Positions 1 through 64,000 of a DNA stretch of 64,000 nucleotides are shown one piece after another. Under the pieces are notes generated by a model. The model saw only the letters and a list, made by a program, of their open reading frames with translations. It was not told the DNA's origin and made no database searches. This DNA comes from Methanothermobacter sp. MT-2 (GTDB lineage: Archaea > Methanobacteriota > Methanobacteria > Methanobacteriales > DSM-23052): positions 373,501 to 437,500 of the forward strand of contig AP017647.1 of assembly GCA_003584625.1 (NCBI GenBank), given 5' to 3'. Position 1 is the first letter of the stretch, and the number at the start of each line of letters is the position of its first letter. Made by a program: the position numbers and the translations under genes.

Positions 1-735
1 TTCTTTCATAGTGTCATGGTATAGGATTATTAGTGTGCCTTCACCTAATTTTAGGCTTGTTTCGACGGAATCTGCTAGTCTTTTTCTGAAGTTTGTGTCT
101 GAGCGTATTATGAGCCTGTCTACTATAACATCTATTGTATGTTTATGGTTCTTTTCAAGGTTGAAATCTTCTTCTAGGCTGTGTATTTCACCGTCTACAC
201 GGACTCTTACGAATCCGTCCTTTTTGAGTTTTTCCAGCACCCTTTTGTGTTCTCCCTTCCGGTCTTTTATGATCGGTGCTAGTATGTATATTCTTGTACC
301 GTCTTTTTCTTGGAGTATCTGGTCTATGATTTGTGTTGAGGTTTGTTGTGAGATTTCTTTTCCACAAATGTAGCAGTGGGGTTTGCCTATACGCGCAAAG
401 AGTAGTCTGAGGTAATCGTATATTTCTGTTATTGTTCCTACGGTGGATCTTGGGTTCATTTTTGTGGCTTTCTGGTCTATTGATATGGCTGGTGACAGTC
501 CCTCGATATAGTCTACGTCTGGTTTTTTCATCTGTCCTAGGAATTGTCTTGCGTATGCTGATAGGGATTCTACGTATCTTCTTTGTCCTTCTGCGTATAT
601 TGTGTCGAATGCGAGTGATGATTTTCCTGATCCGCTTATTCCGGTTATGACAATAAATTTGTCCCTTGGGATTTTGAGGTTTATGTTTTGGAGGTTGTGC
701 TCCCTTGCACCTTTGATCATGATATTCTTTTCCAT
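1..735 (-). CDS. uvrA: UvrABC excinuclease subunit A (partial, N-terminal part)
   Basis: This is the ATPase and damage-recognition subunit of bacterial-type nucleotide excision repair. The N-terminal 245 codons are present and the rest lies beyond the left edge. Translation from the ATG at 735 opens [17 protein letters not shown] and has a Walker A motif (GISGSGKSS), the [10 protein letters not shown] and [14 protein letters not shown] segments typical of UvrA, and the first half of a zinc-binding module (CYIC). It follows uvrB by 15 bases on the same strand, so the two are probably cotranscribed. The family is essentially bacterial; its presence here implies old transfer into the methanogen line. 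Confidence 0.95.
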
Positions 736-750
736 GGTATCCCTTAATTT

Positions 751-2697
751 CTATTTTGAGATGCCTTTAAGGGCTAGTATCTGGTCTCTGATCTTGGCAG
801 CTTTTTCAAATTCGAGGTTTGATGCGGCTTCTTTCATCTCTTCTTCAAGATCGGCTATTATGAGTTTCAGTTCATCCTCTGGAACTTCGCTGAGGGTTTC
901 CACTTCTATTTTCTCCTTTTTAACTTTGAGGCTTCTCTTAGCACTTTTTGGTGTTATGCCATGTTTCTTGTTATATTCTAGTTGCATTTCTCTACGTTTG
1001 TTTGTGGTTTCTACAGCAGCTTTTACCGAGTCTGTGAGTTCGTCAGCATAGAGTATGACTTCGCCTCTAACATGGCGGGCTGCCCTGCCAATGGTTTGGA
1101 TGAGTGAGGTTTCAGATCTTAGGAAACCTTCTTTGTCAGCGTCTAGGACTGCTACGAGGGAAACTTCTGGCAGGTCCAGTCCTTCTCTTAGTAGGTTGAC
1201 TCCGATGAGGCAATGGAATTCTCCCATCCTAAGACTGTTTATGATATCAACCCTCTCAAGAGTGTCTATCTCAGAGTGGAGGTATCTTACCTTGATACCC
1301 ATCTTTGAATAGTAGTCTGTGAGGTCTTCAGCCATCCTCTTTGTGAGTGTGGTTACAAGTATCCTCTCATCCCTTCTAATGTGACGCTTTATCTCATCGA
1401 AGAGGTCGTCTACTTGGCCTTTAGCCGGTCTTACTATGACTTTGGGGTCTACAAGTCCTGTGGGTCTTATTATCTGTTCAACCACCCTTTGGCTTCTTGA
1501 AAGTTCATATCTTCCAGGGGTTGCTGACACATATATTATCTGGTTTATAGTGTCCTGGAATTCTTTGAATTTAAGTGGACGGTTTTCTTGTGCTGAAGGT
1601 AATCTGAAACCATATTCTATGAGGGTTTCTTTACGTGATTTGTCCCCCTTGTACATTCCTCTTATTTGTGGTATTGTAACATGGGATTCGTCGATAACTG
1701 TCAGGAAATCGTCTGGGAAATAATCTAATAGTGTGTAGGGTTTATCACCCCAGTTGCGCCCGCTAAGGTGTAGTGAATAGTTTTCGATACCTGGACAATA
1801 CCCCATCTCCCTTAACATTTCAATGTCGAACTTTGTGCGCTGTTCAAGCCTCTGAGCCTCTAGGAGCTTACCTTGGCTTCTCAGTTCTCCTAATCTTTCT
1901 TTAAGCTCCTCTTCTATGGATTCTATGGCTTTTTCCATACGATCCTCTGATATGATGAAGTGTTTGGCCGGGAATATAGTGACCTTTTCCAGGTTTTTTA
2001 TAGTTTCTCCCCTTGTGGGGTGTATTAGAGATATTGAGTCTATCTGGTCTCCGAAGAATTCTATGCGTATCGGGGGCATTCCATGGACTGGGTTAACTTC
2101 TAGTATATCGCCTCTGACTCTGAACTGTCCCCTGTCAAATTCGATATCATTTCGTTCATATTGCATGTGCACGAGCTCTGATAGGATATCTTCCCTGTCT
2201 TTATGGGATCCGACCTTTAATGAGAGTGTGAATTGGCCATAATCCCATGGGGCGCCTATGCCATAAATGCAGGATACGCTTGATACCACGATAACATCTT
2301 CTCTTGTGAGGAGTGATTGTGTTGTTGAGTGCCTCATCAAGTCTATTTCATCGTTTATTGAGGCTTCTTTGTCTATGTAGGTGTCTGTCTGTGGAATGTA
2401 TGCTTCTGGCTGGTAATAGTCATAGTAGCTTACGAAGTATTCCACTGCATTCCCTGGGAAAAACTCTTTAAATTCTTCGTATAATTGTGCGGCGAGCGTC
2501 TTATTATGTGAGATTACGAGGGTTGGTTTTTGAACCTTTTCTATGACATTTGCTATTGTGAAGGTTTTACCTGATCCAGTGACTCCAAGGAGTGTTTGCT
2601 CCCTTAAACCCTCCTTTATCCCATTGACTAGTGCATCGATGGCCTTGGGCTGATCCCCTCGGGGTTTGAAATCTGATTCTAATTTAAATTTCATCAT
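751..2697 (-). CDS. uvrB: UvrABC excinuclease subunit B
   Basis: UvrB is the DNA-unwinding and damage-verifying helicase-like subunit that recruits UvrC. The 648-residue product is close to the usual length. It shows Walker A ([10 protein letters not shown]), the [12 protein letters not shown] beta-hairpin used to clamp DNA, a DESH Walker B box, SATP, a helicase C domain ([21 protein letters not shown]) and a C-terminal UVR motif that contacts UvrC. The start may be either of two adjacent ATGs (2697 or 2694), preceded by a GTGAT ribosome site. It leads the uvrB-uvrA operon and is divergent from uvrC. Confidence 0.97.
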
Positions 2698-2739
2698 TTA
2701 TCACTGGCAGAAAAACCGGGATTCTATGAACTATAAGGA

Positions 2740-2768
2740 TGATATATTCATGGTGTCATATATAATTT
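2740..2768. promoter_or_regulatory. Divergent uvrB / uvrC promoter region
   Basis: Two TATA-like boxes lie back to back. On the minus strand gaatatatc (about 2742-2750) faces uvrB. On the plus strand catatataat (about 2758-2767) faces uvrC. The plus box predicts transcription starting near 2787, downstream of the ATG at 2780, which argues for the TTG at 2798 as the uvrC start. Box assignments are by eye. Confidence 0.5.
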
Positions 2769-2797
2769 TGTAAGAGACTATGATAGGGGTTTATAAT

Positions 2798-4555
2798 TTG
2801 GCAGTGGCTGTTGAAAAGGTTGAAGATCTCCCTGATAAAATCGGCGTTTACATACTAAAGGATGGGAAAGGTAACATACTTTATATTGGAAAATCCATAT
2901 CCTTGAGGAAACGTGTTAAATCCTATTTCCAAGCCACTGATAATCCGAAGATAAAAGCCATGAGAAAACACCTAGATCACATAGAATATATCCTAACAGA
3001 CACTGAAAAAGAAGCCCTGATACTGGAAAGTAATCTTATCAAAAAATATAGGCCACCATATAATGTGCAGCTCAAGGACGATAAAAGATACCCTTACATT
3101 AAAATCACCAGGGAAGAATATCCAAGGATAACGATAACAAGGAGGATAACCTCGGATGGCTCTTATCTCGGACCCCTAACCAACACATTCGCCGCTAAAA
3201 AGATGATCAAGTTTCTAAAATCCCTATTCAAAATCAGAGATTGTAAAGTAATGGACGGACCATGCCTCAACAAGCAATTAGGCTTATGCCACAGTCCCTG
3301 CGCTGGTAATATTTCAAGGGAAGAGTATATGCAGATAATCAGAAAGGTTGAACTTTTTTTCCAGGGACAATACAAAGACATCATAACCGAACTAAAAAAG
3401 GAAATGGAAGAAGCGGCCTCAAAACTTGAATTTGAAAAGGCAGCGCTTCTAAGAGATCAGATAGCATCACTAAGAGAGGTTATGGAAAGAGAAAAGACCA
3501 CATTCGCCCTTGGGATAGAAAAGGATGTTATAGCTGCGAAACTAGATGATGAAAAAGCCTCTATCATAATACTTCACATAAAAGATGGGAAAATCACAGG
3601 AAAAGATGATTTCACAATGAACAACACCAAAGAAGAACCAGAAGAAAAGATATTATCAGCATTCATCCAACAATACTATTCAACCCCACACCAAATCCCA
3701 GAAGAAATACTCATAGAACACAACACAAAATCCAAGAAACTACTGGAAGAATGGCTATCAGATATTAAAGGGGTTAAAGTCAAAATCAGAAAACCAAAAA
3801 AGGGAAAAGACCTAAAATTCCTAAAAATCGCAAGAGAGAACATCAAATTATCCAAGAGAAAATCAGAAACCCATAGTATACTATCAGAACTTAAAAGACA
3901 ACTTAAACTCCCAACATATCCCAGGAGGATAGAAGGCTATGATATCTCAAACATTAGTGGAAAAACACCAGTAGGATCAATGGTAACATTCATAGATGGA
4001 AAACCAGCCAAAGGCCTGTACAGACAATACAAAATACACACAAGAGGACCAGACGATTATGCCATGATCCGTGAAATCATAAAAAGAAGATACCTAAAAG
4101 ATGAAGTGAAAGCAGACCTCATAATAATAGATGGAGGACTCGGACAACTAAATTCAGCCCTCCAAGTCCTAGAATCACTAAATATCAAAATACCAATTAT
4201 AGGAATTGCAAAAAAAGACGAAAGAATATACACCCCATATTCCACTAATCCCATATATTTACCCAGAAATTCAAAAATCTTACACCTTATAGAGCATGTC
4301 AGAGACGAAGCCCACAGGTTCGCCATCAAATACCACCGCAAATTAAGAGACAGAAAATCCAAAACTTCAACACTCGACAAAATAAAAGGCATCGGACCTA
4401 AAAGGAAAAAAAACCTACTAAAACACTTCGATGGGGTGGAAGCCATAAAAAATGCTACTATAAAAGAATTAAGCCAAGTAGATGGGATAAACAAGAAAAT
4501 CGCCGAGAGAATCCACAAACACTTCCAAAAAAAAGATCTGATGAGGAGACCATAA
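2798..4555 (+). CDS. uvrC: UvrABC excinuclease subunit C
   Basis: UvrC is the dual-incision nuclease of nucleotide excision repair. In order it has an N-terminal GIY-YIG nuclease domain (GVYILKDGKGNILYIGKS), a cysteine cluster (CKVMDGPC, CHSPCAG), a UVR motif (EEAASKLEFEKAALLRDQI) that pairs with UvrB, an RNase H-like second nuclease domain (EGYDISNISG, IIIDGGLGQL) and a C-terminal helix-hairpin-helix (IKGIGPKRKKNLLKHF). I prefer TTG 2798 (AGGGG eight bases upstream, promoter position) over ATG 2780, which would add six residues. The next gene starts one base after the stop. Confidence 0.95.
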   Translation: MAVAVEKVEDLPDKIGVYILKDGKGNILYIGKSISLRKRVKSYFQATDNPKIKAMRKHLDHIEYILTDTEKEALILESNLIKKYRPPYNVQLKDDKRYPYIKITREEYPRITITRRITSDGSYLGPLTNTFAAKKMIKFLKSLFKIRDCKVMDGPCLNKQLGLCHSPCAGNISREEYMQIIRKVELFFQGQYKDIITELKKEMEEAASKLEFEKAALLRDQIASLREVMEREKTTFALGIEKDVIAAKLDDEKASIIILHIKDGKITGKDDFTMNNTKEEPEEKILSAFIQQYYSTPHQIPEEILIEHNTKSKKLLEEWLSDIKGVKVKIRKPKKGKDLKFLKIARENIKLSKRKSETHSILSELKRQLKLPTYPRRIEGYDISNISGKTPVGSMVTFIDGKPAKGLYRQYKIHTRGPDDYAMIREIIKRRYLKDEVKADLIIIDGGLGQLNSALQVLESLNIKIPIIGIAKKDERIYTPYSTNPIYLPRNSKILHLIEHVRDEAHRFAIKYHRKLRDRKSKTSTLDKIKGIGPKRKKNLLKHFDGVEAIKNATIKELSQVDGINKKIAERIHKHFQKKDLMRRP

Positions 4556-4556
4556 A

Positions 4557-5696
4557 ATGACATCACTAATATCAGTGGCCAAATGCACATCATACAAACT
4601 CCCAAAAGTCCAAAAGGCCATCAGAGAATGTATCGACAGAATAGACGGCCTTAAAGATTTGGAAAAAGGCGACCATGTGCTGCTTAAACCAAACCTTTTA
4701 ATGAGCAGCACACCCCAAGAGGGGATAACAACACACCCCTCCATTGTAGAAGCCACAGCAAAAATACTACTCGAAAAAAATGCAAAAATTATGATAGGAG
4801 ACAGCCCAGGAAGCCCCTACACCAACCTAAAAAATCTCTGGGAAAAAACAGGAATGAAAACCATAGCAAAAAAACTAAACATCAAACTTTTAAACTTCGA
4901 ATCAACAGGATCATATATCAAAAAATTCGGATCAGAAGAATATCCCATAGCAAAACCCATCCTTGAATGCGATTTCATCGTGAACCTGCCAAAAATAAAA
5001 ACCCATAACCTAACAATATTAACATGTGCAGTGAAGAACATGTATGGGGTCATCCCAGGAGCCAGAAAAACGGATTACCACAGAAGATACCCAAGACCAT
5101 CAGAATTCAGCGAAAAAATAGTTGACATATACAAACTTGCAAAACCAGACCTGACAATAGTAGATGGTATAATAGGAATGGAAGGCAACGGCCCCTCTGG
5201 AGGCGACACCAGAAAACTTGGAATGATACTAGCATCAGAAGACGCTGTTGCATTAGATGTTTACATCTCCCATATCCTTGGAATGGACCCTTACATGATC
5301 CCATCTAATAGAATCGCGATAAAAAAAGGTCTTGGCAGCGGCCCAGGTAACATCAAGATTATAGGAGACGAACCACAAGTGATAGATGATTTCAAATGGC
5401 CATCCAACATATATCATGTCCTTGAATTTTTCCCTTCTAAACTTGCAAGGATACTTCTCAGGTTTTGGTGGTCGAGACCAGCCATTGATGATAGGTGTTG
5501 TAAAAACTGTGGAATATGTATAGAGGCATGTCCAGCCGGAGCTCTTAGTGAAGGCCCATCATCTCCAAGATTCGATTATGAGAAGTGTGTGAATTGTCTA
5601 TGTTGTATGGAACTTTGTCCCCATCATGCATTTTATCATGAGAAAAGTTTCCTTTACAAGTTAACTTCACGTTTATCAAAAAATGGAGGGGAGTGA
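4557..5696 (+). CDS. DUF362 protein with C-terminal 2x[4Fe-4S] ferredoxin domain
   Basis: The 379-residue protein is an N-terminal DUF362 domain (about 1-290; LLKPNLLMS, GDSPGSPYTNL, NLPKIKTHNLT, VDGIIGMEGNGPSGG) fused to a bacterial-type ferredoxin module with two clusters (CCKNCGICIEACP and CVNCLCCMELCP). DUF362 proteins are widespread in methanogens and clostridia; their reaction is not settled, and a redox or electron-transfer role is inferred from the clusters. It begins one base after the uvrC stop, so it is probably cotranscribed with uvrC, although a repair role is not implied. Confidence 0.9.
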   Translation: MTSLISVAKCTSYKLPKVQKAIRECIDRIDGLKDLEKGDHVLLKPNLLMSSTPQEGITTHPSIVEATAKILLEKNAKIMIGDSPGSPYTNLKNLWEKTGMKTIAKKLNIKLLNFESTGSYIKKFGSEEYPIAKPILECDFIVNLPKIKTHNLTILTCAVKNMYGVIPGARKTDYHRRYPRPSEFSEKIVDIYKLAKPDLTIVDGIIGMEGNGPSGGDTRKLGMILASEDAVALDVYISHILGMDPYMIPSNRIAIKKGLGSGPGNIKIIGDEPQVIDDFKWPSNIYHVLEFFPSKLARILLRFWWSRPAIDDRCCKNCGICIEACPAGALSEGPSSPRFDYEKCVNCLCCMELCPHHAFYHEKSFLYKLTSRLSKNGGE

Positions 5697-5702
5697 CCAA
5701 AT

Positions 5703-6113
5703 ATGGAATTGTTTTCAGATGAGATAAACATAAAAACTACAAAGCGAGTAGAACTTGTAAACATAACCGATAAGGTGAAAAGTCTTGTGAAATCTTCCAA
5801 TATCAAGGATGGTATAGTTAATGTTTTCACAAGGCACACGACTTCGGCCATTTTTATAAACGAGAACGAATCAAGGCTACTGGGAGACTTTGAAAAGATC
5901 ATTGAAAGGTTGATTCCAATGGGGGGTTCATATGGACATAATGCCATTGACAATAATGCGGATTCCCATTTAAGGGCGATGATTATAGGTGGCAGCCAGA
6001 GCATACCCCTCATCGGCGGTTCACTTGATCTTGGAACATGGCAGAGCATATTCTTTGTTGAATTTGATGGTCCAAGGAGCCGGAGAATCAGGGTCACTAT
6101 ACTTGGTAAGTGA
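5703..6113 (+). CDS. YjbQ / UPF0047 family protein
   Basis: This 136-residue protein of the YjbQ (UPF0047) family has the conserved core TRHTTSAIFINE, the HLRAMIIGG segment and LDLGTWQSIFFVEFDGPR. These carry the conserved histidines and acidic residues of the family's small barrel. Some members show weak thiamine-phosphate synthase activity, but the physiological role is unclear. It begins six bases after the DUF362 stop and probably closes the uvrC operon. Confidence 0.9.
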   Translation: MELFSDEINIKTTKRVELVNITDKVKSLVKSSNIKDGIVNVFTRHTTSAIFINENESRLLGDFEKIIERLIPMGGSYGHNAIDNNADSHLRAMIIGGSQSIPLIGGSLDLGTWQSIFFVEFDGPRSRRIRVTILGK

Positions 6114-6164
6114 CCCCCCCCAATGCTACCATTGGAGTTTCTAACATGAAATTTTACAAGTTGA

Positions 6165-6324
6165 GGAATTCACCTAGGTTTCACACCTATGGGAGTCTTC
6201 CCGGCTCGACCCCCATCTCATGTTCTTCTTGTTAAAGAACAAGGCTACGATTCTATGGAAAGGGCATCTTGTCCACTTCCCCTTTTGTGTGTCCCCCCCA
6301 TTCGGGATGTGGGGGTCTTACAAG
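6165..6324 (-). mobile_element. Relic of an IS200/IS605-type element (omega-RNA-like right end), no tnpB
   Basis: Read on the minus strand, the stretch after pheT opens with CTTGTAAGACCCCC (6324-6311) and a G-run, then TGGACA, then AGCC plus a hairpin (CTTGTT/AACAAG, 6228-6243), GAAC, GGGAAGACTCCC and a closing hairpin (CACCTAGGT/ACCTATGGG, 6171-6193). The same order of blocks (CTTGTAA, TGGACA, AGCCTT hairpin, GGAAC, GGGAGAAGCC, closing hairpin) occurs in the relic at 41302-41557. It resembles the 3' end of TnpB guide RNAs in IS605-family elements. No transposase or TnpB coding remains. Family assignment is from motif memory, not a search. Confidence 0.5.
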
Positions 6325-7973
6325 TGCATTTTGTGGGGGAAGGTTATTTCAAAGGCGACAACTGGATACTCTAGATTGAAATTGGTTATGACTTCCGGGT
6401 GTAATTCTCCGAAGAATCCTTTTAATCCATTTTTGTCATTTATCTTTGCGCATCGTCCCCTGATAAATGATGGATGATCTAGATTTTCTATTTTGAACTT
6501 GTATCCAAGGTTTTCTAGTATGGCTGCTACTGTAGATTTTATCTCGGTGAAGTTGGCATTTGAATGTATTATGGCCCCTGCAAGTTTTTTGATTATGCGA
6601 GTGTTTGTTTCTTGTCGTTTGTCAAGGTATATTACGTCGCCTATTTCGAATATCTTTTGGGGTAGGTCTTCGTGTCTGTTGGCTTCTAGGAATTCTAGTA
6701 GGCTGTTAAGTAGGCTTTTTCGTATCATTGTCCTGTCGGTGGATATTGGCTGGGCTACTTCAACTCTTTCATCTTCTTCAAGTCTCATTTTTTTGTAGTG
6801 GTTTTCCTCGTTGGTTAACATTAGGCTCATGATCTCTTGGAAGCCTAAGCCTATCATAACCTCTCTTATGGATTTGTCGGCTTCGTGCCATGGATTTTCT
6901 TTTCCAATGGTGGGGATTGCTGGAAATTCTGGTTTGATGTTCTTGAAGCAATATTGTATCGCGATATTTTCGATTATATCGACTTCGTGGAGTATGTCGA
7001 TCCGGTATGGTGGGATTTTAACCTTGATTTCATCTTCTGAGATGATCTCTGCATCCATCCTAGCTTTTTCTAGGAGATCTTTTATGGTTTTTGGGTTGAT
7101 TTTTATCCCGGTTATCCTTGCAACATTTGAAATCTTCAATTTTTTTGTTTTTGGGGTTAAATCTGGCGTTTTAAGTTCTTTTTCTGGACGTATTACCTTT
7201 AGAGTTTCTATTTTTCCACCGGTTTCTGCGAATGATGTGCATATTATATTCAATGTTTGCATGACTGCGCGCTCATCAGTCCCTGTAACATCAATAAGTA
7301 TGTTGATGGTATCATCTTTGAGTTTTGTGAGTTCTCCATTGATTATGGGAGGCATTGAAAGTACTTTTTTGTTTTTGTCAACGATTAGGGGGTAACGGTC
7401 AAAGGCTTTTAAAAGATGTGCGTATTCCACGCCCTTTGGGTGTTCTCTGAGTATCTGGGCTGGTGTCATTTCATGGTCGCAGTCAAGTGGTGTGAATTTC
7501 ACTTCATCTGGTTTAACTGCTTTATAGGTGAATGGGGCTTCCACTACGTCGAGATTGTGTATACCAATAGCCACTTTTTTCCTATCTCTTCCTATCACCC
7601 AATGTAGATCCTCTTGGAACTCCATAACCTGCTTTAACCTTTTATCATTAAAATTAACATTTTTAACAACACCCATCCCAATATATGGCCTCACATCCAC
7701 TACACTCTCATCCACATATACTTGCATTCCTGAGTTTTTAACTTTATAGGATGGCATTCCCTTCTCTATGCCGATGAAACCTTTAAGGCTCCTTGCAACA
7801 CCTTCTACCGAGAGCTGGTCCGGCCTGTTGGGGAAAAATTCTACTTTTATACTTTTTTCATCGAATTCTTCAATGTCACTACCTAGCATGGGTAGAATCT
7901 CAATGAGTTTGTCCTTGTCTATGTCCACTCCAAGGTTTTTTAGATCTTCATAATCGATTGTTATAACTGGCAT
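6318..7973 (-). CDS. pheT: Phenylalanyl-tRNA synthetase beta subunit
   Basis: This is the large, archaeal/eukaryal-type beta subunit of the (alpha-beta)2 enzyme that charges tRNA-Phe. The 551-residue product contains the B3/B4 editing region, a B5 domain ([20 protein letters not shown]) and a catalytic-like core ([45 protein letters not shown]). ATG 7973 is chosen because GGTG lies six bases upstream and a TATA box (about 8005-8013) precedes it. The last codon and stop (TTG TAA) fall inside a motif shared with the IS605-like relic at 41 kb, so the C-terminus may have been reshaped by that insertion. The alpha subunit is not in the window. Confidence 0.95.
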
Positions 7974-8129
7974 TATGAACACCAAGATAACTTCTCTGAT
8001 AGATATACTAATCTAGATAATAATAATTTTGTGCCCAAACCCCTATTTTAGGTTGGGTGTCTGAAGATTTTATGTTTGTGGAAAAATATTTTATCTTTGG
8101 AGATCATATATAATGCATGGTGAAGAGTA

Positions 8130-8402
8130 ATGAAGGTTATAAAGAGGAGAGGGGTGCGTGAAGCATATAAGCCTTCTAAGATCAGAGCATCCCTTGAAAA
8201 GGCCACTATCGATGCGGGTTATAGTCTTGAAGAGAAAAAGGAGATCATTGACAGGATTTATGAGAATGTAACTAGGAAATTGGAGGGTGAAGAGGAGGTG
8301 AAAACTGATACTATAAGGATGTGTCTCCTCACGGAACTTGATAAATGCGAACCATATATTGCAAAGTCTTGGAGAAGATTTGAAAGGAAATACAAGTCAT
8401 GA
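8130..8402 (+). CDS. Stand-alone ATP-cone domain protein
   Basis: The 90-residue protein consists almost entirely of an ATP-cone (VIKRRGVREAYKPSKIRASLEKA), the nucleotide-sensing domain found in NrdR and at the N-terminus of ribonucleotide reductases. No zinc ribbon (as in NrdR) and no catalytic domain accompany it. A TATA box (catatataat, about 8105) and GGTGA eight bases before the ATG support the start. It could sense dATP/ATP and act on another protein; a target is not visible here, though a class II reductase lies 24 kb away. Confidence 0.8.
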   Translation: MKVIKRRGVREAYKPSKIRASLEKATIDAGYSLEEKKEIIDRIYENVTRKLEGEEEVKTDTIRMCLLTELDKCEPYIAKSWRRFERKYKS

Positions 8403-8404
8403 TC

Positions 8405-8432
8405 CGGGGGGTTGTTTATCCACCATCCCCCC
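8405..8432. terminator. G6/C6 hairpin between convergent genes
   Basis: GGGGGG (8406-8411) and CCCCCC (8427-8432) form a strong stem just past the ATP-cone stop, followed by a short CCAAA/TTTGG palindrome. It sits between the ATP-cone gene and the convergent methyltransferase gene, where it could end transcripts from either side. Archaeal terminators mainly need a T-run, so function is uncertain. Confidence 0.35.
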
Positions 8433-8443
8433 AAAGTTTTGGG

Positions 8444-9461
8444 TTAGAATGGCTTATAGGTTACTTTGAATTCGTTTTCATTGATTTTTTCAATTTTTTT
8501 TATAGTTTGAAAGAGTATATCTTTTTCTTGTTTTGTCATGACATTGAAGTTGTAATGTTTTGATTTGTATTTTGGGTTTTTCCCTGGGTGAAATTGGCAT
8601 GTTTTTCTAGCCGTTCCATTATAAGCTTTTTTGATAGCTTTCGCGCCATTTTTATTCTTGATTCTATTGTAGTTTTGAATTTTGGGTTGATCTCGTATCC
8701 TATCGAGTTTCTGCTGGTGCACATTGCAGCTATTGTAGTTGTCCCTGTGCCGAGGAAGGGATCCAGGATAGTGCCTCCTTGGATTGAGTACATGCTTATG
8801 AGTCTATATGCTAATCTAAGAAGATATGCGGCGGCTCTTCTTTCTAGATGATCCAATTTTGGGGGGCGCCCTTCAGATCAGTCCATATATCAGAGAACCA
8901 TTCATTCCGCTCCTCCCAAAAATATGCGCTTTCTCTCCTTTTTTTGATTTCATCCTTGTTGAATTTTCTTTTACCTCCTTTTCTGAATATTAGGATGTAT
9001 TCATGTTCCAGTCTCACATATGCATTGGGTGGTAACATTCCCGAGCCCATGAATTTCGTGGGCTTGTTCGTCTCTTTCCTCCAGATGATCAGTGGCAGCA
9101 TATCATAACCTTTATCTTTGAAATAGGATACTATATGGGAATGATTTGGATAAACTTGGAAAGAATCCCCTATTTTCCTTGTAGCATCCCCTATATTGAT
9201 ACAGACTATCCCAGAGGGGGCTAATATTTTATCTATTTCATCCCAGACCTTGTCTAGTTCCATGTGCATAAGATTATATGCTCTCATACCATCCTCGTTT
9301 TTGAGTGCTTCATCTATCCTAGGATTAAATGAGGAGAACAGCTTATCCCATATTTCTATCATTGGGTATGGTGGCGAGGTTACTGTGAGATTCACAGTAC
9401 CAGGAAGAACCTCAGTTATATCCCTTGAATTTTTAAAGATTATTTTATGAGTAGTTTCCAT
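8444..9461 (-). pseudogene. N4-cytosine-type DNA methyltransferase with two frameshifts
   Basis: Three consecutive minus-strand frames together spell one methyltransferase. The first (9461 to about 8860) carries the catalytic motif TSPPYPMIEIWD. The second (about 8855 to 8590) carries the AdoMet motif DPFLGTGTTTIAA. The third (about 8590 to 8444) is the tail. The order catalytic motif then AdoMet motif, with SPPY, is typical of beta-class N4-mC enzymes. Each break restores with one extra base, at the C/A run near 8858 and the A run near 8583. A GGAGGA ribosome site precedes ATG 9461. No restriction endonuclease is adjacent. It is either a decaying orphan gene or two homopolymer errors. Confidence 0.8.
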
Positions 9462-9578
9462 TTTTTCCTCCTACCCTTCTTTTCAGTGTTCTATGAAATT
9501 TAAAATTTTAGAAAAGTCATAGAGGAACCCCACCATAATATTTATATAATGGGAGGGTTTCATTTAAATGTTGGTGAT

Positions 9579-10952
9579 ATGGTGGCAAGAAGGGCAGTTT
9601 ATTTTCTGATAAGCATAATCTTGGCATTATTGGTTTATATGATCCCATTACATGGTATTGGATCTTCTGGCCATGCTGCTTTATCATTACTGGTATTTGC
9701 CATTGTCATGTGGGTTACTGAGGTCGTGCCATTATCTGTGACTTCTCTGATCATATTATTTATACAGCCGATAATTGGTATCCAAAGTTTTGAAGAAGCT
9801 GTTATAGGATTTGCAAACCCTATAATCTTTCTTATGATAGGTGGTTTTATAATGGCGGAAGCCATCAGGAAAAGTGGACTTGCACTCCGATTAACCTACA
9901 CTTTACTATCAAAACTTGGAATCTCCCCTAAAAGAGCGCTTTTTGCGAGTATATTCTCAACTGGCTTGTTATCTGCTTGGATCGAGAATGTTGTGGCATT
10001 TGCAATGTTACTCCCCATTATAAAGGAGATAGTTAACCTTATGGGTTGTAAAAATAGTGAACATGGTGGGAGCAATTTCGCGAAGAGTATGGTGCTTGGC
10101 GCGTCCTTCGGGTCATTGGCAGGGGGCTTTGCAACAGAGATAGGAACGGCACCCAACCTTATGGCGGCGGCTTATACAAATTTGCCATTCGTAAATTGGA
10201 TGATCTTTGGGTTCCCACTTGCAATAATACTCATGCTCATAATCTGGAAGATCCTTTTGAGAATCTTTCCACCGGAAATCCATGATACTAAGGGTAAAGA
10301 TAAGCTCGTGTCTGACAAACTTGATCTAATAGGGTCAATGAATCGAGATGAGAAGATGAGCACTCTCATATTATCCTTCGCCATTTTATTGTGGATCACG
10401 GCCAGTTGGACCGGTATAAACAGCTATTCCGTGGCGCTTATAGCTGGTGTGCTCTTCATCCTATCAGGTGTGATAGATTGGAGGGATGCGCAGAAAAACA
10501 TTGACTGGGGCCTTATAATATTCTTCGGGGGTGCTCTTTCACTCGGATCAGCGCTCTTAAATACAGGAGCAGCCAAATGGCTTATAGAAGATATAATAGT
10601 GGCTATGGGTTCTCCTTCCCCCATTGCTATAATGATTGTTCTCATGATATTATCAGTTATTATAACGCAGGTTATGTCTAATGTAGCGTTGTCAGCTATA
10701 CTCGTTCCATTGTCTGTTACACTGGCTCATACGCAACATTTACCTGTAGGCACATATGCGGTGCCTGTTGCAATGGCATGTTCCCTTTCCTTCTTGTTAC
10801 CTACAGCTGATCCTACGGTGGCTATGGCCTATGGAACAGGTTTTGTGAAACTAGGGGATATTCCGAGAAGTGGAGTTCCATTAATTATAATTGGGGTGAT
10901 TTTAACGATTATTGTAATCTTCACAATAGCGAAGCCGTTCCTAGTAGCCTAG
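9579..10952 (+). CDS. DASS (SLC13) family anion transporter
   Basis: This polytopic membrane protein of about 457 residues belongs to the divalent anion:sodium symporter family, which carries dicarboxylates, sulfate or phosphate. Family marks are the early [14 protein letters not shown] segment, [12 protein letters not shown] in the first half and [15 protein letters not shown] in the second, which form the two inverted re-entrant binding loops. A TATA box (about 9537-9547) overlaps the upstream ATG 9549, so ATG 9579 (or GTG 9582) with GGTGAT just before it is the likelier start. Substrate cannot be read from sequence. Its 3' end overlaps convergent cobQ by 12 bases. Confidence 0.9.
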
Positions 10953-12455
10953 TAGTTTTTCTATGAATTCTAGGTTTATGTTTTTTTCCACGATTTGTGC
11001 TAATCTGTCTAGTGAGAATCTGCTGTTGTTATGGAATTCATCTATATTGTAGGGTTCTGGTTCTAGGCCTTTTCTTTCACGTAGTATGTTTGTGAAGTAG
11101 CGGCGGAATCTGAGATTGTGGAATATGCCATGTAGGTATGTTCCGATGATGTTTCCTTCAACTGCTCCGTCTAGTTTTTTTCCTGGTATGTTGCCGCAGC
11201 CCTTTTCTAGGCGTATGAGGGCTTTGGAGTTTCCTAGGATTGTTGTGCCTTCATGGAGTTCGTAGCCGCTGATATGGGCTCCTTTTAATTTTTTGAATAT
11301 TCCGTTGCCTATTATTTTTCCCCGGCTTTGTGTTATTATCTTTGGGGCGCCTGTGAATTCTGTTTTACAGTCGAGCAATCCCAGGCCTTTTATGCTTCCA
11401 TGGTGTGATTCTCTATGGCTTTCGTCTATTATTTTTTCGCCCAGCATTTGGAATCCGCCGCAGATCCCGAATATTAAACTTTCATCTTTTTGGTTGTTTA
11501 TTTCATTGTGGAATCCTTTTTCTTTTAGGAATAGGAGGTCGTTTATGGTGTTCCTTGTTCCGGGTATTATGATGGCGTCTAATCCTTTAAGGGTGTCTTC
11601 TGCTTCTATAAATTTTATTGACACGTCTTTTTCATACTCTAGGGGGTCTATGTCTGTGAAGTTTGATATTCTTGGCAGTCTTAGGACTCCTATTTTTATT
11701 TTTCCCTTGCTTTTGTATTTTCTTTCTGATAGTGAAGCTGAGTCTTCTTCTGGTAATTTTAAGTTTTGGTCGTATGGTATGACTCCGAGTATTGGGACTT
11801 TGATTATTTTTTCTATTTTTCTGATACCTGGCATTAGAATGTCTAGGTTTCCCCTGAATTTGTTTATTATCACTCCTTTTATCCTTTCTCTATCTTTTTT
11901 GTCTAGTAGCATGAATGTGCCTGCGATTGATGCGAAAACGCCTCCCTTGTCTATGTCTGCTATGAGTATCACGTCGGCGTCTGCTAGGTGTGCTATTTCC
12001 ATGTTGGCGAGGTCGTATTGGCGCATGTTAATTTCGGCTGGTGAACCAGCACCTTCGATTATTATAAGATCATGGTTTTTTTTGAGATGATCTAGGGATT
12101 CTTTTATGGCTTTCAAGGCTTTTGGCCGGAATTTTCTCTGGTATTCATAGAAGTTCATGTTACCTGCTGGTTTTCCATGGATTATCACCTGTGATATGAA
12201 GTCTTCCTTGGGTTTTAGGAGTATGGGGTTCATGTGATGTGATGGTTCGATTCCAGCTGCATCTGCTTGGAGTACCTGTGCCATGGCTATCTCCCTGTTT
12301 TCTCTTGTTGTGTAGGAGTTGAGTGACATGTTCTGTGATTTGAATGGCGCGACCCTGTAGCCTTTTTTCGCGAATATCCTGCATAGTGCTGCTACCATAA
12401 CGCTTTTACCAGCGTTTGATGATGTTCCTTGTATCATTATACATTTTGCGCTCAT
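10941..12455 (-). CDS. cobQ: Cobyric acid synthase (CobQ/CbiP)
   Basis: This glutamine-dependent enzyme amidates four side chains of adenosyl-cobyrinic acid a,c-diamide in cobalamin synthesis. The N-terminal dethiobiotin-synthase-like ATPase domain ([37 protein letters not shown]) is followed by a class I-like glutamine amidotransferase domain with the nucleophile in [11 protein letters not shown] and the histidine in [10 protein letters not shown]. At 504 residues it is family-typical. ATG 12455 is used because the open frame upstream is not conserved and would run through the promoter. Other corrinoid genes here are cbiF (60.2 kb) and B12-dependent nrdJ. Confidence 0.95.
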
Positions 12456-12482
12456 ATGATAACTGTCCCCCCAGAGACTATT

Positions 12483-12494
12483 AGTTATATATAT
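12483..12494. promoter_or_regulatory. Shared TATA element between cobQ and the PAS gene
   Basis: The near-palindromic ttatatatatcc reads as a TATA box on both strands. On the minus strand it would start transcription a few bases before the cobQ ATG (near-leaderless). On the plus strand it would start near 12515, ahead of a GTGAGGTTGAT ribosome site and ATG 12531. Assignment is by eye. Confidence 0.45.
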
Positions 12495-12530
12495 CCAATG
12501 TTTAAAGATAAAAGTAGTGAGGTTGATTTC

Positions 12531-13298
12531 ATGGAATCTACTAGCCTTGAAGATATCTTCTTTGAACATTCCAAAAGTGCTAATATCATAGTAAAAGATT
12601 CTAGGATAGAAAAGTATAACAGTGAATTCATAAGGTTAACTGGTCTACCAGAGGATACCATAATAGGGCTTAGCCTCGCGGATATCATAAAAGATGATAC
12701 TAAAAATTTGATGACTGGCAGAATCCTTGAAAATCTACAACTGAATCTTAGTGTTGATGGTTCAATACCAGTTATTGCAACCTGTGTTCCACTCGGAAAT
12801 GGAAGATTATTCTTGTCAATGAAATCCAGCGAAAAATTACTAAAAGGGTTTAAATCTGTCTTTGAATCCACTGCCGATGCTATACTCATAGTAGATGATG
12901 ATGGTAAGATTGTTGAAGCAAACCCATCATTCTCAAAAATATTTGGATATGATAGGGATGATATCATAGGCCAAGACCTTACCCTTATAATACCCCCAGA
13001 GTCTCATGAAGATTTTAAGGAACTTATGGATAGGTTTAAGAGGGAGGGTGAACATCCACTTGCAGGCAGAATATTCGAAACTAAGAGTCGTCGAGCTGAT
13101 GGGAGTATCATAGAAGTTGAAATGTCATTAACCCCCTGGAGCTTCAGGGAAGAAAATTATACCACGTCTATTATCAGGGATATCAGCGAAAGAAAGAAGA
13201 TGGAAAAGGAGTTAAGGGCAAGCGAGGAGAAGTATCGTAGAGTAATCGAAAAATTCATACAGAATGCACTTGCACTTATAGCCGAGATAAAAAAATAA
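12531..13298 (+). CDS. PAS-domain sensor protein without an output domain
   Basis: The 255-residue soluble protein has a divergent N-terminal PAS-like region (about 1-100) and a clear second PAS domain with PAC motif (FESTADAILIVDDDGKIVEANPS split by family rules; FGYDRDDIIGQDLTLIIP; IIRDISERKKMEKEL). It ends in a short coiled segment (EEKYRRVIEKFIQNALALIA) where histidine kinases would continue into a dimerisation and ATPase domain; none follows. The stop is followed by an AT-rich region and the lonB promoter, so no kinase remnant is visible. It may signal through a partner kinase. Start chosen from TATA and ribosome-site position. Confidence 0.85.
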   Translation: MESTSLEDIFFEHSKSANIIVKDSRIEKYNSEFIRLTGLPEDTIIGLSLADIIKDDTKNLMTGRILENLQLNLSVDGSIPVIATCVPLGNGRLFLSMKSSEKLLKGFKSVFESTADAILIVDDDGKIVEANPSFSKIFGYDRDDIIGQDLTLIIPPESHEDFKELMDRFKREGEHPLAGRIFETKSRRADGSIIEVEMSLTPWSFREENYTTSIIRDISERKKMEKELRASEEKYRRVIEKFIQNALALIAEIKK

Positions 13299-13402
13299 TA
13301 GTAAATAAATGTTAGAAAAATATTTAACCTATAAAAAACCTAGAAATATTAAAGTTATTATTTTTTCCTATTCACATTAAATCGGGAGGAAGCTGAATAA
13401 AA

Positions 13403-15295
13403 ATGACAAGCGAGGTTAAAAAAGCCACAATGAGAGAATCATTCTCATATAAAACCTCAAAGGATATAAAAGTACCTGAAAGGTTAATAGACCAGATAAT
13501 AGGACAAGAAGAAGCAGTTGAAACCATAAAAAAGGCTGCTGAGCAACGCCGCAACGTACTACTCATAGGCGAACCCGGCGTTGGAAAATCAATGCTTGCA
13601 AAAGCAATGGCAGAACTACTACCAAGAGAACAACTCCAGGATATACTGGTTTACCCAAACCTCGACGACCCAAACAATCCAATTATTAGCACAGTACCCG
13701 CCGGAGAAGGCAGAAAAATAGTGATGAGCCACAAAAACAGGGCAAGAGCCCAAGAAGAAAAGAAAAGCCTTTTCATGATAATGATAATCACCTTCATACT
13801 CATAATGGGCTTCATGCTCAAACAATTCCTCGCAGCCATAATAGCCGCCGGAATAATATTCTTAGCATTACAACAAATGAGACCACGCAAAACAATAATG
13901 GTACCAAAACTATTAATAAACAACGAAGGTGAAAAAACAGCACCATTCGTCGACGCAACCGGAGCCCATGCAGGAGCACTACTAGGAGACGTAAGACACG
14001 ACCCATACCAATCAGGAGGCCTCGGAACCCCAGCACATGAAAGAGTAGAAGCAGGCATGATACACAAAGCCCACAAAGGAGTCCTATACATAGACGAAAT
14101 AGGCACAATGAAAATGAAAACACAACAGGAACTCCTAACAGCAATGCAAGACAAAAAATACTCAATCACAGGGCAAAGCGAAACCAGCAGCGGGGCCATG
14201 GTAAGATCCCAGGCAGTACCCTGCGACTTCGTCCTTGTGGCCTCAGGTAACCTACACGTGCTTGAGGGCATGCACCCAGCCTTACGTTCAAGGATAAGAG
14301 GTTACGGTTATGAGGTCTACATGAAAGACACCATGCCAGACACAGAGGAGAACAGGCAAAAACTTGTACAATTCGTGGCGCAAGAAGTAGAAAAGGATGG
14401 GAGAATACCACACTTCAACAAGGACGCCATACAAGAGATCATAAGAGAAGCGCAGCGAAGAGCAGGTAAAAAAGATTCCTTAACCCTCAAACTAAGAGAT
14501 CTAGGAGGTCTTGTGAGGGCAGCTGGTGACATAGCCAAAAGTGAAGGCGCAGAACTCGTATCCAAAAAACACGTTCTAAAGGCCAAGAAACTTGCAAGGA
14601 CACTCGAACAGCAGATAGCTGACAGATACATCACCCAAAAGAAGAAATATAGTGTGTTCAAATCCCATGGTGGCGAAATCGGTAAAGTGAATGGTCTTGC
14701 GATCATAGGGGATCGTAGTGGCATAATATTACCTATAGCTGCTGAGGCGGCTCCTGCACAAAGCAAAGAGGAAGGTAGGATCATAGCCACTGGCAAACTA
14801 GGAGATATAGCAAAGGAAGCCGTTCAAAACGTAAGCGCACTCATTAAAAAATATACTGGAACAGACATCTCAAACTATGATATACACATACAATTCCTAC
14901 AAGCCTACGAGGGAGTTGAAGGAGACAGTGCCAGCGTATCAGTTGCAACAGCAGTAATATCCGCCCTCGAGGAAATACCAGTAGACCAATCAGTCGCGCT
15001 CACAGGATCCCTAAGCATAAGAGGCGACGTTTTACCAGTTGGTGGAGTTACAGGTAAAATAGAAGCCGCGGCAGAAGCAGGGATAAAGAAAGTCCTAATA
15101 CCCAAGGCCAACATGGATGATGTTATGATTGAAAAGAAATATGAGGGCAAAATAGAGGTAATACCAGTGGAGAGTCTAGGGGACGTGCTTAAACATGCGC
15201 TCATAGGTAAGGGCAAAGAGAGTCTAATAGAGAAGATGCAGAGGATAAGCGACATCATGCCAAAGAGTATAATGAAGAATCCCACAACACATTAA
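13403..15295 (+). CDS. lonB: Membrane-anchored archaeal Lon protease (LonB)
   Basis: This ATP-dependent protease degrades misfolded and regulatory proteins at the inner face of the membrane. Domain order: AAA+ with Walker A (GEPGVGKS, about 56-63), an inserted two-helix membrane anchor (about 123-156) within the ATPase domain, Walker B (LYIDEIG, about 228-234), and a C-terminal S16 protease domain with the catalytic dyad Ser509 (EGDSASVS) and Lys552 (GVTGKIEAA). The 630-residue length fits LonB. No intein is present. GGGAGGAA lies about 14 bases before ATG 13403. The stop shares a TTAA with the stop of convergent prs. Confidence 0.97.
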   Translation: MTSEVKKATMRESFSYKTSKDIKVPERLIDQIIGQEEAVETIKKAAEQRRNVLLIGEPGVGKSMLAKAMAELLPREQLQDILVYPNLDDPNNPIISTVPAGEGRKIVMSHKNRARAQEEKKSLFMIMIITFILIMGFMLKQFLAAIIAAGIIFLALQQMRPRKTIMVPKLLINNEGEKTAPFVDATGAHAGALLGDVRHDPYQSGGLGTPAHERVEAGMIHKAHKGVLYIDEIGTMKMKTQQELLTAMQDKKYSITGQSETSSGAMVRSQAVPCDFVLVASGNLHVLEGMHPALRSRIRGYGYEVYMKDTMPDTEENRQKLVQFVAQEVEKDGRIPHFNKDAIQEIIREAQRRAGKKDSLTLKLRDLGGLVRAAGDIAKSEGAELVSKKHVLKAKKLARTLEQQIADRYITQKKKYSVFKSHGGEIGKVNGLAIIGDRSGIILPIAAEAAPAQSKEEGRIIATGKLGDIAKEAVQNVSALIKKYTGTDISNYDIHIQFLQAYEGVEGDSASVSVATAVISALEEIPVDQSVALTGSLSIRGDVLPVGGVTGKIEAAAEAGIKKVLIPKANMDDVMIEKKYEGKIEVIPVESLGDVLKHALIGKGKESLIEKMQRISDIMPKSIMKNPTTH

Positions 15296-16155
15296 CCATT
15301 TTTTAGGGTTTCTGCTATAAGTGGCGCTACTGACACAACACTCACCTCTGATTTGATGGTGTCAGTGGCTATAACATCATCCACGCCCGCTGAAAATATC
15401 CTTAGAAGGGCATCATCAACTAGCACAGGATGCACGCAAGCCACTCGGATCTCCCGCGCTCCTTGATCTTTAAGTATCCTAGATGCATTGACTATTGTAC
15501 CTCCAGTGCTGATAATATCATCGACCACTATAGCACTCTTACCTTCTATATCAAGGTTTTTGATGCGTGTTTCCACCCTTTCAGGAGAAATACGTGTTTT
15601 TTCCATGTGATCATATTCGCATCCAATTATATTAGCCATGGTCTTGGCATAATCCAGGGCACCTTTATCAGGTGCAATTATAACAGGATCATCAACCTTT
15701 GAGGATAAATGTTCTGCTAAGAGTGGGATGGCTGAAAGGTCATGTGCTAGGATATTGAAAAATTCGATTATCTTATGTTCATGCAAGTTAATAGAGAATA
15801 TTTCATCAGCACCCGCAGCCTCTAATAATTCTGCTATTATCTTCACTGAAATAGCTTCACCAGGTTTAAACCTTTTATCTTGTCTCGAATATCCAAGGTA
15901 GGGTATCACAACTTTTACTTTCTTGGCGCCGATATCTTTAAGGTTTTTTATTATGAAAAATAATTCCATGAAATTTTCATCTTGAGGATATCCTGTTGAT
16001 TGTATCACAACAACCTCATCAGAAATTTCATCTTTTATCCTAACGTATCTTTCACCATCAGGGAATCTACGGGTTTCTATTGGACATAATTGTTCATCAA
16101 GTAGATTGGCAACCTTTGCTGCTAGATTTTGAGATGCGGAACCCCCTATTATCAA
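15292..16155 (-). CDS. prs: Ribose-phosphate pyrophosphokinase
   Basis: PRPP synthetase transfers diphosphate from ATP to ribose 5-phosphate, feeding nucleotide, histidine and tetrahydromethanopterin synthesis. The 287-residue product has the RRFPDGERYVRI loop, GYSRQDKRFKPGEAISVK (ATP site), APDKGALDYA and the PRPP loop VVDDIISTGGTI. TTG 16155 is the likely start because GGTGAT lies four bases upstream and the family begins at this IIGGSA strand; ATG 16173 would add six residues. rpiA and purF in this window draw on the same sugar-phosphate pool. Confidence 0.95.
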   Translation of the reverse strand: MIIGGSASQNLAAKVANLLDEQLCPIETRRFPDGERYVRIKDEISDEVVVIQSTGYPQDENFMELFFIIKNLKDIGAKKVKVVIPYLGYSRQDKRFKPGEAISVKIIAELLEAAGADEIFSINLHEHKIIEFFNILAHDLSAIPLLAEHLSSKVDDPVIIAPDKGALDYAKTMANIIGCEYDHMEKTRISPERVETRIKNLDIEGKSAIVVDDIISTGGTIVNASRILKDQGAREIRVACVHPVLVDDALLRIFSAGVDDVIATDTIKSEVSVVSVAPLIAETLKNG

Positions 16156-16275
16156 GATAATCACCCATTCCAAAAAGATGTTATATACATAGACTTTATA
16201 TTAACTCCCCTCATAGATAAAATATAAACCCTAATACACTAAGTAAAATTAGAAATTTTGATGAGGTGGAATTCT

Positions 16276-16647
16276 TTGCACGAACTTTCCATGGCTGATG
16301 CCATAATAAAAACAGTTATTGACGCTGCCCAAAAGAATGATGCTATAGAAGTTTTAGAAGTTACAATAGAGATCGGAGAATTAACCCTCCTTAACCCAGA
16401 GCAGATAAAATTCATATTAGAAGTTTTAAGTGAAGACACTATATTAGAGGGGGCGAAATTCAACATTGAAATAATACCCGCCGAGATAGAATGTTCCTGC
16501 GGATATAAGGGGAAGATAAGTGCCGATGATGAGTTAGACCATTATAATCCACTTATCCTATGTCCATCATGTGGCAAGGGCGATTTTAAGATAATCGACG
16601 GGAGAGAATGCAACATCAAAAACATAAAAATTGAAAAGGAGGATTAA
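16276..16647 (+). CDS. hypA: Hydrogenase/urease nickel-insertion metallochaperone HypA
   Basis: HypA delivers nickel to [NiFe]-hydrogenases together with HypB. TTG 16276 is chosen although an ATG lies upstream: it gives Met-His-Glu-Leu-Ser-Met, the obligatory Ni-binding N-terminus of the family, and GAGGTG precedes it by seven bases. A zinc site is formed by CSCGYKG and CPSCGKG (about residues 74-103). At 123 residues it is of usual length. hypB starts three bases later, so the two form an operon. A TATA box (aaaatataaac, near 16220) precedes it. Confidence 0.95.
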   Translation: MHELSMADAIIKTVIDAAQKNDAIEVLEVTIEIGELTLLNPEQIKFILEVLSEDTILEGAKFNIEIIPAEIECSCGYKGKISADDELDHYNPLILCPSCGKGDFKIIDGRECNIKNIKIEKED

Positions 16648-16650
16648 ACA

Positions 16651-17298
16651 ATGCACAAGATCGCAGAGGTGGAAATACAAAACGATATACTGATAGCTAA
16701 CAAAAAACTTGCCAAAAGAAACCAGAGACTCCTAGACAAGGCAGGTGTATTCGCAATAGACTTCCTAGGAGCTGTGGGCTCAGGCAAAACCACCCTAATA
16801 GAGAAGCTCATAGAAAGGATGGACTTCTCAATAGGTGTGATAGCAGGTGACATTATAAGCAAATTTGACGCTGAAAGATTTAAACGCTATAACATCCCAG
16901 TAGTAGGTCTTAACACAGGCAAAGAATGCCACCTTGACGCCCACCTAGTAGAACATGGCCTCGAGGACCTTCCACTTGACAAGATAGACCTACTGTTCAT
17001 AGAAAATGTAGGAAACCTCATATGTCCAGTTGACTTCGACCTTGGTTCACATATGAGGATAGTCATTATAAGCGCAACAGAAGGCGATGACACCGTACAG
17101 AAACATCCACTAATCTTTAAAGAAGCAGACCTCGTAGTCATAAACAAGACAGACCTTGCAGATGCAGTCGGGGCCGACGTGGATAAAATGGTAGATGATG
17201 TGTCAAAGATAAACCCCAATGTAAAGGTTATAAAAACCAGCCTAAAAAATAATGAGGGCATCGAGGATGTGATAGAAGCCATCCTTGAGGCCATCTAA
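16651..17298 (+). CDS. hypB: Hydrogenase nickel-incorporation GTPase HypB
   Basis: HypB is the SIMIBI-class GTPase partner of HypA in hydrogenase maturation. It shows a P-loop (GAVGSGKTTLIEK), a switch aspartate (VIAGDIISKFDA), LFIENVGNLICP with the G2 metal-site cysteine, and the guanine-specificity motif NKTDLADA. The N-terminal histidine stretch of some bacterial HypB proteins is absent. At 215 residues it is family-typical. Operon with hypA; the following DUF354 gene begins 28 bases downstream and may be cotranscribed. Confidence 0.95.
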   Translation: MHKIAEVEIQNDILIANKKLAKRNQRLLDKAGVFAIDFLGAVGSGKTTLIEKLIERMDFSIGVIAGDIISKFDAERFKRYNIPVVGLNTGKECHLDAHLVEHGLEDLPLDKIDLLFIENVGNLICPVDFDLGSHMRIVIISATEGDDTVQKHPLIFKEADLVVINKTDLADAVGADVDKMVDDVSKINPNVKVIKTSLKNNEGIEDVIEAILEAI

Positions 17299-17326
17299 GC
17301 CTCTATATCGAGTTTTTGGTGGTCAT

Positions 17327-18349
17327 GTGAAGGTATGGATTGATATAACAAACGCGCCCCATGTAAGATTCTTCAAGCACATTATAGAATACCTACAAGG
17401 TGAAGGTGAAGATGTTATTATAACCACGCGCAAATTTGGTGATATACACAAACTAATGAAACTTTTTGGATTCGATTTCATATCAATCGGCAAACACGGA
17501 GTCTCACTAGCAGAAAAATTAATTGAAAGCACAAAAAGGGCATACGAACTTTCAAAGCTGATAATAGAAGAAAAACCAGATGTTGGAGTTTCCAAACATT
17601 CAATAGAACTTCCGAGGGTGACTTTCGGTCTTAGAATTCCAAGTGTCTACATACTTGATAATGAACATGCCCTAGCCGCTAATAAACTCACACTACCACT
17701 ATGTGAAAGGATAATAATGCCAGAAGTCATAGATGTGTGGAATGTGGTGAAAACCGGCGCAGACCCAAACTCCATAATCCGCTACAAGGGCACATCAGAA
17801 ATCCTACACTTCCAAAACTTCCAATATAATGATAACATCTTCAAAGACCTTAAACTAAAACTGAAAAAAGAAAAAACAATCCTAATGCGCCCAGAACCTG
17901 CCCTAGCATCATACCTCGAAGCAGACTGCCATAAATCAGTGCTCACACCCATAGTCGAAATACTCAAGGATCATGCCAACATCCTAATCATACCCAGATT
18001 CAAAGAACAAGCCGAACTATTCAAAGACTATGAGAATGTGACAATCCTCAAACCACCAGTAGACACCTTCAGCCTAATGAAAAAATGCGACCTTATGATA
18101 GGAGCCGGAGGAACCATGAATCGTGAAGCAGCACTACTAGGAACACCAGTCATATCATGTTACCCAGGAAAACCATTAGCAGTAGACAAATTCTATATAG
18201 AGAATGGTCTCATGCACAGATCAACTGACGTGGATGAAATAATAAAAATGGCCCTAAGATTACTTCTAGATGATAAGAAACCCTCCAAAATAGAAACAGA
18301 CGACCTATTCAATATAATAATCGAAAACATCTACAAAGCAGCGAAATAA
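17327..18349 (+). CDS. DUF354 family protein (GT-B / UDP-GlcNAc 2-epimerase-like fold)
   Basis: The 340-residue protein of DUF354 opens VWIDITNAPHVRFFKHII, the family's signature, and has a C-terminal GT-B-like nucleotide-sugar pocket (DLMIGAGGTMNREAALLGTP, SCYPGKPLAVDK). Function is not established; the fold suggests nucleotide-sugar chemistry. GTG 17327 with GGTGGTCAT directly upstream is the likely start. It follows hypB closely, which probably reflects shared transcription rather than a hydrogenase role. The tRNA-Ala gene faces it nine bases past the stop. Confidence 0.85.
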   Translation: MKVWIDITNAPHVRFFKHIIEYLQGEGEDVIITTRKFGDIHKLMKLFGFDFISIGKHGVSLAEKLIESTKRAYELSKLIIEEKPDVGVSKHSIELPRVTFGLRIPSVYILDNEHALAANKLTLPLCERIIMPEVIDVWNVVKTGADPNSIIRYKGTSEILHFQNFQYNDNIFKDLKLKLKKEKTILMRPEPALASYLEADCHKSVLTPIVEILKDHANILIIPRFKEQAELFKDYENVTILKPPVDTFSLMKKCDLMIGAGGTMNREAALLGTPVISCYPGKPLAVDKFYIENGLMHRSTDVDEIIKMALRLLLDDKKPSKIETDDLFNIIIENIYKAAK

Positions 18350-18354
18350 TAGTA

Positions 18355-18431
<77 letters not shown>

Positions 18432-18526
18432 CTCCAAGAATATTCAAACTAATTATTCAAATATTATATTATTTAAATTTAACCCCAATCTAAAGAGACT
18501 ATGATCTGTGTGGAGGGCTCCTTAAA

Positions 18527-19006
18527 TTGAATATTAGGAACGTTAAAGAAGAAGATTTCATTAAAATAGCAAAACTTGCAAAAAAATGCCATCCAATGGC
18601 CATCGAAAGAAATTCCATATACCATCTGTTCACGAAATTCTTTTCAAACACATCATTCATAGCCGAGGAAAATCAAAGGATAATAGGATTCCTTCTAGGA
18701 TTTGTATCCCAGGACAACCCCAAGGAAGCTTATATACACCTATTATGTGTACATCCAAGATCCAGAAGAAATGGTATAGCATCCAAGCTCCTAGAAAAAT
18801 TTATAAACAAAGTTAAAAAAGTGAATGTTAAGAAAATATCCCTCATAACAAAACCCATAAACAAAAGAGCGATATCATTTTACAAGAAACACGGTTTTAG
18901 AGAATATAAGGGTCCTGAAACCTGCAGGGTCAGTGACGTGAACGTTTTCAAGGACTATAATGGTGAAGGGGAAGACATGGTCCTATTTGAAAAATCTGTA
19001 AAATAA
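18527..19006 (+). CDS. GNAT family N-acetyltransferase (RimI-like)
   Basis: This 159-residue GNAT acetyltransferase has the acetyl-CoA loop in VHPRSRRNGIASKLLEKF (motif A) and a late ISFYKKHGFREYKG segment (motif B), which is closest in style to RimI-type protein N-terminal acetyltransferases. The start is TTG 18527 (product begins MNIRNVKEEDFIKIAKL) with TGGAGGG nine bases upstream. It is transcribed away from the tRNA-Ala gene. The substrate is not evident. Confidence 0.85.
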   Translation: MNIRNVKEEDFIKIAKLAKKCHPMAIERNSIYHLFTKFFSNTSFIAEENQRIIGFLLGFVSQDNPKEAYIHLLCVHPRSRRNGIASKLLEKFINKVKKVNVKKISLITKPINKRAISFYKKHGFREYKGPETCRVSDVNVFKDYNGEGEDMVLFEKSVK

Positions 19007-19074
19007 AATTATTTATGTAAGTTAATCCATATGGGATTAAAGCTAATTAAAGAACCCCGCGGGGGAAAAATAAA

Positions 19075-20154
19075 ATGCCATTAATCCCTCAAAACCATCT
19101 TCAACTAATAATAGAAGTAGCATTGATATTATATGCTGGTATGATATTCCTATTTAATCTCGCGCCCATTTCACTAGGCTTCATACTTTTCCTTTGCCTT
19201 CTTCTTGGGGTTATCTTCAATGTAATATTTGGAATCGATATAATTTCCCTTTTCACATCATTTGGACAACAAGAATACACCCATCCATTCGGACCCCTTG
19301 CACTTATGGCGATGATAACCGCATTAGCAGCGATAAACATAATGGAAGATGCAGGGGTGGATGTTAGAGGTTTGAAGGGATTCTTATACATTCTCATCGC
19401 CGGTATAACAATATTCGGTGGACTGATGCACCGTTCTTTCCTCCTTTTATGGCTTCTAGGATTATTCATAGGCCTGATCATAACATCAAAGTCATTCCGC
19501 AAGAAATCGGCTTTCACGCTTAAAAGGGTTATAATGTTCATCATAGTAGTTATAGGGGCGTTCGGAGTCTTGGAATTGGTCTCAAGGGTTTTTCAAATGG
19601 CAATTTTAAGCCCTTATCTGAGGATATTAAGATTGGAAGAAAATGCCATTCCCAGCATAAAGATGGTTCTTAAAAATACTTATCTTATTGGACATGACCC
19701 CTCATCATCATATTGGGGTGACGCATCCCAAGGTTTCGCAGATGGATACATCTCACTGCCCATATCCCTGATATTGTTCTTTGGATTACCATTACCAATA
19801 TTCTATGGAGTGCTGGTAAGCAAAAAGGATATAATAGATTATATGTTACCAGGAATATTTGCTTGGGCCTATGATTTCGGATATCTTACATTGTTCTTTT
19901 TCTTGGTATGGTGTCTTGGTATCATACTATTAGGTTTTAAGTTGCTTGGGATTTACCGATCTAAGAGAGAGGAGGGTTTGAAAAGTTACCTTGGAAGAGA
20001 GGCTCTCCTTATAGGTTCGCTCACAGCATTCATATCCCAGGCTATTATAGGCCTTTTCATTGTTAATAGAAGTATTAATGGAACAGCACTTTTAACTTTC
20101 ATATTTTTAAGCTCCTTGATAGTTGCCCATGTAGTTAAAATAAAGGAAGTGTAA
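19075..20154 (+). CDS. Conserved polytopic membrane protein
   Basis: The 359-residue protein has about nine to ten hydrophobic helices and short, polar loops, including one outward-looking loop (IGHDPSSSYWGDASQGFAD). I do not recognise a characterised family. It is immediately followed by DUF1890 (three bases after the stop) and DUF1894, so it heads the one-carbon gene block. The ATG start follows a GCGGGGG stretch and the gene has its own AT-rich upstream region. Confidence 0.75.
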   Translation: MPLIPQNHLQLIIEVALILYAGMIFLFNLAPISLGFILFLCLLLGVIFNVIFGIDIISLFTSFGQQEYTHPFGPLALMAMITALAAINIMEDAGVDVRGLKGFLYILIAGITIFGGLMHRSFLLLWLLGLFIGLIITSKSFRKKSAFTLKRVIMFIIVVIGAFGVLELVSRVFQMAILSPYLRILRLEENAIPSIKMVLKNTYLIGHDPSSSYWGDASQGFADGYISLPISLILFFGLPLPIFYGVLVSKKDIIDYMLPGIFAWAYDFGYLTLFFFLVWCLGIILLGFKLLGIYRSKREEGLKSYLGREALLIGSLTAFISQAIIGLFIVNRSINGTALLTFIFLSSLIVAHVVKIKEV

Positions 20155-20157
20155 CTA

Positions 20158-20619
20158 ATGAAAAAGGTTTTAATATTCCTAGGCTGTCCCGAATCTCCTA
20201 TACAAGCCCCCTTAACCCTTTATCTTTCATATAAGCTCAGGGAGAGAGGATATAATGTAACTGTAACTGCTAATCCAGCTGCTTTAAGATTGCTTGAAGT
20301 AGCAGACCCGGCTAGATTATACTTGGATAAAACATCAGATCTTGACTCCACCCTTGACAGTCTTTCAGAAGCAAAATATGATCTCCTATTCGGTTTTATA
20401 CATAATGACGCTGCCCTGGCATACTTCATAACATTTGATAGCATACTAAAAATTCCATCTATAGCAATAATATTTGAGAGGGACGCGGAAATTTTAAATA
20501 CACTTGAAAGTGAAGTTAATGAGAACACAAATTCTCATATAATATCTGCAAGAGCCCAACACAACCCTAACCCATTGAAGACACGCATAGACAAATTCTT
20601 GGAGAGACTGGAGGATTAA
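20158..20619 (+). CDS. DUF1890 family protein
   Basis: The 153-residue protein opens KKVLIFLGCPESPIQAPLTLYL, the recognisable DUF1890 beginning with a conserved cysteine, in a Rossmann-like pattern. Found in methanogens; no assigned reaction. It lies between the membrane protein (three-base gap) and DUF1894 (one-base gap), a tight operon ending in the methyl-transfer gene metE. Confidence 0.8.
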   Translation: MKKVLIFLGCPESPIQAPLTLYLSYKLRERGYNVTVTANPAALRLLEVADPARLYLDKTSDLDSTLDSLSEAKYDLLFGFIHNDAALAYFITFDSILKIPSIAIIFERDAEILNTLESEVNENTNSHIISARAQHNPNPLKTRIDKFLERLED

Positions 20620-20620
20620 A

Positions 20621-20926
20621 ATGTCATTTTGCCTTGAAACTTATCTACAGCAATCAGAAGATTACGAAATCCACATCTCAAGGGCTGGCTTCAAAGAATG
20701 TGCAAAACTGATCAAAGAAAAAGCCCGGGAAACCCTATATGTAAAAGCCGGTGAAAAAATCCTCGGAGCAAGACTAATAGGCATACCCCCAATACCAATA
20801 GGCATCGACAAAGAAAAGAAAACAGTCATGATACCATATACAAAACCTTGTTATGGGACGGCCGTAGTAGAAATACCAGTGAAAAAAGAAGAAATAAAAA
20901 AAATAGAAAAACTTGCAATAAAATAA
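20621..20926 (+). CDS. DUF1894 family protein
   Basis: The 101-residue methanogen protein of DUF1894 (GFKECAKLIKEKA, LIGIPPIPIGIDKEK, PYTKPCYGTAVVEIP) is small and soluble with two conserved cysteines. Role unknown. Its stop (20924-20926) is in the same frame as metE, with eight sense codons between the two genes and no canonical start codon among them. Confidence 0.8.
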   Translation: MSFCLETYLQQSEDYEIHISRAGFKECAKLIKEKARETLYVKAGEKILGARLIGIPPIPIGIDKEKKTVMIPYTKPCYGTAVVEIPVKKEEIKKIEKLAIK

Positions 20927-20950
20927 TCCGGACATGGGGGGTGCAAAAAA

Positions 20951-21886
20951 ATATTAACAACAGTAGTTGGAAGTTACCCGGCCAAACCATCCAAACCAAG
21001 AAACTGGAAAGAAAAACTATCCAAGATAATAGGATCATATGATCCATACCATCATGCCATTGAAACAGCAATCCAAGACCAGGTAAAAGCAGGTATAGAT
21101 ATCATATCAGATGGTCAAGTACGAGGAGACATGATAAGCATCTTCGCGTCAAAAATCCCAGGGATGAAAGTTGAAAATGGCACATCAAAGATAATATCAA
21201 GGATATTACCACCACAGAACCCCATAGGCGCCCAAGACCTCAGATTATCCCAAAAAATCCTTAAAAAACTTGGAAACAGCCGGGAAATTAAGGGTATAAT
21301 CACTGGTCCAAGCACACTCATCTACTCATCAAGGGTTGAAGGCTTCTATGATCCAAAAGACAAGAAAAAAATGACAATAGACATGGCAGAAGCCCTAAAA
21401 AGAGAAGCACTATACCTTGAAGAAGCAGGAGCTTCAATGATACAAATAGACGAACCATTCCTATCCACAGGCATCGTCAACATGAAAACTGCTAAAAAAG
21501 CCATTAAAATCATATCAGATGTTATAAGCGTGCCAGTAGCCCTACACGCATGTGGAGATATAAAAGAAATCTTCGACAACCTTATAAAGTTCAATGTGGA
21601 GATAATAGACTGCGAATTCGCAGGAACACCCAGCAACCTACAAGTCATCAAAGACTCAGAACTAAAAAACAAAAAGATAGGATTCGGATGCATAGACACA
21701 AAAAGCCACAAAATAGAAACCATACAAGAAATAAAAAAACTCATCAGAAAAGGTATCAAAATAATCGGAGAAGATATAATCATAGACCCAGACTGTGGGA
21801 TGAGAAAACTCCCAAGAAACGTGGCATTCTCCAAACTCAAAAACATGGTGGAGGCAGCCAATGCCCTACAAGATAACAGCCAATAA
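20951..21886 (+). CDS. metE: Archaeal MetE-type methionine synthase (core enzyme, non-canonical start)
   Basis: This short archaeal methionine synthase corresponds to the C-terminal catalytic half of MetE. Archaeal members are thought to take the methyl group from a corrinoid donor. Zinc ligands appear in HACGDIKEI and in CIDTK/DPDCGMRKL; QIDEPFLS is also conserved. Family homology runs back to LTTVVGSYP at 20954, yet the frame has no ATG, GTG or TTG before ATG 21131. The codon aligned with Met1 of homologues is ATA 20951, preceded by GGGGGTG at ribosome-site distance. Either AUA initiates, or the A7 run after GTG 20941 is one base too long (A6 would give a GTG start). thyA overlaps its end by 26 bases. 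Confidence 0.85.
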   Translation: MLTTVVGSYPAKPSKPRNWKEKLSKIIGSYDPYHHAIETAIQDQVKAGIDIISDGQVRGDMISIFASKIPGMKVENGTSKIISRILPPQNPIGAQDLRLSQKILKKLGNSREIKGIITGPSTLIYSSRVEGFYDPKDKKKMTIDMAEALKREALYLEEAGASMIQIDEPFLSTGIVNMKTAKKAIKIISDVISVPVALHACGDIKEIFDNLIKFNVEIIDCEFAGTPSNLQVIKDSELKNKKIGFGCIDTKSHKIETIQEIKKLIRKGIKIIGEDIIIDPDCGMRKLPRNVAFSKLKNMVEAANALQDNSQ

Positions 21887-22502
21887 AATCAAAGACGGAT
21901 GGCAAAAACTCGTGAAAAAAATAATGGACGAAGGCAAACTAATAGAAGACGAAAGAGGCTCCAAGACGCGAGAAATCCTCAACACAATAGTAGAAATCAA
22001 AAAACCATTCAAAACCAACTTCTACCAGATAGGAGAAGAAATAGAAGCCCCAGAAGGATACTTCTGGAGTGGGGAGAAACTCAAAGAATACGCAAAACAA
22101 TTCCTCACACCAGACAGACAAGGATTCATTTACACCTACGGGAACAGACTAAGAAGCCACTTCCAAGTCGACCAAGTAGAAGAAGCCATCAAAAGACTTA
22201 AAAAATTCAAAGGAACGCGAAGAGCTACAATGACCACATGGGATCCGAGAATCGACACAAAAGAAGATGAAGTACCCTGCATGATACTCATAGACTTCAA
22301 AATCAGAGATAACATACTCTACACCACAGGAGTTTGGAGATCCCATGACATCTATGGGGCATGGTTCCCAAATGCAGTGGGCCTAGCATACCTTGCCAGA
22401 TATGTTGCAAAAAAGACAGGAGTCCAAACAGGCCCCATAACGATCCATTCTATCAGCGCCCACATCTATGAAGTTAATTTCAATGAAGCCAAAAAAATAT
22501 GA
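21861..22502 (+). CDS. thyA: Thymidylate synthase, archaeal type
   Basis: The 213-residue archaeal thymidylate synthase methylates dUMP, in methanogens presumably with a tetrahydromethanopterin-type one-carbon donor. The nucleophilic cysteine is Cys140 (EVPCMILIDF), followed by the nucleotide-binding RSHDIYGAWFPNAVGL and the C-terminal HSISAHIYE. It is shorter than bacterial ThyA (about 264). Its ATG lies inside the 3' end of metE with GGTGGAGG just upstream, so translation is probably coupled. metE, thyA and mch in a row form a C1-transfer operon. Confidence 0.9.
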   Translation: MPYKITANKIKDGWQKLVKKIMDEGKLIEDERGSKTREILNTIVEIKKPFKTNFYQIGEEIEAPEGYFWSGEKLKEYAKQFLTPDRQGFIYTYGNRLRSHFQVDQVEEAIKRLKKFKGTRRATMTTWDPRIDTKEDEVPCMILIDFKIRDNILYTTGVWRSHDIYGAWFPNAVGLAYLARYVAKKTGVQTGPITIHSISAHIYEVNFNEAKKI

Positions 22503-22513
22503 GGTGGTAAACT

Positions 22514-23476
22514 ATGGTAAGTGTGAATTTAAAGGCTAAAAAAATCGTTGATGAGATGATATCAAAGGCAGACGACCTTAAAATCCAATTAAAAAAGTTA
22601 GATAATGGTTCGAAGGTTATAGATTGTGGAGTGGAAGTTGATGGGAGTATAAAAGCTGGTGAACTCTACACAAAAGTTTGCCTCGGCGGACTTGCAGATG
22701 TTGGCATATCAATACCAGCAGACCTCTCCAAAAGATTGGCATTACCCTCAGTGAAGATTAAAACAGATTCTCCAGCCATTTCAACCCTAGGATCCCAAAA
22801 GGCAGGATGGGCTGTTAATGTCGGAGATTTCTTTGCACTTGGCTCAGGACCAGCCAGAGCATTATCAAAGAAGCCAAGCGAAACATACGAGGAAATAGAT
22901 TATGAAGATGATGCTGATATTGCCATAATAGCACTTGAAAGCGACAAGCTACCAGGCGAGGATGTCACAGAAAACATAGCAAAAGAGTGTGGAGTTTCAA
23001 CAGAAAATGTTTACGCCCTTGTAGCCCCAACAGCCTCAATTGTCGGTTCAATACAAATTTCAGGTAGAGTTGTTGAAAACGGCACCTATAAGATGATTGA
23101 AGCTTTAGACTTTGACGTTAAAAAGGTTAAATATGCTGCTGGTATAGCCCCAATAGCACCAGTAGACCCAGATGGATTGAAAGCAATGGGTAAAACAAAT
23201 GATGCAGTTCTCTTCGGCGGCAGAACATACTATTATATCGAATCAGAGGAGGGTGACGACCTAAAATCCCTTGCTGAGAATCTTCCATCATCAGCCTCCA
23301 AAGATTATGGCAGACCATTCTATGAAATATTCAAAGAGGCTGACTACGATTTCTACAAGATAGACAAAGGAATGTTCGCCCCAGCAGAAGTTTTCATTAA
23401 CGATCTCCGCACAGGCGAAGTATTCAGAGCAGGTTTTGTGAACGAGGAGCTGCTCATAAAATCCTTCAACCTATAA
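22514..23476 (+). CDS. mch: Methenyltetrahydromethanopterin cyclohydrolase
   Basis: Mch catalyses hydrolysis/condensation between formyl- and methenyl-H4MPT in the CO2-to-methane pathway. The 320-residue product matches the family in length and motifs (CGVEVDGSIKAGELYTKVCLGGLADVGI split across the first 85 residues; GSGPARAL; GRTYYY near the C-terminus). GAGGTGG lies eight bases before ATG 22514. A hairpin with a T-run follows, ending the metE-thyA-mch unit. Confidence 0.97.
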   Translation: MVSVNLKAKKIVDEMISKADDLKIQLKKLDNGSKVIDCGVEVDGSIKAGELYTKVCLGGLADVGISIPADLSKRLALPSVKIKTDSPAISTLGSQKAGWAVNVGDFFALGSGPARALSKKPSETYEEIDYEDDADIAIIALESDKLPGEDVTENIAKECGVSTENVYALVAPTASIVGSIQISGRVVENGTYKMIEALDFDVKKVKYAAGIAPIAPVDPDGLKAMGKTNDAVLFGGRTYYYIESEEGDDLKSLAENLPSSASKDYGRPFYEIFKEADYDFYKIDKGMFAPAEVFINDLRTGEVFRAGFVNEELLIKSFNL

Positions 23477-23489
23477 AAAAAAGGAAATT

Positions 23490-23516
23490 GAGGATAAAAA
23501 AATCCTCTTCTTTTTT
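23490..23516 (+). terminator. Hairpin plus T-run after mch
   Basis: GAGGAT (23490-23495) and ATCCTC (23502-23507) form a six-pair stem with an A-rich loop, followed by TTCTTTTTT. It lies 14 bases past the mch stop and before a convergent gene. Confidence 0.6.
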
Positions 23517-23544
23517 ATGTTTCCTTCAACCCCATAGATTAAGC

Positions 23545-23892
23545 TTAAATGTAGCCGTATCCGCAAACTGTACAATAGCCATAGGGGTCCCCATAACTTG
23601 AGGCATGATAACTATAAGATCCGCAGTTTGGACAGTATAATATACCATCATTATCTCCATATCCACAATTTGGGCACCTTGTATTCACATACCATGGATA
23701 GTATCCGCAGTTTGGACATGCTTGGGCTCCTGTTGGCCCCCCTGAACTTCCTCCAGAGGATCCGCCGCCAGTTTGGATAACCACAGGCGGATTTGAGGTA
23801 TTATTCTGGGTTGGTGGCCATTGTATACATCCAAAACAGGATGCTACAATTACTATCACGGCAAAGATAGAAAGCACAACCTTTATATCCAT
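23545..23892 (-). CDS. Putative lipoprotein with paired zinc-ribbon CxxC motifs
   Basis: The 115-residue protein has an N-terminal hydrophobic signal (VVLSIFAVIVIVASCFGC) ending in a lipobox-like cysteine, a Gly/Ser linker and a C-terminal half with CPNCG three times and a final CTVCGYGY. This makes eight cysteines, enough for two zinc ribbons. Zinc ribbons on an exported, lipid-anchored protein are uncommon. It follows the nuclease gene on the same strand after about 170 bases. I do not know a named family for it. Confidence 0.75.
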   Translation of the reverse strand: MDIKVVLSIFAVIVIVASCFGCIQWPPTQNNTSNPPVVIQTGGGSSGGSSGGPTGAQACPNCGYYPWYVNTRCPNCGYGDNDGILYCPNCGSYSYHASSYGDPYGYCTVCGYGYI

Positions 23893-24062
23893 CTTCTCCT
23901 CTCCAATTTTTTTCTATGAATAAAATCCATGAGGAAACTTTGTTTTTAGGGTGGATCTGGTTTTTCTTCATCCCCCCACCTAACAAACTTCATATTATAT
24001 ATTTTTCTCTATTTGTTTATATAATTATGGTGGGGTTGTGTTCCGGCCCTAGTTAAATGTGT

Positions 24063-24593
24063 TTAAATCCATGTGTATGGGTCGAATTCTGAGGGTGGTA
24101 TGTACATTATCTCGGCGTATCCTCTTTTGAGCAATTCTGCGTTTAGGTTTATGCCATTTACGTAGACTATGGCGAGTATTCGACCGTATTTGTCATATTT
24201 TTTCGCATCATCAATGTCTAGATAGACTGTTTTACCAAGGCACATTTCTTCCACGAAATCCTTTGCTTCTTGGTATCCTGGCTGTCCACGCTCTGGGGTG
24301 TTAACACCAACAAAGCGTATGCGTCCAATGCCTTCAACATCTATTGTGTCACCATCCACAACATGATAACAATAACCGCTTGCTTCATATATGTTTTGAC
24401 TACTATTATTGGAGGGTATGGTAGTCTCGTTGGTGGGTATGGTCTCATTAGTCTTATTATCTGTTAGAGTTATGTTATCTGTCGTATCTGTTGAATCCGG
24501 TAAAAAACTTCCAATAACGGCTAATATGAGAATTCCAAGGCAACATAAGCCTATTAAAGTTGCTAGTAGGTTACTATCCTTCTTGGATGCCAT
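24063..24593 (-). CDS. Membrane-anchored staphylococcal-type (SNase) nuclease
   Basis: The 176-residue protein has one N-terminal transmembrane segment (LLATLIGLCCLGILILAVIG), a Thr/Asn-rich linker and an SNase domain (about 80-170). Catalytic-type residues are visible: Asp in VVDGDTIDV, Arg in IRFVGVNTPERG, Glu in the same PE motif and Arg in KYDKYGR. It would hydrolyse nucleic acids outside the membrane, possibly for nutrient use or DNA turnover. It starts six bases after the DJ-1 stop, so the two share an operon. Confidence 0.9.
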   Translation of the reverse strand: MASKKDSNLLATLIGLCCLGILILAVIGSFLPDSTDTTDNITLTDNKTNETIPTNETTIPSNNSSQNIYEASGYCYHVVDGDTIDVEGIGRIRFVGVNTPERGQPGYQEAKDFVEEMCLGKTVYLDIDDAKKYDKYGRILAIVYVNGINLNAELLKRGYAEIMYIPPSEFDPYTWI

Positions 24594-24599
24594 GATAGG

Positions 24600-25193
24600 T
24601 CACCATTGTCCGAGTTTTCCGGCTATTGCCCTTGCAAATTCATCAGCTACATTAGGATTCTTGGCAGTTATAATATTCCCAGAGATTACAACGTCTTTTT
24701 TCACATATTTAGCCCCGTTATCGGTTAGGATGTATTCTAGGCCAGGGTATATTGTGGCTTCTTTATCCTTCAGTATCCCTGCTTTTGCTAGTATTGCTGG
24801 GGCTGCGCAGATCGCCCCTATGATTTTACCTTGTCTGTTAGCTTCTTTAACTAGTTCAATGACCTTGTCCATGTTAGGATCATCTATTTTTCCTGTTACC
24901 CTATCGTATACTCCGCTTCCACCTATAAGGATTAGAGCATCATATTGTTTTATATCATTGGGGTTCATATCCTCGATATAAATGTCATAGTCGGTGTTTA
25001 TCTTGTCAGCGGCTATGATAGTATAATTTCCACTTATCTTTTTCGCAGCATCCAATTCTATCGGATTGTACCTGTCAAATATTATAATAGCAACCTTCTT
25101 ATCAGATAAAGGCTTTTCAGCGGCCATGTAAAATGCTAGGATGCCTATAATCGCAAGGACAGCGACTATTATAAGATACTCCCTCCTCATCAA
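24600..25193 (-). CDS. DJ-1/PfpI family protein with N-terminal membrane anchor
   Basis: The 197-residue DJ-1/PfpI fold protein has the nucleophile elbow GAICAAPAILAKAG (cysteine), an upstream ALILIGGSGVYD and an N-terminal hydrophobic helix (LIIVAVLAIIGILAFYM) that places the domain outside the cytoplasm. Family members include chaperones, glyoxalases and proteases, and sequence alone does not separate these. An exported member is unusual. It heads the operon with the SNase gene; a TATA box lies at about 25205. Confidence 0.85.
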   Translation of the reverse strand: MMRREYLIIVAVLAIIGILAFYMAAEKPLSDKKVAIIIFDRYNPIELDAAKKISGNYTIIAADKINTDYDIYIEDMNPNDIKQYDALILIGGSGVYDRVTGKIDDPNMDKVIELVKEANRQGKIIGAICAAPAILAKAGILKDKEATIYPGLEYILTDNGAKYVKKDVVISGNIITAKNPNVADEFARAIAGKLGQW

Positions 25194-25407
25194 AAAACCC
25201 CCATGATATAATATGGATTTTATCCCTATATTTTTTTTCCATTTTCAAGAATTTAGATCCCCCTAAAAAAAATCTTGGATGATAATCAGAATCATTTTTT
25301 TATGAATAATGATAGGTATCATAAGAAACTTCAGGATAAAATATAATATATGCTAATATTCTAACATTATTAAAGAGTTTTTATACAGATTTTCTGCAGG
25401 TGATCAT
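25194..25407. promoter_or_regulatory. Divergent AT-rich promoter region (DJ-1 / XRE-cupin)
   Basis: No gene is visible in these 214 bases. AT-rich TATA candidates occur for both directions (tataatatgg near 25205 for the minus strand; aaatataatatatgc near 25340 for the plus strand). Because the plus-strand gene is an XRE regulator, an operator may lie between the plus-strand box and GTG 25408, but no convincing dyad was found. Confidence 0.3.
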
Positions 25408-25983
25408 GTGTCAGCTAAGGCTACCATCGGCGAGAAAATAAAAAAACTTAGAAAATACAAAGAGATAAGCCTTGAAGAACTTTCAAAGAATAGTGGAGTT
25501 AAAAAGGATCTAATAAAAGAAATCGAGGAGAGTGAGATCGTCCCTTCACTCGCCCCACTCATCAAGATTTCAAGATCCCTTGGAGTAAGACTAGGCACAC
25601 TATTAGATGATACAATAGAAGAAGGGCCAGTAATTGTAAGAGAGGGAAAAGCCGGGAAAGTCATACACTTTTCTGGGCAGGAAGATGAAACAAGCGAAAG
25701 TCACCTTGACTTTTATTCACTAGGAGCCGGGAAAGTTGACAGACACATGGAACCCTTCATAGTCCAAGTCGAACCCCACACCGATAACTTTAAACTCTCC
25801 TCACATGAGGGCGAAGAATTCATATACATACTCGAAGGCGAAATCGAAATCGTCTATGGTAAAGAAAAATACCACCTCAAAGAAGGAGACAGCATATACT
25901 ATGATTCAATAGTCCCCCATCACCTCCATGCAAAAGAGGATAAACCAGCAAGGATACTAGCAGTAGTCTACACACCACTCTAA
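25408..25983 (+). CDS. XRE-family regulator with C-terminal cupin domain
   Basis: The 191-residue protein has an N-terminal helix-turn-helix (about 8-65; [21 protein letters not shown] split by family) and a C-terminal cupin ([27 protein letters not shown] with the metal-site pattern and [15 protein letters not shown]). Such HTH-cupin proteins often control the adjacent gene in response to a small ligand; here the acyl-CoA ligase begins 16 bases later. The start is GTG 25408 with GGTGAT three bases upstream. Confidence 0.9.
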
Positions 25984-25999
25984 CCAGGAGGCCAATTAC

Positions 26000-27661
26000 A
26001 TGGTATTCACAGAAGATACAATCGGCGAATTCCTAGAAAAACAAGTTAAAAAATATCCTTATAAAGAATTCATAGTCTACCCTGACAGAGACCTAAGATT
26101 CACCTACACTGAATTCAACGAAAGAGTCAACCTATTAGCAAAGGGACTTCTGGCAATCGGCCTAAAAAAGGGTGAGCATCTTGGTATCTGGGCGACTAAC
26201 GTGCCAGACTGGTTAACATTCCTTTTTGCCACGGCAAAGATAGGGGTTGTGCTTGTCACAATAAACACCGCCTATAAAAGTCATGAATTAGAATATGTGA
26301 TGAAACAATCCGACATGAAAGCCATAGCCATCATAGACGGCTTCAGAGACGTGGATTATATAAAAACAATCTACAAACTCGTACCCGAACTTAGAAGCCA
26401 TGAAAGAGGTAACCTCAAAAGTAAGAACTTCCCACATCTTAAAAACGTTATTTATATTGGAGCCGCTAAACACCGTGGAATGTATAACATCCACGAGCTA
26501 ATACTCCTTGGAAAACACATCCCTGATAACGAACTGGAAAAGGTGAAAAAGAGCCTCAGCAGCCACGATGTTATAAATATGCAATACACTTCTGGTACAA
26601 CAGGATTCCCAAAGGGTGTGATGCTAACACACCGTAACATCTTAAACAACGGCTACTATATAGGTGAAAGACAAAAATTCACAGAAAAAGACAGGCTATG
26701 CCTCCCAGTGCCACTATTCCACTGTTTCGGGATAGTTCTCGGCGTGCTCGCAATATTAACCCATGCAGGGACCCTAGTAATCCTAGAAGAATTCGACCCA
26801 CTACTAGTACTTGCAGCAGTAGAAAAAGAAAAATGCACAGCACTCTATGGTGTGCCCACAATGTTCATAGCAGAATTCACACACCCAATGTTTGACATGT
26901 TCGACCTTTCCTCCCTTAGAACAGGGATCATGGCAGGATCCCCCTGTCCAATCGAAGCCATGAAACGTGTTATCAACGACATGCACATGAAGGAGATCAC
27001 CATCGTTTATGGGCTTACAGAGGCCTCCCCTGGTATTACGCAGAGTAGTGTGGATGATCCTATAGAAAAGAGGGTTGAAACTGTTGGTAAGCCCCTACCA
27101 CACATAGAGGTTAAGATAGTGGATCCTGACACAGGCAAGGAACTTGGACCTGGCGAGATAGGTGAAATATGTTGCAGGGGATACAATGTCATGAAAGGCT
27201 ATTATAAGATGCCGGAGATGACAAGGGAGGTTATAGACGAGGATGGTTGGCTGCATAGTGGAGATCTTGCTGTTATGGACGAGGAAGGCTACTATTCTAT
27301 TGTTGGAAGGATCAAGGACATGATTATAAGAGGCGGTGAAAACATTTATCCAAGGGAGATTGAAGAATTCCTACATACCATGCCAGGTATCAAGGATGTT
27401 CAAGTAGTGGGCATACCAGATGAAAAATATGGTGAAATAGTCGGAGCATTCGTCATAAAAGAAGAAAACGCTGATATAAAAGAAGAAGATGTTAGAGACT
27501 ATGCTATAGAAAGGATAGCCCGTTACAAGGTGCCAAAGCACGTGTTCTTCGTGGAGGAGTTCCCATTAACAGCCAGCGGCAAAGTCCAGAAATTCAAACT
27601 ACGAGAAATGGCAGTTAAACTACTAAAAAAGAAGAAAGAGGAAAATGATAGTATTAAATAG
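26000..27661 (+). CDS. AMP-forming acyl-CoA synthetase
   Basis: The 553-residue enzyme is an ANL-superfamily ligase that activates a carboxylic acid as acyl-AMP and then acyl-CoA. Motifs: [16 protein letters not shown] (P-loop), [25 protein letters not shown] and the C-terminal hinge [16 protein letters not shown], with the catalytic lysine in [13 protein letters not shown]. The pattern is closest to medium- or long-chain acyl-CoA ligases. A methanogen autotroph would use it in lipid or lipoate-like salvage; the acid is not known. Probably regulated by the XRE-cupin gene just upstream. The helicase gene overlaps its end by 17 bases. Confidence 0.93.
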
Positions 27662-30158
27662 GAAAAAAAGGATAATAGAACTATTACCCATTGGAAATGC
27701 TAAAGGGGGTTTAAACTCACGCAAAAAACCACTATTCCATGGTTACATCCGCCTGAAAAAAACTCCAAATGGGCCCAGGATAAAACGCTTCATCATAAAA
27801 AAAGGTGAAAAAGAAAAACCAACACCCCCAAAAGAGGCCATAAAACTTCTAAGGGAACAATTAGTATTCCTACCAGAAAAAGACGAGGAAATAGAAGATT
27901 TCCTAGGATCCTTTAATATTAGAAACCGTTATGCCCATATATGCAAACATTGCCTACTTGAAGGATATGTTACAATCATCACACCAGAATCCTCATTCAA
28001 ATACCATAACCAGAGAATATGCAGACAGTGCGCCAATGCAGTGATAAAAAGAGAAATAAAATACAAGGGGATGGACAAGACAACATTCAAAAACTTTAAC
28101 AGAATCCTAAAGAGAACAGGAGACTTGGAAAAAGTCCTAAAGATATTCGAACCCCGCTTCAACCCCATAAAAGAATCTGAACTAACACTCTACGACAAAA
28201 TAACCTCCTCAAAGGAAGAAAAAACCAAAATTTTCGTGGATGAACTGAGAATACCCCAAAAACTCAAATCCATACTAAAAAAGTATGGGAACAATCAACT
28301 TTTACCCGTGCAAAAACTCGCAATAGAAAACGGCCTCTTGGAAGGCGAAAATTTACTGATAGTTTCTGCCACTGCAAGCGGAAAAACCCTAATAGGAGAA
28401 CTGGCAGGAGTGCCCAAAGCTTTGAAGGGCGAAAAATTCCTATTTTTAACACCACTTGTAGCCCTTGCAAACCAGAAATACCACGACTTCAAATCCAAAT
28501 ACTCAAAGATCGGCCTAAAAACAGCCATAAAAGTTGGTATGAACAGGGTGCAGGCCAGGGGAGAGCTTGTAATACCAGACGCCGATGTCAGAGGAGCGGA
28601 TATAATCGTGGGCACCTATGAGGGCATAGACTTCATCCTAAGATCCAACAAATCCAGTATACTAGGAAAAGTTGGTGTTGTGGTCATTGATGAAATACAC
28701 ACACTAGATGACGAGGAAAGAGGTTCACGATTAAATGGGATGATATCAAGATTAAGGAAGATATTCCCAGAAGCCCAGATCATAGCATTATCAGCAACAG
28801 TAGACAATCCAGAAGAGATAGCATCAGCCTTTAATTTGAAATTAATAGAATATGATAAAAGACCAGTAACATTAGAAAGACATGTTATATTCCCAAAAAG
28901 TGAAGAGGAAAAAAGAGATATTATCGCGAAATTAACCACCAGAGAATTTAAACACCTATCAAAAAAGGGATTCCATGGACAAACTATAATATTCACAAAC
29001 TCCCGTAGAAAAACAAGATTAATAGCAAATTATCTCCAAAGGAGAGGGATCAGAGCAGAAGCATACCACGCAGGATTATCCTATAGGCAAAGAAGAAGGA
29101 TCGAGGATAAATTCACATCCCAAAGATTAGCTGCGGTGGTCACAACAGCAGCACTAGCAGCAGGAGTTGATTTCCCAGCTTCACAGGTGATATTTGAGAC
29201 TCTACTCATGGGAAACAGGTGGATAACCCCCAATGAATTCTCCCAGATGCTTGGAAGAGCCGGAAGACCATCATACCACGACAGGGGCCTAATATACCTA
29301 TTAGCAGAAATTGGAATGACATTCGATGGGGAAACAGAAGAATCAAAGGCCATAGAATTACTCGAAACAAGCCTAGACCCTGTTAACATCTATTATACCA
29401 AAGAGGATGCCATGGAACACCTACTAGCAGATATAAGCTCAAATGCCATTAAAGACACCAGAGACCTTGAAAGGAACCCACAATGGCCTATCAGCCCAAA
29501 AGAAGCCCTTAAAGTCTTGGAATCATATGATCTTATAAGAGAAGATAATGGAAGGTTAAAAGCTACAGATTATGGTTTGGCGGTTTCTAAGTCTTTCCTG
29601 AAACCCGAAGAGGCGGAATATATAAAGGAGAGCTTGGATGGATTGAATCCCCTTGAAATCGCCCTTTCAATGGAGCCATTTGAGAATGCTTACCTTTCAA
29701 ATCGTCTGCACAACCAGCTAACCCAAAGGTTACAAGTTAAATTTTCAAATAGACTATTCTCAGATTCAACACTAGACATAATCTTTAATGGAGACAACCT
29801 TATAAAATTGGATGAAAAACTCCAAGAAGCGGTTCTCAATATACAAATTGACCTATTATCCTGTGAATGTAAAGAAAGGCCATTCTGTAATTGTATACAG
29901 GATAAACTTTCAGAGTATATTGTTAAAATGCGACTAAGGGGAAAAGATCCCTCTGATATAAGTAGGATGCTGATTAAAAGATACCAAATCCAAGCATATT
30001 CAGGTGACATATTCAATTGGCTCGACTCACTGCTAAGAACGCTTGAAAGTATAAAGAGGATTGCGATAGCATTTAAAAAACATGACAAGGTGAAGGAGTC
30101 TTCTAGAATACTGAAAGCCATTGAAACAGGCAGAAAAATCCAAGATTTAGCTTTTTAG
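27645..30158 (+). CDS. Ski2-like superfamily 2 helicase with zinc-finger N-terminus
   Basis: The 837-residue ATPase has an N-terminal extension with a putative zinc finger (CKHC about residue 104 and CRQC about residue 131), helicase motif I ([15 protein letters not shown]), motif II DEIH ([15 protein letters not shown]), motif III ([12 protein letters not shown]), a helicase C domain ([30 protein letters not shown]) and a C-terminal Cys cluster ([11 protein letters not shown]). This resembles the methanogen DUF5814-type helicases. Nucleic acid substrate unknown; repair or RNA processing are plausible. The start ATG lies within the 3' end of the ligase gene. Confidence 0.9.
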
Positions 30159-30171
30159 GTGGGATTTTACA

Positions 30172-31686
30172 ATGGATAAAAATAAGTTGTATTACATTAT
30201 ACCTCCATTGATTGTCTTCATAATCTGCCTTTGGACAACCTTAAAATATAAGTGGCCCCTTGGATGGGATGTTTTCTATCATATACACCTTGCAAAGGTT
30301 TATATGAGTAGGGGTTTCACATTCTTCGACCCACTCTATAATGCGCCTAAGGGCAATCTTATCAACTATCCTCCACTATTCCATATTCTCTTGGCCTTTT
30401 TATCATTAGTCTCTGGTATAGGCCCATTTGATATTGTAAGGTTTATGCAACCATTCATAGCTGCCCTTATAATTTTATCAGTTACTATTGTTGGTTCGCG
30501 TTTTTATGATAGGTTTGTTGGTTTATCTGCTGGGATGCTTTTAATATCGGCTTTTATCGCTACAAGAATCATTTTACCATTACCAGAGAACATAGCCTTA
30601 ATACTTCTACCATTTAGCATATATTTTTATTATAAGTCCATTAAAGATTCCAAGATGAAGTTTGCATGTTTATCAGGGGCTTTAATGGGGATTATCGCAC
30701 TTATACACCCAGCAGCTACCCTATGTCTTTTCATCTCCATCACATCCATAACATTAGCTTTACTATTAGCTGCATTTAGAGAGTATATCAATTTTAGGGA
30801 TGTTATATTAGATTATGGGATTTTCTTTTTCACAGGTTTTCTTATTGCAGCTATTTGGTGGCTACCATCACTCTATATTAAAAGCCTTGGAGTCCCTGGA
30901 GGTATCCAAACATCACTCACGAGTTCTATAGGGACTAGTATCTTAAATTATCCAGGGGCCTTAGGTTATCTTGTCTGCGGATTCTCTATTATAGGATTGG
31001 TTTCAGCCTATAAGAGATTCGGTTTAAGGGAACTTTTCATCATATCATGGATTCTTTCAATGCTCATACTCTCAAAGGCTTATTATTTTGGTGTTAATGT
31101 CATCTCATACAGGGTTCTTATTTATATACTGTTACCATTGTCTATATTGGCAGGTTTTGGCCTAGAATTTGCTTTCAGGAATGTTAAAAGAAAAAGTGGG
31201 AGTTTAGCTTGTATCATTTTAGTTTTTGTCTTCCTATTTTCAGTTTTTCAAGGTTTTGGGAACCTTTCAGGTTCTAAGGTTGCGGATTTTGGTGTTTTAA
31301 CAGATTATGGTAGGGTTCCTATCGCGCCACCCACCCATGGGGAAGTTGAACTTGCTGAATGGTTTAAGAGCGGGGCTGAGAAGGGTAAGATTGCATCGTT
31401 TTCAAATTATTATACGGGCGTTTTTGTCATGGCATATTCAGGTCAGCCGGTTAATTCTCTATTGCAGGATTCTCTGGGGGTTCCGGGGAGGGATGAACTT
31501 TCCAGGGAAAATATAGGATATCTTGTCTATGATAAGAGGTTGATGATGAATGATACTATACCATTTGTATTATCTGGTAAGCTATTATATTATAATCCGA
31601 AGTTGGTTAATTTAAGTGATTTGAATTATGATTACTTGGAGAAGGTTTATGAGAATGAAGATTTTGTTGTTTATATGGTGGTCTAG
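30172..31686 (+). CDS. GT-C-like polytopic membrane protein (putative glycosyltransferase)
   Basis: The 504-residue protein has about ten to twelve hydrophobic helices, a first outer loop with GWDVFYHIHLAKVYM and NYPPLFH typical of GT-C fold (STT3/PMT-like) lipid-linked glycosyltransferases, and a soluble C-terminal tail of about 120 residues (ELAEWFKSGAEKGKIASFSN). A role in surface glycosylation is inferred from the loop; the catalytic acid pattern is not decisive. It follows the helicase by 13 bases. The stop shares a CTAG with the stop of nrdJ on the other strand. Confidence 0.7.
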   Translation: MDKNKLYYIIPPLIVFIICLWTTLKYKWPLGWDVFYHIHLAKVYMSRGFTFFDPLYNAPKGNLINYPPLFHILLAFLSLVSGIGPFDIVRFMQPFIAALIILSVTIVGSRFYDRFVGLSAGMLLISAFIATRIILPLPENIALILLPFSIYFYYKSIKDSKMKFACLSGALMGIIALIHPAATLCLFISITSITLALLLAAFREYINFRDVILDYGIFFFTGFLIAAIWWLPSLYIKSLGVPGGIQTSLTSSIGTSILNYPGALGYLVCGFSIIGLVSAYKRFGLRELFIISWILSMLILSKAYYFGVNVISYRVLIYILLPLSILAGFGLEFAFRNVKRKSGSLACIILVFVFLFSVFQGFGNLSGSKVADFGVLTDYGRVPIAPPTHGEVELAEWFKSGAEKGKIASFSNYYTGVFVMAYSGQPVNSLLQDSLGVPGRDELSRENIGYLVYDKRLMMNDTIPFVLSGKLLYYNPKLVNLSDLNYDYLEKVYENEDFVVYMVV

Positions 31687-34112
31687 TTTGGGCAGGTCAT
31701 GTCCCTGCATGTCCCGGCATATTCGATGGATTCTGGGAACCTTAGAACTTCTCTCTTTTTACTCCCATAGCGATAAACTGTTATACCTTTACATCCAAGT
31801 TTATAGGCTGTTTTGAAAACCTTCTCCACATCTTCTGGTTTCGCATCCCTTGGGAGGTTCACGGTTTTTGAAACTGCATTGTCCACATGTTTTTGGAATG
31901 TTGCCTGCATTTTCACATGGAAGATGGGGTCTATTTCATGGGCTGTTACAAAAAGACGTTTTATCTTAGCTGGGATTCCCTCGATTTTGTTTAGGGATCC
32001 TTCCTTGGCTATTTTTTCCATGAGTTTCTTGTCATAGAATCCTTTTTTTTTCGCCTCTGCTTCGAAGAGTGGGTTTACATCCACAAGTTTTCTGTCGAGG
32101 ATTTCTCTTATAAATGAGACGGCGAATATGGGTTCTATGCTACTTGTAACACCTGCTATTATACTAAGTGAACCTGTGGGGGCTATTGTTGTGAGTGTGG
32201 CGTTCCTCATACACTCGAAACCTTCTTGATACCATCTGCTTTCTTTGAATGCTGGGAATGAGCCTCTTTGGAGTGCAAGTTCCATTGAAGCCTTTTGGGC
32301 TTCGGATTTTATATGTGACATGAGTTTGTCAGCTATATTGAGCGCTGATTTTGAATTGTAAGCTATGCCCAGTTTTATTAGCATGTCGGCAAAGCCCATG
32401 ACACCTAATCCTATTTTACGGGTCTTTTTTGTGGTTTCTTCGATTTTTTTTATGGGATAAGTGTTGATGTCAATTACGTTATCAAGGAAATGAACAGCCA
32501 CTTTCACTGTTCTTGATAGCCTTTCCCAGTTTATCTTACCATTCTCTACCATGAGGGATAGGTTTATCGATCCAAGGTTGCATGATTCATATGGTAGTAG
32601 TGGTTGTTCCCCACAGTTGTGGACATAGAATCCATTGGCATCAAAGGCATTTATACCAGGAACATGGATGTCATAGACTGTCTCTATGCTATCTGGTATT
32701 ATATTTTTTACGGTTGCAAAGGTTTCATGGCTTTTAACCATCTTTAGTTGCGATTGTGATGAATTATTGATATTTGTGAATATCCCTAATCTTAGGAGCA
32801 TCCTTTGCAAGATCCTTGCAGTTTCAAAATCTCCTTCAAATAATATTTTTGAATTGGAGTCAAGAAGGCCCTTGAATAGTCCAGTGTAGAATTTTGAGGA
32901 GGCCTTCTCAATTTCATCTGTGATTTTCACATCCTTTAATTTGGGGTTATCCCATCCGTTAAGAGCAAGACCTGTAGTGTACCCGTCATCTTCTGTGAAT
33001 TTACCATCCCATTCAAGGCTTTTGTGGCTGTTTATGATTACTTTGTCACCTATTTTTAATTCTGATAATTTTCTCCATTTGACTTTGCCATCTGATGATA
33101 ATTTGAGGATCCTATGTTCTGGTGTAAGACGTAATTGGAAACCTTCCACTGTCTCTAGCCTATATAATCTTCTCTTACCTGTTGGGAAGAATCCTCCAGG
33201 AGATTTCCACCTTTTTCCATTTAATATGATCTCGCAATCTTCCCCTATTAATTCTTTAACCTGTTTTGGGCCCTTGGATGTCATTATCCATGTGTCTTGG
33301 CTGACACAGGGGTTTGTGGCTTCTATACTGCCAAGGGTTGGTGTTGGGTTTGCTCTGTTTATAGCGTCCTTGAATAGTATTCCTGGGTCTCCTCTTTTCC
33401 ATGCCATTTTAACAAGTTTATTGAATATTTCCTGGGATGGTAAGGTGTCTGTGACTTCGCCTGTGCGGGGATTTATGAGTTCACATTCTTTATTAGATGC
33501 CAGGCCATCCATGAAATCGTCATTTACCATCACAGAAAGGTTAAAGTTGTTGAATGCTCCTTCTTCTTTCTTTGCTTCTATGAATTCTATGATGTCTGGG
33601 TGGTTGACATCTAGTATGCCCATGTTGGCTCCTCTTCTTCTGCCGCCTTGTTTTATAACTTCTGTTGCAACATCGAATATCCTCATAAAGGATACTGGGC
33701 CGGATGCAACACCCATGGTTGAACCTACAATGTCGCCTTTTGGTCTGAGATGTGAAAATGAGAAACCAACCCCGCCACCTGATTTGTGGATAAGGGCCAT
33801 GTATTTGAGTGCATCGAATATGCTGTCCATTGAATCTTTTATTGGTAGGACGAAGCATGCTGATAGTTGGTTTATTGGCGTGCCAGCGTTCATTAGGGTT
33901 GGTGAGTTTGGTAGGAATTCAAGTCTGCTCATTATATTATAGAATTCCTTTGCAGTTGTTTCGGTGTCGCCATCATATTTTTCTTCTGCTTGTGCAACTG
34001 CGAGGGCAACTCTCTTGAACATTTCCTTGGGGGTTTCTATTATTTTTCCTCTTTCGTTTTTGAGGAGGTATCTTTCCTTGAGGACCTTCAGGGCATTTGG
34101 AGTTAATTTCAT
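31683..34112 (-). CDS. nrdJ: Adenosylcobalamin-dependent (class II) ribonucleotide reductase with intein
   Basis: The enzyme reduces ribonucleotides to deoxyribonucleotides with a B12-derived thiyl radical. The 809-residue precursor contains a 231-residue intein (269-499), leaving a 578-residue mature protein. Extein features: FLPNSPTLMNAG at the N-terminus, LSACFVLP (redox cysteine), the NPC-GEQPL active-site junction, CNLGSINLSL, APTGSLSIIAG and a C-terminal CRDMTC pair. The intein sits just before the cysteine expected to carry the radical. It is the third gene of PUA-arfB-nrdJ, 18 bases after arfB with GGTG before ATG 34112. No ATP-cone is attached. Confidence 0.95.
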   Translation of the reverse strand: MKLTPNALKVLKERYLLKNERGKIIETPKEMFKRVALAVAQAEEKYDGDTETTAKEFYNIMSRLEFLPNSPTLMNAGTPINQLSACFVLPIKDSMDSIFDALKYMALIHKSGGGVGFSFSHLRPKGDIVGSTMGVASGPVSFMRIFDVATEVIKQGGRRRGANMGILDVNHPDIIEFIEAKKEEGAFNNFNLSVMVNDDFMDGLASNKECELINPRTGEVTDTLPSQEIFNKLVKMAWKRGDPGILFKDAINRANPTPTLGSIEATNPCVSQDTWIMTSKGPKQVKELIGEDCEIILNGKRWKSPGGFFPTGKRRLYRLETVEGFQLRLTPEHRILKLSSDGKVKWRKLSELKIGDKVIINSHKSLEWDGKFTEDDGYTTGLALNGWDNPKLKDVKITDEIEKASSKFYTGLFKGLLDSNSKILFEGDFETARILQRMLLRLGIFTNINNSSQSQLKMVKSHETFATVKNIIPDSIETVYDIHVPGINAFDANGFYVHNCGEQPLLPYESCNLGSINLSLMVENGKINWERLSRTVKVAVHFLDNVIDINTYPIKKIEETTKKTRKIGLGVMGFADMLIKLGIAYNSKSALNIADKLMSHIKSEAQKASMELALQRGSFPAFKESRWYQEGFECMRNATLTTIAPTGSLSIIAGVTSSIEPIFAVSFIREILDRKLVDVNPLFEAEAKKKGFYDKKLMEKIAKEGSLNKIEGIPAKIKRLFVTAHEIDPIFHVKMQATFQKHVDNAVSKTVNLPRDAKPEDVEKVFKTAYKLGCKGITVYRYGSKKREVLRFPESIEYAGTCRDMTCPN
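32616..33308 (-). other. Intein in NrdJ with eroded LAGLIDADG endonuclease
   Basis: The inserted 231 residues begin CVSQDTWIMTSKGPK (Cys1 of block A), include block B (RLTPEHRIL, about 328-336) and block F (VYDIHVPGINAF), and end FYVHN before Cys+1, the full splicing signature. Between the blocks lies a short remnant of a homing endonuclease: YTTGLALNGWDN (about 378-389) stands where the first LAGLIDADG helix would be and lacks its acidic residue, and FYTGLFKGLLDSNSKI (about 408-423) stands for the second, followed by FETARILQRMLLRLGI. So splicing looks intact and cleavage probably lost. Confidence 0.9.
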
Positions 34113-34130
34113 GGGGGGACACCTAAACTT

Positions 34131-34847
34131 TTAGGGGGGTGGGGATTCATCTAATTTTTTTATGTCTTCTATTATACTTTTCAGGGCTTCTTCTAGGAGT
34201 GATCTTCCAAGTGTTGGATCCGCGCTTATACCCTCATTTTCTAATTGTCTCGCAGCTTCATCTATCTTCTTGTCCCGTTCACGGGCTTCCTTGAAGCCTA
34301 TCATCCCTATCTCGGGATATTTTTCAATGTTTTGACATTCTTGGAGTCTTTTAGGGTCTGCTATCCCTAGGACTAGGCCTATTGAAAGTTCACCTGATCC
34401 GGCGTGGGGGCCTTCTATTTCAATTATCCTGTTATTTAGTTTTATCTTTATTCCGATTTCCTCTGCAACTTTGTCTAGGTATTTTTTTATTGGCATGTTG
34501 CCTCCATGCCCATTTACTATGAGGACCTTTTGGATTTGGAGTGACCTTTTTGCACATTCTAGGATTGGTTTCAAGTGTTTGTCCACTAGTTCTCTTGGTT
34601 TGATGTGTATTCCATGTCTTATATAGGGGTGTTCTGTCGCTGCATAAACTATGCCCAGGAATTTGGCTCCTGTCCTGTTGCTTGCTTTAAGGGCTAGGTA
34701 TGATGATATTTTGGCATCGGTATCTATGGGTAGTGCTGGGCCATGGTTTTCTAGGTGGGAGCCTAGGGCTAGTATACCTATCCTGTGGATGGTAGCTGAT
34801 AGGACGTTACCTGAATTATAGTTTAATTTTATATTTTCAGGTTCCAT
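34131..34847 (-). CDS. arfB: FAPy deformylase ArfB (creatininase family)
   Basis: The 238-residue creatininase-fold metalloenzyme is predicted to remove formate from 2-amino-5-formylamino-6-ribosylaminopyrimidinone 5'-phosphate in archaeal riboflavin/F420 synthesis. Metal-site motifs: [18 protein letters not shown], the HGIHIKPRE segment and [10 protein letters not shown]. Length and opening match archaeal ArfB. Its start lies 19 bases inside the PUA gene and nrdJ follows by 18 bases, so all three are likely cotranscribed. Confidence 0.85.
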
Positions 34848-35305
34848 ATTTTGTCTCCAATGTAATGTATGGTTTTTATTGCTTTTCCTTTTCTATTTTT
34901 GATCATGGAGGCGCCATCTGTTAGACTTATTCCTATTGTTATGGGTTTGGCGTGTTTTTCATCTACTACTATTACTAGGTCTCCCTTTTTTATATTTGGG
35001 TCGGCGTCAACTATACCTGGGCTCATCACATCCGCACCGTTTGCAAGGAATTTAACAGCTCCCATGTCAACCACAACGCGATTGGATTCTGCGCTGCTTT
35101 TAAGGGCGCCTTTGAGGGTGGGGAAGGGCTTTTCACCTATTAACATGATCAGTGGTTCTCCATCAACTAGTAGTAATGGGTAGGGTTCCGTTTCAAGGAA
35201 TTCAACAATGGCATTTTTTGGGATGAGACTGGAATAATCTGCTAATCCTTCCTTTATCCTTCTAAGTTCCCTTTTCTTTAAATGGTATCTTTTCCTCACT
35301 TTCAA
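34829..35305 (-). CDS. PUA-domain RNA-binding protein
   Basis: The 158-residue protein has a C-terminal PUA domain (about 75-150; [40 protein letters not shown]) and an N-terminal region with the pattern of the archaeal MCT-1/Tma20-like family, proteins linked to ribosome recycling and initiation. The start is TTG 35305, with GGTGAG five bases upstream. Promoter on the minus strand: TATA at about 35380, predicting a leader near 50 bases. It is first of PUA-arfB-nrdJ. Confidence 0.85.
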
Positions 35306-35835
<530 letters not shown>

Positions 35836-35886
35836 TATTCATAGAAAATTTGGATTAAAGCTCATTTTTAGGAGGGATTCAAAAAC

Positions 35887-36069
35887 ATGAAAGGCACTCC
35901 ATCATTCGGTAAGAGGAATAAAAGCTTACATATAAGATGTAGACGTTGTGGAAGAAACGCTTATCACATACGTAAAAAGGTATGTGCTGCTTGTGGATTC
36001 GGAAGATCCAAGCGGATGAGACGTTATAGTTGGCAGAATAAGAAGATTAATGGTCGAAGGTTGAAATAG
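35887..36069 (+). CDS. rpl37e: Ribosomal protein L37e
   Basis: This is a 60-residue, very basic zinc-binding protein of the large ribosomal subunit ([21 protein letters not shown] in part; [17 protein letters not shown]), with two CxxC pairs. GGAGG lies eleven bases before ATG 35887. It is followed directly by the TOPRIM gene, whose ATG begins right after the stop. Confidence 0.97.
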
Positions 36070-36909
36070 ATGTTGGATAATCGGGCCCCTATTGATGTGC
36101 GCATAATAGTTGAGGGAGCATCTGATGTGGAGAGCGTTTCCAGGGCTCTTCAGGATGTTTCATTGGGTTCTAAGTACCATATAACAATCTCTTCTATAAT
36201 ACCAACCACAAGCCTAGAAATAGCTAAAAGGGCTGTTGAAGGCGCTGACATAGTCCTCATAGCCACAGATGCGGATGCAACCGGACGAGAACTTGCAGAG
36301 AAGTTCCAGAGAAACCTTAAAGGTGCTGTGGGGCATGTTGAAAGGGTGAAATTACCCTATGGCCATGATGTGGAATACATCGACCCCAGGCTAATGATGG
36401 AAGAGATAAAAAATGCTATTATAAGGGCGGGTTTATCCTCAATCTCCAACATAAGAAAACTTAGAAAACTCGAGGAAAAGGTAAACCAATATAAAAATGA
36501 AATAGGCGAATTAGCCAATGAAAACAACAATCTAGAAACTGAAAATGCCAACCTAGCCAATGAAATAGAAAAAATCCAGGAAGAGAAGGAGGAACTGAAA
36601 TCCAAATTAGAAGAATTAGATGAGAAATTCACCAAACTCAAGGAAGAGTACCAGGAAATTAAAGAAAAATACAAGGATCTTAAAGGTAAAAACCTCCTTG
36701 AAATATTCCCCCTCCATGAATTATGGAAAGACCTTTTTGAAGAAGAACCAGAAGATGAAGAAAAGATTGTAAAGGTAGCAGACACCCTTAAAACTGAAAA
36801 TCTGATCATAGGACAAGGTTACATCGCTGCAACCTCAAAAGAGGATGCGATGGCCTGTCTGAGAACCATAAGAACAATCCTGATTTTAATGAACACGGAA
36901 GAAGAGTGA
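36070..36909 (+). CDS. TOPRIM domain protein with central coiled coil
   Basis: The 279-residue protein has an N-terminal TOPRIM domain (about 8-110; catalytic-type Glu in VEGASDVESV and the DxD of IATDADATGREL), a long coiled coil (about 128-205; LEEKVNQYKNEIGEL, IEKIQEEKEELKSKLEEL) and a C-terminal domain of about 70 residues. TOPRIM domains carry out nucleotidyl transfer or phosphodiester cleavage in topoisomerases, primases and OLD nucleases. Its constant place after L37e suggests an RNA or ribosome-linked job, which is inference. No known activity. Confidence 0.85.
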   Translation: MLDNRAPIDVRIIVEGASDVESVSRALQDVSLGSKYHITISSIIPTTSLEIAKRAVEGADIVLIATDADATGRELAEKFQRNLKGAVGHVERVKLPYGHDVEYIDPRLMMEEIKNAIIRAGLSSISNIRKLRKLEEKVNQYKNEIGELANENNNLETENANLANEIEKIQEEKEELKSKLEELDEKFTKLKEEYQEIKEKYKDLKGKNLLEIFPLHELWKDLFEEEPEDEEKIVKVADTLKTENLIIGQGYIAATSKEDAMACLRTIRTILILMNTEEE

Positions 36910-36933
36910 TAAACCGTGGGGGGAGAATCTAAA

Positions 36934-38316
36934 GTGAAGGACAAATGTGGTATCGTGGGCATATACTCCTCCAACAAGGATAAAAATATCGCCCCCCACA
37001 TCTACTATGGACTCTACGCCCTCCAACACCGCGGACAAGAATCAGCGGGCATATCAACATCAAACGGCAAAATATCCTACACACACAAGGGAATGGGACT
37101 AGTATACGAGGTATTCAACGGCAAAAAACTGAAAAAACTCAAGGGAAACGTGGGAATCGGCCACGTAAGATATTCCACAACTGGAAAATCTAGGATAGAA
37201 AATTCACAACCATTCCATACTAGAATAGACGGCTTAGATATTGCTATAGCCCATAACGGTGACATAGTAAACTCATGGGAACTTCGAAGAAAACTAGAAA
37301 AAGAAGGCCACACCTTCAAATCAACCACAGACTCAGAGGTCATCACACACCTTATCAGGAGGGAATACCAAAAGGACAACAACATTATAAAAGCCATCGA
37401 AAAAACATCAAAACAACTCATAGGATCATACTCCCTCGTAATCCTCTTCAACCACGAATTATATGTTGTAAGAGACCCCCTTGGAATAAAACCATTAGCA
37501 TTAGCAGAAAAAAATGGTACATGGATGGTGGCATCTGAAAGTGTTGCATTCGATGTCATAGGCGCTGAATACCAAAGAGACATACAACCAGGGGAAATAA
37601 TCCACCTAAACAATAAAATAGAATCACACATCATCAAAGGCTCAGAGAAGATCAGAAGAGCCCATTGCATGTTCGAATACGTATACTTCGCACGACCAGA
37701 CAGCATAATAGACGGCAGGAACGTCTATGAAGTCCGCTTAAACATTGGAAGAGCACTCCACAGGGAACATCCAGTTGACGTCGACATCGTAATGCCAGTA
37801 CCAGACTCTGCCATAACAGCCGCAATCGGCTACTCAAGAGAATCAGGGATACCCTATGGTGAAGGCCTTATAAAAAACCGTTACGTTGGGCGCACATTCA
37901 TCATGCCAACCCAAGAAGAAAGAGAAACAGCAGTCAAACTCAAAATGAACCCTATAAAATCAGAACTTGAAAACAAAAGAATAGTATTAATAGATGATAG
38001 CATAGTCAGAGGCACAACATCAAAAGCCCTCATAGACGTGCTAAAAGAAGCCGGAGCACGTGAAATACACCTAAGGATAGGGTGCCCTCCAATAATATCA
38101 CCCTGCTACTATGGAATTGCAATGGCAACAAAAGAAGAACTCCTAGCATCCAATAAGACGATCAAAGAGATAGAGGACATACTAGGTGTTGACTCCCTAG
38201 GTTACCTGAGCATAAAATCCCTCGTAAAAGCCATAGGCATCAGCAAAGAAGATCTTTGCACAGGATGCCTCGAAGGAGAATACCCAACCCCAATACCATC
38301 AAAAATCAAAAATTAA
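36934..38316 (+). CDS. purF: Amidophosphoribosyltransferase
   Basis: This is the first committed step of purine synthesis, PRPP plus glutamine to phosphoribosylamine. The 460-residue protein has an Ntn glutamine amidohydrolase domain (Cys5 in [11 protein letters not shown] after a short propeptide-like [26 protein letters not shown]) and a type I PRTase domain with the PRPP loop [13 protein letters not shown]. Cysteines for an Fe-S cluster occur in [18 protein letters not shown] and [12 protein letters not shown] 36934 is preferred: GGGGGGAG lies just upstream, and GTG 36916 would have no site. Confidence 0.95.
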
Positions 38317-38338
38317 TTTTTTTCTATTAGGTGAGCTT

Positions 38339-39550
38339 ATGGTTGAACTTTTAGCACCTGCTAGAGATTTCCCCTCAATCTCAGCAGCCCTTAAAAATGG
38401 TGCCGATGCAGTCTATATTGGAATGGAAGGATGCAATCTCAGGGCCAACGCATCCAATTTCAGCCTAGAAGAGATAAAAGAAGCCACAAGGATAATCCAT
38501 GACAATAATGCGAAGATATACGTTTGCACAAACACCATACTCAAAGACAAAGATCTTAAAGATTTGGAATCAAAGCTACCAACACTACATAGCCTAGGAA
38601 TAGATGCCATCATAGTATCAGACCTTGGAGCCATTGAATTAGCCGCCGATAACGGACTTGAAGTCCATGTAAGCGTCCAAGCTAACATCACCAACGCCAA
38701 AAGTTTAAAAATACTTAAAAAAATAGGGGCTAAGAGGGTTATACTATCAAGAGAACTTTCACTGGATGAAATAAAAGAAATTACAAGAAAATCCCCCATA
38801 GAAATTGAAGTTTTCGTCCACGGAGCCCTTTGCATGGCAATATCAGGACGCTGCCTTTTAAGCTATCACCTCTATGGTAAAAGCGCGAATAATGGAGAAT
38901 GCCTCCAACCATGCAGAAAAGCATGGAAAATAATATCAGAGGACAAAGAGACACTGATACTAGAATCAGCCATAGAAGGAAACATCAGAACCTACCTTCT
39001 AAGTCCAAAAGACCTTTGCATGATAGAACATATACCATCACTCATTGATACTGGAGTACACGCCCTCAAAATTGAAGGAAGAGCAAGACCAGCAGACTAT
39101 GTTGCAACTGTAACACGAATCTACAGGGAAGCCATAAACTCCCACCTCCAAGGTTCCTGGAAATTCAAAAAAGAATGGATCAAAGAACTCCAAAAAGTAT
39201 TCAACAGAGGATTCGACCAAGGATTCTACTTCAAACAACCAAAACAAGGACCCCCACAAAACAGGGCAAAATATATTAAAAAAGACATCGGCCAAGTCCT
39301 AAATTATTACAGGAAGGCCAAAGCAGCCGAGATAAAACTCTGGGATGAACTCAAAATAGGAGACGAGATAATAATCCAAGGCAAAACAACAGGATCTTTA
39401 ACCCAGAAGGTCAAATCCCTCCAAATAAATAAAAAGAACGTTAAAAGAGCCGATAAATGCAGAGTCGGGGTTAAAGTAACAGGGAGGGTGAGACCCGGCG
39501 ACCTCGTATATAAAAGGGTTGAAAAAGAGAATCCGATAAAAGACTATTAG
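38339..39550 (+). CDS. Peptidase U32 family protein
   Basis: This 403-residue U32 (COG0826) protein shows the opening [35 protein letters not shown] and the family signature [20 protein letters not shown], with conserved cysteines ([12 protein letters not shown]) that in RNA-modifying relatives (RlhA, TrhP) hold an Fe-S cluster. A hydroxylation role on RNA is therefore possible; peptidase activity is also reported for the family. GGTGAG precedes ATG 38339 by three bases. It sits between purF and the CBS gene, probably one transcript. Confidence 0.88.
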
Positions 39551-39563
39551 GTGGTGCATAATA

Positions 39564-40040
39564 TTGATAAAAGTAAAAGATGCGATGCAAAAAAATGTTA
39601 TAACAATCAGAGATGACATGAAAATAGAAGAAGCCGCCAGGATATTAAGAGAAAACAGGATAAGCGGCGCCCCAGTACTGGACAAAAACAATAAACTAGT
39701 CGGCATATTAAGTGAAGGGGACATCATAAGACTCCTAGAGGTCCACTCACCCAAATTAAACCTTATACTACCCTCACCACTAGACCTCATAGAACTCCCC
39801 ATCAGGATGAAACATGAATATGACGAGATAGTAAAAGGACTAAAAAAAGCAGCGCTCATATCAGTCGATGAAATAATGACCCGAAAACCTATCACAATAA
39901 AACCCAGCCAATCAGTATCAGACGCCGCCGAACTCATGGACCAACACAAAATAAAAAGATTACCGGTAGTAAACGAAAAAGGCGACCTCATAGGCATCAT
40001 TACAAGAGGTGATATCATAGGAGCACTAGTAAAATCATAG
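39564..40040 (+). CDS. Two-CBS-domain protein
   Basis: The 158-residue protein comprises two CBS domains (VKDAMQKNVITIRDD and VDEIMTRKPITIKPS) that together bind adenine nucleotides or related ligands. A spacer of about 50 residues between them carries a helical segment. TTG 39564 follows GGTGG. It ends 19 bases before the CfbC gene; it may sense energy state for that ATP-dependent enzyme, which is inference from spacing. Confidence 0.88.
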   Translation: MIKVKDAMQKNVITIRDDMKIEEAARILRENRISGAPVLDKNNKLVGILSEGDIIRLLEVHSPKLNLILPSPLDLIELPIRMKHEYDEIVKGLKKAALISVDEIMTRKPITIKPSQSVSDAAELMDQHKIKRLPVVNEKGDLIGIITRGDIIGALVKS

Positions 40041-40059
40041 ACTGGGAGGCCACCATTAG

Positions 40060-40875
40060 ATGACAAAAAAGATAGCAATATATGGAAAAGGAGGTATCGG
40101 CAAATCAACCATAGTCGCTAACATAGCAGCCTCCTACTCCCCTGAATATAATGTGCTAGTTATAGGCTGCGACCCCAAAGCCGACACCACAAGAACATTA
40201 TATGGCTCCCGGATACCCACAATACTATCTATTTTAAGGGAAAATAAAAAACCACACCCTAATGAAGTTGTATACAAAGGTTATAAAAATGTTTCATGTG
40301 TTGAAAGTGGGGGACCCGAACCAGGAGTTGGCTGCGCCGGCCGTGGAGTTATAGTTGCAATGAACCTCCTTGAAAGACTTGGAGTATTTGAAGAATCCTT
40401 CGATATAATAATATATGATGTGCTAGGCGATGTTGTATGCGGAGGTTTCGCAGTACCATTAAGGGAAGAATTCGCAGATGAAGTCTATATTGTAACCTCA
40501 GGAGAGTACATGTCACTTTACGCGGCTAATAATATTGCTAAGGGTATAAAGAAGCTTAACAGCAAACTTGGGGGTATAATCTGCAATTGTAAAGGTATCA
40601 AGAATGAGGTCAAGATTGTGGAATCCTTCGCAGATAGAATAGGATCAAAGGTTATAGGGGTTATCCCAAGAAGCGAACTCGTACCCAAAAGCGAAATCGA
40701 AGCAAAGACTGTTATAGAAAAATTCCCAGATTCAAAACAGGCCATGGTATACCAGGAACTTGCAGGGAAAATCTATGAAAATAAGGACTTCACCATACCC
40801 GAGCCACTTAGCATAGATGAATTCGAAGGATTCTTCAAGGATCTCAAAAAAAAGTTTAGAGGTTTAAATCTTTAA
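40060..40875 (+). CDS. cfbC: NifH-family ATPase, probable CfbC of coenzyme F430 synthesis
   Basis: The 271-residue NifH-like protein has a P-loop ([10 protein letters not shown]), a switch region [12 protein letters not shown], and cluster-ligand cysteines Cys92 (VGCAGRG) and Cys127 (DVVCGGF) that hold a 4Fe-4S between subunits. No nifDK genes are nearby, which argues against nitrogenase. The [10 protein letters not shown] type matches the reductase subunit CfbC, which drives the Ni-sirohydrochlorin a,c-diamide cyclase for F430. The CfbD partner is not in the window. Its end overlaps the convergent GIY-YIG gene by 20 bases. Confidence 0.75.
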
Positions 40876-41287
40876 GGAACATGATCTCAGCACCCAACTC
40901 TCCCATCACATTCAAAACTGCGTTTTTAGCAGCTTCTATATCCTTATAATAGTGTAGATGAGATTTGCAGTTACAATCAGAACATCCGAAACCCTCTATA
41001 GACCCCGGGTTCTCTAGGGCCTTTGAGATCAGACATTCTAGACGCCTTTCATCTGCTGTGAATATCACATCCTCTACCCTTACATAACTTTGAGTTAGAA
41101 GATAATCAATGTGCCAGTGAATCTTTTTATCCCTTGAAAGATGTCTTCGGATCCTAGCCTCTAGTGATTTAAAAGCCGAACCCACATACACATAACATCC
41201 ACTTTCTATTTTAACCCTACCAAGACTACCAACATTGAAATAAGAAAGTTTTTCCACTCTAATAATTAGACAATAACTACCCTTCAT
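40856..41287 (-). CDS. GIY-YIG nuclease-like protein (DUF123)
   Basis: The 143-residue protein of the DUF123/COG1833 family is a GIY-YIG-like fold: [20 protein letters not shown] supplies the tyrosine and arginine of the nuclease core, with a cysteine set CSDCNC in the last third and HWHIDYLL. Activity is unproven. It is transcribed convergently with cfbC and faces the IS605-like relic at its 5' side. Confidence 0.8.
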
Positions 41288-41301
41288 ATTTTAAAATTCC
41301 A

Positions 41302-41557
41302 CATGACTATCCCACCCTTTTGGGGGGGTGGGGCTTCTCCCGTTCCACTTGACTTTACGTCAAAGGCTTCATTTTGTGGGTGTCCACGTTCTCTCATCCC
41401 ACACTTTTCATTAGGGTGTGGGCTAGCTTTCCCACCACAGTTAGCTGAAATCCCTTAGGAGAACATCCTAAGTATTATCTTGGCATTTGAAGTATTTAAA
41501 TTTAACTTTATCCCACCCATCCCCCATTGCATCCCCAATTTTGGGGGGGTTTACAAG
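41302..41557 (-). mobile_element. Relic of an IS200/IS605-type element with omega-RNA-like right end
   Basis: Read on the minus strand it opens CTTGTAAACCCCCCC (41557-41543), then AAATTGGGG, an AT-rich stretch with a TTTAAATTTAAC-type sequence (about 41495-41509), a hairpin AGCCCACAC/GTGTGGG-type, TGGACA, AGCCTTTGAC/GTCAA hairpin, GTGGAACGGGAGAAGCC and a closing CCCACCC/GGGTGGG hairpin (41311-41333). This order and the wording GGAACGGGAGAAGCC-hairpin are the style of guide-RNA ends in TnpB elements. No tnpB or tnpA is left. The opening and block order match the relic after pheT. Elements this size (about 250 bases) could be non-autonomous (MITE-like) units. Confidence 0.6.
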
Positions 41558-41639
41558 GGCAGGAAAAAGATAAAAAGGAAAAATTTACATTCCACTAAAA
41601 ATCTTATTCAAAAGAAAATGAATATTGGGATTTGATACT

Positions 41640-42053
41640 ATGAGATATGTGTTTTATGCTAAAGGCCATCCTAATATAACTTCAAAACATAGAAGTACAT
41701 TTGAGATTACGAAAGATAAGGAAATTGGAAAAGCAGCTGATTGTATTATAGGTGTTGGTTCACAGATTTCCATGGAAGATTTTCCAATGGAACTTAAAAA
41801 AGCCATTGCGAAGAAAAATGCCACTATAAAGGTTTTATTAAAGACAGAGAATGCTGAGGATGAGATAACCGGTAAAGGACATCCAGATTTGACTTTGGAT
41901 CATCCAACGGATATTGTGTGCCGTAAAAGTGATTATATATGTGATAGGACCCTTATGATAAAAGCTGATAAGGCTGCTTGCGATCTTAAAAGGGAATTGA
42001 TAGAAGACCTAAAAAAGGGTTCTGATCTTAGAGTTAAAATAATAATAAAATAA
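41640..42053 (+). CDS. DUF371 family protein
   Basis: The 137-residue archaeal protein opens MRYVFYAKGHPNITSKHRST, the DUF371 signature, and later has GKGHPDLTLDHPTDIVCRKSDYICDRTLMI. It is often annotated only as conserved. The DH and KGHP repeats suggest two related halves. Function unknown. ATG 41640 is chosen from that signature; TTG 41625 would add five unconserved residues. Confidence 0.85.
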   Translation: MRYVFYAKGHPNITSKHRSTFEITKDKEIGKAADCIIGVGSQISMEDFPMELKKAIAKKNATIKVLLKTENAEDEITGKGHPDLTLDHPTDIVCRKSDYICDRTLMIKADKAACDLKRELIEDLKKGSDLRVKIIIK

Positions 42054-42084
42054 AAAAGGGGGCGTGTATGGTGGATTCCTACTA

Positions 42085-43215
42085 TTAGAATGGTAGGCTT
42101 GCATAGGTTCCTAGTATTGTTGCTGTTGCTGTGTTCCAACTGTTTATAACGCCTAGGCTGTTTCTGCTGCTTGTTGCATCTGCACTATACCATTTGCCGT
42201 CAACGTATAATTCAGCCCAGACATGTCCATATGTTCCGCTGGAGAATGTGCAGATCCCATGTTTGTATCTTGCTGGTATCCCTGCTGCCCTTGCAAGTGC
42301 CACGACAAGATGTGCATGATCACAACAGTTAGCACTTCGATATTGCAAGGTTCCAGTAGCACCATACCTTGTATTATAATAGAAGCTGTAACTTATACTG
42401 TCACGGACCCAGTTGAAAATGGCTTTAGCTTTCTCCCATGTACTGTTAAGGCCATTTGTCAGTTGCGCCGCGAGCGATTGTATACTGGGATCATTCACTT
42501 GACAGTTTGCTGTTGCGACAAGATACTGACTAAGCCCTGGATCTGATATGGTTCCTGAACTGTTTGAATTTGATGTGCTTCCTTGACCTGTTGATACTGA
42601 ACTTGTTGATTGAATAGCATTTTGCACTGTAACATAATTTGGTAGTCTACCATTCTCCTCATAAAATGTGAGTATTCTGCTCATTGCATAGGCAATGTTT
42701 TGCGGTGCTATCTTCCCGATAACAGTCGTCACATAATTTGGTAGTCTACCATTTGTCTTCATGAAATTGGCCATTTTAGATGCCGATTGAACGTAATTTG
42801 ATTTTGTTAATGTGCCTTTTGCGGTTCCTGTTGGGTTAGGTGCGCTGGAAACTTCTATTATGTTTATTGTGGCTGTTGTTTTACCATTGTTGATGTTTAA
42901 AATGGCCTGTGACATGAGGTATGTGAATTGTTCATTTGTCACGTTCTGACTTCCAACTTGCACAGTTGATGGAAGTGTCTTGTTTTTCTCTGCATAATCT
43001 TTAAATGTTTTAGCTGCGGTTATCACATCTCCTGTTGTAACTGGATTTGTGGTCTGGGAATCTCCAGCTGCAGCATAAAAGTTTTCTTGATGATATTGGG
43101 TTTCTGTTGTTATGTTTTCTTGGGCATGAGATACTCCCATATTTAATAGGAGTAGGCATGCCATGAACATGTAGATTAACCCTTTCGAAATTTTACCGCC
43201 TCCATATCCTGGCAC
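42085..43215 (-). CDS. Secreted pseudomurein-binding, transglutaminase-like cysteine protease
   Basis: The 376-residue protein has a signal peptide (cleavage near residue 31, SHAQ), two pseudomurein-binding repeats (about 62-105 and 139-183, with NGRLPNYVT recurring at 155 and 188), a Ser/Asn linker (202-222) and a C-terminal transglutaminase-like domain. The triad is visible: Cys297/298 (SANCCDHAH), His331 (GTYGHVWAEL), Asp346 (WYSADATSS). This architecture matches pseudomurein endoisopeptidases (PeiW/PeiP) known from methanogen phages, here as an exported chromosomal protein likely to remodel the wall. No phage genes flank it. GTG 43215 is the first usable start. Confidence 0.85.
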   Translation of the reverse strand: MPGYGGGKISKGLIYMFMACLLLLNMGVSHAQENITTETQYHQENFYAAAGDSQTTNPVTTGDVITAAKTFKDYAEKNKTLPSTVQVGSQNVTNEQFTYLMSQAILNINNGKTTATINIIEVSSAPNPTGTAKGTLTKSNYVQSASKMANFMKTNGRLPNYVTTVIGKIAPQNIAYAMSRILTFYEENGRLPNYVTVQNAIQSTSSVSTGQGSTSNSNSSGTISDPGLSQYLVATANCQVNDPSIQSLAAQLTNGLNSTWEKAKAIFNWVRDSISYSFYYNTRYGATGTLQYRSANCCDHAHLVVALARAAGIPARYKHGICTFSSGTYGHVWAELYVDGKWYSADATSSRNSLGVINSWNTATATILGTYASLPF

Positions 43216-43237
43216 TCATAGTAGGAGGTGCCGGGAT
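43206..43237 (-). promoter_or_regulatory. 5' leader hairpin covering the start codon
   Basis: On the minus strand ATCCCGGCAC (43237-43228) pairs with GTGCCAGGAT (43215-43206), ten pairs with one G-U, across a 12-base loop. The GTG start of the wall-hydrolase gene (43215-43213) begins the 3' arm, so it would be held in the stem. A TATA box near 43265-43275 puts the transcript start at about 43242, just upstream. This could restrain translation, perhaps temperature-dependently. Confidence 0.35.
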
Positions 43238-43642
43238 GATATAACATAATTGTGACATTGATCTTATATATAAATATTTTGGTCCAATTCTGGGAAAAGA
43301 ACGATTTTAAAGCTTCTTAAAAGATAAAAAACCCTATTAAAACTTTTCATTCATCAATGTTGGTGGTTTAAATTATTAGGGAGTATTTTGAAAATTTAAG
43401 CTTTAAACGATCCCATATCCCCCAATGAACTCATCTCTAAATTTATAGAAGCGATAAACTGAGCATATTATCGGACAACCATGCCCAAAAAGGGATTCTT
43501 GGACTCTTCCAGTCCATCAAAACCGCTCTTTAAACATCATACGAAGTTTTATCTCACCTTTAAAGTTAAGATCAGATAATGGAAGAAAAAAAATCTAAAA
43601 AAGGGGGATAAGTTCTTCTATACCCAAAAAAATGGGATGGAA
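43238..43642. other. Intergenic region, no gene seen
   Basis: About 400 bases between the wall hydrolase and tRNA-Leu. The first 40 carry the hydrolase promoter (minus-strand TATA tttatatataag). The rest is AT-rich with stops in all frames; no coding frame, RNA structure or repeat was convincing. Confidence 0.4.
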
Positions 43643-43726
<84 letters not shown>

Positions 43727-43966
43727 AATTTAAAAAATAGTCCAAGCTCATCTAACAATGTTAACCCTACAATTATATAAATTTTATGCATACTAAAAAA
43801 ATTTAGCAGATCTCGATTTAAAGGCCCCCACCACCACATATATTCCAGAAGCAAGCGATAACAGAAAAAAATGTGATGGGGAAGTGCAGCCATTATCATT
43901 TTATCTTATAGGAAACTGGTAATTGAAATTTTTTTCGACTATAAAAAAAAAGAGTGTTGTGATGAG

Positions 43967-44272
43967 ATGGAAGGTATAAGGGAGGATGGTGAAGACCTCC
44001 TAGTAGATATAGAAGTCTCACCTGGATCATTAAAGTTTGAAATAGGCGGATATAACCCATGGAGAAGACGATTAGAGGTTAAATTAAAATCCCAGCCCCT
44101 GAAAGGGAAGGCCAACAATGAACTTATAAGAGAGTTTTCCAATATACTATCAAAAGATGTTGAAATTATAAAAGGTGTTAAAAGCCGATACAAAACCATA
44201 AAAATCAGAGGTATTAAAAAAAGTGATTTCATAAAAAAAACCAAAATAGAAAAATATTTATATAATAAATAG
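43967..44272 (+). CDS. DUF167 (YggU/UPF0235) family protein
   Basis: This 101-residue protein has the family core LEVKLKSQPLKGKANNELI and VEIIKGVKSRYKTIKIRG. The structure in relatives suggests a small RNA-binding or metal-binding alpha/beta domain, function unproven. GTGATGAGATG gives the start at the last ATG (43967). It precedes the two small membrane genes. Confidence 0.85.
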   Translation: MEGIREDGEDLLVDIEVSPGSLKFEIGGYNPWRRRLEVKLKSQPLKGKANNELIREFSNILSKDVEIIKGVKSRYKTIKIRGIKKSDFIKKTKIEKYLYNK

Positions 44273-44298
44273 ACAAAAATAGACGTTAGAGGGTAGAG

Positions 44299-44544
44299 AT
44301 GATATCAACTGTAACTGCAACTACCACAACAACCATCACAACCACCACAGTACAGGTCATGACCTATAGTATAATGGCAGTGATAACACTCATACTATTT
44401 CTAGCATTAAAAGAAATTCTAAGCTCAGAAGAAACAACAACTCAAAAGATAAAAGCACTGGCCTCAGGATCCAATGTTGCAATAGTACCACTCCTAATAG
44501 TATTCGCCACTATAGTAGCCTATAAGGTGATCACAATACTCTAG
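44299..44544 (+). CDS. Small two-helix membrane protein with Thr-rich N-terminus
   Basis: The 81-residue protein begins with a Thr-dominated run (TATTTTTITTTT, about 6-17), then two hydrophobic helices (about 20-40 and 60-80) joined by a polar loop (EILSSEETTTQKIKALAS). I do not recognise a family. It ends two bases before the leader of the next exported protein gene, which suggests a pair. GGGTAGAG lies upstream of ATG 44299. Confidence 0.65.
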   Translation: MISTVTATTTTTITTTTVQVMTYSIMAVITLILFLALKEILSSEETTTQKIKALASGSNVAIVPLLIVFATIVAYKVITIL

Positions 44545-44554
44545 GGTGAAAGTC

Positions 44555-45175
44555 ATGGAAAAAAAATTGTGGATAACAATAATCATAGCACTCCTTATTA
44601 TAATAGGAGCTGCACTAATGCTAGGGAAACCACCAACACAAAATGCTGCCCAGCCTACAGTCCTCGCCCTAGAGAATAATGCAGGTGATCAATACACACA
44701 TTCTGTTGCCGTGATAGAAAATGTTACAAAAGCGGATGGGACAACAACTAACATATATGCTGATATTTGGATCAAACCAAACGACAAGGCAATGATCGAC
44801 CTCTCAAAAGAATTAGGTTATAATGGATCATTACCAGCCGGCACAACCTTCACCTTAAAGTTATGGACAGATCCTCACGCAAATAAAACAGGCAACGCAA
44901 CCATTAACATGAAAATTTACGCAGCTGCTAAGGATAAACTTGAAGAGGCACGGAGGAAAGAAGGATACTCTTTAACAGCTTCACACATATTTTATCCATT
45001 AAATACCACTATAACCCAAGTTGAAATAACGCAAAACCCAACTGAAGGCGCCACATACCTACAAGGTATTAAATCAATATACGTTGAACTTCTAATAACC
45101 ATCAACCCAGATGGTACAGCAACTATAACCCCGCTAAGACCCCCAGTATTCTGCGAATTAGCAGCAGGTGGTTGA
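44555..45175 (+). CDS. Exported or membrane-anchored protein of unknown function
   Basis: The 206-residue protein has an N-terminal helix (LWITIIIALLIIIGAALML) then a beta-rich, Thr/Asn-rich extracellular-looking domain with repeated N-T/N-x-T patterns. ATG 44555 has GGGTGA just upstream; GTG 44546 has none. It follows the 81-residue gene by ten bases, and both precede galU. It may be a surface protein. No characterised family is apparent. Confidence 0.7.
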   Translation: MEKKLWITIIIALLIIIGAALMLGKPPTQNAAQPTVLALENNAGDQYTHSVAVIENVTKADGTTTNIYADIWIKPNDKAMIDLSKELGYNGSLPAGTTFTLKLWTDPHANKTGNATINMKIYAAAKDKLEEARRKEGYSLTASHIFYPLNTTITQVEITQNPTEGATYLQGIKSIYVELLITINPDGTATITPLRPPVFCELAAGG

Positions 45176-45217
45176 ACCCTCTCTATTTTCTTTCCTTTTT
45201 TTTTAGGAGGATCTGTT

Positions 45218-46087
45218 ATGAAGGCAGTGATACCAGCAGCTGGTTTGGGAACCCGGTTCTTACCAGTTACTAAAGCCCAGCCAAAAGAGATGTTACCAGT
45301 ATATGATAAACCAACAATACAATATGTTGTTGAAGAGGCAGTTGCATCAGGTATAAATGATATACTCATTGTAACAGGTAAAGGTAAAAGGTCAATTGAA
45401 GATCATTTTGACAAATCATTTGAACTTGAATATTTTCTCAAAAGGAACGGGAAGAATGAATTCCTCAGGGAAGTTGAGGCCATCTCTGAACTTGCAGATA
45501 TCTATTATGTAAGGCAGAAGGAACAGAAGGGCCTTGGTGATGCTATCTATTGCGCCAAGAAGCATGTTGATGGCGAAGATGCATTCGCAGTCCTACTTGG
45601 TGATACCATAACAACATCAAAGGTTCCATGTATCAGGCAACTCATAGACATTTATAAAGAGTATGGTGCCTCGGCCATTGCAGTTGAGGAAGTTCCAAGA
45701 GAGAAAGTCGAAAGGTATGGTGTGATCAAACCCAAACCCTTGAAAAAAAACCTTTACATTGCAGAAGATCTGGTTGAGAAACCCCCAGTAGAAGAGGCTC
45801 CATCCAATCTCGCTATAATAGGAAGATATGTGCTTGAAAGTGAAATATTCGACCATATAAGGGATACTCCTCCAGGTGTTGGTGGTGAAATACAATTAAC
45901 AGATGCTATGAGATCTCTTAATAGACTCTATGGTTACCTATTCAAGGGTAAAACCTATGATATTGGTAACAAGGTTGACTGGCTTAAAACTTCAATTGAA
46001 TTCGCGCTAAAAGATGAAAATATACGCGGAGAACTTATGGATTATATTAAAAGATTACTAAAAGAAGAATGGAATGACAATAAATAG
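45218..46087 (+). CDS. galU: UTP-glucose-1-phosphate uridylyltransferase
   Basis: This makes UDP-glucose for glycan and pseudomurein sugar synthesis. The 289-residue protein has the nucleotidyltransferase opening AVIPAAGLGTRFLPVTKAQPKEMLP, split as AAGLGTRFLP and PKEMLPV, then VLLGDTI and the sugar-site EVPREKVERYGVI with VEKPPVEEAPS. AGGAGG lies nine bases before ATG 45218. Its partner GalE lies 1.6 kb away on the other strand. Its end overlaps the CPBP gene by 30 bases. Confidence 0.95.
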   Translation: MKAVIPAAGLGTRFLPVTKAQPKEMLPVYDKPTIQYVVEEAVASGINDILIVTGKGKRSIEDHFDKSFELEYFLKRNGKNEFLREVEAISELADIYYVRQKEQKGLGDAIYCAKKHVDGEDAFAVLLGDTITTSKVPCIRQLIDIYKEYGASAIAVEEVPREKVERYGVIKPKPLKKNLYIAEDLVEKPPVEEAPSNLAIIGRYVLESEIFDHIRDTPPGVGGEIQLTDAMRSLNRLYGYLFKGKTYDIGNKVDWLKTSIEFALKDENIRGELMDYIKRLLKEEWNDNK

Positions 46088-47296
46088 TATAAAATTGGAC
46101 AATCCATGGGAAAATGTCACGCCAATTATGCTCCTAGTCCTCTGATAAATATAACCATAGAAAATAGCAACTGATAATACTAATATAAGGTCTCTGATAG
46201 ACTTCCACCCAATATGGAATATTGCGAAAAGCAAGGCCGTGTATATTAGGCCAATGAATGCTCCGAGAAGCTCCTCCGAGTTCTTTTGTATTATACCCCT
46301 GAATAGTATCTCCTCGGCAAATCCAGTGCCTATTAACATCACAATAAAACCTAAGATTAGATATGGTAGGGTTAATGTGGGTATGAGGGCTTTGGGGTGG
46401 AGTATCTGGAATTCTATATAGCCTAGTGGGATTCCTGTTAAGGCGATTAAAAACTGTGTGATGGGTCTGTTTAGGTTTAGGCCAACATCTTTTCTTCCCA
46501 GGTTTTGGATTTTCGTTAGTGTATATGAGGCTGCTAAGAGTGGTATTGCTATTATAATGAACCAGTAGAGTTGTGGGATTTTCATTATGGGCATTGATAG
46601 GCTTATAATCCTAATTAGTGGCAGTATCATCATGGAATTTAGGAGGTTCCTGAATTTTTTGTTTGGGGCTAATGAGGAATGTAAAAATAATACGAATAAT
46701 ATAAAGGCGTGTATTCCAAGACCTGTGGGCACATTTACATATGTTGTTGAAATTTCGGCCACGAAAAAACTGATAATGTATCCTGTGAGTAGGAGCCAAT
46801 GGTATCTTGGAGGGTTGGGGGATGAGTGTTCCTTTAATCTTTTTATTTTTGCATAGGATGCTAATAGTTTTGTTTTATCATCCATTATTGTGGAGAGTTT
46901 ATGATATTCTTTGTATTTTTTGAGTGCATCTTTGGTTTTGCCCTGTTTTTCTAATATCCTAGCATAATGGTAGAGGCTTGTGGCCTGGTTTTTAATGTCA
47001 TTGATTTTTTTGAATTTTTCACCGGCTTCTTCATACATTTTCTGGGCTTTTTTAAGTTTCCCTTTTATTTCATGGATTTTCCCAATATTGAGTATTGAGA
47101 GCGCTTCTCCTTTAGGGTTTTTGCATTTTTTGTAAAGTTTTTCGGCGTTTTCGTAACTTTCAAGGGCAAGATCTCTTCTGTTGAGTTTTTGGTAGATTCC
47201 ACCCATTTTTAGGAGTATTTTCGCCGTTCCTTCAAGATCTCCCTTGTTTGCTGTTTTTAAGAGTTTTTCTTGAAGTTTTTCAAGGTCGCTTTTCAA
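46058..47296 (-). CDS. TPR protein fused to a CPBP intramembrane protease domain
   Basis: The 412-residue protein has N-terminal TPR-like helices (about 15-150; LALESYENAEKLYKKCKN, AKKMYEEAGEKF pattern), then about eight hydrophobic helices forming a CPBP/Abi domain. Its catalytic motifs are FAEEILFRGIIQ (EExxxR), FAIFHIGW and VTFSHGLSNF (HxxxN). Rce1-like members cut prenylated or other membrane substrates. TTG 47296 with GGGGGAT upstream is likely; TTG 47329 would add eleven residues. TPR-CPBP fusion suggests a peptide-binding partner. Convergent with galU. Confidence 0.85.
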   Translation of the reverse strand: MKSDLEKLQEKLLKTANKGDLEGTAKILLKMGGIYQKLNRRDLALESYENAEKLYKKCKNPKGEALSILNIGKIHEIKGKLKKAQKMYEEAGEKFKKINDIKNQATSLYHYARILEKQGKTKDALKKYKEYHKLSTIMDDKTKLLASYAKIKRLKEHSSPNPPRYHWLLLTGYIISFFVAEISTTYVNVPTGLGIHAFILFVLFLHSSLAPNKKFRNLLNSMMILPLIRIISLSMPIMKIPQLYWFIIIAIPLLAASYTLTKIQNLGRKDVGLNLNRPITQFLIALTGIPLGYIEFQILHPKALIPTLTLPYLILGFIVMLIGTGFAEEILFRGIIQKNSEELLGAFIGLIYTALLFAIFHIGWKSIRDLILVLSVAIFYGYIYQRTRSIIGVTFSHGLSNFILFIVIPFFF

Positions 47297-47657
47297 GGAT
47301 TTTATCCCCCAAACAAAATGTTCATCCAATGGAAAGTTTTTTTTAATTCCTGGGAAGTTCTTTGAATTTGTGGTTGGTGAAAATTGTCATGAAAAAATGT
47401 TTAGTCTTTTTGGTTTATATTGTGTTTATTCCATTTATCCATAAGTTTATTAGGTGGAGGTTTTATGCTCTTGTCACAGTTTTAGTATTTTATTTTAGCT
47501 GTCCATGAATGTGGCATCTTCCAGGGTTATGGTTTCGGAGACTGCGATGTGTGGGTCCTTTTATTGGTTTGAGTGCCTATTTTGATGTTGGTGTTCTATT
47601 TGTTCCATTTCTGTGTGGTATTGTAAGTGTCTGATGTTGGATTGTTTAATAGTTGCA
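47297..47657. other. Gap with one possible small plus-strand ORF
   Basis: The gap between CPBP and galE contains a 39-codon frame at 47389-47508, MKKCLVFLVYIVF onward, hydrophobic and basic, with GGTGA eight bases upstream. Beyond it sequence is AT-rich with no clear gene. The frame is too short to tell a small membrane peptide from chance. Confidence 0.25.
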
Positions 47658-48635
47658 TCATGTCTTAAATGATTTGAGTTTTTTGTGCCATTTCCATGCT
47701 GTTTCGATTATACTTTTTATATTGGTGAATTTTGGTTTCCATCCGAGGATTTCGCGGGCTTTTTTTGAGCTTCCGATGAGGCGGGGTGGGTCTCCTGGTC
47801 TTCTCTGCGATTCTATTGTGGGTATTTTTTTTCCTGTAACTTTTTTGCATGTTTCTATAATTTCTTTCACTGAGAATCCATCACCATTTCCTAGGTTGAA
47901 TATTTCGCTTTTATTTTCTTCTAGGAGTTTGAGGGCTCTGTAATGTGCATCTGCAAGGTCCATCACGTGTATGTAGTCTCTTATACAAGTACCGTCTGGT
48001 GTTGGATAATCTGTGCCGAATATTTGGACCGTTTCTCTTTTACCAATTGCAACATCTAGGACTATTGGTATTAGGTGAGTTTCTGGTTCGTGCCATTCCC
48101 CTATCTTGGCTTCCGGGTCTGCACCAGCAGCATTAAAGTATCTTAGGGAGATGTAATTGAAATCATATGCTTTATTATAATCTTCTAGGATCTTTTCTAC
48201 CATGAGCTTGGAGCGGCCATAGGGGCTTATGGGATTGCATGGATGATCTTCGGGTATTGGAATTTTTATGGGATTCCCATAGACTGCGCAAGTGGATGAG
48301 AAGATAAAATTTTTAACATTATTTTTTATCATGGCATCTAGGAGGTTCAGGGTATTTTTAACATTGTTTTTGTAGTATGCTCCAGGGTCTTTCACTGATT
48401 CTCTTACATCGGTAAGGGCTGCGAAGTGCATCACAGCATTTATATCATATTCTCTGAAGATCCTATGGAGTAATTTTTTATCTTTAAGATCTCCTTTTAT
48501 GAATTCTCCCCATTTAACAAGTTCTTCATGGCCTTTATTTAGATTGTCGAGTATTAATGTTTCATGGCCTTTTCTGGATAGGAATTTGTTAACATGTGAT
48601 CCTATGTAGCCTGCGCCGCCAACAATGAATATCAT
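47658..48635 (-). CDS. galE: UDP-glucose 4-epimerase family protein
   Basis: The 325-residue extended short-chain dehydrogenase interconverts UDP-glucose and UDP-galactose (or N-acetyl forms). NAD site GGAGYIGSH, FSSTCAVYG with the catalytic serine region, YGRSKLMVEK (YxxxK), RYFNAAGADP and the CIRDYIHVMDLADA segment are all present. ATG 48635 is chosen because the Rossmann strand begins there; upstream codons are not conserved. A TATA box (tttaataatatg, about 48655-48665) implies a near-leaderless message. Acts with galU. Confidence 0.93.
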   Translation of the reverse strand: MIFIVGGAGYIGSHVNKFLSRKGHETLILDNLNKGHEELVKWGEFIKGDLKDKKLLHRIFREYDINAVMHFAALTDVRESVKDPGAYYKNNVKNTLNLLDAMIKNNVKNFIFSSTCAVYGNPIKIPIPEDHPCNPISPYGRSKLMVEKILEDYNKAYDFNYISLRYFNAAGADPEAKIGEWHEPETHLIPIVLDVAIGKRETVQIFGTDYPTPDGTCIRDYIHVMDLADAHYRALKLLEENKSEIFNLGNGDGFSVKEIIETCKKVTGKKIPTIESQRRPGDPPRLIGSSKKAREILGWKPKFTNIKSIIETAWKWHKKLKSFKT

Positions 48636-48731
48636 ATGTTGATGTTTATAGTGGCATATTATTAAAATTTTCTGGTGTCTGGAGGGTTTTGTTATTCTTG
48701 GATAGATCACAATCCTTTTTTCTGGGAGCCT

Positions 48732-49247
48732 CTATTGGGTTGTTTCTCTTTTTTTGATTAGGAAGATGGAAGTGAATAGGAGCATTGAGGCAATTCCAAA
48801 GCCTGATATGACCCCGTTGTATGTGTTAAACCCTGTTTCGAGTCTGGTGTATGTTATTTGTATGGGTGGGCCTATGAATGAGAAACTTGGGAATGATATT
48901 TTTAGTGGGAATTCTACTATTAGGCCTGTGTTTATGAGGGGGTAGAGTGGGAATATGGGAGAGGCGTCTAGGAGGTCTAGGGGGAGATGGGAGAATATAA
49001 AGAAGGCTATTATACTTGTGTAGGTCCAAGATTTTCTGACGGTTTTTTCAATTATAAATAAGGGTGTTATGAGGATCGTTAGGGTGATAATGGAATGTAA
49101 CGTGCCGGGTATTCCAATGGCCTTGTCGAGGTCTGGGAGTAGGCTGAAAAGAGCTAATAATATGATGGTATAGTGTGGGTTGAATAATTTCTTTTTTAGG
49201 GAATATATGATTGTTAGGGGTATGAATATGTGGGTTAGGATGTCCAT
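48732..49247 (-). CDS. YdjM/DUF457-like membrane metal-dependent hydrolase
   Basis: The 171-residue membrane protein has HIFIPLTIIY near the start, then LLPDLDKAIG and FSHLPLDLLD. These His/Asp pairs are typical of the YdjM-type membrane-bound hydrolases (DUF457). Four or so hydrophobic helices. ATG 49247 has GGTGG upstream. Activity in archaea is unproven. Confidence 0.75.
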   Translation of the reverse strand: MDILTHIFIPLTIIYSLKKKLFNPHYTIILLALFSLLPDLDKAIGIPGTLHSIITLTILITPLFIIEKTVRKSWTYTSIIAFFIFSHLPLDLLDASPIFPLYPLINTGLIVEFPLKISFPSFSFIGPPIQITYTRLETGFNTYNGVISGFGIASMLLFTSIFLIKKRETTQ

Positions 49248-49440
49248 TGTATCAAATCCCACCAATAGGAAGATTATCTCCTCTTTTTTTTGGTTTGTAT
49301 AAGATATGTTCTCATGATGTTATTTAATTTTTCCATGGACTATCAATCATTTGCTTTTAAAGATAGATATATTTATATATTAGATGTTTAATATTATATG
49401 TGTACAATGTAATGTATGTTATATAATGGAGGTGGTTGAA

Positions 49441-49758
49441 TTGGTTGAAGAAACACAGAGTTCTAGAACCCTTGAACTTGTGCTTGGGATAATCGGGGGC
49501 ATCTTCGGACTCCTCGGCGGCCTTTTTGCTATTTTCTTTTCGGTGTTCGCATCTGAGGTGCTCTATCTCGGCATCAGCGCAGTGTTAGCATCGATCCTTG
49601 GCATAATAGGAGCCGTTTACGTGCAGAGAAATCCGCGGAATGCTGGTTTAATCTTGATCATAAGTGCCATATGGCTCCTGATAAGCATATCAGCATTCGC
49701 AATCCCCGGAACAGTATTCCTAGGTATAAGTGGTGTTTTAGCCCTTATAAGGAAGTGA
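49441..49758 (+). CDS. Small membrane protein (DUF4064-like)
   Basis: The 105-residue protein has a short N-terminal tail, then three or four hydrophobic helices rich in Gly/Ile (LELVLGIIGGIFGLLGGLFA) with a polar loop YVQRNPRNAGLI, in the pattern of DUF4064. The start is TTG 49441 with GGAGGTG six bases upstream; ATG 49426 is possible. A TATA box lies near 49370. It is followed by a lipoprotein gene after four bases. Confidence 0.65.
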   Translation: MVEETQSSRTLELVLGIIGGIFGLLGGLFAIFFSVFASEVLYLGISAVLASILGIIGAVYVQRNPRNAGLILIISAIWLLISISAFAIPGTVFLGISGVLALIRK

Positions 49759-49762
49759 TGAT

Positions 49763-50170
49763 ATGAAAAAAATAATTGCACCCATACTATTACTGGTGCT
49801 TGCAATAGCTGCAAGTGGATGCACATCAGAAACTGGAACTTCAACTGAAAGCAACATAAAAGTAGAAGAACTCCAAGTAATTCCAGAAGGCTACGGATTT
49901 TACACAATAAAAGGTAAAATAACACCTTTAAGAGACTTCGACTATCTTGAGATTGTACTTAAATGGTATGATGCAGATGGCAACCTAATACAAACCGACC
50001 CCCTCGCATGGAACGTTAACAACGCCAAATCAGGTCAATCTATCAAATTCAGCACATACTCCTATATAGATACAGGTACACCAGCAAAAGTTGATCTAAT
50101 GATATTCCAAGATCCATTCTCAAGTGGAGATGAAAGTTCAGCAATATACAAAACCACATTAAACCTCTAA
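49763..50170 (+). CDS. Putative lipoprotein (beta-sandwich, FxLYD-like)
   Basis: The 135-residue protein has a signal ending in the lipobox AASGCTS (Cys20), then a beta-rich domain (GYGFYTIKGKITPLRDFDYLEI, WYDADGNLIQTDP) like the FxLYD/TelA-type exported domains. Anchored to the membrane face. Operon with the preceding small membrane gene; function unknown. Confidence 0.7.
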   Translation: MKKIIAPILLLVLAIAASGCTSETGTSTESNIKVEELQVIPEGYGFYTIKGKITPLRDFDYLEIVLKWYDADGNLIQTDPLAWNVNNAKSGQSIKFSTYSYIDTGTPAKVDLMIFQDPFSSGDESSAIYKTTLNL

Positions 50171-50389
50171 CCACACTTTTATTATTTTTCCCCCCTGAGA
50201 TCTTCTAAAAAATTGGGGAGAACACAGACACTTTTTTCTAGATTACTAGGCTCTTCACAAAGATTATCTATTTCATAATCCATGACCTTAAAGATGAAAT
50301 AATAACCAGCAGACTAGGATGAAAAAATTTTTATTAAACACTCTCCTTATATAAGAGAGGCAGAATAAAACTATTGGGGAGATCAGAAT
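50171..50389. promoter_or_regulatory. purA upstream region
   Basis: No gene in 219 bases. TATA-like ccttatataagag (about 50346-50358) precedes purA, with GGGGAGAT ahead of ATG 50390. A T-run after the lipoprotein stop (ttttattatttttccc) may end that transcript. Confidence 0.4.
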
Positions 50390-51412
50390 ATGACATGTAC
50401 TGTACTAGTAGGTGGTGGATGGGGTGATGAAGGTAAGGGAAAATGCATAACCTACCTTTGTTACCATGATAAACCATCCATAATCGCCAGGGCTGGTGTA
50501 GGACCCAACGCAGGGCACTCAGTAGAATTCAAGGGCGAAAAATACGCCTTAAGACTTACACCATCAGGTTTTGTTCATAGGGATGCGAAGTTACTAATAG
50601 GCGCCGGTGTCTTAATAGACCCTGAAGTTTTCCTAGATGAAATGGAAAATCTAAGCAAATATGATGTTAAAGATAGGACATTCATAGATTACCGATGCGC
50701 CATCATAGAAGAAAAACATAAAATCCAGGACAGATCATCGGATTACCTGTCAAAGAAAATTGGCAGCACAGGTACAGGTTGCGGACCTGCGAATGCAGAG
50801 CGCGTCATGAGAACAGCCAAACTTGCACATGAAATACCCGAACTTGAAGACTATTTAACAGACGTACCCGTTGAGATAAACAAGACCCTTGATGAAGGCA
50901 GTGATGTTTTCATTGAAGGTTCGCAAGGTTTTGGACTCTCATTATACTATGGCACCTACCCCTATGTCACTAGTAAGGATACTACCGCAAGCACAGCCGC
51001 AGCTGACGTTGGTGTCGGGCCAACACGCATAGACGAGGTTATAACAGTATTCAAGGCATATGCTACAAGAGTGGGTAAGGGGCCTTTCCCCACAGAGATA
51101 AGCCAGGAAGAAGCCGAGAAGATGGGTTTAGAAGAGTATGGTACTGTTACTGGTAGGAGGCGTAGAATAGGCCTTTTTGACATGGACATGGCAAGGGAAT
51201 CATGTATGATAAATGGGGCGACACAGATAGCGGTTACTTGTGTCGATCGTTTATATCCAAGGTGTGAAAGGGTCCGAGAATATTCCAAGCTTTCAGGGGA
51301 AGCTAAAAGGTTTATTGAGGAGATAGAGGACGCTACTGGCGTGCCAGTGACTATAATATCTACTGGCCCTGATCTTGAGGATACTATTGATTTGAGGGGT
51401 GAACTTTTATAG
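50390..51412 (+). CDS. purA: Adenylosuccinate synthetase
   Basis: GTP-dependent joining of IMP and aspartate in AMP synthesis. The 340-residue protein is the short archaeal form (bacterial forms about 430). [13 protein letters not shown] is the catalytic/P-loop region, GPNAGHSV the substrate loop, [10 protein letters not shown] and [11 protein letters not shown] follow. Good GGGGAGATCAG before ATG. Overlaps convergent thiD by six bases. Confidence 0.95.
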
Positions 51413-52150
51413 TTCCCAGAATTGGTTGAGTGTACCCCATTTGCCGTGGCGTATGGCTTCCTTCACGAATCCTACAGCCATTTTTATACTCTCTTCTAGA
51501 CTGTAACCTTTTGTTAAGTAGGCGACTATAGCAGCTGAGAATGAGCACCCGCTTCCATGGGTGTTTCTGCTTTTGATTAATTTTTCCTCGAAGATTTTAA
51601 TCTTTCCATTGAAGTATATGTTTTTACCTTTGAGGTGGCCTCCAGTGATTACCACATTGCATTTTCTACCTATCTTCTTGGCGGCTTTTTCAGCGTCTTT
51701 AATTGTTTTTATTTGGATGTTGGATAGTGCTTCGGCTTCTTGCAAGTTAGGTGTTACTAGTATGCATTCTTTGAGTAGGTGTTTTTTAAGGGCTTTTATT
51801 GTTCCGTCTGTTGATAGTGGCGAGCCTGATTCCGCTATCATCACGGGGTCTGTGACTGTTTTAAGTTTATATTCTCTTATCTTCTTGGTGACTGTTTTTA
51901 TTATATCTTCTGAGTAGAGCATTCCTGTTTTGGCGTATTTTATGGGTAGGTGTTCCATGATCAGGTCTATTTGTTCTTCTATGAATTCTGGGGATATTGG
52001 GTGTATGTTAGCAACTCTCTTGGGGTTCTGGGCTGTTAGGGCTGTTATAGCGGCCGTCCCATAAACTTTAAGGGCTGCGAATGTTTTGATATCGTTTAGG
52101 ATGCCTGCGCCGGCTGATGGATCAAAGCCGGCGATTGTTAATGCGATCAT
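51407..52150 (-). CDS. thiD: Hydroxymethylpyrimidine (phosphate) kinase
   Basis: ThiD phosphorylates HMP and HMP-P for thiamine synthesis. The 247-residue ribokinase-fold protein shows [27 protein letters not shown] and the anion-hole/catalytic [17 protein letters not shown]. Its ATG overlaps the stop of cofC by four bases, so translation is likely coupled. No fused ThiN domain is present. Confidence 0.93.
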
Positions 52151-52830
52151 ATGCCTCTCCCAGATTTTCTTTCTATTTGGAGTCTTTCAACGCCTCTGGA
52201 TGGTTTCACTTTTAGTTTGAGATCTTCTAGGTAGGATTTTGTATGTGTGTTTTTTCCGTGGAGTATTATTTCACCAAGGTCTTCGGCTGTGTTCACATCT
52301 AGGGAAAGGTAGAATGAATCATGGATTTTAATGGAAAGTTTTAGCCTTTTGGCTTCTTTTACATGTTCGAAGAAACTGCAGTCCCCGAAGCGCAACTTTA
52401 TGGTCTCTGGGGGAAATAAGAGTGCGTTTGTCCCCCCGCCTTTTGCTGGGGCTATTATCACATCATATTTTTCCGCATCTTCAATTAGACCTTTTAGGTT
52501 GGTTTTGCCGAGTAGTGGCACATCTGATGGTACTATGAGGATTTTGTCGCATTTAGATTCGCACCATTCAACTGCTTGTTGAAGGGCTCCGTTGAGGTCT
52601 GTTTTCCCTTTTTCTTTGAGTGTTTGGACTCCTAGTTTTTGGGCGAAGTTTAGAACGTTCCAGTCGGCGCTTATGACAATTACTTTATCCAAGTTTTTTT
52701 TCAAGTTTTTTGTAACGTCTTTTAGCATGACTTTGAGGAGGTTTTCTCTTTCTGTTGGTGATAGTGTGGGTGAAAGTCTTGTTTTTGCATGTGCGAATGG
52801 TGATACGGGGATGATTCCATAGATTTTCAT
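52147..52830 (-). CDS. cofC: 2-phospho-L-lactate guanylyltransferase
   Basis: CofC makes the activated phospholactate-GDP intermediate for coenzyme F420. The 227-residue protein has the CofC opening GIIPVSPFAHAKTRLSP, then VIVPSDVPLLG (metal acid) and PAKGGGTNALLFPP. Upstream of thiD in a two-gene operon. F420 serves the hydrogenotrophic pathway to which mch belongs. Confidence 0.92.
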   Translation of the reverse strand: MKIYGIIPVSPFAHAKTRLSPTLSPTERENLLKVMLKDVTKNLKKNLDKVIVISADWNVLNFAQKLGVQTLKEKGKTDLNGALQQAVEWCESKCDKILIVPSDVPLLGKTNLKGLIEDAEKYDVIIAPAKGGGTNALLFPPETIKLRFGDCSFFEHVKEAKRLKLSIKIHDSFYLSLDVNTAEDLGEIILHGKNTHTKSYLEDLKLKVKPSRGVERLQIERKSGRGI

Positions 52831-52853
52831 GTTTTTTTATCCTCGAATTTTTT

Positions 52854-53534
52854 TTATTTCAGTCCAATGAATTCCATGATTTTGTCCAGCCAGTTTTCTT
52901 CTCTGGCGAGTATTGTGCTGTTTATGTTTATGGAATTTAACTGTTCCTCGGTGAGGTTGAATTTTGTCATGAGCTCTGCCCTTGCAAATGATAGGTTATC
53001 CTTGAGTTGGTAGAAATACATTTTGTTTGCCCTTACTGTATAGTAGACTTCTCCTGTGTATATGTTGAAGTTGGCGCCCCTTGCCAGTAACCATATTTTT
53101 AATTGTGTGTTGAATGCTTCTGAAGGATTTTCTGGGTTTGATGTTTCTATGATTTCTTGTATCATCCAGGGGGCTTTATCAGATACTTTGAAGTGACTTC
53201 CTTTTATGGCGCTTTGTTCTGGTTCTATGCAGTAGGCTGGTATTGTACTGTTACCCTCTGGGGGTATTATCTCGTCTCTTGCTATTACAAGATCTTCTGA
53301 TTCTGGGTTGCTTAGGATTGTCCCTTTTTCTACTTTCACTGGTTTTTTGCTGTTGGTGGAGATGAGTACTTGGTGGGGGATTGTGCCGGCGGAGGTTATC
53401 TGGGTTATGTTAACGTTTCCATCTTCATATGCTTCCTTGAGGGCTATCCCTCCTTGGTTGAGGTAGCAGAGGAACCCGAAGGTTCCTGCGAAGATTATTA
53501 TGAGGCTGATTAGGATTAGAGCCCTTGGGTTCAT
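52854..53534 (-). CDS. Single-helix membrane protein, unknown function
   Basis: The 226-residue protein has an N-terminal helix (ALILISLIIIFAGTFGFLCYL) and an exported domain (PHQVLISTNSKKPVKVEKGT, IPAYCIEP) without motifs I recognise. ATG 53534 is preferred (GGTG six bases upstream); ATG 53546 overlaps the proS stop. It follows proS and precedes cofC on the same strand, but the link is probably only transcriptional. Confidence 0.65.
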   Translation of the reverse strand: MNPRALILISLIIIFAGTFGFLCYLNQGGIALKEAYEDGNVNITQITSAGTIPHQVLISTNSKKPVKVEKGTILSNPESEDLVIARDEIIPPEGNSTIPAYCIEPEQSAIKGSHFKVSDKAPWMIQEIIETSNPENPSEAFNTQLKIWLLARGANFNIYTGEVYYTVRANKMYFYQLKDNLSFARAELMTKFNLTEEQLNSININSTILAREENWLDKIMEFIGLK

Positions 53535-53545
53535 GGTTTGCACCA

Positions 53546-54952
53546 TTAATATGTTTTAGCCAAGAAGGCTTTATAGTTAGCTTCTTTCCCACAATTTATA
53601 CAGGAACTTTTCTTTTTGGTTTCTGTTATCCCGAGGATGTCTACTTTTATTTTTTCTTCCATGTTTTTACCGCATTCTTCGTCTCCACACCATGGGAGTG
53701 AGATTATACCCTTCTTTTCTTCTATTATTTTCTTCGCCTCTTTGAGGTTTTTGGCTGTTCTTATGTTTTCCTGCATTTTTTTCCATGCTTCTTCTCTAAG
53801 TGTCTTGGTAGTATCTTCGAGTATTTCCTCTATTTTTTCTTCTAGGTTTTCTAGTTTTATTTCAATTTTTTCTTTGGTGTCTCTTCTTGCAATTGTTACC
53901 ACGCCTTTTTTAAGGTCTCTTGGCCCTATTTCTATGCGGAGTGGTGCTCCTTTCATCTCCCATTCATAATATTTTCTCCCAGCTCTTATATCCCTATCAT
54001 CTAGTTTCACGCGTAAGCCAAGATCCTTTAATCTTTTTTTAACTTCTCTGCAGGCTCTTATAACCTCTTCTATTTTTTCTTTGAAGATTACTGGTACTAT
54101 TATTATCTGGTATGGTGCTACTTTTGGTGGGAGGCGTAGGCCTAGTTCGTCTCCGTGGACTGCTATGATGGATGCTATGACTCTGTCGGATAATCCGTAG
54201 CATGTTTGGTATGCGTGTTCGTGTTCGCCTGTGGGTGTTTCAAATTTTATTTCGAAGGTTTTGGAGAATGTTTGTCCAAGGTTGTGGACTGTTGCGATTT
54301 GTAATGTTTTGCCATCTGGCATTAGGGTGTCAAATGCTATTGTATAATCAGAGCCTGGGAATTTGTCCCAGGGTGGCCTTTTTGTTATGAGGTAGGGTAT
54401 GGCTAGACTGTTGAAGAATTCCTTGTAGAGTTTTATCGCCTCTTGTACTTGTTTTTCGGCTTCTTCCATGGTCTCGTGTACTGTATGGGCTTCTTTGAAT
54501 GTTGTGATTTCTCTTACGCGTATAAGCGGCCTTGTGTGTTTGGTTTCGTATCTGAAGGTGTTAACTATCTGGTAGATCCGTAGGGGGAGGTCTGTGTGGG
54601 ATCTTATCCATAGTGAGAACATTGGGTACATTGCTGTTTCGCTGGTGGGTCTGAGGGCTAGTTTTTTGTTTAATCTTGTAAGTCCTCCATGTGTTATCCA
54701 GTAGACTTCGTCTTCGAAGCCTTTGACGTGTATTGATTCTTTTTCGAGTTGGTCTTCTGGTATTAGGAGTGGGAATAGTGTTTCTTCATGGTCGCGGTCC
54801 ATAATGTCTCTGAGGATTTTTAGGGTGTTTTTACGTAGTTGGAAACCGTAGGGTAACCATACGTTCATGCCCTTGATTGGATATCTTGGATCTATTATTT
54901 TAGCCTCCTCTAGGATGTTATGGAACCATTCGCTGAAATCTATCATTTTCAT
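53546..54952 (-). CDS. proS: Prolyl-tRNA synthetase
   Basis: This class II synthetase charges tRNA-Pro. The 468-residue archaeal/eukaryotic-type enzyme shows motif 2 ([17 protein letters not shown]), the TSETAMYP segment (motif 1 vicinity), class II domain and anticodon-binding domain ([12 protein letters not shown]), and a C-terminal zinc-type domain with cysteines ([15 protein letters not shown]). Normal for the 470-500 residue archaeal form. Confidence 0.95.
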
Positions 54953-55090
54953 CCACCATTTTGACTAGGCTCTCTTTTTTAGAAGTTAGCATTTTTTTCT
55001 CCAAAAATATTTTTATCAGTAACTATAAGATCTTCAATTGTGAAAGTTATTATCCTATTTACCTACTTAAAGCTGTTGTTTGTGATTGAG

Positions 55091-56137
55091 ATGAATCCTA
55101 GGAAGATAGAGTTGCCAAGGGAGATACATACTGGTCCGGGTGTGATAAAAAATACAGGGATCATATGTAAAGATCTTAGATTTAAAGGGAATGTGATGGT
55201 CGTCACAGGCTATAAAACCTTTAATATAGCTGCTAAGGATGTTATAAGGAGTCTTGAATTGGAAGGTTTCAAAGCCGAGCATATAAAAGTTAAGGAGGCT
55301 TCCATGGAATCTGTTATGATGGTTAAGGAAAACCTTGATAATATCTCATTGGTCCTTGGTGTGGGTGGTGGTAAGGTCATAGATGTTGCTAAGATGGCCG
55401 CCACCCTTGCTGGTATATCTTTTATTAGCGTGCCTACCGCTGCTTCCCATGATGGTATAGCATCTCCTAGAGCATCGATCCGTGATGGTGAAAAGGGTTC
55501 GGTTTCAATGAAGGCAACTTCACCCATGGGTGTTATAGCTGATACTGATATAATAATTAAAGCACCTTTTAGGTTGCTTGCCTCGGGTTGTGCTGATATA
55601 GTATCTAATTATACAGCAATACTAGATTGGAAATTGGCGCATAGACTCCTTAATGAACGTTATAGTGAATCTGCAGCGGCGCTTTCGCTCATGACGGCTA
55701 AGATGATAATTAAATCGGCTGACGCCATAAAAGAGGGGCTTGAAAGGAGTGCTCGTCTTGTTGTGAAATCTCTTATAAGCAGTGGTATAGCTATAAGTAT
55801 AGCGGGGAGCAGCAGACCAGCAAGCGGATCTGAACACAAATTCAGCCACGCCCTTGACAGTATAGCGCCTAAACCAGCACTTCATGGAGAACAATGCGGT
55901 GTCGGCACAATAATGATGATGCACCTCCATGGAGGGGACTGGAAATTCATAAAAGACGCTCTTAAAAAAATGCACGCGCCCACAACAGCCTATGAACTCG
56001 GAATAGAACCTGAATATATAATAGAAGCCCTTACAAAGGCCCACACCATACGTAAGGAAAGATACACCATCCTAGGAGATAGGGGTCTTACAAGGGAAGC
56101 TGCTGAAAAACTTGCGAAAAAGACGGAAGTGATCTAA
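55091..56137 (+). CDS. egsA: sn-Glycerol-1-phosphate dehydrogenase
   Basis: This enzyme sets the archaeal stereochemistry of lipids, reducing dihydroxyacetone phosphate to sn-glycerol-1-phosphate. The 348-residue product shows [17 protein letters not shown] (NAD loop), [16 protein letters not shown] and the metal site with HKFSHALD and [15 protein letters not shown] 55091 (MNPRKIELP) matches family starts; upstream codons are unconserved. UPF0179 begins one base after the stop. Confidence 0.95.
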
Positions 56138-56138
56138 A

Positions 56139-56573
56139 TTGATAACACTAATAGGGAAAAAACTTGCAAAAAAAGGACTAAACTTCATCTACAATAAACC
56201 GGCAAAGGCATGTGAAGACTGCAGATACAAATCAGTATGTATCAGCCCTTTAGAAGCAGGCAGAATCTACACCATAAAAGAAGTGAAAGACACAGAACAT
56301 CCATGTCCAATCCATGAAGGTGGAAAAGTAAAAGTCGTCGAAGTGGAAAAAGCCAATATAAAAGCGCTTATAGACTCTAAGAGGGCATTTGAAGGATCCA
56401 TAATATTATTCGAAGCTCCTGAATGTGATGAAGAATGTGATATGAGAAGCCTATGTTTCCCAGAAGGATTAAAAACATCAGATAAATGTAAAATTATTAA
56501 AAATCTTGGCAAGGCCAATGAATGCAAAAAAGGCTACAAATTAAATAAAGTCATCCTCAAAATCATGGCATAA
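56139..56573 (+). CDS. UPF0179 family protein
   Basis: The 144-residue archaeal protein of UPF0179 has an N-terminal [11 protein letters not shown] and a later [12 protein letters not shown] pattern: at least seven cysteines, suggesting a metal or Fe-S site. Starts TTG 56139. Function unknown. It sits between egsA and rpiA in an apparent operon. Confidence 0.85.
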
Positions 56574-56586
56574 TGGTGAAATCCCA

Positions 56587-57249
56587 ATGAATCTAAAAAA
56601 GATGGTTGCATATAAAGCCGCTGAAGAAATAACAGACGGACAAGTTGTTGGTCTTGGCACGGGCTCCACGGCACGATACTTCATAGAAAGGATAGGTATG
56701 CGCATCCAAGAAGAGGAACTAGATATATTAGCAATACCCACCTCATATCAATCATTATTCCTTGCAAGAGATTGGCAGATACCCCTCACAAGTATAACAG
56801 AGCATGATGTTGATATTGCTGTTGACGGGGCTGACGAGGTTGACAAAGACCTTAACCTCCTCAAAGGTGGTGGAGCAGCCCATACACAAGAAAAGATAAT
56901 TGACTATTCAGCAAGCGAATTTATCGTTATAGTGGATGATTCCAAACTCTCAGAAAGATTAGGCAAACCAGTCCCAGTAGAAGTCATACCAGTATCATCT
57001 CGTCTTGTATGTGAAGAACTGAATTCAATGGGGGCTAAAGTCCAGATTAGAATGTCAGATGCAAAGGACGGGCCAGTTATCACTGACAATGGCAATTTCG
57101 TCATCGACGCCGATTTCGGGTCCATTGAAGACCCATCAAAACTGGAATATGAAATAAACAGTATCCCAGGAGTTCTTGAGAATGGTATATTTTCTAGGGG
57201 TGTTGACCGGGTGATAGTAGCCAGAAAAGATGGGATAATCGAATTATAA
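56587..57249 (+). CDS. rpiA: Ribose-5-phosphate isomerase A
   Basis: Interconverts ribulose- and ribose-5-phosphate. The 220-residue product has VVGLGTGSTARYFIERI, the active-site DVDIAVDGADEVDKDLNLLKGGG (two parts: DGADEVD and LKGGGAAHTQEKI) and VIVDDSKLSERLG with the catalytic acids and lysine. GGTGA lies eight bases before ATG 56587. Confidence 0.95.
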   Translation: MNLKKMVAYKAAEEITDGQVVGLGTGSTARYFIERIGMRIQEEELDILAIPTSYQSLFLARDWQIPLTSITEHDVDIAVDGADEVDKDLNLLKGGGAAHTQEKIIDYSASEFIVIVDDSKLSERLGKPVPVEVIPVSSRLVCEELNSMGAKVQIRMSDAKDGPVITDNGNFVIDADFGSIEDPSKLEYEINSIPGVLENGIFSRGVDRVIVARKDGIIEL

Positions 57250-57292
57250 CACATACCTTTATGATGGGGATGAAAAATCTTCAGATGATTAT

Positions 57293-58102
57293 TCATATTA
57301 ATTCTCTTCCAATATATGTGATGATGAAAAATGTTGCTAAGATTAATACTATTGTAGCCCCAGAGGACACATCAAGGATATATGAAAGCCATAAACCGGC
57401 TGATGTGAATATTATGCCGATTATTGATGCTAATATCATCAGCCAGGGGATCCTGGAAGTGAATTGTCTTGCTGTCACAGCCGGGATAGTGAGAAGTGCT
57501 ATCACAAGGATTATACCAACCACTTTTATAAGGATAACAACACTTAAAGCCACAAGCGTCAAAAGCAACAGATAAAACAAATTTACCGGAACCCCCAAAA
57601 CTTGTGAGAATTCCTCATCAAAGGATATGGCCGTAAACTCCCTGTTAAATAATATCACACTCGCCACTATAATAAAATCTAATATTAACATCATCCAAAG
57701 GTCTGTTCTTGTAACTGTTAATATGTTACCAAAAAGATAATTAAAAAGGTCAGCAGCATAACCTGGAGTTAAACTTATAAATATGATACCAAGGGACATT
57801 CCAACAGACCATAATATGCCTATAGCAGTATCTTCACTGATTCTAACCTTCTTTGTAGCCATACCCATAATGAAAGCTGCAATGACACTGAATGGTATCG
57901 CTGTAATCACCGGATTCAAGCCAAGGAAATAGCCAAGGCCAACACCACCAAATGCCGCGTGGGATATACCCCCACTTATGGACACTATCCTTTTAGCCAC
58001 TATATAGGTTCCTACCATTCCACAGGCTATACTAATAAGGATTGCTGCTATGAAGGCATTCTGCATGAACTGATATTCAAGAAATTCTAGCATTTTAGTC
58101 AC
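57293..58102 (-). CDS. Metal ABC transporter permease (ZnuB-like)
   Basis: The 269-residue membrane protein of the ABC-3 (Zn/Mn) permease family has about eight hydrophobic helices, [19 protein letters not shown] (coupling-type region), and [20 protein letters not shown]. It forms the membrane part of the ABC uptake system with the following two genes (upstream on the minus strand); the three are tightly packed, one or three bases apart. Metal (Zn, Mn or Ni) is not resolved. Confidence 0.9.
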
Positions 58103-58855
58103 CTAATGTTTCCTCAAGACTCTGTGCGGCACCCCATGGGCTATTAACTCCACGGGACACTTATAAACATCCTCGATACATTCCAGGGCTTCTTCGGGTG
58201 TTCCGTGGGAGAATAGTTTCTGGTTTAGGCAGGCTATCCTGTCCACGTGGGTTGCGACCATCCCTATATCATGGGATACCATTACAATGGCTATTTCATG
58301 TTTAAGTTCATCTAATAGTTCATAGAATTTTTCTTGGAATAGTGGGTCAACGCTACTTGTGGGCTCATCCAATAATAGTAGTTCTCCCTCCCTTACAAGG
58401 GCTCTTGCAAGGAAAACTCTCTGTAGTTGTCCGCCAGAAAGGTTATCTAGTCTTTCATCTTTCAGATGGTCTATTTCTAATCTTTTAAGCCATTTGTCCA
58501 CTTTTTCTTTGTCTTTCCTGGTGTAACCTTTGAGGGGGCCATGGTAGCATCCCATGAGTACTGTTTCAAAAACGTTTATTGGAAAATCTGTGTCGAAGTG
58601 GCGTCTTTGGGGGAGGTAGCCTATCTTTTTTCTTGCTGTTTCGGGTTTGAGGCCGAATACCTTGATGTTTCCTTTGGTTGGTTTCAGCAGGCCGATTATC
58701 ATTTTGAGTAGGGTTGTTTTACCGCCGCCGTTGGGTCCTATGATAGCTAGGAATTCTCTCTTGTAAATTTTGAGGTTTATATCTTCTAGGATTGTTTTGT
58801 TGTTGATTTTGTAGTGTAAGTTTTTGATTTCAACTGCTTTTTCCATTTTATTCAA
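58103..58855 (-). CDS. Metal ABC transporter ATP-binding protein (ZnuC-like)
   Basis: The 250-residue ABC ATPase has Walker A IGPNGGGKTTLLKMI, signature LSGGQLQRVFLARAL, Walker B LLLLDEPTSSVDP and the H-loop VSHD. It powers import through the ZnuB-like permease. It begins three bases after the stop of the binding protein gene. Start ATG 58855. Confidence 0.93.
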   Translation of the reverse strand: MNKMEKAVEIKNLHYKINNKTILEDINLKIYKREFLAIIGPNGGGKTTLLKMIIGLLKPTKGNIKVFGLKPETARKKIGYLPQRRHFDTDFPINVFETVLMGCYHGPLKGYTRKDKEKVDKWLKRLEIDHLKDERLDNLSGGQLQRVFLARALVREGELLLLDEPTSSVDPLFQEKFYELLDELKHEIAIVMVSHDIGMVATHVDRIACLNQKLFSHGTPEEALECIEDVYKCPVELIAHGVPHRVLRKH

Positions 58856-58858
58856 CCT

Positions 58859-59707
58859 TTAAATGTCTTTGAGGGTTTGTAGCATTTTTTCCATGTTTTT
58901 GATGTAGTTTTCTGCGAGTGGGTCTATGGTGACTATTTTTGCACCTATTTCGTCTGCTATGGCTTGGGCGCTTTGTTTATTTGATTGTGGTGATATGATT
59001 ATAATTTTTATATTTGCTTTTTTGGCTTCTTGGATGATCTTTGCGAGTTTTTGGGGTGATGGTTCTTTGCCTTCTTGTTCTATGGTGATTTGTTCTATTT
59101 TGTAGTCTTTGAAGAGGTAGGTCCATGCTGGATGGTATACTAGTATTTTTTTGTTTTGTTTTTCGGTGAGGGTTTGGTTGAATTTTTTGTCTAGTTCTTT
59201 GAGCCTTGAAATGTATTGGTCCTTGTTTTTTGTGTAATATTCTCTGTTAGCCGGGTCTTCTTTTATGAGGGCTTTATAGATGTTTTCAACCATTATTATG
59301 GCGTTTTGTGGGGATGTCCATACGTGTGGGTCTTCTTTTATGAGTTTTATCCCCTCTGAGCAGTTTATTATTTTCATTTCTGGGTTTAGTTCTTTTAGTT
59401 TTTCCATCCATGTTTTTTCGAATTCTATTCCTGAGCCTACTTGGAAGTAGATTTTTGCCTTTGATAGTTCTCTTAGTTGGCTTGGTTGGGGTTCGTAGGT
59501 GTGTGGGTCTGCTCCGGGTGGCACCATTACTATGACTTTTACTTTGTCTCCTCCGACTGCTTCTATGAATTCTTTTTGGGGCATTATTGATGCTGCTACT
59601 ATTATTTTTTCTTCGGGGCCTGTTTCACCACCTTTACTTGTAATATAGAAGGCGCATATTAGGATGGTGATTGTTGCGATTAGAATGAATATTTTTGTTT
59701 TTTTCAT
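58859..59707 (-). CDS. Metal-binding ABC transporter solute-binding protein (ZnuA-like)
   Basis: The 282-residue cluster A-I binding protein has an N-terminal membrane anchor or signal (IFILIATITILICAFYI), then metal-site His69 (GADPHTYEP), His128 (EDPHVWTSP), His192 (VYHPAWTYLF) and an acidic ligand near the C-terminus (TIDPLAENY). The His-rich loop usual in zinc-specific ZnuA is missing. First gene of the transporter operon; divergent to the NikR-like gene. Confidence 0.9.
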   Translation of the reverse strand: MKKTKIFILIATITILICAFYITSKGGETGPEEKIIVAASIMPQKEFIEAVGGDKVKVIVMVPPGADPHTYEPQPSQLRELSKAKIYFQVGSGIEFEKTWMEKLKELNPEMKIINCSEGIKLIKEDPHVWTSPQNAIIMVENIYKALIKEDPANREYYTKNKDQYISRLKELDKKFNQTLTEKQNKKILVYHPAWTYLFKDYKIEQITIEQEGKEPSPQKLAKIIQEAKKANIKIIIISPQSNKQSAQAIADEIGAKIVTIDPLAENYIKNMEKMLQTLKDI

Positions 59708-59817
59708 TGCTAGATTTTTATTTGTTTTATCCCTTAAAAAATTTATTAATAAAATCGAATAGATTTAATAATTTTTATGGTAATCTTTTTAAATGTTTAT
59801 TAATATAGTTTTTGTTC
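59708..59817. promoter_or_regulatory. Divergent control region of metal transporter and NikR-like gene
   Basis: AT-rich gap of 110 bases. The palindrome TTTATTAATAAA (59742-59753) and a second partial copy, TTTATTAATA (59796-59805), are spaced 54 bases apart, one near each gene. They are candidates for binding by the adjacent ribbon-helix-helix regulator, or TATA elements that happen to be palindromic; both readings are open. Confidence 0.4.
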
Positions 59818-60201
59818 ATGACTGTAATCAGCATTTCAATAAGCAAAAAACTCCTAGAAGAGATAGATGCTTTAAAGGATGAGATGGGATTTTCAAGCCG
59901 CTCAGATATTATAAGAACAGCATCCAGGATGTTAATAGATGAAAAAAGGAAAGAAATGGATATAAAAGGAGAAGTTAATGGTGTGCTCTTCCTCATACAC
60001 AAAAGAGAAGTTGAAGATAAGGTAAACAATATCAAACATGACTATGAAGATATCATAAACACACAAATCCACAGCCACCTAAAAAACAAGAACTGCCTTG
60101 AAATCTTCATCCTAGAAGGTGGAGCTGAAAAAATAAGAGAACTCACCTCCAGATTCCGAAATTGTGGAAAAATGGAACACCTCAAACTTATAATCATCTA
60201 A
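59818..60201 (+). CDS. nikR: NikR-like nickel-responsive regulator
   Basis: The 127-residue protein has an N-terminal ribbon-helix-helix domain ([30 protein letters not shown]) and a C-terminal ACT-like metal domain. The NikR nickel ligands are all present: His74, His85, His87 and Cys93, with the spacing of E. coli NikR (76, 87, 89, 95). It is divergent to the ZnuABC-like operon, so that transporter may be its target. ATG 59818 is used, dropping two unlikely codons. Confidence 0.9.
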
Positions 60202-60956
60202 GCCTTCCGATACCCATGACTAAAACTAGCATCATACAACCTTGAAGCTTTAAATTCTCCAGGTTCAAGAACATCCCCAACGATGATAATAGCAGTCCTC
60301 CTAATATTACTCCTCTTCACCTTATCTTCTATATCTGAAAGCCTACCCCTTACTATTTCTTCGTCTTCCCATGAGGCCCTTTTAACAACTGCTACAGGCG
60401 TATCATCACCATAATGCTCCCTTAAACTTTTAACAACCTCCCCGATCTTATGAACGCCAAGGAATATGCACATGGTAGAACGATGACTTGCAAGAGCCCC
60501 TAAATCCTCCCTTCTAGGCACGGGAGTCCTACCAGAAGGTCTTGTTATTATAACAGTCTGAGAAACCCCAGGCACGGTTAACTCCGTCTTAAGGGCGGCT
60601 GCAGCGGCGAAAAGAGAACTCACCCCTGGTATAACATCAAAAGGGATTTTTTTCTTTTCAAGCTCCCTCATCTGCTCCATTATAGCCCCATAAATCGAAG
60701 GATCCCCTGTATGTATCCTTGAAACAATCTTCCCAGAATTGGCACCATCCACCATAACCTTAATAATCTCATCTAAAGTCATGGATGAACTATCATAAAC
60801 TTCAGCCGAATCAGCCACAAAATCTAGAACCTTCTTATTCACAAGAGAACCTGCATATATCACTATATCAGAATCTTTCATAACCTTAACAGCCTTCAAA
60901 GTTAAAAGTTCAGGATCCCCCGGCCCGCCTCCAATAAAGAACACTTTCCCTTTCAT
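60198..60956 (-). CDS. cbiF: Cobalt-precorrin-4 C11-methyltransferase (CbiF)
   Basis: This methylates precorrin-4 at C-11 in the anaerobic cobalamin/corrinoid route. The 252-residue tetrapyrrole methylase shows [17 protein letters not shown], the AdoMet-site [22 protein letters not shown] and [11 protein letters not shown]. It faces nikR with a four-base overlap of the stops. Other corrinoid biosynthesis genes except cobQ are not in the window. Confidence 0.93.
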
Positions 60957-60966
60957 ATAAACCCCT

Positions 60967-61215
60967 TTAAACCCTATAAAATAGTATGTAGGCTACTATC
61001 ATTAGTATTATGGCCATTAGAAAACCTATGATGGCCATCCCTCTGTCACTTCCAAAGATTATGGGGATGGGTCCTATCATTATAACTCCACCTGTTTTAA
61101 CCTCTGTGCTTTCCTTTGTCTTGGTGAACATGCCCATGATACTACCAGCGAAAATAAGGAAAATGCCGAAGATTACAAGGATTATCCCAACTATTATTAG
61201 TGAATTGGCATTCAA
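60967..61215 (-). CDS. DUF131 (TIGR00304) membrane protein
   Basis: The 82-residue protein has an N-terminal helix (LIIVGIILVIFGIFLIFAG), a Gly-rich loop (GGVIMIGPIPIIFGSD) and a second helix (MAIIGFLMAIILMIVAYIL), matching the archaeal DUF131 family. Function unknown. Lies 10 bases upstream of cbiF. Confidence 0.85.
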   Translation of the reverse strand: MNANSLIIVGIILVIFGIFLIFAGSIMGMFTKTKESTEVKTGGVIMIGPIPIIFGSDRGMAIIGFLMAIILMIVAYILFYRV

Positions 61216-61239
61216 CTGTTAGACCTCCTAGGATTAAAA

Positions 61240-61716
61240 TTATTTTTTTATCTTATATTCTTCTGTGCCTTTATTCTCTCTTTTTTCAAGTAATTCCATT
61301 TCCACCATTGCATCTAGGACTTCTAGGATGTTATTGAAACATTCAGGTGAATTTTCGCATAGTTTAATTTCACATGGGCAGATGATTTTCTCTTCTATTT
61401 CTTCTTTTTCCATCCATTGGGGGTTTCTAGTCAATGAATCATGGAGTAGTATGCAGAGCAGTATCCTTCTTTCTTTGTCCTTGTCAACTGGTAACTCCTG
61501 GATAATCCCTTTTATCCCTTTTACAATCACCTTCAACTGTTCCTCTTCCTCTTCTGGGATTATTGTTAAGGCTTTAATTTCTTCGGCTAGGAAATATTCA
61601 CCTCTGCTGACGCTGAAACGGTCTTTTTTAAGCACTAGACCTCCAACATCCTCTACATATTCTTCAAATTCTTCGAATCTGTAGGGGCCTCCGCTGAATA
61701 ATATTATCTTATACAT
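61240..61716 (-). CDS. Conserved-looking protein with Cys cluster, unknown function
   Basis: The 158-residue soluble protein begins MYKIILFSGGPYRFEEFEEY and has the cysteine group CPCEIKLCENSPEC (near 125), which could bind zinc or an Fe-S cluster, followed by a winged-helix-like C-terminus. GAGGGAGTG precedes ATG 61716; TTG 61731 would add five residues. Family not recognised. It probably forms an operon with DUF131 and cbiF. Confidence 0.65.
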   Translation of the reverse strand: MYKIILFSGGPYRFEEFEEYVEDVGGLVLKKDRFSVSRGEYFLAEEIKALTIIPEEEEEQLKVIVKGIKGIIQELPVDKDKERRILLCILLHDSLTRNPQWMEKEEIEEKIICPCEIKLCENSPECFNNILEVLDAMVEMELLEKRENKGTEEYKIKK

Positions 61717-61847
61717 TCTACACTCCCTCAATATTATAAATCTTGGTGCAATTTTATATGAATTCTTCCCCTATAGCAAAGTATATTAATATTTTATCAT
61801 GTTATCGTAATATATGCTTTAAAATTTTTTTGGGGTGCGGAGTTTCT

Positions 61848-62288
61848 ATGAGATGTGAAAGGGGAGTTTTCACAACAGATTTTCTGTTTTCAATTCTCTG
61901 CTTATCCATGATAATATTATTTTTAGCAAGCACAGCCTCTTATAGGATGGATTATGCCAATGATGAGAGGCTTTTAACCGGTTTAAGGGTTTTGATGGAT
62001 AGAATAGCTGGTGATATCAATCTTGTGTTGGCTGGTGGTCCGGGACATGAGATAACAGTTAAACTTCCAAGTAACATTGAGGGTTCGCGTTATCAATTAT
62101 GGGTTAATTCAAGTGGAGTATATGGTATGGTTGATGGAAGATATGGGAAATCTCCCATATACCCTTGTATCCTGGTAGATTCTAATGGGAATAGTAGAAC
62201 AATCATGTTAAGACCCGGTAAAACCTATAAAATCAAAAACCTTATAGAAGGCAAAAAGGCTATTATAATGATAATAGAGGTGAAATGA
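61848..62288 (+). CDS. Type IV pilin-like secreted protein (first of pair)
   Basis: The 146-residue protein has a short charged leader (MRCERG) followed by FTTDFLFSILCLSMIILFLA, a hydrophobic helix like type IV pilins, with a polar C-terminal domain ending LIEGKKAIIMIIEVK. A TATA box (about 61808-61816) and GGGGTGCGGAG upstream of ATG 61848 fix the start. It touches the next pilin-like gene (zero-base gap). Confidence 0.7.
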   Translation: MRCERGVFTTDFLFSILCLSMIILFLASTASYRMDYANDERLLTGLRVLMDRIAGDINLVLAGGPGHEITVKLPSNIEGSRYQLWVNSSGVYGMVDGRYGKSPIYPCILVDSNGNSRTIMLRPGKTYKIKNLIEGKKAIIMIIEVK

Positions 62289-62780
62289 ATGGATAGGGGG
62301 CAGATAACAGGTGAATATCTTCTTATTCTAGGTTTTATCATCCCAACGATCCTCCTGTTATCATATTCTATAAGTGATAATCTGGAATTGGAGATGGCTA
62401 TTGCAGCTGCAAAGGATGGTGCCATCAGAGGAGCTGACACAAATGAACTTGCAATCTACCCCAAAGATGCATACCAAGAATATGAGAACAGGAAAGAAGT
62501 GCTCCTGCAACCCTCTTCTATCCAAATCATCAAATTAGAGACTGTAAATGAAGGTTATAATGAAACTTATGGAAAATATAAGATTAGATTGATAGTATAT
62601 GCCCATCTAGAAAGGGAAATCCCAGATGATTGTAAAGATTCCCTGGGAGATAGGATAAATTATAATATCAGGAGAAATATTTGTATAACATTCAAAACAG
62701 AAAACATTACTAATGATTTTTACAATCCAGCATTCTCATATAACTACATGTTCACAACATCCGATGTTAGATGGATATAA
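62289..62780 (+). CDS. Archaeal class III signal-peptide pilin-like protein
   Basis: The 163-residue protein begins MDRGQITGEYLLILGFIIP. The RGQITGEY motif (Q followed three residues later by G-E) matches class III prepilin-peptidase processing sites (DUF361-type) of methanogen pilins. The remaining domain is polar with a YNYMFTTSDVRWI end. It is directly downstream of another pilin-like gene, so the two may be minor pilins or a hetero-pilus pair. Confidence 0.75.
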   Translation: MDRGQITGEYLLILGFIIPTILLLSYSISDNLELEMAIAAAKDGAIRGADTNELAIYPKDAYQEYENRKEVLLQPSSIQIIKLETVNEGYNETYGKYKIRLIVYAHLEREIPDDCKDSLGDRINYNIRRNICITFKTENITNDFYNPAFSYNYMFTTSDVRWI

Positions 62781-62912
62781 TCGAAAATCATTAGTAAGAT
62801 AAGCAAAGAGATTTATAACCGTTCATCATAAAAGGTTAAACCCCCTATGAAAAGATGATTTTTATATATTAGAGTATAATAATTGAATAGGTAAAATTTA
62901 TTGGGTGGATCC

Positions 62913-63290
62913 ATGACCAAAACAAAAAAGGAAAAACTAGATGATGTTCTTTCAGCGTTTATGCAAGTGGGGCAGATACGAGCGTGTGGAATCGTATCCA
63001 AGGAAGGCCTACTTATCAATGCACGCACACCCCCAGATGTTGACGCAAGGATATTCTCAGCCTTATGTTCCACTATCATGGGAGCCGCCGAGGCAGCCTC
63101 TGGCCAGATGAATACTGGTACGGTGAATGAGATCACCGTAAGAACCGAGAAGGGTATAATAATCCTAAAACCTGCAGGAGAAAAGGCCATATTCACAGCA
63201 CTCGCAGAACCAGACGCTCACTTAGGACTTTTACTCGTTGAAATGGAAACTAGGGCAGAACAGGTGAAAGAAATCCTCAAGGAGATGTGA
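62913..63290 (+). CDS. Roadblock/LC7 family protein
   Basis: The 125-residue roadblock/LC7 protein has the pattern [34 protein letters not shown] and [31 protein letters not shown]. In bacteria and archaea such proteins pair with small GTPases or ATPases (Mgl type). A TATA (ttttatatattag, about 62859-62870) and GGTGG precede ATG 62913. It is followed by a KaiC-like protein after two bases. Confidence 0.85.
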
Positions 63291-63292
63291 AG

Positions 63293-64000
63293 ATGAAGAG
63301 GACCTACATCCCCAAACTCGATGATATACTTGGTGGGGGTATAGTCGATAACGCTTCTGTCATGTTTTCTGCTGTCCCTGGTGTGGATTGTGAGGCCTTC
63401 GGTTACCAGATGCTATATGGGCGATTAAAAGAAGGGGACAAAGGTTTCATATTCACGAATGTGGCCGAACCTGAAACTATAACCTATGAATTCAACTCCT
63501 ATGGTTGGGATCTTGAAAAATTTCTTGAAAGTGGGGATGCATTCTTTGTTGATGGAAGTTCACCATTCATGGGATTACCATCAACTGCAAGATATTCCGT
63601 TGATGATTATTCAAAAATAGAAGAGATCGTACTAGAAGCTATAAGTGATGTGCCAGGTGGTATAGGTGTTATAAATAACCTCTCAACCCTAATAGATTAT
63701 CTTGGGGAAGATGAGACCATAAACATTATAAAAAAATGGAACCTATATAGTAGGAGGTATAATACAAACCTTATTTACCTATTCACCAAATGGGATTATA
63801 CTCCTAGCCTAGTGCAAAATCTTAAAAAGATCATGGATTGTGTAGTTGAAATTAGGACAATAGAGGAAAGGGTTATAATAGGCCAGGGTTTCATGGTGGC
63901 TCATTCTTCCTGGTCGAAACCATCAAAGACCATGGTCTTATTCTTTGTAGTGCAACCAGGTGGCGTTAAAGTATACATACCCAAGATATTAGTCACAGGC
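63293..64000 (+). CDS. KaiC-like fold protein with degenerate P-loop (partial)
   Basis: The 236 codons seen belong to a RecA/KaiC-like domain with the usual start ([62 protein letters not shown]). The Walker A position reads [11 protein letters not shown] (about 26-36), without the GKT/S needed for ATP. The right end of the window cuts the gene. Operon with the roadblock gene (two-base gap), so it could be a non-ATP-hydrolysing partner in a signalling module. Confidence 0.75.

Follow-up and report, generated by a model that had tools for sequence, protein, structure and literature searches.

The window analysed (G000:C1:373501-437500, 64,000 nt, part of a genome consisting of one contig of 1.52 Mb) carries a metE/mesA gene that lacks a canonical start codon at the position where conservation of the protein begins. 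The features of this locus are listed below (positions within the window).

20621..20926, + strand: gene encoding a DUF1894 protein (101 aa), located 5' of metE (PF08979, E 7.9e-32)
20937..20943, + strand: Shine-Dalgarno (SD) element GGGGGTG, within ATGGGGGGTG, 7 nt 5' of ATA
20944..20950, + strand: non-coding spacer CAAAAAA (the SD-to-ATA gap is not a multiple of three across the genus)
20951..20953, + strand: proposed metE/mesA start codon ATA (AUA), which is ATA in 4/4 genomes of the genus
20951..21886, + strand: metE/mesA, core (folate-independent) methionine synthase, 311 aa
21131..21133, + strand: ATG (Met61), the first in-frame canonical codon, not regarded as the start; its SD is weak
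21861..22502, + strand: archaeal thymidylate synthase gene, the 3' neighbour, overlapping metE (TIGR03283, E 1e-80)

The metE frame is open from the DUF1894 stop codon (TAA, 20924-20926), which lies in the same frame, to position 21886. The coordinates were rechecked, and the statement of the preliminary description that no ATG, GTG or TTG occurs in frame before ATG 21131 (codon 61) proved correct. The sole in-frame near-cognate codon (ATA, ATT, ATC or CTG) 5' of the TTVVGSYP motif is ATA 20951, the next one being located at 21026. A GTG triplet (20941-20943) is contained within the SD element, out of frame with metE, and a run of seven A residues (20945-20951) is formed by those of the spacer together with the first A of ATA. 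No RNA switch was detected 5' of metE: an Rfam scan of the 18-24 kb part of the window identified only a tRNA (18358-18431).

Judged by profile comparisons, the metE product is a MesA core methionine synthase, which has a Meth_synt_2 domain but no N-terminal folate-binding domain. It scored 420 bits against NCBIfam PRK00957, which passes the equivalog cut-off (258), and 225 bits against Pfam PF01717 (Meth_synt_2). The latter alignment extends from residue 2, in agreement with the earlier placement of the beginning of MetE homology at ATA 20951. The zinc ligands (His199, Cys201, Glu222 and Cys282) and homocysteine-binding residues (Ser8, Gln56 and Asp167) of this protein agree, with small gaps allowed, with the published positions, those binding homocysteine in MesA of M. 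thermautotrophicus being 8, 59 and 174 (PMC7857596). PDB searches returned nothing on the start of MetE.

The start region was compared in four genomes of the genus, i.e. G000 (the genome containing the window), G001 (Methanobacteriaceae archaeon 41_258, contig LGEU01000023), G002 and G003. The leaders are given below, with the length of the SD-to-ATA spacer and the distance from the GTG/CTG triplet to ATA.

G000: GGGGGTG-CAAAAAA-ATA-TTA, spacer 7 nt, GTG/CTG-to-ATA 10 nt
G002: GGGGGTG-CAAATT-ATA-TTA, spacer 6 nt, GTG/CTG-to-ATA 9 nt
G003: GGGGGCTG-CAATT-ATA-TTA, spacer 5 nt, GTG/CTG-to-ATA 8 nt
G001: GGAGGTG-CGGGT-ATA-TTA-TTA, spacer 5 nt, GTG/CTG-to-ATA 8 nt

ATA is thus present in 4/4 genomes, 5-7 nt behind the SD; in G001 it is placed one codon further upstream (ATA TTA TTA ACG). 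A canonical in-frame start is absent from three of the four (G000, G001 and G003). An in-frame GTG occurs only in G002, where it is located inside the SD, nine bases 5' of ATA (GTG CAA ATT ATA), and ATA is therefore not the sole possible metE start in this genome. Since the GTG/CTG-to-ATA distances differ by steps that are not triplets, and the frame is lost, this interval appears to act as a non-coding spacer. The alignment to close relatives, proposed in the preliminary description as a check, thus revealed that ATA is conserved in all three of them and that two also lack a canonical start.

Outside the genus, GTG ATC ACA ACA is aligned at the metE start in 7/8 genomes of the sister genus (Methanothermobacter-type outgroups), and ATG is aligned with the metE ATA in other Methanobacteriales. 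The start codon is the sole difference between metE described here and these MesA relatives (METE_METTM, PMC7857596), which are alike in enzyme family, residues and length. In the eighth sister-genus outgroup (G010, L021) metE reads GGAGGATAAACTGATCACA, in which CTG is a possible start and both ATG and TTG occur in frame upstream. MesA of Methanothermobacter marburgensis was reportedly purified and N-terminally sequenced in 1999; should its gene start with the G010-type CTG, this N-terminus would merit comparison.

The strength of SD elements was scored as the duplex with anti-SD GAUCACCUCCU (assumed, the rRNA region being masked in the genome) and compared with 300 sampled canonical genes of G000. 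The SD before ATA 20951 reached -12.7 kcal/mol, i.e. it was stronger than those of 96% of the reference genes. Lower values were obtained for ATG 21131 (-5.9 kcal/mol, 34th percentile), for GTG 20941 (-4.3 kcal/mol, 24th percentile) and for the in-frame GTG of the G002 gene (-1.7 kcal/mol, 11th percentile). The SD before ATA of G003 was weaker than that of G000 (-8.4 kcal/mol, 57th percentile). The GGRGG core is separated from the metE ATA by 9-10 nt, compared with 6-11 nt (mode 6-10 nt) in canonical genes. The preliminary description was therefore right to call GGGGGTG a strong site, but the distance to ATA is 7 nt and not the eight bases given there.

The same description had offered an alternative, with initiation at GTG 20941 and A6 in place of A7 (GTG CAA AAA ATA TTA), in which one base would have been added either by an error of sequencing or by a recent insertion. 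G002, with GTG CAA ATT ATA TTA in frame, has the arrangement that A6 would create in G000, and an occasional indel or mutation is possible, given that G000 pfkB (519738) also lacks an ATG that is present in G002. However, an error of this kind predicts a canonical in-frame start in close relatives, which was found in one of three; in the other two (G001 and G003) such a start is missing and the GTG/CTG triplet lies 8 nt from ATA. Furthermore, GTG 20941 sits within the SD and its own SD is weak. The G000 assembly is also frame-true at long homopolymers, with 938 runs of at least 7 nt that cause no loss of frame in the 1.07 Mb aligned for 1233 genes whose coding signature is clear, and contains few split genes (about 20/1225 relative to G002, against 28/1233 in the reverse comparison). 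With two relatives also devoid of a canonical start and with differing spacings, the proposed A6 correction is not supported, and initiation at GTG 20941 is improbable.

A standard gene finder would call ATG 21131, the first canonical in-frame codon, to give a 251-aa product, and Met61 is indeed conserved in 4/4 genomes of the genus. Besides having a weak SD, this start would remove Ser8 and Gln56, two of the three homocysteine-binding residues (PMC7857596), together with 60 codons that are under purifying selection. Codons 2-61 of G000 compared with the other genus genomes display dN of 0.10-0.12 and dS of 0.56-0.64, as in the rest of the gene, and the N-terminal 60 codons of G000 and G002 differ at 9/5/19 sites in the three codon positions, which bears out the earlier view that ATG 21131 is placed 60 codons inside conserved sequence; the truncated product is scarcely credible. 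Entry of ribosomes from upstream, by read-through of the DUF1894 stop or by a frameshift from GTG or DUF1894, might be suspected from the frame that this stop shares with metE in G000 and from the A7 run, a possible slippery site. The DUF1894 gene of G001 is, however, in another frame, the upstream frames vary among the four genomes and a strong SD lies between the two genes, so that this route is highly improbable. Equally hard to accept as the truncated product is decay of metE to a pseudogene in the genus: the loss of the canonical start would fit, but in four species the frames are intact (311-312 aa), dN/dS is low and the catalytic residues are all present, and in each genus genome this gene is the only MetE-like match.

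We consider it probable (roughly 0.85), on the basis of sequence comparisons, that translation of metE/mesA starts at AUA 20951 by true near-cognate initiation with Met-tRNAi, helped by the strong SD, and that this device is common to about ten genes of the genus. AUA initiation, the leading proposal of the preliminary description, gains support from the conserved ATA, the strong SD and the missing canonical start in G001 and G003. According to this model, GGGGGTG would set AUA in the P site at a normal distance, and the initiator Met-tRNA (anticodon CAU) would pair with AUA despite the third-position mismatch, the SD stabilising the complex. As Met-tRNAi would decode AUA, residue 1 is predicted to be Met, followed by L-T-T-V-V-G-S-Y-P. 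On non-AUG mRNA, initiation complexes are made less stable by archaeal aIF1 (PMC6237735), and genes with near-cognate starts should therefore be weakly translated and aIF1-sensitive; reduced or regulated expression would be a likely consequence.

The components of the initiation machinery appear to be ordinary. The CAU initiator tRNA gene (1213960-1214036, - strand) encodes an anticodon stem with the three customary G-C pairs (GGG/CCC), which rules out an altered initiator tRNA, and aIF1 is present in all genomes, which rules out its absence as an explanation. These findings point to SD strength, and not to changed machinery, as the probable basis of the tolerance. Reassignment of AUA to Met was also ruled out, in view of a tRNA-Ile-like CAU gene and of the use of ATA, which is the principal codon for Ile and is conserved as such.

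We also searched for other genes in which protein conservation extends far upstream of the first canonical start, by comparing stop-to-stop frames of the whole of G000 with about 87% of G002. The survey revealed ten candidates with a metE-like architecture and the near-cognate codons ATA, ATT, ATC or CTG (G000 coordinates).

ATA 394451, + strand: metE
CTG 977817, - strand: hemA, glutamyl-tRNA reductase (gene 976642-977817, loci L185-L188)
CTG 86054, - strand: cbiG (CbiG profile, 2 to 2; strong SD, same codon in G002)
ATC 1042143, + strand: AmmeMemoRadiSam-like radical SAM gene (strong SD, same codon in G002)
ATC 508816, - strand: LutB-like gene (strong SD, same codon in G002)
ATT 1466655, - strand: F420-oxidoreductase/DUF1932-like gene (F420_oxidored profile, 2 to 1; strong SD, same codon in G002)
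ATA 1163453 (or neighbouring CTA/ATT), - strand: RNA ligase (gene 1162200-1163456)
CTG 123089, + strand: DUF1512 gene (strong SD, same codon in G002)
ATT 1372041, + strand: pseudomurein-binding transglutaminase (strong SD, same codon in G002)
ATC 1403000, - strand: IGHMBP2-type helicase (weak, ambiguous candidate)

Protein profiles begin at residue 1-2 when the near-cognate codon is taken as the start (TIGR00273, 1-378 to 1-378), and the other candidates also have their GGRGG core at a distance from the start that is within the canonical range. The near-cognate codon is identical in G000 and G002 in 10/10 cases, for which the chance probability is 8e-5, as calculated from the conservation of internal codons (ATA 79%, ATC 51%, ATT 46%, CTG 17%). 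Among genes with a strong SD core upstream of the first canonical start and conserved coding sequence behind it, but with no canonical codon at a suitable distance, 9/13 were found to have a near-cognate codon (18% expected, P 8e-5); as candidates were picked for missing starts, this figure depends on the selection, and the 10/10 identity is less affected. The same device (AUA, AUU, AUC or CUG) has probably been maintained by selection since before the species split.

The start regions of metE and hemA were compared across the four genus genomes and those of most other candidates between G000 and G002. The clearest case of the set is hemA, whose leader is GGGGGTATYY-TAR-CTG in 4/4 genomes. Its preceding stop abuts CTG in each of them, so no upstream start is possible, and about 58 codons of the gene precede the next canonical start. 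Outside the genus, hemA starts with GTG, ATG or TTG.

Several loci were not accepted as proven near-cognate starts on account of their ambiguity: a polyferredoxin gene (1495671), a PLP-dependent enzyme (547072, + strand), a pfkB-family kinase (519738, + strand) and the IGHMBP2 helicase (1403000). The pfkB and PLP genes have a strong SD, with AAA and TTA, respectively, where G002 has ATG/TTG, which could reflect mutation in the G000 lineage, sequence error or start codons that are weaker still. A conserved gene at 239257 (+ strand) begins with ATC directly after TAG; in G002 this triplet is CAG and the gene extends further upstream. An obvious SD was not observed, and a AAATATAATATT box is located just upstream. 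This may represent a leaderless non-canonical start or a nonsense mutation. The RNA ligase (Rnl3 type) has an N-terminal extension of ~50 residues resembling a zinc ribbon, which the M. thermautotrophicus-type enzyme (PDB 5d1o) lacks. A stop codon immediately precedes this gene in 4/4 genomes, and the choice of starts in G000 is limited to CTA/ATA/ATT. In G003 the ATC-start AmmeMemoRadiSam-like radical SAM gene (G003:C2:125684-126697) seems to be broken by several stops.

Gene finders that accept only ATG, GTG or TTG cut 7 to 88 residues from such proteins (among them those of hemA, metE and an RNA ligase), and public protein sets for the genus are therefore probably wrong at these points. The near-cognate set provides a test bed for the tolerance of archaeal initiation (aIF1, SD strength) towards mismatched start codons, and also bears on whether the output of biosynthetic enzymes is held down at this step. 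Going further, one might tentatively suppose, with rather more doubt than confidence, that the genus has relaxed its start-codon choice, so that about 1% of genes (including the essential hemA, cbiG of cobalamin biosynthesis and metE of methionine biosynthesis) are kept by selection on AUA/AUU/AUC/CUG starts and form a regulon, the output of which depends on aIF1 and SD strength at initiation.

Near-cognate starts are considered vanishingly rare in prokaryotes (PMC5622118, PMC11497404). Among 61,358, two reconstructed switches from AUG to CUG and one from AUG to AUU were recorded, i.e. about 2-3 per 100,000 (PMC5622118), and CUG accounts for 0.024% of bacterial starts (PMC11497404). The codons are the same as ours, but those switches are isolated, whereas the starts described here would make up roughly 0.8% of 1233 genes and are kept between species. 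Ten cases among about 1233 genes greatly exceed the survey rates, although surveys based on annotation undercount such starts. A text search of the open-access literature found no report of an archaeal AUA start, nor was an archaeal near-cognate start described in the papers covered.

E. coli infC starts with AUU. In common with metE, it has an AUN codon with a third-position mismatch and, as predicted for metE, is sensitive to a fidelity factor. In contrast, infC encodes the fidelity factor itself, IF3, which autoregulates the gene (PMC13009471), while the genes described here are metabolic, with no feedback loop shown.

The closest parallel is found in S. aureus, in which infC, ccpN and citZ have AUA starts with extended SDs; the ccpN and citZ sites, when tested, gave about 10-30% of AUG output, and the AUA start of ccpN is common to Staphylococcus aureus and Bacillus subtilis (PMC13009471). 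These genes share with metE an extended or strong SD before AUA, conservation between species (ccpN) and a start that is probably weak, in a gene with a metabolic or regulatory function. They differ in that the S. aureus starts are bacterial (fMet, IF3) and were demonstrated by ribosome profiling with retapamulin and by reporters, whereas the starts described here are archaeal (Met-tRNAi, aIF1/aIF2) and proposed from sequence. Moreover, three AUA genes are involved in S. aureus, compared with about ten genes and four codon types in the genus studied here.
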